From a virus: a stretch of DNA of 39,200 nucleotides. The position numbers were made by a program, and so were the translations under genes. Where the stretch lies: the IMG/VR virus record IMGVR_UViG_3300015360_001243, positions 113,999-153,198 of that record; one strand, given 5' to 3'. Below the pieces are notes generated by a model. It worked only from the letters and a program-made list of their open reading frames with translations, made no database searches and was not told the DNA's origin. Positions within the stretch are counted from its first letter, which is position 1; each line of letters opens with the position of its first letter. Of this stretch, positions 1 to 39,200 are shown one piece after another.

Positions 1-1
1 A

Positions 2-244
2 GCGCTAAGTATCCATGGCCCTTTCTTTAAGAAGCGTAAACAAATTGTAGAAAATACAAGAACACTGTCGCTGACTAATCAAACTAAAAAGGCTGTGTAC
101 AATGATTGGATGGTTAATGCTTTCATTCTCAAAGAGCCAGTCGACCAGGCATATTTAGTCTTTATCAAAAGGGTAGACGGAAAAAAGCTACCCATTCCAA
201 GAGGAATTATTACAGTTCCCATTTCCGATCTGAGGTTTGACTGA
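2..244 (+). CDS. Hypothetical protein, 5'-truncated by the window edge
   Basis: An open frame enters from the left edge and ends in TGA at 242-244, giving 80 visible residues. The visible part is basic near its start (FFKKRKQ) and ends with a beta-rich stretch (AYLVFIKRVDGKK, then IITVPISDL). The stop overlaps the next ATG by one base (TGATG), which implies translational coupling with the DksA-like gene. I do not recognise the family. The start lies outside the window, so length and domain content are unknown. It is called as coding because it is open to the edge, is coupled to the next gene and carries plausible protein composition. Confidence 0.6.
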   Translation, partial: ALSIHGPFFKKRKQIVENTRTLSLTNQTKKAVYNDWMVNAFILKEPVDQAYLVFIKRVDGKKLPIPRGIITVPISDLRFD

Positions 245-597
245 TGTTTACTAAGGCATTTTTAAAGAAGATTAAAGAGCAGTTATTGCAAGAGAAAGAA
301 GTTCTATCAGGAAAGGCCGTCCATCGTGCGGATATAGACACTGACGGAGATGAGACGGATGAAGTCCAAGGAAACATGTTGATTGAATTAGAGAATCAAC
401 TTAATTCTAGGAACAATCAAAAGCTAAGTCAAATTAATGACGCTCTCAAAAAGTTAGCAGATAAAACTTACGGATTATGTCAGGAATGCGAAGAAGATAT
501 TCCGGAAAAAAGATTGCTTCTTAACCCATATTTTGTAATATGTGTCTCCTGCGCCGAAGAACGTGAAACAGAAACCAAACAAAGAAAGAGGTTCTGA
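244..597 (+). CDS. DksA/TraR-family zinc finger protein
   Basis: A 117-residue protein with an N-terminal helical region and a C-terminal four-cysteine zinc finger (C79, C82, C100, C103). The pattern GLCQEC, then KRLL, then NP, then CVSC is typical of DksA/TraR proteins. Family members bind in the secondary channel of bacterial RNA polymerase and change initiation at selected promoters. DksA has a DxxDxA motif at its coiled-coil tip; here D36 and D39 sit at the matching place (DETDEV), with Ala replaced by Val. Length is between TraR and DksA. GAGG at 232-235 lies 8 bases before the ATG. The family call rests on the finger; an effect on host polymerase is inferred. Confidence 0.85.
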   Translation: MFTKAFLKKIKEQLLQEKEVLSGKAVHRADIDTDGDETDEVQGNMLIELENQLNSRNNQKLSQINDALKKLADKTYGLCQECEEDIPEKRLLLNPYFVICVSCAEERETETKQRKRF

Positions 598-599
598 AA

Positions 600-1184
600 T
601 TGAATACCATTGTAACTGAAACAACTGAACATGGCGAAATGCCAGTTGATGTTTATCAAAAACTATCTAACGATCGTATTCTTTTCATCTGCCATGAAAT
701 TGATGACCATCTGGCGGCAGATATTACCGCAACTTTGTTATTGAAAGATTCGGAAGATTCAACTAGAAAGATCACTTTATTTATCAATTCACAAGGTGGA
801 GACGTTCGAAACGCTTTCATGATTTGTGATATGATGGGAATGATTGAAGCTCCTATCGAAACAGTCTGCATCGGAGCTGCCATGAACGAGGCCGCTTTGA
901 TTCTTGCCTCGGGCACACCCGGTTGCCGCTTTGCCACCAAGAACGCAATCATCGCCTCTAGTCAACTTTCCCACGATTATTTCTCGCGAGGCAATTTAAC
1001 TGACGCTAAGAAGTTACTTGATTTGAGCTTAGGTGATAACAAGCGAATGATGGAGCTTCTATCACGAACTACTGGCAAGACTATGAAGCAAGTGACTGCC
1101 GATTTTGATCGTCAGGTGTTTATGACTTCTCAGCAAGCCGCTCGTTATGGTTTAATTGATAAAGTTGTTACATTTAGTAAATAA
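600..1184 (+). CDS. ClpP-like protein with all three catalytic residues replaced (ClpR-type)
   Basis: This 194-residue protein has the ClpP fold pattern: FINSQGGDV near residue 62, the CIG strand and helix at 90-105, and a C-terminal AARYGLIDKV. By alignment with canonical ClpP by eye, the nucleophile Ser is N96 (CIGAAMNEAA), the catalytic His is S121 (IIASSQL), and the catalytic Asp is Q172 (DRQVF). It should therefore have no peptidase activity. It lies directly before an intact ClpP gene, an arrangement reminiscent of the ClpR/ClpP mixed rings of cyanobacteria and plastids. The start is TTG at 600, behind AGAGG at 587-591; an ATG at 631 is the alternative. A structural subunit role is inferred. 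Confidence 0.85.
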   Translation: MNTIVTETTEHGEMPVDVYQKLSNDRILFICHEIDDHLAADITATLLLKDSEDSTRKITLFINSQGGDVRNAFMICDMMGMIEAPIETVCIGAAMNEAALILASGTPGCRFATKNAIIASSQLSHDYFSRGNLTDAKKLLDLSLGDNKRMMELLSRTTGKTMKQVTADFDRQVFMTSQQAARYGLIDKVVTFSK

Positions 1185-1193
1185 GGTAAGACT

Positions 1194-1778
1194 ATGAAGA
1201 ATCATGATCATGAACCGATGCGCGCCCCGCTCTTAATGGGGTATGCTGACACGTATGTCAAACTGGCTAAAAACCGTATCCTATTTGTTGCTGAAGGCGT
1301 TGATGATACTATGGCGGCCCAATTGTCTGCCATGTTACTATATTTAGATAATGAAGATCATGATAATCCAATTGAAATGTATATTCATTCCAATGGTGGG
1401 CATGTAACCGGATTGGCCAATATCTATGACGTCATGCAAATGATTAAAGCGCCTATCAAAACTGTTTGTATTGGTAAGTGTTACTCAGCCGCCGCAGTCT
1501 TGCTTGCTGCCGGAACGAAGGGCATGCGCTATGCCTTTAGGAATTCCAGCGTAATGATTCATGGAATCCAGTTTGGTTTCCCTATTCCCGGTCATGATAT
1601 GACGAGTTCTAAGAGTTATTTTGATTTTGTCAATAGCAATAATGATAATATTATGAAAATGTTAGCATCTCATACCGGGCATACTTTGGAAAAGGTAAAG
1701 GCCGATTGTAAGGAAGATGTTTGGTTGACGGCTGAAGGAGCTAAAGCTTACGGTATTATTGACCATATTGTTGGTTAA
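1194..1778 (+). CDS. clpP: ATP-dependent Clp protease proteolytic subunit (S14 family)
   Basis: A 194-residue ClpP with an intact serine-protease triad: S98 (CYSAAA), H123 (VMIHG) and D175 (KEDVWLTA). It also has the IHSNGGHV strand at 64-71 and the closing AYGIIDHIV. ClpP forms two stacked heptameric rings that degrade proteins fed by ClpX or ClpA. No Clp ATPase is seen in this window, so a host unfoldase may be used. The inactive paralogue lies 9 bases upstream, and the two proteins share length and many positions, suggesting a duplication. Some phage S14 enzymes serve as prohead proteases; the length and canonical motifs favour ClpP proper, but no capsid gene is visible to test this. Confidence 0.92.
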   Translation: MKNHDHEPMRAPLLMGYADTYVKLAKNRILFVAEGVDDTMAAQLSAMLLYLDNEDHDNPIEMYIHSNGGHVTGLANIYDVMQMIKAPIKTVCIGKCYSAAAVLLAAGTKGMRYAFRNSSVMIHGIQFGFPIPGHDMTSSKSYFDFVNSNNDNIMKMLASHTGHTLEKVKADCKEDVWLTAEGAKAYGIIDHIVG

Positions 1779-1800
1779 ATAGAATTTGTTGTGGAGTGAC

Positions 1801-1830
1801 AGAGGCCCTTTTGGGCCTTTTGTCGTTTTA
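1801..1830 (+). terminator. Rho-independent terminator after the clpP pair
   Basis: AGGCCC (1803-1808), a TTTT loop and GGGCCT (1813-1818) form a perfect six-pair stem. It can be extended by one G-T and one A-T pair, and a T-rich tail follows (TTTTGTCGTTTT). It sits 22 bases after the clpP stop and marks the end of the upstream operon. It also argues against starting the next gene at the TTG at 1786, which would place the stem inside the coding region. Confidence 0.8.
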
Positions 1831-1872
1831 GAATTCAAATTAGGTGGAATAGCAATATTTTCCTATATCTTT

Positions 1873-3447
1873 ATGCTTAAAGTGGCCCGTAAACCATCTA
1901 CAGATCCGGTTCAGGAGAAGTTGAGGAACAATAAAGCCTTGTGGAACAAGGAAATTTCTGTTTTCATCAACGACCTAATCCATTTGAAAAAGACGATGAA
2001 TGGCTGGCCCTCCAAGTTCTATCAAGAGAAATCTTTTATTAAGGAACCTATTCCTGCTGATCCTGTTAGCATTTTAGGAGTTTTAACGGGCGACTTCCAA
2101 GAAATTGCTCAAAAGGGCAATGGCATCGTTCAAGAGCAATTGAATTATGCTAAGACTCGCCGTAAGAAACAACCAAAGCAACTAAATTTACCATTAGGTC
2201 AACCACAGCCTAAGCCAACGACAGAGCCAGCGGCTCCGGAGCCAGATTTGTCACAACAACTTGCCCTTCCTAGTGTAGCTTCTCAAGAATCTGATTTAGT
2301 TAAAGTAGCATCTAAATTTGAAGATAAGTACTCTTTTGAAAAAGAGGCTTCTAACGTTTTCACTCGTTTCTTTACGAAATTATTTAATCCAACTATTGGA
2401 TTTGGAGATAAAGCAGATCTACGTAGAGCCAGAATGGCTATGTTGGATTCCGCCGCCACTTCCTATAAAGGTCTTGCATATTTTCAAGCAACAGTCGTTA
2501 AATCTTCTAAAGATAGTATTCATGTCGCTCAAAAGCAACTTGATGAAGTGTGGAACAATTGGAATTTAGTATCTAAACCTTATGCCATTTTTAAAGCTAG
2601 TAAATCTATCAATGCCCCAGATAAAGGCGGTACGATTGAATCACTAATCAATAAAGATAATGATACAGAAGAAAAAATTCTTGAAAAAACTCACGAAGGA
2701 TTAGAAGATATTTCTCCTGAAGAGGCTGCTGAAGAAGTATCAGAACAAAGCAATAGACCACGTTCTCCTCAAGTAGATCCTATCTACAGGTTAGAGGTTG
2801 TTAAGAATATGGCCGCCGACTACAGGAATTACTATCCACTTTTAGCTTCCTATAATCTTGATGGTGGTGGATATCTTTACGAACTCGATGCTGCCGTTGA
2901 TAAGCTTGTTGCTACTAAAGGGAAAGTTATAACCCCAGATTTTAATATGTTCTATGAAAAGGCTGTTAGATATAGTAATCAAGAATTAGGAACTACTGCT
3001 AATAGTTTTAGGGAAATGGTTAGTCAACTAAAGGCCCGCGCTAAACAACAGTTGAAACCACAACCTGCTATCAAGCCTGTACCAGTTACTCCTGCTGTTG
3101 TTGAAGATGCTCCACCAGATACTTTAGATCCAACAAAAACTGCAATGGAAAAAACTGCTCAAAAATTCCTACAAAAGTGGTTTGGCAAAACCAGACATCA
3201 ACTCAGTATGTTTGATAAAACATCTTCTAATAGACTTAATTGTTTTAAGATGGCAGAAGAATTAAGAAAAGAAATTAATAACATAATGAATGAGTTAGAA
3301 AAGGGTCTTGATCAAGAGAAATTAGATCCGCTTATGAAGAACGCTCAAAGTAAAATGACTATTTTAAGAGGCTTGATGAGATCATTACATTTATCTCTTC
3401 AATTAGCTGAGAAATCTAAGAAGCCCCAAAAACCTAAGAAGAAGTAA
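1873..3447 (+). CDS. Hypothetical helical protein with Pro-rich linkers
   Basis: I do not recognise this 524-residue protein. It alternates helical segments with Pro/Gln/Glu-rich linkers (around residues 115-150, 295-310 and 400-420) and ends in a lysine-rich tail (KSKKPQKPKKK). Two segments, near residues 170-190 and 425-445, share a pattern of Lys, Ala, Phe and Trp (EKEASNVFTRFF and KTAQKFLQKWF), possibly a degenerate repeat. There is no signal peptide or clear membrane span. I chose ATG 1873 rather than TTG 1786 because the longer frame runs through the terminator at 1801-1830. No good Shine-Dalgarno precedes 1873, so the start is uncertain. The linkers would fit a virion-associated or scaffold protein, but this is a guess. 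Confidence 0.75.
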   Translation: MLKVARKPSTDPVQEKLRNNKALWNKEISVFINDLIHLKKTMNGWPSKFYQEKSFIKEPIPADPVSILGVLTGDFQEIAQKGNGIVQEQLNYAKTRRKKQPKQLNLPLGQPQPKPTTEPAAPEPDLSQQLALPSVASQESDLVKVASKFEDKYSFEKEASNVFTRFFTKLFNPTIGFGDKADLRRARMAMLDSAATSYKGLAYFQATVVKSSKDSIHVAQKQLDEVWNNWNLVSKPYAIFKASKSINAPDKGGTIESLINKDNDTEEKILEKTHEGLEDISPEEAAEEVSEQSNRPRSPQVDPIYRLEVVKNMAADYRNYYPLLASYNLDGGGYLYELDAAVDKLVATKGKVITPDFNMFYEKAVRYSNQELGTTANSFREMVSQLKARAKQQLKPQPAIKPVPVTPAVVEDAPPDTLDPTKTAMEKTAQKFLQKWFGKTRHQLSMFDKTSSNRLNCFKMAEELRKEINNIMNELEKGLDQEKLDPLMKNAQSKMTILRGLMRSLHLSLQLAEKSKKPQKPKKK

Positions 3448-3448
3448 T

Positions 3449-3856
3449 ATGGAAAACGGATTTATCTTTTTAGACACTAATGTATTTCCAACTCTTTTTG
3501 CTATTTCAGAAGAAGAGCAAGCTAAAGGTTTAATGAAGAGAGACTGGCCACCTCCAGTTATGTCTTTCATTTACGGTTCTCCTAGAGTCACTCAGTTTTG
3601 GATGAAGAATACTCCAAGCCCTCTTGATATTATTTTTTCTTGCAATGGTGTTATTACGCAAATCTGTAGAGGGGAACCCTGGTCTACGGATCTAGTTGGA
3701 GATTATCGACCAAGTGACTTGGTGGTAGAGTTACCATTTGGCACGGCTCTTGCATCCGGTATCAAGGTAGGACACAAGGTAGGCTTGGTCAAACCCACGT
3801 ACGACGAATTGAAAAGAATTGTTGCCGCCAAATATAACGGTATTATAAAAATTTAA
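3449..3856 (+). CDS. DUF192-family protein
   Basis: A 135-residue protein matching the DUF192 (COG1430) pattern in order: EEEQAKGLMKRDW near residues 21-33, FIYGSPRVTQFWMKNTPSPLD at about 45-64, an II-F strand with Ile-Thr-Gln-Ile, and VVELPFGTALASGIKVGHKV near 100. The FWMKNT-PLD core is diagnostic. The molecular function of the family is not established; members are small beta-rich single-domain proteins, often exported in bacteria. This copy has no signal peptide, so it would be cytoplasmic or virion-associated. It follows the upstream gene by one base and is probably co-transcribed. Confidence 0.85.
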   Translation: MENGFIFLDTNVFPTLFAISEEEQAKGLMKRDWPPPVMSFIYGSPRVTQFWMKNTPSPLDIIFSCNGVITQICRGEPWSTDLVGDYRPSDLVVELPFGTALASGIKVGHKVGLVKPTYDELKRIVAAKYNGIIKI

Positions 3857-3896
3857 GGTCCTTGCCTTCATTATTTTTATGATTACTATGTGAAAC

Positions 3897-4883
3897 ATGG
3901 ATGCAATTCATGACTTCAACCACATTCTCAAGTCTTTCAATATTAAGGCTACCTGTGTCAACTACAGTCAGGTAGATAGCTATTTCTATTATGATTTGAA
4001 GCTTAATCCGAATGCTAGGGTTCGAGATATCCAGAAGTATAGCGATGAGATCTCTCTTGCGCTCAAGACTCCTTGTAAGCCTAGCGTTAAGGTACTTCAT
4101 AGCGAGGGAGTTGTCCGCTTGGAATTTGCTGGTCCCCGGACGAAGGTGCTCAAGCTATTTGATTATTTTACTAACGATAAGGTTCCTACCGGCCAAATTA
4201 ACTGTCTGTTGGGACAAACTGTTGAGGGTCAGAGAATGTGGATGGACTTAGCGACTAATCCGCACATGCTTATCTCTGGAACCACTGGCTCTGGAAAGAG
4301 TGTTCTTCTTCACAACATTATCGCCAACTTGTTGAACTACAACAATGTTGATCTATATCTTATCGATCCTAAGAGGATTGAATTTTCGGGGTATGAGAGT
4401 ATTGAAAAAATTAATGTTTCATACACCTATGAAGATGCGGTCTCTTTGCTTGAGGGTATGCTCCAAGTAATGGAAGATCGATACAATAGAATGAGACTGG
4501 GACAGAATCCTGCGTCTATCAAACCGATAGTTATTATTATCGACGAATTTGCAGACCTCATTTTACAAGACAAGAATGATGTGTTCTACACTTCACTTTG
4601 TCGATTGGCACAGAAATGTAGGGCTGCTAAGATTCATATTGTCCTGGCTACTCAACGTCCCTCTGTCAATATCATCAACGGTGTCATTAAAGCTAACTTT
4701 CCGGCTCGTATCGCATGTCGAGTGGCCAGCCATGTTGACTCTAAAGTTATTTTGGATTCTTCAGGGGCTGAAAATTTGCTTGGCAAGGGCGATGCTCTTG
4801 TTCGTGACAACTCTAGGTTCTTAGAACGATTTCAGATTGCATATACAGATGCGGCTGAAGTCTGTTCTATATTCGGTGTATAA
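3897..4883 (+). CDS. FtsK/SpoIIIE-type DNA translocase motor
   Basis: A 328-residue protein consisting only of the soluble motor. An alpha-type subdomain (about 25-85) precedes the RecA-like ATPase with Walker A GTTGSGKS (128-135), an IDPKR strand, Walker B IIIDEFAD (213-220, with D216 and E217), the ATQRPS segment and a closing LLGKGDAL. These match cellular FtsK closely. FtsK motors form hexamers that pump double-stranded DNA. The membrane domain and the C-terminal gamma domain that reads KOPS sequences are missing. In a phage it could move or resolve genome concatemers, or serve packaging, but it is not a terminase by sequence. No clear ribosome binding site precedes ATG 3897. Its stop overlaps the next ATG (TAATG). 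Confidence 0.92.
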   Translation: MDAIHDFNHILKSFNIKATCVNYSQVDSYFYYDLKLNPNARVRDIQKYSDEISLALKTPCKPSVKVLHSEGVVRLEFAGPRTKVLKLFDYFTNDKVPTGQINCLLGQTVEGQRMWMDLATNPHMLISGTTGSGKSVLLHNIIANLLNYNNVDLYLIDPKRIEFSGYESIEKINVSYTYEDAVSLLEGMLQVMEDRYNRMRLGQNPASIKPIVIIIDEFADLILQDKNDVFYTSLCRLAQKCRAAKIHIVLATQRPSVNIINGVIKANFPARIACRVASHVDSKVILDSSGAENLLGKGDALVRDNSRFLERFQIAYTDAAEVCSIFGV

Positions 4884-6229
4884 TGGAAGCTAGCTCTCAT
4901 AATTTATTGGATATTGATTCGCTTATCGAAGAATTCTTAGAGAAGCATGCAAAAGGTATTCAAACTATTCATCGCGTCTATCATCATGATAGCAATGAAT
5001 TAGGTGTTCGTGCGTTCGTAGCCGAATTAATGGAAGAGTTAAGGACGGGCTGCGTTACCTTCTTGAATAAGGATTCACCCATCGACGAGTTGAATCCTTA
5101 TCTCTTTTATATTGTCAATGCTGTTGCCAAGAAAAAAGCAGCTCCGCAAGTTAAAAAAATAACTGAATATCTATGCCCCGGTTGTCTTTTTTTAGGTAAA
5201 GAAAATCTAACAACTATGGTTAACAAGTTGTTTCGTTGTGACGATTGTGAGGGCGAATTAAAGGCAACTACTGATCCAAAGAAAGTGTTGTTCTTTAGAA
5301 CTTTTTTCAAACACAACAAAGCCGGCTATCATTGCGGGGAGTGCTCTAGATTTATTCCACATCCTTTGGATGAGGCGCCAATTATTTCGTGCCCCTACTA
5401 TGATTGTTGTTTTGTGGGCTCTTGGTCGTCTCTTGGGAGGATGCATCACCCCACTTCTCAGAGTAATGCCGAGGTGGTTACCCTTGACGCTTCATTAAAA
5501 AATGGAAGCACGTTCAAGGATATGGTGGCCTCTGAAGGGCCCGATGCTCAGGTACAAATGGAGAATGAAGAAGACCTAATTAACAAGGTCTCCATTTTGA
5601 GAAACGTGATTGATTCTCAAAGCAATAGCGTTTCTTATAGTAGTTCTGATTTTACTATCAAACACAAGCATTTAGTCTATGAAGCTTTCGCTAACCTACT
5701 CAAAAAATACCCTCAAGATATAGTTGATTACCTTTTTAACGGAAGTTATAATGGGTTTCAACATAGAGTATTTCAAGAATACATTAGACTTTTAGAGTGC
5801 TCATTGCCGTTTTCATTTAAGAAGGCTGGTGAAATGCAAATAGTTTCATCTCTATTAGATAATAACTTGAATTTATTTGATGGTATTAGTGTGTTTAATG
5901 GAGCAGTAAATGATAAGATGTCCATTAAGAATGAAACAAAAGAATTTTACATTGGTGGGCGTAAAGGAACTATCGCAAAGCCATTTTATATTGGTAAATT
6001 GTTGAGTGTAGCGGATGCAAAAACAAAAGATCCATTAAATGATCATGTGGTTGGTTACAGTTTTTCCAAAATTAAGATGCGGGATATAGTACCTGGGACT
6101 GAAGTAGTGGTCTCACATTTACGAGTACCCCCTCATTACCAAATGGGAGGGATGGTTTACGTCAATAGAATTCGTAAAAAGATTGTGGACCGTGCTCAAT
6201 CTTTACTAACCAAGAGCATCGATGATTAA
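4883..6229 (+). CDS. Multi-zinc-site protein, possibly transcription-related
   Basis: A 448-residue protein. The N-terminal ~95 residues are helical and include ELNPYLFYIVNAVAKK, which loosely recalls sigma-factor region 2. A cysteine-rich middle follows with CPGC (about 97-100), CDDC, CGEC and CPYYDCC, the last after a RFIPHP segment. This looks like two zinc ribbons. The C-terminal half is mixed, ending in a basic beta-rich section with VVVSHLRVPPHY. I cannot assign a family. A role in transcription or DNA binding is possible from the ribbons but unproven. It is translationally coupled to the FtsK-like gene upstream and overlaps the next gene by 8 bases. Confidence 0.75.
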   Translation: MEASSHNLLDIDSLIEEFLEKHAKGIQTIHRVYHHDSNELGVRAFVAELMEELRTGCVTFLNKDSPIDELNPYLFYIVNAVAKKKAAPQVKKITEYLCPGCLFLGKENLTTMVNKLFRCDDCEGELKATTDPKKVLFFRTFFKHNKAGYHCGECSRFIPHPLDEAPIISCPYYDCCFVGSWSSLGRMHHPTSQSNAEVVTLDASLKNGSTFKDMVASEGPDAQVQMENEEDLINKVSILRNVIDSQSNSVSYSSSDFTIKHKHLVYEAFANLLKKYPQDIVDYLFNGSYNGFQHRVFQEYIRLLECSLPFSFKKAGEMQIVSSLLDNNLNLFDGISVFNGAVNDKMSIKNETKEFYIGGRKGTIAKPFYIGKLLSVADAKTKDPLNDHVVGYSFSKIKMRDIVPGTEVVVSHLRVPPHYQMGGMVYVNRIRKKIVDRAQSLLTKSIDD

Positions 6230-6665
6230 AGAATATAAACCTCAAATAATTAAAGTTCGTCTATCTACACCTATAATGGCGCGCACACGATGCAAATATT
6301 GCGCAGGACTTCCTGAAATATATTACTTTTTAAGAAATCCCACAATGTGGTTTAGTCCTAGAAGAGCGCTAGACCAAGCCGCTTATATTAAGCAGCTTCT
6401 GGAAATTATTAGGAAGCATGGATTTATGGATGAACCGAAGCAATTTACTTCGGTTTCCTTTCTATCACATGATGTTATATACGCCAAGTACCGCCCCCGC
6501 ATGCATCGCACGCTTGGCAGTAATGCAGCATTTGATATTGTAGAGTTTTTAACTTGCGCTTGTATGCGAAGCTCTTGGGCTTTTTCAGATAAGTCCGTTA
6601 GCAATAGACCGGAAATTACCTGTCGAAAAGCTAAGGGGAGATTCCCAACTAAATTTGAGTTTTAG
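6222..6665 (+). CDS. Hypothetical small zinc-binding-like protein
   Basis: A 147-residue basic protein that I do not recognise. It has an early RCKYC pair (C24, C27), an Arg/Trp-rich middle, and a later CAC with another Cys near the C-terminus. These could complete a zinc site. It starts inside the last codons of the upstream gene (8-base overlap), which is typical of co-translated phage genes. Its stop overlaps the stop of the convergent minus-strand gene by 4 bases, so the two transcripts meet tail to tail here with no terminator visible. Confidence 0.65.
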   Translation: MIKEYKPQIIKVRLSTPIMARTRCKYCAGLPEIYYFLRNPTMWFSPRRALDQAAYIKQLLEIIRKHGFMDEPKQFTSVSFLSHDVIYAKYRPRMHRTLGSNAAFDIVEFLTCACMRSSWAFSDKSVSNRPEITCRKAKGRFPTKFEF

Positions 6666-7069
6666 AAGTGTAATATATTGAGCTTATTTTTAACCTGAGA
6701 CTCAAGAGTATTAAAGTCATCAGCTAATTCTTCGAATAATTTCCATTGTCTATCGATTAATTTATAGCAAGAGTAGTAAGATAACCTAGCTATAGTATCA
6801 TAGTAATCTTTGCTGGCGTGATGAAGGTGGCTTGGGGCTAAAGTATTGGCGAAAAAAATCCAATCCCCTAAATTCTGGTAGGTTAAAAAATCTTGATTGT
6901 TACGGGCTTGCGCAAACAGGATGGTGACACTATCTTTACTGAGATCGAATTGCGCGGATTTGTATTTTCCGTAAATGCTAATAATGTAAGCTTTGGTGTC
7001 TCGATGACACTCTAGATCAGTTAGTAATTCTTCGAATAAGTTTGTAATGTTCTTGTGAGCAATATCCAT
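6662..7069 (-). CDS. Conserved-looking hypothetical protein on the minus strand
   Basis: One of only two minus-strand genes in the window. The product (135 residues from the ATG at 7069) is acidic to neutral and aromatic-rich, with CHRDTKAYIISIYGKYK near the start, DLSKDSVTILFAQA, then FLTYQNLGDWIFFA and a closing FEELADDF. This is unlike a random shadow frame, and the + strand has no competing gene between 6665 and 7101. A longer form starts at 7117, 16 residues upstream, behind an AGGAG-like site (complement of 7125-7129) but inside topA. I prefer 7069 because the extension overlaps the topA start. I recall similar proteins in other phages but cannot state a function. Confidence 0.75.
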   Translation of the reverse strand: MDIAHKNITNLFEELLTDLECHRDTKAYIISIYGKYKSAQFDLSKDSVTILFAQARNNQDFLTYQNLGDWIFFANTLAPSHLHHASKDYYDTIARLSYYSCYKLIDRQWKLFEELADDFNTLESQVKNKLNILHF

Positions 7070-7100
7070 TGAAATATATGAGAATATTGATGGAGTATAT

Positions 7101-8888
7101 ATGAAAACGTTAGTCATTGTGGAATCTCCTGCTAAAGGACAAAAGATTCAAGAGTATCTCGGAAAAGATTTCATTGTTATGGCTAGCAAAGGTCATATTA
7201 CTGATTTAGCTAAAGGCGGGATTCATGGCCTAGGAGTTGATGTTGATAACAACTTCAAACCTAGATACGTTCTATCAGAAGATCGATTTGAGATTATGGA
7301 TGCCCTTCTAGCTACAGCTAAGAAAGTTGATCGTATCCTAGTTGCAAGCGACCCCGATCGAGAAGGAGAAGCCATTGCGTGGCATCTTGCCGATCGTCTT
7401 GCTGATACTGGCAAGCCAATCAAGCGCATGGTCTTCAATAAGATTAAGAAGGATGCCCTCCAGAAGGCTCTTAAAGAGGTTCGTGATATCGATATCAATC
7501 TCTTCCACTCCCAAGAGGCAAGGCGCATCCTGGACCGTTTGGTGGGCTTTATGGCCTCTCCATTCCTGATGAATTTCTTCGGCCCCAAACTATCGGCTGG
7601 CCGCGTCCAATCTGTTGTTACACGTATGGTCATTGACCGTGAACGAGAAATTGAAAATTTCGTCCCAGAAGACTTCTGGACAATTCAAACCAAACTAACT
7701 ACTCTTAGTGGTGAAAGTTTTGTTGCCAAATATACTGGTCGTCTTACAGTTTTAGTTGATGCGAATGCCGCCAAAGCAGGACTTAATACTAAAGATTACG
7801 TTATCTCTGAGGTTATCTCTGCGGAGGAGAAGCGAAGCCCACAAGCCCCACTTGTTACTTCAACCCTTCAACGAATTATGTCCAAGAACCATGGATTTGA
7901 TGCCGAACGTACCATGAAGGCCGCTCAAGCTCTTTACGAGAGTGGTTATGTTTCCTACATTAGAACTGACTCAGTTAGAGTTGGTGATGAAGATATTGAA
8001 GCTGTTCGTCAATGGTTAAAAGTCAATAAATATGCAGTTCCTTCCAAGCCTAATACATTCAAAAATAAGGATGCAGTTCAGGATGCTCATGAATGTATTC
8101 ATCCCACTGATTTGGATTTGAAGCCTGGTGCGCAATATGCAATCATTGATCCAGATGAGAAGCTTGTATATGAGACTATTTGGAAGAGCTTCATTGCTAG
8201 TCAGATGCCTTCGGCAGTTTATGACACGCTAAGTGTGACGGCTCACCCTCAAGGTGATATGAAGTTTAAAGTAAAAGCTGGCGGCAAGGCCCTAAAAGAT
8301 AAGGGTTATCTTCAAATGTTCGGCGTTGATGATGGCGAGGGGATTGATATTCCTGCTCTCAAAGTTGGCGATATTGTTACTTTGACTGGTACAGGCGCTC
8401 TCAAAATGGAGAAGAAGTCTACTCAACCACCTCCTCGTTTCTCTGAGGATAAGTTGATTAAGGAATTGGTCAATAAGAATATTGGACGACCAGCTACTTA
8501 TGCAGATCTTCTAAGCAAGATTTGCGCTCGTCTCTATGTAGAGAAGAAGGGTAGCGTCTATCATGCTACTGATTTAGGTAAGAAGATTACCGATGAATTA
8601 GTCAACTATTTTACATTTATGGATTACAACTACACCGCTAATATGGAACAACAGCTCGATGAAGTTGAAAGTGGAAAAGTAAATCATATTGACATGCTAA
8701 AAAAGTTTTTCCCAGAATTCAAGAACGAATTGAATAAGGCATATCTAGGTCATGGCGGAACTCTTTGCAGTAAGTGCGGAAGTCCAATGTCCGTCCGCTC
8801 TACAAAGACTGGCGACAAGTTTATGGGCTGTTCAGCCTTCCCCAAGTGTCGTAACACATTCCAGATTAATGCATCTCCTGCCGCGTAA
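7101..8888 (+). CDS. topA: DNA topoisomerase I (type IA)
   Basis: A 595-residue type IA topoisomerase, which relaxes negative supercoils through a 5'-phosphotyrosine intermediate. The TOPRIM domain starts with VIVESPAKG (5-13) and carries SDPDREGE (83-90), with D84, D86 and E88 as metal-binding acids. The active-site Tyr is Y286 in SYIRTDS. LSAGRVQS (164-171) and the later GRPATYA motif are also typical. One C-terminal four-cysteine zinc domain is present (CSKCG, later GCSAFPKC). This is shorter than E. coli TopA, which has several C-terminal zinc domains. GGAG at 7092-7095 lies 5 bases before ATG. Phages more often carry a type II enzyme, so TopA here is notable. Confidence 0.96.
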   Translation: MKTLVIVESPAKGQKIQEYLGKDFIVMASKGHITDLAKGGIHGLGVDVDNNFKPRYVLSEDRFEIMDALLATAKKVDRILVASDPDREGEAIAWHLADRLADTGKPIKRMVFNKIKKDALQKALKEVRDIDINLFHSQEARRILDRLVGFMASPFLMNFFGPKLSAGRVQSVVTRMVIDREREIENFVPEDFWTIQTKLTTLSGESFVAKYTGRLTVLVDANAAKAGLNTKDYVISEVISAEEKRSPQAPLVTSTLQRIMSKNHGFDAERTMKAAQALYESGYVSYIRTDSVRVGDEDIEAVRQWLKVNKYAVPSKPNTFKNKDAVQDAHECIHPTDLDLKPGAQYAIIDPDEKLVYETIWKSFIASQMPSAVYDTLSVTAHPQGDMKFKVKAGGKALKDKGYLQMFGVDDGEGIDIPALKVGDIVTLTGTGALKMEKKSTQPPPRFSEDKLIKELVNKNIGRPATYADLLSKICARLYVEKKGSVYHATDLGKKITDELVNYFTFMDYNYTANMEQQLDEVESGKVNHIDMLKKFFPEFKNELNKAYLGHGGTLCSKCGSPMSVRSTKTGDKFMGCSAFPKCRNTFQINASPAA

Positions 8889-8916
8889 AGAAAGAAAGAA
8901 CGAGCACACATAGGAA

Positions 8917-10248
8917 ATGACTACTAAAAATAAGAAAACTCAGGGATACCTTTCTCCTAATGAATTGGAGAAGCAGGAATCCCTGAATTCAGAGAGACTC
9001 CGTAAGTTGACGGAAGTGTCGCGAGCGCAGCCAGTCGGCGCTCCGCTAAAGGCTCGCCCTACGGCCAATTTCATTGAATTGATGAATTGGACAGTTGATA
9101 GTTTTGGACAAGAACTAAAGGACTCTAAACTATTAGAGAAGTTTGTCCATAATAGAATTATCGTGGATGGACAATTTCTTCAGTTTTGTGAAGAGGCTAA
9201 TGTAAAAGTAACTTGCCTTTATAAGGATTCGGTTATCTCCTGGAAGACTGATCATAATTTTGAAAAGTTTTTTGCACAAGGAGTATTTCGTATAGAAGCT
9301 AAGGGTGTAGAATTTCTACACGCCGCCTTGTTCCACAAGGGTAACCAACATGAAGATGAAGTAAGTTTCTTCGTGGTAGTTTCTCAAGGAAACTATGAGG
9401 CCTACCTTGAATTACGTAATAAGTTTGATACTTGGATGGCTGAGCGTGATAGAAGCAACCTTCACATTCGAGTAATTGATGGTGAGGATCTTCCTTATAC
9501 CAAGGATGCGAAGTGGGCGGACCTCTTTCTCCCAGAAGATATTAAGACGGAAGTTAAAGAACTAGTAGAAAATTTCCTAGCTTCTAAGGATTTCTATATC
9601 GAAAAGAAGATTCCATGGAAGCGTGGTGTTTTATTGTTCGGTCAACCTGGTAACGGCAAGACCTCAATTATCCGTACGATTATCTCGGAATACAACTTCA
9701 AACCTGTAACTTTTGTGCCAGGAGCCAATGCCGAAGCAATGCGCGAGGCCTTTTCCTATGCCGAAGAGCAGAGCCCGGCCCTATTATACATCGAAGATTT
9801 AGATTCTCTTATTGAGAATGGAATGGATATTTCTACCTTCCTTAATCTTCTAGATGGTATTTCAGCTAAAAATGGTTTATTGGTCATGGCTACGGCCAAT
9901 GATGTTAGAAAATTAAAGGCTAACATTATGAAAAGACCATCAAGATTTGACAGAAAATTCGAAATTCCTGTTCCAAATCAAGAAATGTCTCATATATATC
10001 TTAAAAAGTGGTTTGGAACCATCATCTCGGCAGCTAAGCTCCGAGAGCTATCCAAGCTAGCTGAGAAACATGAACTGTCATATGCTTATTTGAAAGAACT
10101 TTATATCTCTTCTATGTTTGAGGCGTTATCTAATAACCGTAAGACTCCGACTGTGAAAGATATTGATAATACTTTTGCTAGACTTATCAGAGAAAAAAAC
10201 AGCTCTGATACTGGGACTGAAATTAATACCGACAAATACTTTAAGTGA
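8917..10248 (+). CDS. AAA+ ATPase, BCS1-like
   Basis: A 443-residue protein with an N-terminal domain of about 220 residues of unknown type, followed by an AAA+ module. It has Walker A GQPGNGKT (242-249), Walker B LLYIEDLD (289-296), a sensor-1 ATAN segment and RPSRFDRKF carrying the arginine finger region, then a small helical lid. The ED-LD form of Walker B and the segment order resemble BCS1 and related AAA ATPases, which act as hexameric unfoldases or translocases. The substrate is unknown. It lies between topA and the bS21 gene. A partnership with the separate M41 peptidase at 25076 is conceivable but not shown by linkage. Confidence 0.88.
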   Translation: MTTKNKKTQGYLSPNELEKQESLNSERLRKLTEVSRAQPVGAPLKARPTANFIELMNWTVDSFGQELKDSKLLEKFVHNRIIVDGQFLQFCEEANVKVTCLYKDSVISWKTDHNFEKFFAQGVFRIEAKGVEFLHAALFHKGNQHEDEVSFFVVVSQGNYEAYLELRNKFDTWMAERDRSNLHIRVIDGEDLPYTKDAKWADLFLPEDIKTEVKELVENFLASKDFYIEKKIPWKRGVLLFGQPGNGKTSIIRTIISEYNFKPVTFVPGANAEAMREAFSYAEEQSPALLYIEDLDSLIENGMDISTFLNLLDGISAKNGLLVMATANDVRKLKANIMKRPSRFDRKFEIPVPNQEMSHIYLKKWFGTIISAAKLRELSKLAEKHELSYAYLKELYISSMFEALSNNRKTPTVKDIDNTFARLIREKNSSDTGTEINTDKYFK

Positions 10249-10272
10249 AAGTTAAAACGGGTCAACTGGACA

Positions 10273-10653
10273 ATGAAAGATAATAGTTATAAGAAGCAAC
10301 CAAGGAGATATCCTTCAAAAAAGGCACCGAAGGGAGGTGAATCGCAGCCAGTCGTAGTCAACGACAAATTTGCACATATCGAACCTGTGCAGGCCCAACC
10401 CTTGGAAGTCAAAGTATACAATGGTAACTTTGATAAAGCTCTCAGAGCATTTAGGGCTCTAGTTCAAAAGGAACGTATTCTCTCTGTTTACAAAGAGAAT
10501 CAATCGTTCGAAAAACCCTCTGATAAACGCAGGAGAAAGCGTAACGAGATGAAGAGGAAACGTCATGAAATGAACAACCCTCGACCTGAGGGCCATTCTG
10601 GCGGTGGCAAGAAGAACTTCAAGCCACGCTCCAAGTCTCAGTCTCCAGAATGA
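10273..10653 (+). CDS. rpsU: Ribosomal protein bS21 homologue with extended N-terminus
   Basis: Residues 44-100 of this 126-residue protein match bS21: VKVYNGNFDKALRAFR, a KERIL segment, then FEKPSDKRRRKR followed by an Arg/Lys-rich helix. bS21 binds the small ribosomal subunit near the anti-Shine-Dalgarno region and affects mRNA choice. Cellular bS21 is about 70 residues; this one adds about 43 N-terminal residues and a Gly/Lys/Ser-rich tail. Phage bS21 homologues are reported from several large and marine phages and are thought to replace the host protein to favour phage mRNAs. That function is inferred here. The gene lies 24 bases after the AAA+ gene and 6 bases before the next. Confidence 0.85.
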   Translation: MKDNSYKKQPRRYPSKKAPKGGESQPVVVNDKFAHIEPVQAQPLEVKVYNGNFDKALRAFRALVQKERILSVYKENQSFEKPSDKRRRKRNEMKRKRHEMNNPRPEGHSGGGKKNFKPRSKSQSPE

Positions 10654-10659
10654 GTAACG

Positions 10660-11394
10660 ATGTCAACTGATAAAAAAGTTAAGGTTTACAAAAATCCGGC
10701 AAGGAATCGCCCGGAAGCCCATAAGCAATATGTGCCACAGTATCAACTTCTAGGTGTTGAACCTGAAGAATACAAAAGCCCGTTATCACCTGGCTACAAA
10801 CCAGTTGTGGCAACGCCATCCACTGATAATCCACGAACTCCTAGGGCCGTCATTAGACAGCCTTATGCTGAGTCCGTTCCATCTCCAATTGGTAGGGGTC
10901 GAGGACTTATACCTAATGTTGGAAACAATATGGAACAGACTTGGTCTGGAGTAGATGGTGAAGTCATTGTGGATGATATTAGCGTAGACCCTAACCAGAC
11001 TATGGTTGACAATAATGATTTCGTCAGTGCAGCCGCCCTTGGGCTGCCTGAAGAGACGGAAGAGGAGCTACCCTCTTTAGATGAGGTAGAAAATCCTCCT
11101 CGCAAGCAATTTGCGGTACCAGAAGAATCAAAATCATTTCTTACCAAAAATGAACTAGAAGATGCTCTTTCTCATGAATATCTTTCAACTGTTATTAAAC
11201 AGTTAGAGGAAGATGATTATCTATTACTAGTATCTGGGCAAGCAATTTGTTCAGGTCCAGAAGAATATGTTCAAGAGCAAACTAGACTTCTCATTTTCGG
11301 AGAACATGAATTGTATAATGGTAATCCCGTCTCAGTTGATGATATAGTAGTTATTAAGAGAGCCAAAATAAAGGTTGGCGTATTCTTAGAATAA
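10660..11394 (+). CDS. Hypothetical acidic protein
   Basis: A 244-residue protein of unknown family. The first ~110 residues are Pro/Tyr/Arg-rich and likely disordered (NPARNRPEAHK, SPLSPGYKP, PIGRGRG). The middle is strongly acidic (EETEEELPSLDEVE). The C-terminal ~80 residues look folded: a helical segment (ELEDALSHEYLSTVIKQLE), then beta strands (YLLLVSGQAI and later RAKIKVGVFLE). It directly follows the bS21 gene by 6 bases and precedes another Pro-rich protein. No catalytic motif is seen. Confidence 0.75.
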   Translation: MSTDKKVKVYKNPARNRPEAHKQYVPQYQLLGVEPEEYKSPLSPGYKPVVATPSTDNPRTPRAVIRQPYAESVPSPIGRGRGLIPNVGNNMEQTWSGVDGEVIVDDISVDPNQTMVDNNDFVSAAALGLPEETEEELPSLDEVENPPRKQFAVPEESKSFLTKNELEDALSHEYLSTVIKQLEEDDYLLLVSGQAICSGPEEYVQEQTRLLIFGEHELYNGNPVSVDDIVVIKRAKIKVGVFLE

Positions 11395-11403
11395 GGTACT
11401 ACT

Positions 11404-12216
11404 GTGACTACGGAACCACGCAAAGCTTCAGACATTTTACTTGAGCTAGAGAAAAAGCTAGATATTGCTTTGAATATCATTCGTACTCAGGATTTGAATA
11501 TTAAAATTCTTTCCAATAAGCTAAACGGCATTGTTGAGACTTTAGAAAAGAAATCGATTGAGACGCCGAAATTTACTGTAGAGGCTATTAATTCTATTCC
11601 TCAAGCTAGGATGTTGCCGCCTCAAGTTCAAGTTGGGGATGATCGAAATCTTCTAGTTTCTCCTGATGATAAATTACCGTTAGAAACTGAGCCAAGAGGA
11701 TTTAGAAGAACTTCTAGGCCAGAAACTTTTGCTGGCGATGATGCTTATCTTGCCAAACCTTCTGGAGCGGTTACTCCTAAGTATCCGGTACAGATGCCTG
11801 GTGCGCCTCCTGGAAGAAATCCTAACGCTCCTCCGCCTGGTAGAGAGGCCGAAGTTGTGGTCCCTGCTCAGCCAAAGCCTAAAGTAGCGGTGGCCCCAGC
11901 GCCAGAGCCAACGAAACAACAACAAGTATTACTTCAAAACGCCGTTCCAGTAATGCAAAGAGTGGTTAATGCTCATGGTAAATCTTTGTTTTTGGCTGAT
12001 GTAGAAATTATTGATTTAACTACTATGCAGCAGGTCGTTAAGACCAGGACTAATGGAACAGGTAAATGGATGGCTTCTTTAGGTATCGGTGATTATCGTG
12101 TTATCATCCGTAAGCTAGAGGCTGCTACTAAGGAAAGACTAGAAGTGACACAAGAAATCCATATCGATGGAAGTCAGTCACCTTTTGAGCTTCAGACCGT
12201 AATTATCAAATCATAA
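11404..12216 (+). CDS. Coiled-coil and Pro-rich protein with C-terminal beta-sandwich domain
   Basis: A 270-residue protein starting at GTG 11404. Residues 7-50 form a probable coiled coil (ASDILLELEKKLDIAL and following). Residues 95-175 are a Pro/Ala/Gly-rich linker with repeated PPGR and AP motifs. The last ~85 residues resemble a carboxypeptidase-regulatory or PEGA-like beta sandwich: a VVNAHGKSLFLADVEI strand pair, then TRTNGTGKWMASLGIGDYRV. Such domains are common in phage structural and adhesion proteins. This is a domain-level resemblance only; function is unknown. The next gene begins after a 37-base gap that holds a hairpin. Confidence 0.75.
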   Translation: MTTEPRKASDILLELEKKLDIALNIIRTQDLNIKILSNKLNGIVETLEKKSIETPKFTVEAINSIPQARMLPPQVQVGDDRNLLVSPDDKLPLETEPRGFRRTSRPETFAGDDAYLAKPSGAVTPKYPVQMPGAPPGRNPNAPPPGREAEVVVPAQPKPKVAVAPAPEPTKQQQVLLQNAVPVMQRVVNAHGKSLFLADVEIIDLTTMQQVVKTRTNGTGKWMASLGIGDYRVIIRKLEAATKERLEVTQEIHIDGSQSPFELQTVIIKS

Positions 12217-12231
12217 AGAATCTCGTAGATC

Positions 12232-12253
12232 GCCGATCTGATATATAATCGGC
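12232..12253 (+). promoter_or_regulatory. Hairpin enclosing a GATATATA box, directly before the methyltransferase start
   Basis: GCCGAT (12232-12237) and ATCGGC (12248-12253) are perfect inverted repeats. They enclose TGATATATA, and GATATATAAT spans 12240-12249. The start codon follows at 12254 without a Shine-Dalgarno. If TATATAAT acts as a -10 element, transcription would begin at or next to the ATG and the message would be nearly leaderless. Alternatively the repeat could be an operator or an RNA hairpin. The inverted repeat is seen; its role is inferred. Confidence 0.45.
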
Positions 12254-12937
12254 ATGCCACAAACATATAAAGTAATAGTTGCCGACCCGCCTTGGCCTTT
12301 CAAAGATACTCTCAAGATGTCTGACGTAGCTCGTGGAGCCGCAGCCAACTATGATTTGATGTCTATGAAAGATATTAAAGAACTTCCTATGAAGCAGTTT
12401 GCTGATTCAGATGGATGTGTATTGGCATTATGGGTTCCATCATCTCTACTTCAAGATGGTTTAGATACCATGAAGGCTTGGGGCTTTGATCATAAGCAAA
12501 CTTATATTTGGGTTAAAACTAGAAAACAAGAAAGTTTAAAAAAGATTTTCTTCAAGACAGCTTTAGAAATTATTCAAGATATGAATGCTAAAGTTCCTAA
12601 GAAAAAGATTCTAAATAACTTCTCAATGAATCTAAATGCTGCGTTGGCTTTTGGTATGGGACGATTATTTAGACAGACTCACGAAATAGCGTTAATTGGA
12701 ACAAGTAATAAAGGGATATATAAATCACTGAAGAACAAATCTCAACGTTCTGTTAGTTTGGCCCCGAATCTAAAACACTCTTCAAAACCAGATGACTTGC
12801 AAAAGTCTCTGGAAGAAATGTTTCCATCGGGTAAGAAACTAGAATTGTTTGCTCGCAGGCGCCTGGATGGTTGGACCTGTTTGGGTAATGAGATTTGCAA
12901 CGGGGAAGACATCAGGGATTCGCTCGCCAAATTATAA
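12254..12937 (+). CDS. MT-A70-family N6-adenine DNA methyltransferase
   Basis: A 227-residue protein with the catalytic DPPW motif at residues 11-14 (VIVADPPWPF), a LALWVPSS strand, a WGFDHKQTYIWVK segment and a conserved GMGRLFRQTHEIALIG region. These are typical of MT-A70 methyltransferases that methylate adenine N6 using S-adenosylmethionine. The C-terminal part (HSSKPDD, then KLELFARRRLDGW) completes the usual family pattern. No linked restriction enzyme is clear, although an HNH nuclease gene follows. In a phage it probably modifies its own DNA, perhaps for protection from host restriction. Target sequence is unknown. Confidence 0.92.
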   Translation: MPQTYKVIVADPPWPFKDTLKMSDVARGAAANYDLMSMKDIKELPMKQFADSDGCVLALWVPSSLLQDGLDTMKAWGFDHKQTYIWVKTRKQESLKKIFFKTALEIIQDMNAKVPKKKILNNFSMNLNAALAFGMGRLFRQTHEIALIGTSNKGIYKSLKNKSQRSVSLAPNLKHSSKPDDLQKSLEEMFPSGKKLELFARRRLDGWTCLGNEICNGEDIRDSLAKL

Positions 12938-12987
12938 GAATTCCTACTGCGTCTTGACTTCCTAATTTTAAGGATTATTGTGTCATC

Positions 12988-13500
12988 ATGGCTAAGAAAA
13001 CGTTACTATTAAATGCTAGCTACGAAGTGCTTTCTTTCATTCCAGAGAGAAAAGTTTTCAAGCTCTTGTTCAAAGACAAGGTTGAGGTAATCTCAGCTTG
13101 GGACGATTACATCATCTGGGGCTCTGGAAAGTTGAAGCACCCCTCTATTTTGAGATTGAAGAATCATGTTCGTAGGAACTACTTCAACTCTAACTTCAGT
13201 CGTAAGGCTCTAGTTAAAAGAGATAGAAGCACTTGCCAATATTGTGCAAGAAAGCTTACAGCATCTCAAATTACCATTGACCACGTCCTTCCAAGGGCGC
13301 AAGGCGGTATTACGTCCTTCACTAACTGTGTTGCATGTTGCCAAATCTGTAACAACAAGAAGGCCGATAGGACGCCGGAACAAGCCAGCATGGTTCTTCT
13401 CAAGAGACCTACTCATCCATCATTTTCAGCACATGCTTACGTGGCAGATCCACAAGAGCATTGGCATAATGACTGGGATGACTTTTTAGGAAATTCATAA
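12988..13500 (+). CDS. HNH endonuclease family protein
   Basis: A 170-residue protein with a basic N-terminal domain and a zinc-associated HNH module: CQYC (83-86), IDHVLPRAQGG with D98-H99, N113, then CQIC (118-121) and NNKKADRT. The module matches the common bacterial and phage HNH family. Intron-type homing, genome processing and defence roles all exist in the family; the sequence does not choose among them. The gene stands alone after the methyltransferase and is followed by a terminator, so it likely ends a transcription unit. A TTGACT at 12954-12959 is a possible -35 element, but no convincing -10 is seen. Confidence 0.9.
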   Translation: MAKKTLLLNASYEVLSFIPERKVFKLLFKDKVEVISAWDDYIIWGSGKLKHPSILRLKNHVRRNYFNSNFSRKALVKRDRSTCQYCARKLTASQITIDHVLPRAQGGITSFTNCVACCQICNNKKADRTPEQASMVLLKRPTHPSFSAHAYVADPQEHWHNDWDDFLGNS

Positions 13501-13556
13501 AAAGACGGTATCTCATTGAGATTACTCATGAAAAAGGTAATTAATGTATGGTTTAT

Positions 13557-13590
13557 AAGGGGATAAGGTGAAAGCTTTATCCCCTTTAAT
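13557..13590 (+). terminator. Strong hairpin terminator after the HNH gene
   Basis: AAGGGGATAA (13557-13566) pairs perfectly with TTATCCCCTT (13577-13586) around a 10-base loop, followed by T-A-A-T. The T tract is short, but the ten-pair stem and the position 57 bases after a stop codon support termination. The 13501-13643 gap is the largest in the window and otherwise holds the GATATATA box for the next gene. Confidence 0.75.
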
Positions 13591-13626
13591 CATTCAATAT
13601 TACAGAATACTAGAATAGTCTCTCTC

Positions 13627-13636
13627 GATATATAGG
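13627..13636 (+). promoter_or_regulatory. GATATATAGG promoter-like box
   Basis: GATATATAGG lies 7 bases before ATG 13644, with GGACGG also able to act as a weak ribosome binding site. It belongs to a recurrent set of GATATATA boxes found in gaps between genes. It follows the terminator at 13557-13590, so a new transcript must start here. The element recalls T4 late promoters (TATAAATA), but its function is inferred. Confidence 0.5.
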
Positions 13637-13643
13637 ACGGACC

Positions 13644-13889
13644 ATGACCAAGGTAAGCTGTAACTGCATAGTGTGTGCTCAAGAATTTGATTCAGATGAC
13701 CTACAGAGCGTAGCCTTGTCCGAAATCAACGTGACCAATTTTAAGGTCTGTCAGGCATGCTTTGATAGTTCAGATCCAGCCGAGGATTATCGTGAAGTAC
13801 GTTCCGTAGTCGAATGGTATTCTACAGCTACAACAGCCAAGTACTATTACAATGAAGTCAAGGACATTCTAAAGTCAAGAAAAGATTAA
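13644..13889 (+). CDS. Small zinc-ribbon-like protein
   Basis: An 81-residue protein with CNCIVC (C6, C8, C11) and VCQAC (C32, C35) flanking a short beta-like segment, a plausible zinc ribbon. An acidic and aromatic helical tail follows (DPAEDYREVRSVVEWY). I do not recognise the family. It starts a transcription unit after a strong terminator and a GATATATA box. Its stop is immediately adjacent to the end of the convergent minus-strand gene. Confidence 0.7.
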   Translation: MTKVSCNCIVCAQEFDSDDLQSVALSEINVTNFKVCQACFDSSDPAEDYREVRSVVEWYSTATTAKYYYNEVKDILKSRKD

Positions 13890-14051
13890 TCATAGTAGTT
13901 CTATGATAATTACTTTACCGCCTTCATCTTTTTCTTCTTCCTCTTCTTGCTGAGGCTTCTCTATTGGAGGGTACAACTCAATATGCAGGGGCAGCGGCTC
14001 ATTTTCTTTCTTGCGCTCTGGCGTATGAATGAAAGGGATAAAAGGATACAT
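13890..14051 (-). CDS. 53-residue acidic hypothetical protein on the minus strand
   Basis: A short gene read right to left. The ATG is the complement of 14049-14051, and GGAGG (complement of 14057-14061) lies 5 bases upstream, one of the best ribosome binding sites in the window. The product begins MYPFIPFIHTPERKK. It has a PLPLHIELYPP segment, a run of five Glu, and a closing GKVIIIELL. This Pro-rich, Glu-rich, hydrophobic-end pattern is not what a random shadow frame gives. Upstream in-frame ATGs (14090, 14135) overlap the divergent + strand gene and are less likely. The function is unknown. Confidence 0.65.
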   Translation of the reverse strand: MYPFIPFIHTPERKKENEPLPLHIELYPPIEKPQQEEEEEKDEGGKVIIIELL

Positions 14052-14088
14052 AGAAACCTCCGCTGTATTAATATGTTGGAATATACTC

Positions 14089-14289
14089 ATGTTATGTCCC
14101 AACTGTGCCAAACTAGCTGCGTTACAAACTAACAAGACTTGTAATCGTTGTCAATCTCCCGTTTTCACTAATATTTCTGTGTTATGCGAGAACTGTTCCA
14201 ATGGTTCTCAGCAATGTGCTGTGTGTCTAAAGAAGATAATTCCGTTGGGCGCAAATGCCAAAAGAGGCTGCAACTGCGGGCGTAAGTAA
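14089..14289 (+). CDS. Small protein with multiple zinc-knuckle cysteines
   Basis: A 66-residue protein with five cysteine clusters: CPNC, CNRC, CENC, CAVC and a final CNC. This suggests two zinc ribbons. I chose ATG 14089 because the cysteine pattern starts at its third residue, and the longer frame from 14029 would run across the minus-strand gene and its ribosome binding site. GGAAT upstream (14079-14083) is a weak ribosome binding site. It is divergent from the 13890-14051 gene, with only 37 bases between the two starts for both promoters. Confidence 0.65.
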   Translation: MLCPNCAKLAALQTNKTCNRCQSPVFTNISVLCENCSNGSQQCAVCLKKIIPLGANAKRGCNCGRK

Positions 14290-14299
14290 GTTATATAGG
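14290..14299 (+). promoter_or_regulatory. GTTATATAGG promoter-like box before deformylase
   Basis: GTTATATAGG begins right after the stop at 14287-14289 and ends 6 bases before ATG 14306. It differs from the 13627 box by one base. The spacing to the start codon is nearly the same in both, which suggests a shared element. Promoter function is inferred. Confidence 0.4.
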
Positions 14300-14305
14300 T
14301 AAGTA

Positions 14306-14836
14306 ATGATTATTGTTAACAATGAAGAAGCTCTCCGCGTTAAATGCGAAGATGTGAAGCCTGAAGAAGTGGCTGAACTGATTGCGACATTAGAAGCGGA
14401 ACTCAATAATGCTAACCGTTTAGGTCGTGGCGGGATTGGTTTGGCGGCCCCTCAAATTGGGATCGCTAAAAACATCGCTATCGTTCGACTAGGACCATCC
14501 GCTAATATCGATCTAGTTAACTGTAAATTAGATAAAGGTTTTGATCCAACTCTTTTTAAAGATGAAGGATGTTTATCATTCCCTGGACGAGTAGAAGATA
14601 CTACTCGTTTTCAGGAAGTACATATTATTAACAATCTCGTGTATCCACATTCTTTTGTTGCTACTGGATTAATAGCGGTTGTTTGTCAACATGAATTAGA
14701 TCATTTGAATGAAACTTTGATTATGGATCGTAAGGTCCCTAAGTTAGTTCCAATAGTTAATAAGAAAAAGGCTGGCCCAAACGATCCCTGCACTTGTGGG
14801 TCGGGTAAGAAATATAAAAAGTGCTGTAATAAGTGA
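14306..14836 (+). CDS. def: Peptide deformylase with C-terminal SEC-C zinc motif
   Basis: A 176-residue protein. It has all three deformylase motifs: GIGLAAPQ (43-50), EGCLS (87-91, metal ligand C89) and QHELDH (128-133, with H129, E130 and H133). Deformylase removes the formyl group from the first Met of new proteins at the ribosome. After residue 155 comes an unusual tail, [18 protein letters not shown], matching the SEC-C zinc motif of the SecA C-terminus (C162, C164, C173, C174). SEC-C motifs are known to bind SecB or ribosomes, so the tail may recruit the enzyme to its site of action. That is inferred. Confidence 0.95.
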
Positions 14837-14842
14837 GGACCA

Positions 14843-15076
14843 ATGACTAATAAACCCGATGTACTATCTAATGATTTACTTATTGCTGATGCTCTCCTAA
14901 GACTAAAGGCAATAGAAAATTTGCTTATTGCCAAAGGAATCTTTTCTAGAGATGAGTTTAATGCTGAGATGACCTCAATCACCAAAGTTATCGCAAAGGC
15001 TCTTCTAGAAAAAGCTAATGTTTCTGGAAATCTAGATGAATTAATTGAATCCCTAGGAAAGGGCTCAGATAATTAA
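14843..15076 (+). CDS. Small helical hypothetical protein
   Basis: A 77-residue protein predicted mostly helical by eye (DLLIADALLRLKAIENLLIAKG and following), ending acidic. There are no motifs. It follows the deformylase by 6 bases with a GGA ribosome binding site, and its stop overlaps the next ATG (TAATG), so it belongs to the same operon. The function is unknown. Confidence 0.7.
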   Translation: MTNKPDVLSNDLLIADALLRLKAIENLLIAKGIFSRDEFNAEMTSITKVIAKALLEKANVSGNLDELIESLGKGSDN

Positions 15077-15390
15077 TGCGGTTTCTTACTCAAGAAGAAG
15101 ATTTCAAATTAACGTCTAAAACGCAATCTTTATATTTTTACGCCTCCTGGATGCCCTTTCATAAGAAAATGCTCGTAATGATTGGTAAAATGGAAGAGAA
15201 GCATAAGGATATTGAGTTTATTGCTATTGATACGGACCATTTTAAAGGGTTATGTAAAAGATTTACTATTGATCAAATACCCTCTGTTTTGATTGTTAAA
15301 GATGGTATTGAAATAAAAAGAATAACTGGGCTGGTTTTAACTAGTGCATTTAGAAGCGCATTTGCTGATATATGTAGTTCTGAATCCTAA
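15076..15390 (+). CDS. Thioredoxin-fold protein lacking the CxxC active site
   Basis: A 104-residue protein with a thioredoxin layout: a YFYASW strand at 20-25, an IDTDHF strand, the cis-Pro segment IPSVLIV (68-74) and a closing GLVL. The active-site WCxxC is replaced by W25-MPFH, so neither redox cysteine is present. It cannot catalyse disulfide exchange by the usual mechanism and probably works as a binding module, as T7 uses host thioredoxin as a processivity factor. The fold assignment is by pattern and the function is inferred. Coupled by overlap with the upstream gene. Confidence 0.75.
   Translation: MRFLTQEEDFKLTSKTQSLYFYASWMPFHKKMLVMIGKMEEKHKDIEFIAIDTDHFKGLCKRFTIDQIPSVLIVKDGIEIKRITGLVLTSAFRSAFADICSSES
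15367..15376 (+). promoter_or_regulatory. GATATATGTA box upstream of 15407 gene
   Basis: A GATATATG sequence lies 31 bases before the ATG at 15407, inside the last codons of the thioredoxin-like gene. It resembles the boxes at 13627 and 39176 but differs at the last base of the core. As it is within coding sequence it may be coincidental. Confidence 0.25.
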
Positions 15391-15406
15391 AATATTGGAG
15401 TATTTC

Positions 15407-15751
15407 ATGACCGTTAAGAAAGCCGTTAAAGAGCCTACGTTAGCACAACAAGCTGCCGCTGAATTGCAAACTAGGGATGCAGAGACCGCAAAGAAGATCC
15501 AGAGCACCGAAGCTGGAGACATTTGGAACGAGATTAAGGATAAGGGCATTGAAATGTTTGCCCTCCCAGATCAAAAAGTTCATATGCATGTTCATCCCGT
15601 TAATATTGAGCCAAGTAAGTTGTATTTACTACTAAATTCTTCATCCGTTCTTCCGTCACTAGAAACAGCGATAGGCAAGAATTATGTTGTCGAGCTAGTT
15701 AACAAGTATGTTAGTGTTGCTCGTGCAGTAGTTCCTGCAACCGCTAAATGA
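15407..15751 (+). CDS. Hypothetical protein
   Basis: A 114-residue protein of unknown family. I chose ATG 15407, which follows GGAG with a 7-base gap; the frame stays open upstream to 15344, but that part overlaps the thioredoxin-like gene. The first 40 residues are helical and charged. The middle includes KVHMHVHPVNIEPSKLYLLL with three His, and the end is hydrophobic and helical. No catalytic motif is recognised. Confidence 0.75.
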   Translation: MTVKKAVKEPTLAQQAAAELQTRDAETAKKIQSTEAGDIWNEIKDKGIEMFALPDQKVHMHVHPVNIEPSKLYLLLNSSSVLPSLETAIGKNYVVELVNKYVSVARAVVPATAK

Positions 15752-15757
15752 GGTCTT

Positions 15758-16273
15758 ATGCCATTTGATGATGAAGATACAGATCAACCATCTATTCAGT
15801 CCCAAAAAGTAGGTCTGAAAAATGTTAGTACTCAAAAATCTATTTTTGATTCAATGCCCAAGAAGCCCTCTCAGGATGATTTAGATCGTAAAGTGAAAGT
15901 CATTCAAGAGAGAGCTTCTCATCATAAAGCTAAGGCTGCCGATTTAGCGATGCAATTCAATAAATCTATGGCTGATAAAACTTTAGCTCAGAATAGAAAT
16001 CAGTTTCAAGCTTCTTTGGAAAAGGAATTATTAGGACAGATGGTTCAACTTGCTATTGATATCAATGACGATAGAAATGAAGCTCATGAGGGAATGGGCT
16101 CTTTAAGTTGGGTTGTTCTTTTATTGAAGACATGTTTCGCTCAAAGAGACAAAATTAATTCTCTTGAATATCAGGTTTCTCAATTAACGGCCAAGACCGA
16201 CCCTAAAAATCTTTCTGATTTGATTTCAAAAGAAATTGAGAAGGCTCTTGACAAATTCACAAAGAGTGAGTAA
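15758..16273 (+). CDS. Hypothetical coiled-coil protein
   Basis: A 171-residue protein with an acidic, disordered start (DDEDTDQ), a long Lys/Gln/Ala-rich helix from about residue 45 to 105, a short hydrophobic stretch (LSWVVLLLKTCF) and a second helical region with heptad-like spacing. The hydrophobic stretch is too short and mixed for a sure membrane span. GAGGT lies just before the ATG. No family is recognised. Confidence 0.7.
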   Translation: MPFDDEDTDQPSIQSQKVGLKNVSTQKSIFDSMPKKPSQDDLDRKVKVIQERASHHKAKAADLAMQFNKSMADKTLAQNRNQFQASLEKELLGQMVQLAIDINDDRNEAHEGMGSLSWVVLLLKTCFAQRDKINSLEYQVSQLTAKTDPKNLSDLISKEIEKALDKFTKSE

Positions 16274-16281
16274 CTTCTGCC

Positions 16282-16461
16282 ATGGTAACTAAAGAAACCC
16301 TGATGTCCCTTATTTCTGAGGAAAAGGATAACTTTAGTAGGTACACTCAACTATGCGCAATGTATCAAATACAACCGGACCCGTTAGCTACGGCGAAGCA
16401 TCTTGGGAGACTGGAAACGCTCCAGAAGCTTCTACAGGAAAAAGTTACGATCAAGAGCTAA
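16282..16461 (+). CDS. Possible small helical protein overlapping the primase zinc-finger gene
   Basis: A 59-residue open frame begins ATG GTA ACT and ends with TAA at 16459-16461. The product is helical and balanced in charge (ETLMSLISEEKDNFSRY, and later HLGRLETLQKLLQEK). It fills the 8-base gap after the previous gene well but overlaps the next gene by 109 bases in another frame. No strong ribosome binding site precedes it. Either both frames are used, or one start is wrong. It is reported because its composition looks more protein-like than the overlapped start of the next gene. Confidence 0.45.
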   Translation: MVTKETLMSLISEEKDNFSRYTQLCAMYQIQPDPLATAKHLGRLETLQKLLQEKVTIKS

Positions 16462-16997
16462 TCCTACAGGCTAATACCGTGCCACTGATGTCTGTCTTCA
16501 GACATTACAATATTCGAGTTGACGCTGTTCGATGTATCATCGTATGTCCATTTAAGTCCCATAAAGGAGGTCGAGAAAACTCGGGCTCCTTTAAGTATTT
16601 TGCGGATACGAATAGTTTCTGTTGTTTTGGATGCAAGACAGGTGGGTCCTGGGCTCACGGCGTTGAATTCATTGCAGCAATGGATGGAATTAGTCGTAGT
16701 AAATCGGCTATGAAGATTGTTAGATTGTTTGGCGATGAGATTGATGTCGACGGCATCGATGACTTGCAGATGGAGAATTTTGCTGAAAAATTCGAAATCA
16801 TGATGGGCTTTTCCAATTATGTTAGGGACTTGCGCCAGAACAATTTAGATGAAAAATCCGCAGCGTACATAGAGGACGTGTGCAGGGTATATGATAGAAT
16901 GAACTTCCGACATAAGCTTACTATTGAGGCATTGCGCCGAATTGTTGATGAGCTTAAAGAGGATATTAGATTACATACAATATGTCCCACGCCATAA
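16353..16997 (+). CDS. DnaG-type primase zinc-binding domain protein (CHC2-like)
   Basis: A 214-residue protein whose residues 35-110 match the N-terminal zinc domain of DnaG: a helix ending VFRHYNI, CPFKSH (C65, H70), then SGSFKYF and FCCFGCKTGG (C91, C94). In DnaG the first pair is CPFH; here His may be shifted by two. This domain reads template start sites. The TOPRIM catalytic core is absent and is encoded at 37901-38671, so the primase appears split. The rest is helical. The start may be ATG 16353 or the later ATG 16488; the earlier keeps the N-terminal helix. The end overlaps the SbcD-like gene by 16 bases. Confidence 0.8.
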   Translation: MRNVSNTTGPVSYGEASWETGNAPEASTGKSYDQELILQANTVPLMSVFRHYNIRVDAVRCIIVCPFKSHKGGRENSGSFKYFADTNSFCCFGCKTGGSWAHGVEFIAAMDGISRSKSAMKIVRLFGDEIDVDGIDDLQMENFAEKFEIMMGFSNYVRDLRQNNLDEKSAAYIEDVCRVYDRMNFRHKLTIEALRRIVDELKEDIRLHTICPTP

Positions 16998-18184
16998 TCC
17001 TTGGTGACGTGCATTTAGGTAAAGGAGTCAATATCGGTCGAGCCGGTATTGGTGCCAATCTTAATAGCAGAGTCGCAGACCAATTAAACCTACTAGACTG
17101 GACGTTAGAGCAAGCGGTTGATAGGGGAATTGAACACATCATCGTTACTGGAGATGTTTTTGAAGATCCTAAACCTCACCCATCTCTAATCACCATGTTT
17201 ATCGCTTGGCTCAAAAAGTGTCAAGCATATGAAGTTCATGTCCACATTATCTTGGGAAACCATGATATGCTTCGTAGCGGTATGGTTTTTACCTCTTCTC
17301 TTGATATTATCAATGAAGTAGAGTTAGAGAACATTAACGTCTATAAGGATATTAACACGATTTTTATCGGCACATCAGCCATTACTATAATGCCCTTCCG
17401 AGATAGGAAGTCTTTTAGTTGTAACTCTAATGCTGAAGCGCTTGGCATTCTCCGTGAAAGCCTGGTTTATGAATTGGCTACTGCGCCAGTTACATATAAG
17501 AAAATTTTAGTTGGTCATTTAGCTATTGAAGGCTCTATCCCCGTTGGCGATGAAATCGATGATATTGCTAATGAATTGTTTTGTCCGCTTGATATGTTCA
17601 ACGGATACGACTACGTTTGGATGGGTCACGTTCATAAGCCTCAAGTTATGAAGAAAAAGAATCCGTATATTGCCCACGTTGGCAGCATGGATATCTCTAA
17701 TTTTGGAGAGACGGATCATCAAAAATATATTGTTATTCTGAATTGTGATTCAGAGACTAGCGGATTTGAAATGGAATATCTTCCAACTCGTCCGCTTAAA
17801 AAACTTGCTGTATCTGTTCCTAAGGACACTATCGATACTACTGCTTACGTTATCGAGCAAATCAAGAAAGAGACTCAGGATTTCAGCCGTTCAATTGTCA
17901 GAGTGGAAGTTACTTTGGCCGATCCTGGATTGAAATCTGTTAGCAAATCAAGCATTGAAAAATTCTTGACGGAACAAGGCGCGTTCAACGTAACCAATGT
18001 TTCAGAGTCTAAGAAGATCGCACTCATTAAAAAGGATGGTAGTAATGTTCTTGACACTAAGATGGATGTCGTAACCGCCATTAAAACATATGCGGAAGCT
18101 CATATTGAAGCGCAGCATCGTGATGCTTACATAGAGCAGTCATTAGAAATCTATTATCTTTACAAAGCTGAGGCCAAAGAATGA
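16982..18184 (+). CDS. SbcD/Mre11-like nuclease subunit (T4 gp47 type)
   Basis: A 400-residue metallophosphoesterase with the Mre11/SbcD motifs in order: GDVHLG (8-13, with D9 and H11), GDVFED (57-62), GNHD (92-95) and GHVHKPQ later in the chain. This subunit pairs with the SbcC/Rad50-like ATPase encoded next, whose start overlaps its stop by 4 bases (ATGA). In T4 the gp46-gp47 complex resects DNA ends for recombination-dependent replication and degrades host DNA. The same role is inferred here. It is of family-typical length. Confidence 0.93.
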   Translation: MSHAIILGDVHLGKGVNIGRAGIGANLNSRVADQLNLLDWTLEQAVDRGIEHIIVTGDVFEDPKPHPSLITMFIAWLKKCQAYEVHVHIILGNHDMLRSGMVFTSSLDIINEVELENINVYKDINTIFIGTSAITIMPFRDRKSFSCNSNAEALGILRESLVYELATAPVTYKKILVGHLAIEGSIPVGDEIDDIANELFCPLDMFNGYDYVWMGHVHKPQVMKKKNPYIAHVGSMDISNFGETDHQKYIVILNCDSETSGFEMEYLPTRPLKKLAVSVPKDTIDTTAYVIEQIKKETQDFSRSIVRVEVTLADPGLKSVSKSSIEKFLTEQGAFNVTNVSESKKIALIKKDGSNVLDTKMDVVTAIKTYAEAHIEAQHRDAYIEQSLEIYYLYKAEAKE

Positions 18185-20403
18185 AGTTACTCAGGCTCTA
18201 TATTAAAGACTTTCTTTGTTATGATGTTGGGTATGTAGATTTTACTCAGTTTAGCGCTGCCCTTATTGTTGGAAAAAAAGAAAACAATGACATGTACTCG
18301 AACGGTGTTGGTAAAACCACCATCTTCAAAGCTATTGAATACATTCTATTCAATGAGTCAGATTGCCCTCTAGAGAGAGTTATTAGGGATGACACTAATA
18401 AGTGTCAGATTGTACTTGATTTTATTATTGGAGATCAAGAATATAGACTGGCCCGTTCCAGGACTAAGAAGGGCGCCACCGACCTTACACTGTTTCAACG
18501 CAATGGAACTGATGGTGAGCTAGGTGAAGTTCTGCACAACGCTAACGAAGAGCCTTTCCTGTCCAAGAAAGAAACCGAGAAATTCTGGAAGGACATTTCG
18601 GGCAGCCGAGCCTCGGATACAGAAAAGAACCTAGCAAAACTTATTAAATTGAATCATAAGGCCTTCATTAGTACGGCCCTGTTTCCTCAGAATGATATGA
18701 GCGGTCTTCCGACCGCCACTCCTGAGAAACGTAAAGCCATTCTCAAAGATGGCCTTGACCTTGTTATCTATGCCAAGTTGGAAAAGCTAGCTAAAGAAAA
18801 GGCTGGTATTATATCCAAAGATATCGAAAAGAACAAACTTCTTATCGAAACGATTGGCGATCCTCTTAAAGAAATTGAATTGCTAGGCCAGCAACTATCT
18901 ACCGTAGACGTTACTCTGAAAGATAAGGGAGATCTACTTGTCTTGGCTTCGGCTGAGCAAGAGGCTTTTGCAATTAAAATTGCTGAGCTTACAACCCTGC
19001 ATTCTACACTGGAAAGTAAGTTTGCTTCATTACTAGTTCAAGAAAAGACTTTATCCGGAGAAAAATCTAGGTTAGAAATTTCTGTAAAAGAATACACTTC
19101 TAAAAAATCCAACACCGCTAAAGCGGCTCGTGAACTTGTAGAAGAAATTAAGACGCTGAAAATTCAGCAAGCCGAGTTGATTGCGCTTGATTATTCTCAG
19201 ATAGATATTATCACCGAGCAAATTAATCTGTTTAAAGAGAAAATTGCTACACATAATGTAACTATCAAAAATAGTTTAGAGGAGTATGAGGACTTAAAAG
19301 TTCCCATGCCGAGTGGTAGTAAGTGTAAGTCTTGTCGTAAGTCCATGTCTGACAAAGATAGGGAGAACCACAAGGAGCATACCGCCGCTGAAATGAAGTC
19401 TCTTCAAGAAGCGATTGCTACGGCTAAGAAAGAAATTGCTTCTTTAAATCCAGAAGTACTCAAAAAACAACAAGAAATTAACAGCCTAAATCTTTCTAAG
19501 CAGCAATTAGAAAGCATTCTTACCAAGATTACCGCAAAAAATAAAGAAATTCAAGATAAGAAATCTCTTCATGATGAGTATTCCGATCTATTAAAGAAAT
19601 TTCAAGGCGAATTACTCTCTAAAACAGAGGAGTTGGATCTTATTAAGGAAGAACTGAAGAATTCCTCCGTTGAAGAAGCTGAGGTCGTCAAAGCTCAAAT
19701 TGATGCTGAGAAGGCTAAATCAACCACTATAGTGGCAACTATCGGCCTTTTGAATAAAGAAATCAACCACTATAATAGTAATAAAGCTGTTGTTCAACAT
19801 ACTATCGAGCAGAAAACTAAGGATAGTCTAAAAAAGATAGAATTGACTAAATCTCTAGCAGAGCTAGAGGTTAAATTCGGTGTATTCCCTCTAGTTATAC
19901 AAGGATTCTCATCAACTGGTATTCCTAACCTTATCATTCAAAACGTCTTGGATGATTTGCAGATTGAGGCTAATAATCTATTGGCACAGCTTAAGCCTGG
20001 CCTTCAGCTTTCGTTCTTTGTTGAAAAAACGGTGGAGAAGACGGGCGACCAGGCTGATACACTTGGCATCAATTATCATATTAATGGTAAAGAAAGATAC
20101 TACAAACAATTGTCTGGAGCCATGCAACTGGCTGTAGCTTTTAGCTTGAAACTAGGCTTTTCATTCTTGCTTCAGAAGACAATCGGAACCGATATTAGAT
20201 TTCTTCTATTGGATGAAATTGATCAGTCTTTAGATAAGGCTAGCGTAGATGCATTCGCAGATATTGTAAAGTTTTTCCAAAAGGATTTTACCATTCTAAT
20301 TATTACGCATAACGATCGATTAAAAGATAAATTCTCCCATGCTATATTGGTCGAACAAGATATCAATATGGTATCAAGAGCAAGAGTAGTTTCCTCTTGG
20401 TAA
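18181..20403 (+). CDS. SbcC/Rad50-like ATPase subunit (T4 gp46 type)
   Basis: A 740-residue SMC-like protein. An N-terminal ATPase half has Walker A NGVGKTTI (41-48). Long coiled-coil arms meet at a zinc-hook CKSC (C382, C385). The C-terminal half has the LSGAMQLA signature and Walker B LLLDEID with D678 and E679. Rad50-type proteins use ATP to control the Mre11-like nuclease and to tether ends. The length is closer to phage gp46 forms than to the ~1,000-residue bacterial SbcC. The signature reads LSGA instead of LSGG, which is common in phage members. Translated together with its upstream partner through an ATGA overlap. Confidence 0.93.
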   Translation: MKLLRLYIKDFLCYDVGYVDFTQFSAALIVGKKENNDMYSNGVGKTTIFKAIEYILFNESDCPLERVIRDDTNKCQIVLDFIIGDQEYRLARSRTKKGATDLTLFQRNGTDGELGEVLHNANEEPFLSKKETEKFWKDISGSRASDTEKNLAKLIKLNHKAFISTALFPQNDMSGLPTATPEKRKAILKDGLDLVIYAKLEKLAKEKAGIISKDIEKNKLLIETIGDPLKEIELLGQQLSTVDVTLKDKGDLLVLASAEQEAFAIKIAELTTLHSTLESKFASLLVQEKTLSGEKSRLEISVKEYTSKKSNTAKAARELVEEIKTLKIQQAELIALDYSQIDIITEQINLFKEKIATHNVTIKNSLEEYEDLKVPMPSGSKCKSCRKSMSDKDRENHKEHTAAEMKSLQEAIATAKKEIASLNPEVLKKQQEINSLNLSKQQLESILTKITAKNKEIQDKKSLHDEYSDLLKKFQGELLSKTEELDLIKEELKNSSVEEAEVVKAQIDAEKAKSTTIVATIGLLNKEINHYNSNKAVVQHTIEQKTKDSLKKIELTKSLAELEVKFGVFPLVIQGFSSTGIPNLIIQNVLDDLQIEANNLLAQLKPGLQLSFFVEKTVEKTGDQADTLGINYHINGKERYYKQLSGAMQLAVAFSLKLGFSFLLQKTIGTDIRFLLLDEIDQSLDKASVDAFADIVKFFQKDFTILIITHNDRLKDKFSHAILVEQDINMVSRARVVSSW

Positions 20404-20412
20404 GGAGTGCGT

Positions 20413-21021
20413 ATGTACAAGATTGCAATAACTGGAAAAGCAAATACGGGTAAAAACACAGTTGGCAAATTGCTATTTAAGCATCTTTATGATTTGAAGT
20501 TTGATTATACTAAAGGCCCCGCCGAGAGTTTCTCTGGGATTAAGTATATGGCGTTTGCCGATCCAATCAAAGAAATGATTCGTATAGCTTATCCTGAAGT
20601 TCCCCGTAAGTGGCTTTATGGGTCTTCTAAATTCAGGACGCAAACTATTCCGGGAGCTTTCAAGAATGGAATCCCGTTGACAGTACGCCAATGTCTAATT
20701 GATATTGGTAACGATTTTGGCCGTGCTAATAAATCAGATATTTGGCTTCGCAATTTTGACAACAGATTTGCTAAACAAGTTAAGAAGACAACTAGCATTG
20801 TTGCTGTTACAGATTGTCGTTTTCGTAATGAGTTCGATCATCTTAAGAGTCTTGGGTTTTACCAAATCAGGTTGATGAGGGATTCTCATACTAAGATTAA
20901 TGACATTAGTGAAACTAATCAAGATGGCATTGCCGATAATGAATTTGACTATGTCATTAATAACAATGGCTCTTTAGAAGAGCTTGAAAATCACGTAAAG
21001 AAAATCGTCTCTCAACTCTGA
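20413..21021 (+). CDS. Deoxynucleoside monophosphate kinase, phage type
   Basis: A 202-residue P-loop kinase. It has GKANTGKNT (8-16), a FADPIKEMI segment and VTDCRFRNE, in the order seen in T4 gp1-like dNMP kinases. These make dNDPs from dNMPs, including those released by host DNA breakdown. I chose ATG 20413, which follows AGGAG (20403-20407) with a 5-base gap, over the GTG at 20407 that lies inside that site. It sits directly after the SbcCD-like pair, which fits salvage of nucleotides from degraded DNA. Confidence 0.85.
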   Translation: MYKIAITGKANTGKNTVGKLLFKHLYDLKFDYTKGPAESFSGIKYMAFADPIKEMIRIAYPEVPRKWLYGSSKFRTQTIPGAFKNGIPLTVRQCLIDIGNDFGRANKSDIWLRNFDNRFAKQVKKTTSIVAVTDCRFRNEFDHLKSLGFYQIRLMRDSHTKINDISETNQDGIADNEFDYVINNNGSLEELENHVKKIVSQL

Positions 21022-21050
21022 AATTACGTATATTTCGGTATCTACTTAAG

Positions 21051-21365
21051 ATGAGCACCGAAGGTATAAAATCTAATTTGGTTCCAGAATTCCTAGCTAA
21101 TGGCGAGGATAAATTCTATCGTTCCATTATGTTTATAGCCATACAAAAATTAGTGTTAATAAATAAAGGGGCCTATCGAGGAATCCCTCCCCACATAGAA
21201 TATCTAGATTATTATGATAGGTTCATAATATTGTATAGAAGAGAGGGAGATGAGGTTTATCTTAGTATAGCCAAGATGCTCCGCAAGGCAGCCCATAAGC
21301 TTTATCGCATAATGTTGAAAAAGAATATGACCCCTCCTAATGCAAAGTTCCTAAATTTGGTTTAA
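21051..21365 (+). CDS. Hypothetical basic protein
   Basis: A 104-residue protein rich in Tyr, Ile, Lys and Arg (HIEYLDYYDRFIILYRR, then AHKLYRIMLKKN). It has no motif that I recognise. It is separated by 29 bases from the kinase gene and by one base from the next gene, and a TATATT sequence lies at 21030-21035, before its ATG. Similar small helical basic proteins are common in phages. Confidence 0.7.
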   Translation: MSTEGIKSNLVPEFLANGEDKFYRSIMFIAIQKLVLINKGAYRGIPPHIEYLDYYDRFIILYRREGDEVYLSIAKMLRKAAHKLYRIMLKKNMTPPNAKFLNLV

Positions 21366-21366
21366 T

Positions 21367-22356
21367 ATGGCAGTTATCAGCGTTTCAGTTACAGCTTCCG
21401 ACGAACAAGTAGTGGCCGGGATTCCCAAGACCGTATCTATTACCACCAATATTACAGCGTCCATTTTTTATACGCTAGATGGTTCTACGCCCACTTTGTT
21501 CTCTACCATGTACACTGGCGCTATCTTTTTGCCATATGATAAACTCTCAGTAACTTTAAAAATTCTTGCCAGCAATGGAGTTGATACCTCCCCAATAGTT
21601 TCTGAAACCTATCTTACAAATATGGCCAGCGGCACTAACGTTCGTCTTGCTCACTCAGGCACAGACGCACAAGCGCAGGAAAATATTCCAGATTTATATC
21701 CCTATGGTACTAATCCAATTCAACCTAATGCTGGTTTTCAAAGCCCAGCCGAAGTAGGTATCACGGTTAATAACCCAGCCCTACCTTCCAATCCAACAGG
21801 ATTTGATGCTGCTGGCGATCCAACAGGATTCACTAATCAACCATTTGATCTATTAAATTATAGTGTCAAGTATTCTGAGACAGATAGAATTGGACAAATG
21901 GGACATGGTATAGGAACCCTTCCGTCAAAATCTGTTATTGAACAAGTGCCTCCTCCACCTGAAGAAACATTTCAAAACACCCCAACTTTTGACCCTCGTG
22001 CTTTCGTTATTTTTCAAGATGCCTCGACGGAGAATCCAGAGGATCCCCCTCACATCAATAGAATGCAATTTTCACTAGAAGATCCTGAGAGAGCAAGAGA
22101 CGGCGCCCATTTCTTTACTGCTGGAATGGACTCGCCCCCTTTGAGTGGAACATTTTTGCGCTCCCACTATAATCCAAGAACTAATCAAATTACTTACTAT
22201 TACAGAGACAGTTGGACTAACAAGTGGATTATTTCAACAATGCCATATGTTCCAAGTGCCTCTGCGGGCAACTTATCAGGAATGGTTTTGTCCAAACAGG
22301 CTGGTGCCGGATTTGTTTTTGAATGGCAGCCATTTGCTCGCAGAGTATTATTCTAA
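21367..22356 (+). CDS. Probable virion or adhesion protein with chitobiase-C-terminal-like domain
   Basis: A 329-residue protein. Residues 15-85 match the CHB_HEX_C pattern, a beta-sandwich domain: ITASIFYTLDGSTPT, then LPYDKLSVTLKILASNG and TSPIVSETY. The rest is Pro/Asn/Gly-rich with NPALPSNPTGFDAAGDPTGF-like repeats and ends in a beta-rich section with many Tyr and Trp. The composition suggests a secreted or virion surface protein. It is the most convincing structural gene in the window. It has no signal peptide. Attachment to a tail or fibre is inferred from domain type only. Confidence 0.75.
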   Translation: MAVISVSVTASDEQVVAGIPKTVSITTNITASIFYTLDGSTPTLFSTMYTGAIFLPYDKLSVTLKILASNGVDTSPIVSETYLTNMASGTNVRLAHSGTDAQAQENIPDLYPYGTNPIQPNAGFQSPAEVGITVNNPALPSNPTGFDAAGDPTGFTNQPFDLLNYSVKYSETDRIGQMGHGIGTLPSKSVIEQVPPPPEETFQNTPTFDPRAFVIFQDASTENPEDPPHINRMQFSLEDPERARDGAHFFTAGMDSPPLSGTFLRSHYNPRTNQITYYYRDSWTNKWIISTMPYVPSASAGNLSGMVLSKQAGAGFVFEWQPFARRVLF

Positions 22357-22370
22357 AACTTATTCAGATA

Positions 22371-22380
22371 GATATATAGT
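22371..22380 (+). promoter_or_regulatory. GATATATAGT promoter-like box
   Basis: GATATATAGT lies in the 54-base gap between the virion-type gene and the nuclease gene, 30 bases before ATG 22411. The remaining gap is AT-rich. It matches the GATATATA family of boxes in this window. Promoter activity is inferred. Confidence 0.45.
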
Positions 22381-22410
22381 TATTACACATTAAGCGAAAA
22401 GATAATAATT

Positions 22411-23205
22411 ATGGTATCTAAGGAAGACGAATTCCGCGTATCTGTTAGTAAGACTAAAACATTCATCGATTGTAAGGCAAAATTTAAGTTCTGCTATGTA
22501 GAAAAACTTCCTCGTAAAGACTGGGATTTTCACGTGTTCGGCAAGTTTTGCCATTCAGTTCTTGAAGAGTTCCATAAGACCTACATGGAAGGTTGCTTGC
22601 TTCCTTACAATATTGTAATGGGAGATTCTTTCAAGAAGGCTCTTGTTGAGTATAAAGACAAGATGACTCCACAAATGCGCAAGGATTGTTGGGACATCAT
22701 TGATAAGTATTTGCGTATGGTGACAAAGGAGAAAAATAATGGAACTCCTGCCAACGTTATTGCTGTTGAAAAAAGATTCGAATTACCTGTCGGTGAAAAT
22801 ATTGTTTTAAACGGAGCAATTGACAGAATTCAATTAGATGCTGATGGTGTAGTGCACGTTGGCGACTATAAGACCGTCAAAAATAAAAAATATCTGAAGG
22901 ACGATTTTTTTCAATTATTAACTTATGCCTTCGTTATAATGTCTGAAGACCCGACAATCACCAAGGTCAGGGCGTCTTACATTCTTTTGCGATATGATTT
23001 TGAGTATATTACTACAGAATTCAAGCGAGAAGATGTGATGAGCGTAGAACAAAAGTATATCGACTACGTAACAGCAATGGTGACAGAGAAAAATTTCACA
23101 CCTAACCCGACCGCTTTATGTAATTACTGCGACTATCAAGAACGATGTCCAGAGGGTAAAACTAAATCTTACAATAAACCAGTCTACGGTGAAGTAGGTT
23201 ACTAA
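22411..23205 (+). CDS. PD-(D/E)XK nuclease, Cas4/RecB-like
   Basis: A 264-residue protein with RecB-family nuclease motifs: H48 in FCHSVLEEF, D138 in GAIDRI, GDYKT with D152 and K154, and QLLTYA with Q168. C21 or C28 near the N-terminus and the C-terminal CNYCDYQERC (CX2CX5C) could hold an iron-sulphur cluster, as in Cas4 and AddB nucleases. It is likely a 5'-3' DNA exonuclease used in recombination or host DNA degradation. No CRISPR array or other cas gene is nearby, so I would not call it a CRISPR component. Confidence 0.88.
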   Translation: MVSKEDEFRVSVSKTKTFIDCKAKFKFCYVEKLPRKDWDFHVFGKFCHSVLEEFHKTYMEGCLLPYNIVMGDSFKKALVEYKDKMTPQMRKDCWDIIDKYLRMVTKEKNNGTPANVIAVEKRFELPVGENIVLNGAIDRIQLDADGVVHVGDYKTVKNKKYLKDDFFQLLTYAFVIMSEDPTITKVRASYILLRYDFEYITTEFKREDVMSVEQKYIDYVTAMVTEKNFTPNPTALCNYCDYQERCPEGKTKSYNKPVYGEVGY

Positions 23206-23214
23206 GAGGATCAA

Positions 23215-24462
23215 ATGCAAATTGAAGTTAAAGAAATTGAACCATGCAAGTTGTCGATTCATTATACGGCTTCCGCCCTAGAGATTATGAATAAGCGAGG
23301 AGAAATACTCACTCATTTCAAGAAGGCTCCGGTTCCAGGCTTCCGTCAAGGTAAGGCATCCTTAGATGCTATTAAGGTTCATTATCGCACTCAAATCGAA
23401 GAGTCTCTTAAGAGAGCTTTGGCAGAAGATGCGTATCACAATACCTTATTTGAAAAGAAGATTAAGCCCCACGGCGCCCCACGTTTCAATTCCCTGCTTA
23501 TGGCAGATGGCAAGTTTACGTGTGAATTCGATTTACACACTAAACCAGAGTTTGAGATGGCGTCTTATATTGACATAACACTTCCTAAGCCGCATGAGGA
23601 AGAAGATGAAGTCGCGGTCACTGAAAAAATGATGCAGGAACTTAGAGTTCGTTTTGGTGAAGTTACTCCTTTTTCTGAAACTGATTTCGTTGAGAATGGC
23701 GATAATGTCATTCTAGACTATGAGGGTTTCTTAGATGGTGAGAGGGTTGAAAATCTTTGCGCCACCGGAGAGATGCTTACCGTTGGTAATACCAATTTTA
23801 CGTATTTCGATCAGAACATTCTTGGAATGATTGTTGGCGAAACAAGAGAGTTTGATTTGCTTGTTCCAGAAGATAGTCTGCCTTCTTTAGCTGGTAAGAG
23901 CGTACACCTTGTTGTAACACTTCATACCGGATCTAAGACTGTTCCGTATCCTCTAGATGATACTTTGGCAATTCGTCTTGGAAAGAAAGATTTTTCTGAG
24001 TTAAAGGAATATGTTAAGGGTACTGCCGCTGCTACTCTTCAAAACAAAGCAAAGGGCCAGATTAACGAAGCCGTTGCTAATAAGTTAGTGGCTGAGACCG
24101 TTATTGCAGTTCCAAACTGGATGTCTCTATCTGAGGCTCAATATTTAGCACATAACGCTAAAATTGATTGGGCTACAATGGCTGACGTTGATAGAGAGAA
24201 ATATCTCAGCATGGCAGAGAAGAATGTCAAGCTAGCTTTGATTCTAGATAGAGTTAGAGAAGAACAGCCCGAAGCTCAGTTGACTGATCAAGAAGTGTTT
24301 GATGTTATCAAACAGAATCTTGCTAAAACTAATGTGAATAGACCAATGGACGAAGTCATGGAACAAATGAATAAGTCTGGATATTTGCAAATTTTGTTCT
24401 CTCGTATTCGAGATGAACATACCATGGATTACATTACTAAAAGTGTAAAATTTGTTGAATAA
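23215..24462 (+). CDS. tig: Trigger factor (ribosome-associated chaperone)
   Basis: A 415-residue protein matching bacterial trigger factor end to end. The ribosome-binding loop is GFRQGK at 42-47, at the position and with nearly the sequence used by E. coli to bind uL23 at the exit tunnel. A FKBP-like prolyl isomerase region spans about 155-240 (VILDYEGFLDG, later GMIVGETREF), followed by the helical C-terminal chaperone arms. Trigger factor greets new chains as they leave the ribosome. An AGAGGA ribosome binding site precedes it. Together with deformylase and bS21 here it suggests control of translation output. Slightly shorter than E. coli (432 residues), mainly C-terminal. Confidence 0.93.
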   Translation: MQIEVKEIEPCKLSIHYTASALEIMNKRGEILTHFKKAPVPGFRQGKASLDAIKVHYRTQIEESLKRALAEDAYHNTLFEKKIKPHGAPRFNSLLMADGKFTCEFDLHTKPEFEMASYIDITLPKPHEEEDEVAVTEKMMQELRVRFGEVTPFSETDFVENGDNVILDYEGFLDGERVENLCATGEMLTVGNTNFTYFDQNILGMIVGETREFDLLVPEDSLPSLAGKSVHLVVTLHTGSKTVPYPLDDTLAIRLGKKDFSELKEYVKGTAAATLQNKAKGQINEAVANKLVAETVIAVPNWMSLSEAQYLAHNAKIDWATMADVDREKYLSMAEKNVKLALILDRVREEQPEAQLTDQEVFDVIKQNLAKTNVNRPMDEVMEQMNKSGYLQILFSRIRDEHTMDYITKSVKFVE

Positions 24463-24474
24463 GGAGATTGTGCG

Positions 24475-24792
24475 ATGAGTAAGAAAGACGGACAAACCCC
24501 GGTTACGTTCCCAGAGAAGTATGCCAAGGTGATTGATAAGATGCCAGAGTTCAAAGATATTGCCGAAGCGGCAGGTGTCGATGACTTGAAGAAGATTATC
24601 GTTACCTGTGAAGGAAACCTTTATACCATTGAGAAAGAGAAGGAAGATGATATCAAACTCTCTGGCGCAAAGGAATTCGTAAAGGAATATTCCGAGCCAT
24701 ATCGTGATGCTGCCAAGGCTCAGACAGCAAAGATTAAGTATGCTCTATTCTTGCTTGAAGGCAAGGGAGTTGACTTAAACAATAAGGACTAA
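24475..24792 (+). CDS. Hypothetical protein
   Basis: A 105-residue charged protein of unknown family. It has EKYAKVIDKMPEFKDIAEAAG near the start, a strand-like KKIIVTCEGNLYTIE, and a helical end with EYSEPYRDAAKAQTAKIKYALFLLE. AAGGAG lies 8 bases before the ATG. It is probably in the operon with trigger factor. It has the look of a small structured phage protein, but no function can be assigned. Confidence 0.75.
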   Translation: MSKKDGQTPVTFPEKYAKVIDKMPEFKDIAEAAGVDDLKKIIVTCEGNLYTIEKEKEDDIKLSGAKEFVKEYSEPYRDAAKAQTAKIKYALFLLEGKGVDLNNKD

Positions 24793-24794
24793 TA

Positions 24795-25073
24795 ATGAAA
24801 ACGGAGAGATTTGTGGTCCAAGCATGCTGTGGAAAAACAGCAGTTATCTTAAAAACTGACCAACCTTTGACTAAAGATCACATAGTTAAGTTGGTTGCAT
24901 TAGGTTGGCGCGAGCAAGAGCATTTTACTAAAGCGGGAATACTATATGTGGATAATCCGGACTTTATTCTGACGGGTCCGATAGGTTCCGATAGACTAAC
25001 CGTCAAATGTAAACACGCTGAATGCACCCAAAAACTCAATGATTTGGAGGTGTTACTTCAGCAGTTGGGGTAA
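24795..25073 (+). CDS. Hypothetical small protein
   Basis: A 92-residue protein with a beta-like start (RFVVQACCGKTAVILKT), a middle LVALGWREQEHFTKAGILYVDNPDF, a Cys/His-containing segment (CKHAEC), and a helical end. The two cysteine groups (CC near residue 11 and CKHAEC near 76) might form a metal site, but the spacing matches no family I know. It starts one base after the upstream stop codon and ends two bases before the next gene. Confidence 0.7.
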   Translation: MKTERFVVQACCGKTAVILKTDQPLTKDHIVKLVALGWREQEHFTKAGILYVDNPDFILTGPIGSDRLTVKCKHAECTQKLNDLEVLLQQLG

Positions 25074-25075
25074 CA

Positions 25076-25741
25076 ATGGCTAGTAATAACGCAGGATCTA
25101 TTGGAAATATTAGAAAGAAATTCCATTATACCCATGAATTGATTTCTACAGCTTATCATGAGGCAGGCCATACAGTTTATGGGTTACTTCATCATATGAA
25201 TATTGACTCTGTTCTAGTATTCGAAGATAAGAAATCTAAAAGAATTCATGGGTTTACTCATTATGACCCTGCTGAATTATCCGAAATTCAGGACGCCAAT
25301 CTCTTTAATGACCGTCTGCATGCTGAAATCTGTTTATCTTACGCAGGGTTAGTGGCAGAGAAGCGTAGCTTCAAGTTACTTTCAGGGACCGATAAGTTCC
25401 CTATGTTCTTGAGAGAGGGCTCTTGTCATGACTTTTCAGAGGCCGCCGAACTCTTTCAAAAGTGGGCTTTATGTAAGCCCGGAAGAGAAAGATACAATTA
25501 CAAGCAAAAATTGATCAAACAAATTGATCAAGAATTAATTGATCACTGGGATGCGGTCTCCTTAGTGGCTCACGGCTTGTTTAAAAAGAAAAAAATTCTA
25601 TTCAGTGAACTTCAAGATTTGTTGACTAAAAAAAGTCAAAATAAACAATTTTGGAAAAATCAATTCAAGGCCATTAATTATATGTATAACAATAATGAGA
25701 CCCTTGACGAAAAAGAATTAAAATCTATATTGTCCATTTGA
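25076..25741 (+). CDS. Stand-alone M41 (FtsH-type) zinc peptidase
   Basis: A 221-residue protein with the HEAGH zinc motif at 28-32 (STAYHEAGHTV) and D119 in the CHDF segment, at the position of the third zinc ligand of FtsH. The SYAGLVAEKRSF segment is also typical. Cellular FtsH fuses this peptidase to an AAA+ motor and membrane helices, both missing here. It could work with a separate ATPase, such as the BCS1-like protein encoded at 8917, or on unfolded peptides alone. Either idea is inferred. A soluble zinc protease role is well supported by motifs. Confidence 0.85.
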   Translation: MASNNAGSIGNIRKKFHYTHELISTAYHEAGHTVYGLLHHMNIDSVLVFEDKKSKRIHGFTHYDPAELSEIQDANLFNDRLHAEICLSYAGLVAEKRSFKLLSGTDKFPMFLREGSCHDFSEAAELFQKWALCKPGRERYNYKQKLIKQIDQELIDHWDAVSLVAHGLFKKKKILFSELQDLLTKKSQNKQFWKNQFKAINYMYNNNETLDEKELKSILSI

Positions 25742-25782
25742 TCGAAAAGTAACCACACCGTATTCCCTGGCATTAGTACACT

Positions 25783-25848
25783 CAGCCTACCCTTAGGCTG
25801 GAAGCGCTCACGAACGAGTTAGATGTACACTGTATGTTACAGTACACA
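25783..25848 (+). promoter_or_regulatory. Structured leader with two hairpins before dnaE
   Basis: The 122-base gap before dnaE holds CAGCCTA (25783-25789) pairing perfectly with TAGGCTG (25794-25800) around a CCCT loop. It also holds ACTGT (25829-25833) pairing with ACAGT (25839-25843), extendable by TGT/ACA across a small internal loop to 25824-25848. Neither stem is followed by a T tract, so they do not look like plain terminators. The second lies a few bases before GGAAG (25855-25859) and could affect ribosome access. The stems are seen; the regulation is inferred. Confidence 0.45.
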
Positions 25849-25863
25849 ACCATAGGAAGTACT

Positions 25864-28800
25864 ATGTCTGACTTTGTCTCATTACATAATCAAACCGATT
25901 TTTCTATTCTCGATTCTCTTATCTCTCCAAAAGCTCTTTTCAATCGAGCCAAAGAGTTAGGACAAACGGCAGTCGCAGTTACCGACCACGGAACACTGGC
26001 TGCCACTTGGGACGCGCTCAAAGCTTCGCGCGACACTGGAGTGAAGCTCATCATCGGATGCGAATGTTATTTCGTAGAGGATGCCAGTAATATCAATGAG
26101 AAGTTTAGGCACATCATTCTTCTAGCTAAGAATGCGGTGGGATATCGAAATTTACTAACGCTCAACAAAAAGGGATTCGACCAAGGACATTTTCTTGGCA
26201 AGAGAGTTTATCCAGTTGTTGACTGGAAGTTACTTGCTCAGCATGCCGAAGGACTTATTTGCCTTACTGCTTGTGGCAATGGTATCATTAGTCAATTACT
26301 AATGAACAAGAAATTTGAAGAAGCAGGACAAACCCTTCTCAAACTCAAAGTATTGTTTGGTGAGAATCTTGGTTTAGAGATTCAGGCAAACAACATGAAG
26401 CGTGGCTCTAATATTTTTAACGATGAAATTGATCAGCAGTTTCTCAATCGTCGAATGATTGAGCTTGGTAAGGCGCATGGAGTTCGTGTTGTTCCAACTT
26501 GTAACGCTCATTATGTCAAAAAAGAAGATAGCGATACGCACGATACTTTGTTGGCGATCGGCTCTCATCAACCCAAGCATTCTAATTTCCGCCTCAAGTA
26601 TCCCGTTTCGGATTTCTACATGAAGACGGGCGAGGAAGTAGCGACCTTTTTTACTCGTAACTACGGTGAAAATGTCGCTAAAGAATTGTGTGCTAATACC
26701 ATTTTCTTCTCAGAAATGTGCGAACAGCCAGATTGGATTGATCCTAAGTTTTCGAATCCTTCAGGGAAAGAACTTCCAATTTTCCCGGTGAAAGATGAGC
26801 CCGACCTACCGGAGTTTTTCGCCTGGGTTGCTACTCAGCCTGACGATGTCAAAACTTTAGAAGATGATAAGTTATTCCTGCGTTTTCACTGTCAAAAGTA
26901 TTTCGAGTCTCGTATTAAGGATCTGACTGATGAGAAGCGAGTTGAGTATCAAGCTCGTCTGGCCGAAGAGTTAGACGTTATTGAGTTCCACGGATTTTCC
27001 AGTTATATGCTTATCGTTGCCGATTTTATTGATTGGGCACGTAAACATGATATTGCTGTTGGAGATGGTCGTGGTTCTGTTGGAGGGTCATTAATTGGAT
27101 TCCTTCTCGGCATCCATCAGGCTGATCCTATTAAGTACAATCTAATCTTTGCTCGTTTTCATAATAAGGAAAAGTCCAGCTTCCCAGATATTGATACTGA
27201 CTTTGCTCCTTCCGGTCGCGCGCGTGTGCAAGAGTACTTGCGTAAAAAGTATGGTGAGGACCACGTGGCTCACGTTTCTAACGTGAATACAATCACACCT
27301 AAAGTTTATGTTAGAGATATCTCTCGCGTATGCGAACTTGGTGGCTCTAAGGAAGATGCTGTTCGTATTGGTAATGATGTGGCCGATTGTATTCCTGCGG
27401 ATATTCACTCTATTGATGATGCTATTGCCAAGGTACCGCTGTTTGGTGAGTATTGTAAGAAGTACCCTCAGCTTCTTCAGTATCGAGACATCTGCGGCAA
27501 GTACCGTGCATGGTCAACCCATGCCGGAGGTATCATTATCTCTGCTCGTCCTTTGACCGGCCTCGTCCCTCTTAGGAAGGATAAGGATGGCGCACTAGCT
27601 ATTGAGTACGATAAGGACAAGGCCGAAGAGAATGGTTTGGTCAAGATGGATACTCTTGGTCTTACGACTTTAGATATTATTGGTGAGACTTATAAGATCA
27701 TTAAAGCTCGTGGTAAAGAATTGCCACCAGAAATTATGGACTATGATGTCTATGATAAAGAGTCCTATGATCTTATCACTAGCGGCGACACGTTCTGTGT
27801 TTTCCAGTTAGGAACCAGCGCCGGAACCATTGACTTGTGCCGCAGAATCAAGCCAATGAATATCAATGACCTTGCTAACATCAACGCTCTTGCCCGCCCT
27901 TCGGCTCGTGACATGCGTAATGATTTTATCAAAACTAGAAATGGTGAGAGAAAATTCTCGCTTCTTCATCCTAAGTTAGGTCGTGCTTTCAATAGCACTT
28001 ACGGCTTCGGTCTTTATGAAGAGTGTTTGATGTATCTGGCTCAGGACGTAGCAGGATGGTCTCTTCACTCTGCCGACCGTTTGCGTAAGCTAACGAAGGA
28101 AAAGGGCAAGAATCCAAAGAAGGCTCAAGCCTGGAGAACAGAATTCATTACGGATGCTACTAAGCAAGGCGTTAATGAAGAGATTGCTAAGCGTATTTGG
28201 GATGAAGTTGTAGACAAGTTCCAAGGTTACGGCTTCAACGTCTCTCACGCTGTTCTTTATTCTATGACTGGTTTCAAGACCGCTTATCTCAAAGGACATT
28301 ACCCTATTGAGTTCTTGTTAGCTAACTTAATGGATAAGGTTAAATCTAATGCTCCAGACGCTGTCAACGAAATTAACAAGATTAAGAAAGAGTTAAGGAA
28401 GCATAAAGTCAAGATTGTACCACCGGATATCAATCACTCTGAATTGACCTATACTATTTCTGATGGTAACAAACTGATGACGGGACTTGATGCTCTCAAG
28501 TTTGTCGGTGACGATGCTATTAAAGAGATTATCGAGAAGCGCCCCTTCAATAGTTTTTTTGATTTCATGGCCAGAATAGATTCCAAGAAGGTAAGAGCTA
28601 ATAGTATTCAGGCTCTTGCGGCTGCTGGAGCTATGGATTCTTTCAAGCTTCCACGTAAACTTATCTTCTTGTATGTTTCTGATTATCGTAAGAAGCTCCA
28701 AGTTTGGATGAAGAAGCATGATCCTTCTAAGGAAGAATTTATATACCCGTGGCCGGCTGAGACGGATTGGACTATTCCTGAGCTTTATGCCCTGGAACAG

Positions 28801-29394
28801 TTTTACTTGGGCGAATCCTTTATCTGCAAGCCTGCCGAGGCTTATGGTAAGTTCTTCAAGGATAGCCATGTAACAATTTATGAAGTTCGTAAGGAGGCCG
28901 ACAAGACCAAAGTTCGCCCAGTCAAGGCTATTGTTCGAGACTATTTCGAGTTCAAGGTCAAGAAAGAGACTAGCAAGTACTATGGCCAATCCATGGTCAA
29001 GGCCGTAATTGAAGATAAAAACGGCGACCAGTGCTCTTGTACTATCTTCCCAGACCGCTGGAAGATGGTTCAGGACCGTATCAAGGAAGTCAATAGTAAA
29101 GCTGAATTTGACTCTGGGATTGGTTTAAGCTTCTCTGGAAGTACCAATAACTATGAAGATGATATTGGTATTATTTTGGATGATGTTTATACCGTTGCCA
29201 CTATCCCAGCCCTACCTGCTGACTTGAAGGCCAAGAAAGTCAATCTAAAGGAAGCTAAAGCCAAGGGAAAACTAGGCGTTTCGTCTGCTGCGGACTATGT
29301 TAATAATGCTGGCCAGACCCTAGAAGAGCGCCTAGAAGACATGCTCTACGATGAAGGGCTCATTGATTTAGATGAAGACCCTGACGATGATTGA
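25864..29394 (+). CDS. dnaE: DNA polymerase III alpha subunit (family C, DnaE type)
   Basis: A 1,176-residue replicative polymerase. An N-terminal PHP domain (LHNQTDFS, VTDHGTL) precedes the family C core: GDGRGSVGGSLIG, PDIDTDF (441-447, catalytic D442 and D444), and KMDTLGL with the third Asp, D596. A fingers-like region with GLYEECLMYLAQ follows, then helix-hairpin-helix, OB-fold and acidic C-terminal tail. In the PHP motif the second metal-binding His of LHxH is Gln (LHNQT), so proofreading by this domain is doubtful. I chose ATG 25864, behind GGAAG; an open frame begins at 25834 without a good site. Phages more often use family A or B polymerases. Confidence 0.96.
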   Translation: MSDFVSLHNQTDFSILDSLISPKALFNRAKELGQTAVAVTDHGTLAATWDALKASRDTGVKLIIGCECYFVEDASNINEKFRHIILLAKNAVGYRNLLTLNKKGFDQGHFLGKRVYPVVDWKLLAQHAEGLICLTACGNGIISQLLMNKKFEEAGQTLLKLKVLFGENLGLEIQANNMKRGSNIFNDEIDQQFLNRRMIELGKAHGVRVVPTCNAHYVKKEDSDTHDTLLAIGSHQPKHSNFRLKYPVSDFYMKTGEEVATFFTRNYGENVAKELCANTIFFSEMCEQPDWIDPKFSNPSGKELPIFPVKDEPDLPEFFAWVATQPDDVKTLEDDKLFLRFHCQKYFESRIKDLTDEKRVEYQARLAEELDVIEFHGFSSYMLIVADFIDWARKHDIAVGDGRGSVGGSLIGFLLGIHQADPIKYNLIFARFHNKEKSSFPDIDTDFAPSGRARVQEYLRKKYGEDHVAHVSNVNTITPKVYVRDISRVCELGGSKEDAVRIGNDVADCIPADIHSIDDAIAKVPLFGEYCKKYPQLLQYRDICGKYRAWSTHAGGIIISARPLTGLVPLRKDKDGALAIEYDKDKAEENGLVKMDTLGLTTLDIIGETYKIIKARGKELPPEIMDYDVYDKESYDLITSGDTFCVFQLGTSAGTIDLCRRIKPMNINDLANINALARPSARDMRNDFIKTRNGERKFSLLHPKLGRAFNSTYGFGLYEECLMYLAQDVAGWSLHSADRLRKLTKEKGKNPKKAQAWRTEFITDATKQGVNEEIAKRIWDEVVDKFQGYGFNVSHAVLYSMTGFKTAYLKGHYPIEFLLANLMDKVKSNAPDAVNEINKIKKELRKHKVKIVPPDINHSELTYTISDGNKLMTGLDALKFVGDDAIKEIIEKRPFNSFFDFMARIDSKKVRANSIQALAAAGAMDSFKLPRKLIFLYVSDYRKKLQVWMKKHDPSKEEFIYPWPAETDWTIPELYALEQFYLGESFICKPAEAYGKFFKDSHVTIYEVRKEADKTKVRPVKAIVRDYFEFKVKKETSKYYGQSMVKAVIEDKNGDQCSCTIFPDRWKMVQDRIKEVNSKAEFDSGIGLSFSGSTNNYEDDIGIILDDVYTVATIPALPADLKAKKVNLKEAKAKGKLGVSSAADYVNNAGQTLEERLEDMLYDEGLIDLDEDPDDD

Positions 29395-29402
29395 TATATA
29401 CG
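29393..29402 (+). promoter_or_regulatory. GATATATACG box overlapping dnaE stop
   Basis: The box starts inside the TGA stop of dnaE and is followed 16 bases later by a terminator. Any transcript from it would be terminated almost at once, so it is weaker evidence for a promoter than the other GATATATA boxes. It could be coincidental. Confidence 0.2.
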
Positions 29403-29417
29403 ATATTAGATAATAAT

Positions 29418-29444
29418 AAAACCGGGCTTTTAACCCGGTTTTTT
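29418..29444 (+). terminator. Rho-independent terminator after dnaE
   Basis: AAAACCGGG (29418-29426) pairs perfectly with CCCGGTTTT (29434-29442) around a 7-base loop, and a T run ends the element. It lies 23 bases after the dnaE stop. The G+C-rich stem and T tail are the textbook form. Confidence 0.92.
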
Positions 29445-29506
29445 GGTTAAATGAAATAGATGATATAATTTGTATATGCAATCTAGGCATACTAAGGGAT
29501 AAAGTT

Positions 29507-30436
29507 ATGAAGCTAAAAGAATGGGCAGACAAACAGGGCATTTCATATTTGACGGCATGGCGCTGGTTCAAAGCACACGATGCACGCCTTGCTAATGCAT
29601 ACCAATCTGATTCTGGTACGATTATCGTTCCAGACGATTCTGATGCTTTGGAGCCGTCAATGGGTGTCGCACAATCAAGTAATGATGTCATGTCTTCTGT
29701 TCTTAAAAAGACAGTAGAACTTAGTAAAACCAATGGGTCAGTCGAAGACCTTGCTGCATGGATTCTTTCTAATTTTAGTTTAAAGCCAAATACTTATTCT
29801 GAAACTCCAAAGTACTCTAGAGTTAAACCAAAATCTGAAGAGGTACAAAACCACTTCAAACAATTCTTGAAGCCAAAGGGCGACAAGCCAAAGCCAAACA
29901 TGTTTACAGCAGATCCTGCTGCACTTGATGATTTGATGGCTAAGTCTGATGATTTAACAACTAAAGAATTAGTTGATGAAATTCACAAGATTGGAGCCGA
30001 TGCCGGCGCCTCAGTAAACGCTACTGATGCTCCAGAAGTAGAAGATCTTATGAAAGATCTATCTTTTGCATTAAATACAAACTCGCCACCTTTAGCATCA
30101 GGTATTATGACTAGTGCTTCCGGAAACCCATTCCTTATGAATGGTATTACGAACTATGGTGACATTGCTGGGGGTGTGGTTTCGAGGAGTGTTGATTTAA
30201 CTCCACAACAACTCAACTATACCGACTCTACGAACGACACCTTCAGCAATTCTTATGGTACCGCCGGCTCCTCGGTACTACTGAGCGCAGCTTCTGCTGG
30301 CCCAGTTACACAATCTTTTTACAGTGCGGCATTTCAGCCAACTCAGAAAGAGATTGAATCGGCTTCCCGTATTTCCTCTACGGTTACTGAAAAACCACGC
30401 AGAGGAAGAAAATCCTTAAAGGGGAAGAAACAATGA
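29507..30436 (+). CDS. Protein with IS607-like N-terminal helix-turn-helix and low-complexity tail
   Basis: The first ~40 residues of this 309-residue protein (LKEWADKQGISYLTAWRWFKA, then QSDSGTIIVPDD) match the MerR-type HTH that begins IS607-family serine resolvases. The catalytic resolvase domain does not follow. The rest is Ser/Thr/Pro/Asn-rich with a short acidic helical part (DDLMAKSDDLTTKELVDEI), ending in a basic tail (RRGRKSLKGKK). No TnpB lies next to it, so this is not an intact transposon. It likely binds DNA through the HTH, perhaps as a regulator or DNA-organising protein. The gap before it holds GATATAATTTG (29461-29471), a possible promoter. Confidence 0.75.
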   Translation: MKLKEWADKQGISYLTAWRWFKAHDARLANAYQSDSGTIIVPDDSDALEPSMGVAQSSNDVMSSVLKKTVELSKTNGSVEDLAAWILSNFSLKPNTYSETPKYSRVKPKSEEVQNHFKQFLKPKGDKPKPNMFTADPAALDDLMAKSDDLTTKELVDEIHKIGADAGASVNATDAPEVEDLMKDLSFALNTNSPPLASGIMTSASGNPFLMNGITNYGDIAGGVVSRSVDLTPQQLNYTDSTNDTFSNSYGTAGSSVLLSAASAGPVTQSFYSAAFQPTQKEIESASRISSTVTEKPRRGRKSLKGKKQ

Positions 30437-31089
30437 AGTTTGTGCCTAATTTTGTTCAAAAAATCATATGGAAGTTTAACTGCTTTGCACTTACCAAACA
30501 AGTTTGTTTGAGTAAATGGTTTAATTCAAAGTATTTTTTCTTGTTCGAACTACTTACTTTAAAATCAGTGTTGCTTAGTAATAAACTAGTTAGAAAATAT
30601 ATTGTTCTAAAAGGTAAGGATCCTGATTATGCAGCTCCTGCACCTCTTCCAATCCCGCCACCCGAACCAACTATTGAAGAGATCTTGAATAAACATGGTA
30701 TTTTTTCTACCAGAGGTAAAAGTACTAATATGTTTGGTGGTTATAAATATGGATGGGTAAAGAATCCAAGCACACACCCTGTATTAAAGGCCCGAGCCGC
30801 GTTTAAAGAATCTCAGAGAGTCCCGGTGTTCGTACCAGAGCCAGCTCCATTAGAAGTGACTTTGCATCAAACGGAGGCTGTTGAAACTCCAAGTGAGCCA
30901 GTTGAAAATCCGTTTTTTAGTGCATCAGGTGAAATAAATCCAGCGTCCTTAAAGGGCGCTCTTGAAAAGCTTAAGGAATATGCTTTTGAATTAGAAACGC
31001 AAGCATTAGCTCAAGAAATTAGTTCTAATCCACCTTCTGTTAAGAAGAGTAAAGTAAAGACTATTAAGACATCTAAGAAGAGAAATTAA
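30433..31089 (+). CDS. Hypothetical protein
   Basis: A 218-residue protein whose ATG overlaps the upstream stop by 4 bases. The first ~60 residues are basic, hydrophobic and rich in Phe, Lys, Leu and Cys. They contain no clean membrane span. A Pro-rich linker (APAPLPIPPPEPT) precedes a Gly/Tyr motif (STNMFGGYKYGWVKNPS), then a helical region and a Lys-rich end (KTIKTSKKRN). No family is recognised. The Pro linker and basic ends suggest a modular virion or DNA-associated protein, but this is weak. Confidence 0.65.
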   Translation: MKFVPNFVQKIIWKFNCFALTKQVCLSKWFNSKYFFLFELLTLKSVLLSNKLVRKYIVLKGKDPDYAAPAPLPIPPPEPTIEEILNKHGIFSTRGKSTNMFGGYKYGWVKNPSTHPVLKARAAFKESQRVPVFVPEPAPLEVTLHQTEAVETPSEPVENPFFSASGEINPASLKGALEKLKEYAFELETQALAQEISSNPPSVKKSKVKTIKTSKKRN

Positions 31090-31101
31090 GGGATAAAATT
31101 A

Positions 31102-31527
31102 ATGATTCGAAAAATCAAACAATATTCTGATAGAGGAAGTATTAAGAACATAGCAAACGCAATTGTTGATGGCAATTTTGCTATTACTCAACTTCCTCCT
31201 ACGGCCTCTGAATTGAGAGTACAGAAATTGTTTGAGTATGCTCAAAAAAATAATGATAAAGAATTGCAAGACGCTACCGGCTTTATTACTACAGATTACA
31301 TCGGCGATAAAACAGCTTTACCGCTGAGCGTCTATCGTATTAGAAAGATAGTTGATGATATAAAGTCTAAGTCACCTGGCAGGATCGAACAACTCAGCCA
31401 AGAATATTCTGATTGTTTTCCAGAATCACTAAGTGATGTTTTAGGAAAAGAATATCGAAATCAAAAAGCTATGATTAAAAACGCTAGTGCCCAGAAGTAT
31501 CCGTTATTCTGGAGAGTGAGTAAATAA
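31102..31527 (+). CDS. Hypothetical protein
   Basis: A 141-residue mixed-charge protein with a basic start (MIRKIKQYSDRGSIKN), a helical middle and a conserved-looking IRKIVDDIKSKSPGRI. It starts 12 bases after the previous gene and overlaps the next ATG by one base (TAATG). It has no recognised motif. Confidence 0.65.
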   Translation: MIRKIKQYSDRGSIKNIANAIVDGNFAITQLPPTASELRVQKLFEYAQKNNDKELQDATGFITTDYIGDKTALPLSVYRIRKIVDDIKSKSPGRIEQLSQEYSDCFPESLSDVLGKEYRNQKAMIKNASAQKYPLFWRVSK

Positions 31528-32396
31528 TGAAGTGTATATCTTGTTCAACTGAAATCAATCCGCAATGGAAACATGCTATTGATATGAACGTTTGTCCTTT
31601 TTGCGGCAAGCATATTATGGAAGAGCATCTAAAGAATCTATTTGCTTCTTTACGTGAAACCATGGATGGATTACAAGCTTATCCAGAGCAACTAGATGAT
31701 TGGATGTTATCTAATCATAATTACGTTAAAACTGATTCTCCTGATATTGGTAAGTATATGCCTGCCGATATGGTTAAGGATCTAAAGAAATTAGAGGATG
31801 ATAAGGATTTTCATAAACGAAAAGAAAGTCAAAAGTTTACAGTCAAGGTAAAGACTGAGAATGGTGAAGAGGAAGTTTTGGCTGAAAAGATTCAGTCAGA
31901 GGAGGCAACCAGCGACTTTTTCAAAAGGGCCGAGGTTATTAGACCAGTATCCTCCCAGCAGCCAAGTGCCCAAGGTGGTGGCGGCTCCACGAACCATAAT
32001 TTCCAATCCCCAGCAGAAAAGACTCAACATCTTAAAAAAGTTGCACAACAAATCAAAAGAGAAGGGTCTCAAGGTATAACCATGAGCGGAGGCTCAATGT
32101 CCCTACCTGCTGAAATGTTGGAACACGCGGATCCGGAAGCTGTAGCAGAATTTCAGTCCATGATGTCTGGAGGCGAAATTAGTTCTTCCATAGACTCTGG
32201 TGGGGATGATGATGTTCCTTCTCATATCCTAGCCGCTAATCAGGCTTTGGCGGCCCGCAAGGGCAAAGGCGGCTCTAGTAATGCAGCCGATCTATTAAAG
32301 CTCCAGCAGATGCAAGAGCGCGTAAAGAACTCACGAGAAGCTTTTGAAACTGGAGAGAATCGTGGCAGTAAAGGCGGCGGGTTTTCCAGAACCTAA
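31527..32396 (+). CDS. Hypothetical protein with N-terminal zinc ribbon
   Basis: A 289-residue protein. Its first 30 residues form a zinc ribbon (CISC, then CPFCGK). A helical charged region follows (HLKNLFASLRETMDGL, later MVKDLKKLEDDKDF). The C-terminal half is rich in Gly, Ser, Gln and Met and contains an LLKLQQMQERVKNSREAFE helix, then a Gly-rich end. I recognise no family; the ribbon suggests nucleic-acid or protein binding. Confidence 0.7.
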   Translation: MKCISCSTEINPQWKHAIDMNVCPFCGKHIMEEHLKNLFASLRETMDGLQAYPEQLDDWMLSNHNYVKTDSPDIGKYMPADMVKDLKKLEDDKDFHKRKESQKFTVKVKTENGEEEVLAEKIQSEEATSDFFKRAEVIRPVSSQQPSAQGGGGSTNHNFQSPAEKTQHLKKVAQQIKREGSQGITMSGGSMSLPAEMLEHADPEAVAEFQSMMSGGEISSSIDSGGDDDVPSHILAANQALAARKGKGGSSNAADLLKLQQMQERVKNSREAFETGENRGSKGGGFSRT

Positions 32397-32411
32397 AAAG
32401 GACGGTAAGTT

Positions 32412-32714
32412 ATGTCCATGAGAGTAATTGATAATAAAAAGGTCGATATGACCGATGATGAAGTAAAGATGTATGATAGAATCGTGCAATCTTATACTAC
32501 GGCCACTAATAAGGGCGAAGACCTTTTCATCGATCTTTTTGAAACTGACAATGATGGTATTATTGTCTTTTTAAAGCCACCTTCTAAGTTCCGAACGAGC
32601 TTCGAAGTATTCTTGTTTTTGATGAGTATTATGCAGCATCAGCATCTTCGACAGATGCACAAACAGGTGGACGATGCCTGCAAACAAATTAAAGAAAAGT
32701 TGAAAGACAAGTAA
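32412..32714 (+). CDS. Hypothetical protein
   Basis: A 100-residue protein starting at ATG 32412, with a second ATG two codons later at 32418. It begins MSMRVIDNKKVDMTDDEV and has a hydrophobic strand with IIVFLKPPSKF, followed by a His/Met-rich helix (FLFLMSIMQHQHLRQMHKQV) and a Lys-rich end. No family is recognised. It lies 15 bases after the zinc-ribbon gene, in the run of small genes that precedes recA. Confidence 0.7.
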   Translation: MSMRVIDNKKVDMTDDEVKMYDRIVQSYTTATNKGEDLFIDLFETDNDGIIVFLKPPSKFRTSFEVFLFLMSIMQHQHLRQMHKQVDDACKQIKEKLKDK

Positions 32715-32769
32715 TACTATTTGTCGAGAAAAAGTTCAACTGATTACATATTATAGTAAGGAAGACGAT

Positions 32770-33282
32770 ATGAGCCAGCAAGTAAGACTTGGTGATTTGT
32801 TAGGGACAGAGTTAGAGGAAGATTTTGCTAATTTCGACCTGACTGAAATCCAGGATGTGTTGGAAAGACTTCAGGAAACTGATGCCATTGACTTGGCTCA
32901 CGCTGAGTTATTGCAACAACAAGCATTAAGGGGAGCAGACGTAATTGTAGGTCATCTGGGGAAGATTGTGAAAACAGTTGGTTACCTAGAAGCTAAAGTA
33001 GCAAGCACAAAAAATAAAGTGTCTTTGGATTATCAAGCGCCAGATGGGGCAAGAACAACCTTAGACATGAAAAAATGGGCAGGAGAAAGTTCGCCCGAAG
33101 TAGAAGAAGTGCAAATTAAACTAGCAAAGGCCAAGGGAAGCAAACTCGTACTTGAACGTAAATATGAACTTTTGGTGAAATCTCACCATCATTTTAAAGA
33201 TATTGCGGCGGGCCTCAGACGAACGATCCTCGGATATAGTTCTGGCACGACAAACGAGAAAGTTCCCGATGGCTACGAATGA
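32770..33282 (+). CDS. Hypothetical protein, possible RecA mediator by position
   Basis: A 170-residue helical protein placed directly before recA. It contains VGYLEAKVASTKNKV, a PDGARTT turn and a C-terminal KAKGSKLVLERKYELLVKSHHHFKD helix followed by a short Arg-rich part. T4 keeps UvsY as a mediator for UvsX, and the helical layout and C-terminal basic helix are compatible with a UvsY-like function. I see no alignment strong enough to name it. The link to recombination rests on adjacency only; its stop lies 11 bases before the recA start, with the recA Shine-Dalgarno just after it. Confidence 0.7.
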   Translation: MSQQVRLGDLLGTELEEDFANFDLTEIQDVLERLQETDAIDLAHAELLQQQALRGADVIVGHLGKIVKTVGYLEAKVASTKNKVSLDYQAPDGARTTLDMKKWAGESSPEVEEVQIKLAKAKGSKLVLERKYELLVKSHHHFKDIAAGLRRTILGYSSGTTNEKVPDGYE

Positions 33283-33293
33283 TAGGAGATAGA

Positions 33294-34460
33294 ATGTCGA
33301 ATAAATTAGACGCATTTTTCAAAAGTTATGCGGAGTCAGCAGAACAACTTGATTACAAAATGGCCCATGAAACTGTAGGTAAGAAGTTACCTGCAACCTC
33401 AACGGGCTCTCTAGCGTTAGATAACGCTCTGTCAGCGGGCGGCTTACCAAAGGGTAGACTCTTTCAATATTATGGTCCAACTGGATCCGGTAAAACGTTG
33501 ATGGCAATGTTGGCTATGAAAGAAGCTCAGGCCGACGATCCCACCGCTCAACAAATGTTTATTGACGCAGAAGGAACTTTCGATCCTAACTGGGCAGAAT
33601 CTCTAGGATTAGATACTTCTCGTATCATCTTGGTTGAACAAGAGACTGCCGTTATTGGTCGTAAATGTTTTGAATTGATTCTTGGTGTTCCTAAGGAAGA
33701 CAAGAAGACGCACGAATTAGTCGGCAAAGCTAAAGATGGATTGCTAGACCTTATCATGGCTGGCGAATTGAACATCAATATGGTGGTTCTAGATTCCTTG
33801 GGAGCCATCATGCCCCCTGGAGAAGATATCTCTAGAGTCGGTAAAATGAATATGTCTTTGCTTGCAAGGTTTTTGACTACGACATTCCGTAAGCTATCTT
33901 TAGATGCTAATAAGGCTCAAGTTCCTTTCATCTTTATTAATCACAAGAAAGATGGAATGGATCCTTATGGATCAGATCACACATTCTCTGGTGGTAATAG
34001 TTACGCTCATTTCTTGTCAGCTAACATCTATTTTGAATCAGTCAATAGGGCTGATGCCAAGGTGTTGGATGAGAATGAAGATAGAATTGGCGCCACCATT
34101 CGTGCCACTATTGAGAAATCTAAGTTCGGTCCGTGGCCGCGCAAGTGCGAATTCAGAGTAAACTTTGGAATCGGCGTTATAGACAAGCATCTTGAGATCG
34201 CTCAACTGGCACTAGATTACAATGTAGTCACTAAGCCAACAACCGTATCTCATGAATTTGGAGATCGTAAGTGGGTTGGTTTCGGTAAGTTCTGCGATGC
34301 AATCAAAGATGAACCAGCGCTATATGATGAATTAGCTCTCAAGATTATCGAAGCTCGCGATGCGAAACTTGCAGATAAGTTGAAGGAGCAAGAGCTTAAA
34401 ACTGCCGCTCGTGAAGCCGAAGTTAAAGAGGGCAAGAAGAAAGTAAAGAAAGGCGAATAA
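33294..34460 (+). CDS. recA: RecA/UvsX-type recombinase
   Basis: A 388-residue recombinase. Signature blocks are STGSLALDNALSAGGLPKGR (36-55), Walker A GPTGSGKT (61-68), FIDAEGTFDP, Walker B MVVLDSLGA and a NHKKDGMDPYG loop region. It forms filaments on single-stranded DNA and drives strand exchange, for repair and recombination-dependent replication. I chose ATG 33294, 6 bases after AGGAG (33283-33287); an in-frame ATG at 33279 overlaps the previous gene. The closely packed mediator-like, RecA, winged-helix and SSB genes form a recombination cluster. The C-terminal tail is Lys/Glu-rich. Confidence 0.93.
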   Translation: MSNKLDAFFKSYAESAEQLDYKMAHETVGKKLPATSTGSLALDNALSAGGLPKGRLFQYYGPTGSGKTLMAMLAMKEAQADDPTAQQMFIDAEGTFDPNWAESLGLDTSRIILVEQETAVIGRKCFELILGVPKEDKKTHELVGKAKDGLLDLIMAGELNINMVVLDSLGAIMPPGEDISRVGKMNMSLLARFLTTTFRKLSLDANKAQVPFIFINHKKDGMDPYGSDHTFSGGNSYAHFLSANIYFESVNRADAKVLDENEDRIGATIRATIEKSKFGPWPRKCEFRVNFGIGVIDKHLEIAQLALDYNVVTKPTTVSHEFGDRKWVGFGKFCDAIKDEPALYDELALKIIEARDAKLADKLKEQELKTAAREAEVKEGKKKVKKGE

Positions 34461-34461
34461 A

Positions 34462-34803
34462 ATGACTGAGAAAGATTTCGCAGTTAGTTCAGTAGGGATT
34501 CCATCAGTAGCTACGGTTTCAAAGAAACCTTGTTATTTGATTACCCTAGTGGACCCTGCTGGAAAAGGAACAATAGTAAGTCGTTTTATTACGCTTGACA
34601 AGCCTGACTTGCTAAGTGGATTTGTCCAAGTTAAAGGAACCTTTGTTGAAGGCGGCGATGAAGTTTTGGTAAAAACTTTTACTGAAGTTTTAGCTGCAAC
34701 CCCTAAAGAATCCTTTATAGATATTATGCTTCCTTGGCATCGTATACACAGCATAAGAAGCCTTGTTTTTAATGCAAATAAACCCGCAACAGTAATCAGA
34801 TAA
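34462..34803 (+). CDS. Hypothetical protein downstream of recA
   Basis: A 113-residue protein made mainly of beta strands by eye (KKPCYLITLVDP, then FVQVKGTFVEGG) and ending with SFIDIMLPWHRIHSIRSLVF. It begins one base after the recA stop. The family is unknown to me. Its tight spacing suggests a function linked to recombination, but no motif shows this. Confidence 0.75.
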   Translation: MTEKDFAVSSVGIPSVATVSKKPCYLITLVDPAGKGTIVSRFITLDKPDLLSGFVQVKGTFVEGGDEVLVKTFTEVLAATPKESFIDIMLPWHRIHSIRSLVFNANKPATVIR

Positions 34804-34824
34804 AGTAAGAAAGTGAGCAATAAA

Positions 34825-35139
34825 ATGGCATCTAATAGTAAGACAAATAATCGCAGAATTTCTGCAATCGACAGTGTCGACGACATTGTTTTTCGTGGAG
34901 TTTCTTCGGTTGTTGAAAAACAATCTAAGGACATGTGGATTGGGACCATGACTGAGTTGGCAAGAGCTTTGAACAGAGTTTCAAGCAAGAGACAACGCAC
35001 GATTCTACCAGGAAGTCCAGGCGCTCTTAGAGTGGTAATTAATAGAGTAGTGAATAGACTACGTAACAGTGGTATCGGAGTAAGATTTGTTCGTACTACT
35101 GATCATGGAAGAACTCGTTTAGTTAGATTTACACAATAA
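34825..35139 (+). CDS. Winged-helix-like DNA-binding protein
   Basis: A 104-residue basic protein. Residues 33-100 have a winged-helix pattern: GTMTELARALNRV as first helices, then LPGSPGALRVVINRVVNRLRNSG as the recognition region, and GVRFVRTTDHGRTRLVRF as the wing. Similar domains occur at the ends of some phage and plasmid replication proteins. I chose ATG 34825, with AAGTGAG 7 bases upstream; the GTG at 34813 lies within that site. Target DNA is unknown. It could regulate the recA/SSB cluster. Confidence 0.75.
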   Translation: MASNSKTNNRRISAIDSVDDIVFRGVSSVVEKQSKDMWIGTMTELARALNRVSSKRQRTILPGSPGALRVVINRVVNRLRNSGIGVRFVRTTDHGRTRLVRFTQ

Positions 35140-35217
35140 TGTGTAGTAGAATAAAAACAGTAGATTGTTAATAGAAAAGTACCTTAGTGTACAGAAGATA
35201 AATAACAGGAGATTAAG

Positions 35218-35967
35218 ATGACTACATTTGGTGAAGTATCATATGCTGATGACGTATACGGTGGCGACAGTAACAAGAAGACCACTAACAACAAGGATTT
35301 ATTCCTTCGTTTGAATGAAGGATCTAACGAAGTTAGATTAGTAACCGCGCCCCACCAGTACTTGGTGCACAAGGTTAAGAAAGACCCAAACAATCCAAAG
35401 GATTTCGGGCAAAAGGTAAAGTGCTCTCAGCTTCACGGCTCATGCCCACTTTGCGAAGCTGTAGAAGCTAAGGTAGCTGGTGAAGAAAAAGCTAAGCCAC
35501 GCTGGTTCTACGGAGTAATTGATCGTAAGACTGGAACTTACAAAATTCTAGACATTTCTTACCAAGTCTTTTCTCAAATCAGAAAGCTTGCAAGAAACAC
35601 TCAGCGTTGGGGAGATCCAACCAAGTATGACATCGATATTGTCGTAGACAAGAACGGTGGCGCTGCTGGTTACTACTCTGTTCAACCAATTTCCAAGGAG
35701 CCGCTATCCGCTGCTGACCAGGACATTAAGGACAAGGCCGATCTTGATGACCTCAAGAGACGCTGCACTCCATTGACCGCAGAACAAGTTACGAACATTG
35801 TCAATAAGATCAGAGGAATTGCAACCACGGCAACCGCTGCTGCTACTGGCACTGCTCCAGCAACCAAGACTGCTGCTAAGGCACCTGTTGCCAAGACCCC
35901 AGCCGTCAGCATGACTGATGACGAGGAATTGCCAGAGACCTTTCCAGAGTACGCAGATAACGCCTAA
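35218..35967 (+). CDS. Single-stranded DNA-binding protein (T4 gp32-like)
   Basis: A 249-residue protein resembling gp32: an N-terminal stretch with Lys, Thr and Asn, a core with DLFLRLNEGSNEVRLVTAP, a zinc region with C69, H73, C76 and C79 (SQLHGSCPLCEA), then FYGVIDRKTGTYKILDISYQVF. An Ala/Thr/Lys-rich linker leads to an acidic tail (DDEELPETFPEY), as gp32 uses to contact partner proteins. It coats single-stranded DNA in replication and recombination. AGGAG precedes the ATG. The 78-base gap upstream probably holds its promoter, and a terminator follows, so it may be made at high level on its own. Confidence 0.88.
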   Translation: MTTFGEVSYADDVYGGDSNKKTTNNKDLFLRLNEGSNEVRLVTAPHQYLVHKVKKDPNNPKDFGQKVKCSQLHGSCPLCEAVEAKVAGEEKAKPRWFYGVIDRKTGTYKILDISYQVFSQIRKLARNTQRWGDPTKYDIDIVVDKNGGAAGYYSVQPISKEPLSAADQDIKDKADLDDLKRRCTPLTAEQVTNIVNKIRGIATTATAAATGTAPATKTAAKAPVAKTPAVSMTDDEELPETFPEYADNA

Positions 35968-35990
35968 GGCTTAATTGTGTTGTTATCAAA

Positions 35991-36028
35991 TGGGGTTCAA
36001 GGTAAAACTTGAGCCCTATTCTATTTTT
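35991..36028 (+). terminator. Rho-independent terminator after SSB
   Basis: GGGTTCAAG (35993-36001) pairs with CTTGAGCCC (36008-36016) with one G-T wobble around a 6-base loop, followed by TATTCTATTTTT. It lies 24 bases after the SSB stop. It separates the SSB gene from the RuvC-like gene. Confidence 0.8.
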
Positions 36029-36046
36029 AACGTTATATTATCTAAC

Positions 36047-36601
36047 ATGACTAAAAGAGTGTTAGGGTTTGACGTGTCGAGTACCACCATTGGGTATTCT
36101 GTTCTTGATTATGATGGGACAGATTGTAAATTGTTTGATTCGGGATACCTTAAGCCACTTAAAACTGGTACTATAATTGAACGCATTGTAGATACTCGCA
36201 ATAAGATTCAATATATTATTGGCAAGTATCAGCCTAATGATATTGGAATTGAAGAGATCATTCAATTCATGCAAGGAAAGAGCACCGCTAAAACTATTAT
36301 TATGTTAACCACATTCAATAGAATGATTTGTTTATGTGCTCACGATTATCTTGGAAAGTCTCCTCAGTTATTTAGTGTTATGACTATTCGTCATGGTTTG
36401 AAGTTTGGCAAGGAACTTCCAAAAAAAGAAGATATGCCGGAGCTTGTTTCCAAACATTTAGGAATTACATTCCCCTACGAGACCAATAAAAAGGGAAAAC
36501 TAAAGGTTGAAAATTACGACAGAGCAGATGGAATCGCGGTCGGCCTTTATTATACTCTTTTGTTGATGGGTAAGATTACACGTAAGGGCAAGAAAAAATG
36601 A
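36047..36601 (+). CDS. RuvC-like Holliday junction resolvase
   Basis: A 184-residue RNase H-fold nuclease with the RuvC pattern: LGFDVSSTTIGY with D9, an IGIEE strand with E69 or E70, and DRADGIAVGLYY with D158 and D161. These acids bind the metals that cut Holliday junctions. It is likely used to resolve recombination intermediates before packaging. The frame is open upstream to 35975, but that stretch contains the terminator, so I used ATG 36047. The end overlaps the DnaJ start (ATGA). Confidence 0.88.
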   Translation: MTKRVLGFDVSSTTIGYSVLDYDGTDCKLFDSGYLKPLKTGTIIERIVDTRNKIQYIIGKYQPNDIGIEEIIQFMQGKSTAKTIIMLTTFNRMICLCAHDYLGKSPQLFSVMTIRHGLKFGKELPKKEDMPELVSKHLGITFPYETNKKGKLKVENYDRADGIAVGLYYTLLLMGKITRKGKKK

Positions 36602-37539
36602 ATCTCAAGGAAGCTTATTCAATCTTAGAAATACCTCAAGGCACGCCTCCGGAGGATGCCAAGAAGAAGTATCGAGAACTTACTAAAAAGTACCACCCTG
36701 ATATCAACAAGGATGCTGGGGCTGAAGATAAGTTCAAAAAGATTAATGAAGCTTACCAAGTTGTCTCTAGTGGAAAGAGTAATGATCGTGCCGAACAACC
36801 TCAATGGCAACAAAACCAAAACCCTTATAATCCTTTTGGTCGCCAGGCGAAGCAAGTTAGTCATATTGAAGCAAGAACTACTGTTTCTTTCAAAGACTCA
36901 GTTCTTGGCTGCAAAAAAGAATTGAAGTTCAATCGTAAGACTAAGTGTAAAGATTGCAATGGAGAAGGCGAGATAGCTAAAAATAACGGATGTGAAAAGT
37001 GCGGTGGTAAAGGACAGGTAGTTACCCGTCAAGGATTTTCCGTTATGATTGAGACTTGTTCTAAATGTTATGGTAGAACTCAAGCAGATGCTTGTAACAC
37101 TTGTAATTCAGAAGGTACATTAGAGGCTGAGGTCACAATTACTGTTTCTATTCCGGGCGGGATTCAAAATGGAAACATTTTACGTCTTGGTGGTATGGGT
37201 AATTTCGCTGGCCACTTTGGACCGATAGAGCAACATAGCGATGTCTATTTGCATTTAAATGTAACACCGGAAAAAGATTTAGAGTTACAAGGAAATGATG
37301 TTGTAACCAAACTATCTATTTCTTTGTTGGAAGCTTTAAAGGGTTGTCATAAACCAGTAAAAACTATCTTAGGGACCAGAGATATACAGATTAAATCTAA
37401 ATCAAAGAATAAAGAAGAAGTCATTATTTCACATTTAGGAGTTAACCGACAAGGTAATCAAAGAGTTATTCTGGATATAGAGTATCCTGAGAACGTTGAT
37501 AATCTAATTAATATTCTATCTGAGGAAGGAAAAGCTTAA
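36598..37539 (+). CDS. dnaJ: DnaJ-type co-chaperone with four zinc repeats
   Basis: A 313-residue DnaJ-like protein. The J domain has HPD at 33-35 and should stimulate Hsp70 ATPase. A short Gln/Asn/Pro linker replaces the usual Gly/Phe region. Four CxxC-type zinc repeats follow (CKDCNGEG, CEKCGGKG, CSKCYGRT, CNTCNSEG), then the C-terminal substrate-binding beta domain. It lacks the extreme C-terminal dimer part of E. coli DnaJ (376 residues). No DnaK is seen here, so it probably works with host DnaK. It is coupled to the RuvC-like gene by an ATGA overlap. Confidence 0.93.
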   Translation: MNLKEAYSILEIPQGTPPEDAKKKYRELTKKYHPDINKDAGAEDKFKKINEAYQVVSSGKSNDRAEQPQWQQNQNPYNPFGRQAKQVSHIEARTTVSFKDSVLGCKKELKFNRKTKCKDCNGEGEIAKNNGCEKCGGKGQVVTRQGFSVMIETCSKCYGRTQADACNTCNSEGTLEAEVTITVSIPGGIQNGNILRLGGMGNFAGHFGPIEQHSDVYLHLNVTPEKDLELQGNDVVTKLSISLLEALKGCHKPVKTILGTRDIQIKSKSKNKEEVIISHLGVNRQGNQRVILDIEYPENVDNLINILSEEGKA

Positions 37540-37877
37540 TGGCATTTTCAACTTTTTGCACCACCAAGGGTTGCGGTAAAATTCAAGAACCCTTTTTAGA
37601 TCCCCAAGATAATAAAGTTTATTGCTCTCTGTGCGAGGGTGAAATAACTAATCTTACTCCTTTTGTTAAGAACCAAATGAAGGCTTCGAAGCAATTTAGG
37701 CAAAAGAAAATTAAACCATTTGCCGTCAAATGCATGAAATGTGGCCGAGAAGAGCGACCGAAAGTGGAGAACAACGATATAGTCTGTGGTGTCTGCTCGC
37801 AGCCTATGGACAATCTCAGCCCTATCTTCAAGAACATGTTGAAGGAAAAACTCAAGACGATTGACAAAGAAGTGTAA
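37539..37877 (+). CDS. Tandem zinc-ribbon protein
   Basis: A 112-residue protein made of two repeated zinc-ribbon units. The first has CTTKGC then CSLC and an ITNLTPFVKNQMK tail (residues 7-50). The second has CMKC then CGVC and a matching MDNLSPIFKNMLK tail (65-105). The repetition points to an internal duplication. Its ATG overlaps the DnaJ stop (TAATG), so the two are co-translated. A role in transcription or in chaperoning is possible; no enzyme motif is present. Confidence 0.8.
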   Translation: MAFSTFCTTKGCGKIQEPFLDPQDNKVYCSLCEGEITNLTPFVKNQMKASKQFRQKKIKPFAVKCMKCGREERPKVENNDIVCGVCSQPMDNLSPIFKNMLKEKLKTIDKEV

Positions 37878-37900
37878 GCATACCAGTGAGGAAGTTCGGC

Positions 37901-38671
37901 ATGTTAGACAAGATTGTAGAATCAGCTAGATATCTACTTGATAATTTCCCTGAAGCACGGGAATGTAAGGATTATCTTGATTCTCGTTTGAATCAAGAGA
38001 GTCAGGAGTTGTTTAACTTTGGCTATTTTCCTGGCATTCAGAATCTTAGCGTTCTGACAGACATGGTTGGCGAAGACGTTCTTCGTAAACTCAAGCTACT
38101 TTACACTAAATCTATAGAGGATACTATGGGCCCCCGCAGTTATCCCATTTGTTATTTTGAGCATCACCCTCTAATCATGCCCTACCGTAATCCCTACGGT
38201 GAAGTGGTCGCTTTGGTCGGCAGGTCTCTTCTAAACGATGAGGAGCGCACAGCCCAAGGAATAAAGTCAAAATATAAGAATACGCAAGAAACCTCAGCTT
38301 TTAAGAAAGGTAACCTATTATTTGGTCTTTATGAGAATAAAAAGCATATTTTAGATCAAAATTGTGTTTATATTGTAGAAGGTCAATTTGATGTTATTAA
38401 ATCTGTAGAGATGGGATTTAAAAATATTGTTGCTTTAGGGACGAATTCTATGACTGCATATCAATTTTCAGTCATTAGCAGATACACGGATAACATATTT
38501 CTTTTATTAGATAATGATGTGTCTGGTGAAAAGGGGAGGAAACATATTATAAGTAAGTTTGGCAAACTTGCCAATATTCAAAATTTCTATTTACCAAATC
38601 CCTATAAAGACATAGACGAATACTTTACTAAAACTGGTGAAGAGTCTGTGTCTTTTGTTGTCAGAGCATGA
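37901..38671 (+). CDS. DnaG-type primase catalytic core (TOPRIM), lacking its own zinc domain
   Basis: A 256-residue protein corresponding to the RNA polymerase domain of DnaG: an N-terminal part with YLDSRL, then FNFGYFPGI, PYRNPYGEVVALVGR, SKYKNT and FKKGNLLFGL. The TOPRIM motifs follow: VEGQFD with E160 and D164, and LLLDND with D204 and D206. It would make RNA primers. The zinc domain is encoded separately at 16353, some 21 kb away, so the primase appears split. I chose ATG 37901, which follows AGGAAG with a 7-base gap; the GTG at 37886 lies upstream of that site. Confidence 0.9.
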   Translation: MLDKIVESARYLLDNFPEARECKDYLDSRLNQESQELFNFGYFPGIQNLSVLTDMVGEDVLRKLKLLYTKSIEDTMGPRSYPICYFEHHPLIMPYRNPYGEVVALVGRSLLNDEERTAQGIKSKYKNTQETSAFKKGNLLFGLYENKKHILDQNCVYIVEGQFDVIKSVEMGFKNIVALGTNSMTAYQFSVISRYTDNIFLLLDNDVSGEKGRKHIISKFGKLANIQNFYLPNPYKDIDEYFTKTGEESVSFVVRA

Positions 38672-38688
38672 TCTGACAGATATATTCT
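38659..38688 (+). promoter_or_regulatory. Hairpin plus GATATATT box at the end of the primase gene
   Basis: TGTCAGA (38659-38665) pairs perfectly with TCTGACA (38672-38678) around a 6-base loop that holds most of the stop codon. GATATATTCT follows directly (38679-38688), 33 bases before the next ATG. A hairpin touching a GATATATA-type box is also seen at 12232-12253. The lack of a T tract argues against a simple terminator. A promoter with operator is one reading; this is inferred. Confidence 0.4.
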
Positions 38689-38720
38689 GATTCGGTCTCT
38701 AAATCTAGCTGGGAGTTCAT

Positions 38721-39161
38721 ATGGAACGAAGAAAAAATAGGTCAGATAAGTATCAATGGGTTTTGTTAGAAACGGTTTGCTCAAATGACATGTTGGAATC
38801 ATTTTGCAACGAGGATAGTATTTCTGCAAGACTTAACCCTTACGCATACGACGAGGGCTTAATTGAGTTGGAAGAACAGTTAAAAAAAGAATTTTGGAGA
38901 GTAGTTGATACATTATTGACCCCACGACAAAGAGAAGTTATTAGACTATATGCAGATGGCTACACCCAAATGGAAATCGCCAAGATGCTGAATGTCAACC
39001 AAAGCTCGATTACAAAGTCATTAAATGGAAATGTGGACTACAAGAACGGTAAAAAGATTTACGGAGGAGCCAGAAAGAAAATCCGTAAGATTATCGAAAA
39101 TGACGACAAGATCAAAGACATCTTGACTAAAATGAGAGATTTAAGAGAAGAGCGTTGGTAA
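38721..39161 (+). CDS. Sigma-70 region 4-like helix-turn-helix protein
   Basis: A 146-residue protein with a helical N-terminal part and a C-terminal HTH: LTPRQREVIRLYADGYTQME, then IAKMLNVNQSSITKSLNG. This is the pattern of sigma region 4, which reads -35 elements, and of LuxR-like HTHs. Region 2 is absent, so it is not a full sigma factor. It could be a phage regulator that redirects host polymerase, perhaps to the GATATATA boxes. GGGAG lies 5 bases before the ATG. The tail is basic (YGGARKKIRKI). Confidence 0.82.
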   Translation: MERRKNRSDKYQWVLLETVCSNDMLESFCNEDSISARLNPYAYDEGLIELEEQLKKEFWRVVDTLLTPRQREVIRLYADGYTQMEIAKMLNVNQSSITKSLNGNVDYKNGKKIYGGARKKIRKIIENDDKIKDILTKMRDLREERW

Positions 39162-39175
39162 TTCGGAAATGACCT

Positions 39176-39185
39176 GATATATAAT
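39176..39185 (+). promoter_or_regulatory. GATATATAAT box near window end
   Basis: GATATATAAT, identical to the 10-mer at 12240-12249, lies 15 bases after the sigma-like gene. It is followed by CGGAGG (39190-39195), a good ribosome binding site for a gene beginning just beyond the window. This arrangement supports a promoter for that gene. Confidence 0.5.
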
Positions 39186-39200
39186 GTTTCGGAGGTTAGA

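Follow-up and report, generated by a model that had tools for sequence, protein, structure and literature searches.

A conserved tandem of catalytically dead and active ClpP homologues in huge phages, a candidate two-subunit Clp peptidase

Why should a phage encode, side by side, one ClpP homologue with a complete catalytic triad and another from which the whole triad is gone? The question is raised by a gene pair in the final 39 kb of a virus record of 153 kb (IMG/VR record IMGVR_UViG_3300015360_001243, positions 113,999 to 153,198; this stretch of 39,200 nucleotides is referred to below as the window). A preliminary description had reported two 194-residue ClpP-like proteins encoded 9 bases apart, and the coordinates and Pfam matches agree with this. 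The features on which the argument draws are as follows, in window coordinates.

244..597, + strand: DksA/TraR-type zinc-finger gene (PF01258, 1.1e-10), the upstream neighbour in 31/31 loci, 2 bases from G1
588..591, + strand: GAGG, probable ribosome-binding site of G1, read from the sequence, within the 3' end of the DksA gene
600..1184, + strand: Gene 1 (G1), TTG start, 194 aa, catalytically dead ClpP homologue (PF00574)
1194..1778, + strand: Gene 2 (G2), ATG start, 194 aa, catalytic ClpP homologue (PF00574)
1786..3447, + strand: 553-aa protein with no Pfam or PHROG match, the downstream neighbour in 29/31 loci
3449..3856, + strand: DUF192 protein (PF02643, 8.7e-17), a neighbour in 30/31 loci
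3897..4883, + strand: FtsK/SpoIIIE-like ATPase (PF01580, 1.7e-34), a neighbour in 29/31 loci
23215..24462, + strand: phage trigger factor (PF05697, 5e-19; PF05698, 1.2e-10), a possible functional partner

G1 and G2 lie in one frame, G1 ending in TAA, and each matches nearly the whole CLP_protease domain (PF00574; 9.6e-46 for G1 and 2.5e-51 for G2). The gene order, upstream ORF - DksA - G1 - G2 - 553-aa protein - DUF192 - FtsK, is conserved in nearly all loci. Across relatives the gap between G1 and G2 is mostly 0-12 bases, and several show an ATGA-type start/stop overlap. In 27 of 31 loci G1 starts with TTG. Immediately ahead of this codon, the end of the DksA-like gene contains a purine-rich run that, in most relatives, occupies the position of the GAGG in the window. 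This conserved weak start may set the ratio of the two subunits.

To see how far the pair extends, IMG/VR was scanned using each protein alone and an alignment of each as queries. The scans returned 36 further contigs carrying the pair, the largest of 481 kb. The preliminary description had proposed checking whether the homologues always occur together; including the present record, G1 and G2 were adjacent in 37/37 records and neither was ever found alone. When 24 whole records were searched with Pfam, each gave one adjacent pair, and one of them a distant third ClpP-like match in addition. Seven other phage contigs (L054, L055, L056, L058, L061, L065 and L066) also carry an adjacent ClpP-like pair, but there both members have S-H-D, in contrast to the dead/active pair described here.

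The residue counts that follow are based on 31 distinct G1 and 31 distinct G2 sequences. In the window, G2 keeps S98, H123 and D175, as had been reported, and the residues of G1 at these places, when aligned to E. coli ClpP, are N96, S121 and Q172. The triad is present throughout G2 (S31, H31, D22/E9), although the acid is Glu in 9/31. The S-H-E form occurs in one G2 subclade (L006, L009-L014, L019, L027). Among the G1 sequences, the position of Ser97 (E. coli numbering) is occupied by D18/N7/other, that of His122 by S16/T6/G5/N3 and that of Asp171 by R16/K9/Q2; in none of the 31 is S, H or D found at its own catalytic position. The loss of all three residues from G1 is therefore neither chance nor a local mutation, and no G1 homologue with a triad was found among the 31 phage sequences. 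Importantly, the former active site of G1 is itself conserved, with R71 in 31/31, E98 in 29/31, Q123 in 30/31 and L124 in 31/31, within the pattern R71, D/N97-E98, S/T122-Q123-L124 and R/K171. This indicates that the triad loss is not decay. Among the best 80 bacterial ClpP relatives, 77 have SHD and 3 SHN, none being dead, and the phage ClpPs just outside the G1 and G2 families deviate from an intact triad by no more than Asn in place of Asp. Thus, G1 and G2 both have the fold and domain of S14 ClpPs, while the triad is found in G2 and not in G1.

In a maximum-likelihood tree, G1 and G2 each formed a clade with an SH-aLRT value of 99, were sister clades (87) and were separate from the ClpPs of bacteria and of other phages. 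Since both are monophyletic and sister to each other, they derive from one duplication in the phage lineage, and the loss of the whole triad from one copy preceded the radiation of the clade. In a second tree, to which cyanobacterial ClpR and the neighbouring active ClpP were added, G1 and G2 again formed one clade of 62 rows (99), and ClpR a separate clade (96); judged by these trees, the dead phage copy is of an origin independent of ClpR. For the closest pairs in which synonymous change is unsaturated, dN/dS was about 0.03-0.12 for both G1 and G2. Both genes are under strong purifying selection, as the preliminary description had supposed for the dead copy. The partial correlation of G1 and G2 tree distances, corrected for three neighbouring genes, was 0.74, the highest in the block; the adjacent FtsK and 448-aa genes reached 0.68, and part of the G1-G2 correlation is explained by common phage phylogeny and adjacency.

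We then compared the two proteins as structures. An AlphaFold2 (AF2) model of G1 alone had a pLDDT of 86 and a pTM of 0.80, and its best PDB match in Foldseek was M. tuberculosis ClpP2 (TM ~0.91), many other ClpPs being nearly equal. As modelled, the ClpP fold is kept in G1, which upholds the earlier claim that the fold survived the loss of catalysis. The N-terminus of G1 is canonical for ClpP (E8, T10, G13, E/D14, D18) and was modelled as an axial beta hairpin (strands 4-9/12-17); its C-terminal tail has a median length of 4 residues with a near-invariant Lys. G2 differs at both ends: the hairpin is gone and replaced by a variable, often His-rich segment, and the protein stops at the last strand with no tail. 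Arg192 of the E. coli ClpP tail is needed for ClpX binding (PMC7112951). G1 lacks this exact residue, a position at which bacterial ClpPs vary. The residues of the unfoldase pocket are partly hydrophobic in both proteins, and the sequence singles out neither as the docking face. A further difference concerns the ring-ring handle, Q-P-x-G-G-x-x-G-Q, which is near invariant in bacteria (G130 in 80/80 and Q131 in 77/80 of 80 bacterial ClpPs). Neither protein keeps this motif, and what stands in its place differs between G1 and G2, as would be expected if they are partners of each other and not of host ClpP. When both proteins were modelled as one chain, with the TAA of G1 read as Gln and ten paired homologues, AF2 returned a pLDDT of 83 and a pTM of 0.81; a PDB fold search with this fused model aligned one half only. 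The pTM is above that expected for randomly placed domains and lends weak support to an association, AF2 being a predictor that knows ClpP rings; the tree-distance correlation likewise counts as weak support.

A dead ClpP paralogue combined with an active ClpP is also found in the ClpP3-ClpR core of cyanobacteria, plastids and apicoplasts (PMC7966870). In the sampled cyanobacterial genomes ClpR lies directly upstream of the active ClpP gene (loci L225-L234 and L237), so that, as for G1 and G2, the dead gene comes first. In L232 the active gene is preceded by a pair of dead copies, and L233 likewise has a pair of them next to its single active gene. The inactivation itself differs, however: in ClpR, Ser is replaced by Gly, His is often kept and the QPxxxxGQA handle is kept, whereas G1 has D/N, S/T and R/K and has lost the handle. 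Cyanobacteria, moreover, have their own ClpC. G1 shares the loss of the triad (31/31) with ClpR but not its lineage (clades 96 vs 99). The likeness to ClpP-ClpR rings drawn in the preliminary description is well supported as the best analogy for G1 and G2, but it does not extend to membership, G1 falling outside the cyanobacterial ClpR clade.

In functional terms the nearest precedent is M. tuberculosis ClpP1P2 (PDB 4u0g), likewise two ClpPs in one operon. There, ClpP2 docks the unfoldase and ClpP1 supplies the essential catalysis, and a strain with forced ClpP1P2 asymmetry grows normally (PMC9067928). The phage pair is similarly operonic, and the N- and C-terminal features of the docking side are found only in G1, the pocket residues being ambiguous in both proteins. 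ClpP2 of this bacterial, non-viral system keeps its triad, whereas the sequences of G1 and G2 show a complete division of labour; by analogy, the phage pair looks like the M. tuberculosis division made permanent. Other phage S14 peptidases are known as the single ClpPs of jumbo phages (PMC7824862; e.g. Phosso, XaC1 and the Lak phages); those examined (Phosso and three ~640-kb records) have an active triad, and no dead partner is described for them. A member of the G1 family has already been deposited, as UniProt A0A6J5RS39 from an uncultured Caudovirales phage. It is 70% identical to G1 and is annotated plainly as a ClpP protease subunit, its inactivation being unmentioned. Among the papers searched, none describes a phage ClpP that is dead or a pair of phage ClpPs.

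If the pair forms a peptidase, which motor would serve it? We looked for a ClpP-docking phage unfoldase (ClpX/A/C) in 24 records and found none, although the records are probably incomplete and one could be missed. The single strong AAA_2 match was a ClpB-like protein without the xGF (IGF/LGF) loop. Recurrent weak AAA_2 matches were considered as ClpP unfoldases and rejected as MoxR-like. With no ClpP-docking unfoldase found in these records, a host unfoldase is a plausible motor. Trigger factor, by contrast, is encoded in 24/24 pair-carrying records; a functional link between trigger factor and ClpXP is reported in PMC7804408. The window also contains genes for peptide deformylase (14306), bS21 (10273), DnaJ (36598) and an M41-like peptidase fragment (25076), which together with trigger factor make up a phage protein-quality set without ClpX. 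The same phage encodes, in the upstream 0-76 kb, a PurZ-like adenylosuccinate synthetase, tRNA synthetases, EF-Ts, Thg1, NAMPT, PARP, ADP-ribosylglycohydrolases and RIIA/RIIB homologues. As a separate observation, a MoxR-like AAA ATPase gene in L209 (G006:C1:34500-37500) has an intein-like insertion with an HN|T junction at the Walker A region, which its relatives lack.

Taken together, these results are best explained if G1 and G2 are the two subunits of a phage hetero-oligomeric Clp peptidase, a reading we hold to be probable, in which G2 cuts and G1 builds the complex and probably provides both the gate and the surface on which a host AAA+ unfoldase docks. Its parts are not equally secure. 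We are fairly confident that G1 and G2 form a hetero-complex, be it a mixed ring or two stacked homorings; a host unfoldase as partner is somewhat favoured, and the chances that G1 is the gate and docking ring are about even. In the proposed arrangement, the peptidase would consist of two stacked seven-membered rings and cutting would be done by G2. G1 would have given up catalysis, its axial N-terminal hairpins gating the pore and its C-terminal tail lying by the unfoldase-binding cleft; since G1 keeps the terminal parts that G2 has lost, the complex would be asymmetric. Host ClpX, ClpA or ClpC would bind the G1 face and thread substrate to the G2 sites, and the phage trigger factor may deliver substrates or shield them. 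More tentatively, and with the odds somewhat against it, the pair could be a fully asymmetric viral Clp machine in which a dead G1 ring hijacks the host unfoldase by linking it to a phage-specific peptidase, so that a host route of protein destruction is taken over during infection.

Phages attack host proteolysis, and a dead protein that keeps the ClpP fold and the unfoldase-side features could also act as a dominant-negative or decoy, entering host ClpP rings or covering host ClpX and so blocking host proteolysis, while G2 works independently. This would leave unexplained why each of the 37 records with G1 also has G2; given the replaced Q-P-x-G-G-x-x-G-Q strand, G1 is unlikely to pair with host rings, and G2 alone would be a ClpP without axial hairpins. 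We regard it as unlikely. Our estimate is hardly different, if a shade lower, for G1 as a homo-oligomer of its own with a non-proteolytic task, such as a chaperone-like cage or a new activity on the D/N-E, S/T-Q-L and R/K residues: the dead site is indeed not drifting (E98, Q123, L124 and R71 are fixed), but the strict tandem with an active paralogue, the translational coupling and the congruent trees point to a shared complex.

A role in head maturation was weighed because the top PHROG matches of both proteins are head maturation proteases (phrog_94), a class with the ClpP fold, and because no separate S77/S78 protease was detected; Pfam families for T4-type prohead protease, capsid and portal matched in no record at all and are therefore uninformative on this point. 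Both proteins are nevertheless closer to cellular ClpP (PF00574 1e-45/2.5e-51 vs PHROG 4e-14/5e-23 for G1/G2), and the pair lies within a conserved DksA/FtsK/topoisomerase/replication block, a region of replication and proteostasis genes. Terminase is ~45-53 kb away wherever it was found and tail sheath ~100-120 kb away, the portal adjoins terminase in the 481-kb relative, and the families listed for the window and for the upstream 0-76 kb include no structural genes. With the pair ~50 kb from terminase and portal, a hetero-oligomeric prohead protease, which the preliminary description had named as the outcome that would undo its proposal, is very improbable. Scarcely any credence remains for a self-contained ClpP1P2-type peptidase working without an AAA+ partner, in which the hairpin-less G2 face is open, with G1 as its regulator or cap. 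The lack of an axial hairpin in G2 and of a ClpP-docking unfoldase among the matches in the 24 records would fit this, but G1 keeps the hairpin and tail that are used with unfoldases, and host ClpX or ClpA is on hand in most bacteria.

The purpose of dead subunits of the ClpR type has been described as poorly understood (PMC9067928). G1 and G2 are a ClpR-like dead/active tandem of independent viral origin, with two subunits only, among which the features are cleanly divided. In so small a system, the idea that one ring docks while the other cuts can be tested directly. The hetero-oligomeric reading would mean that a two-part Clp peptidase of their own belongs to the core genes of huge phages.
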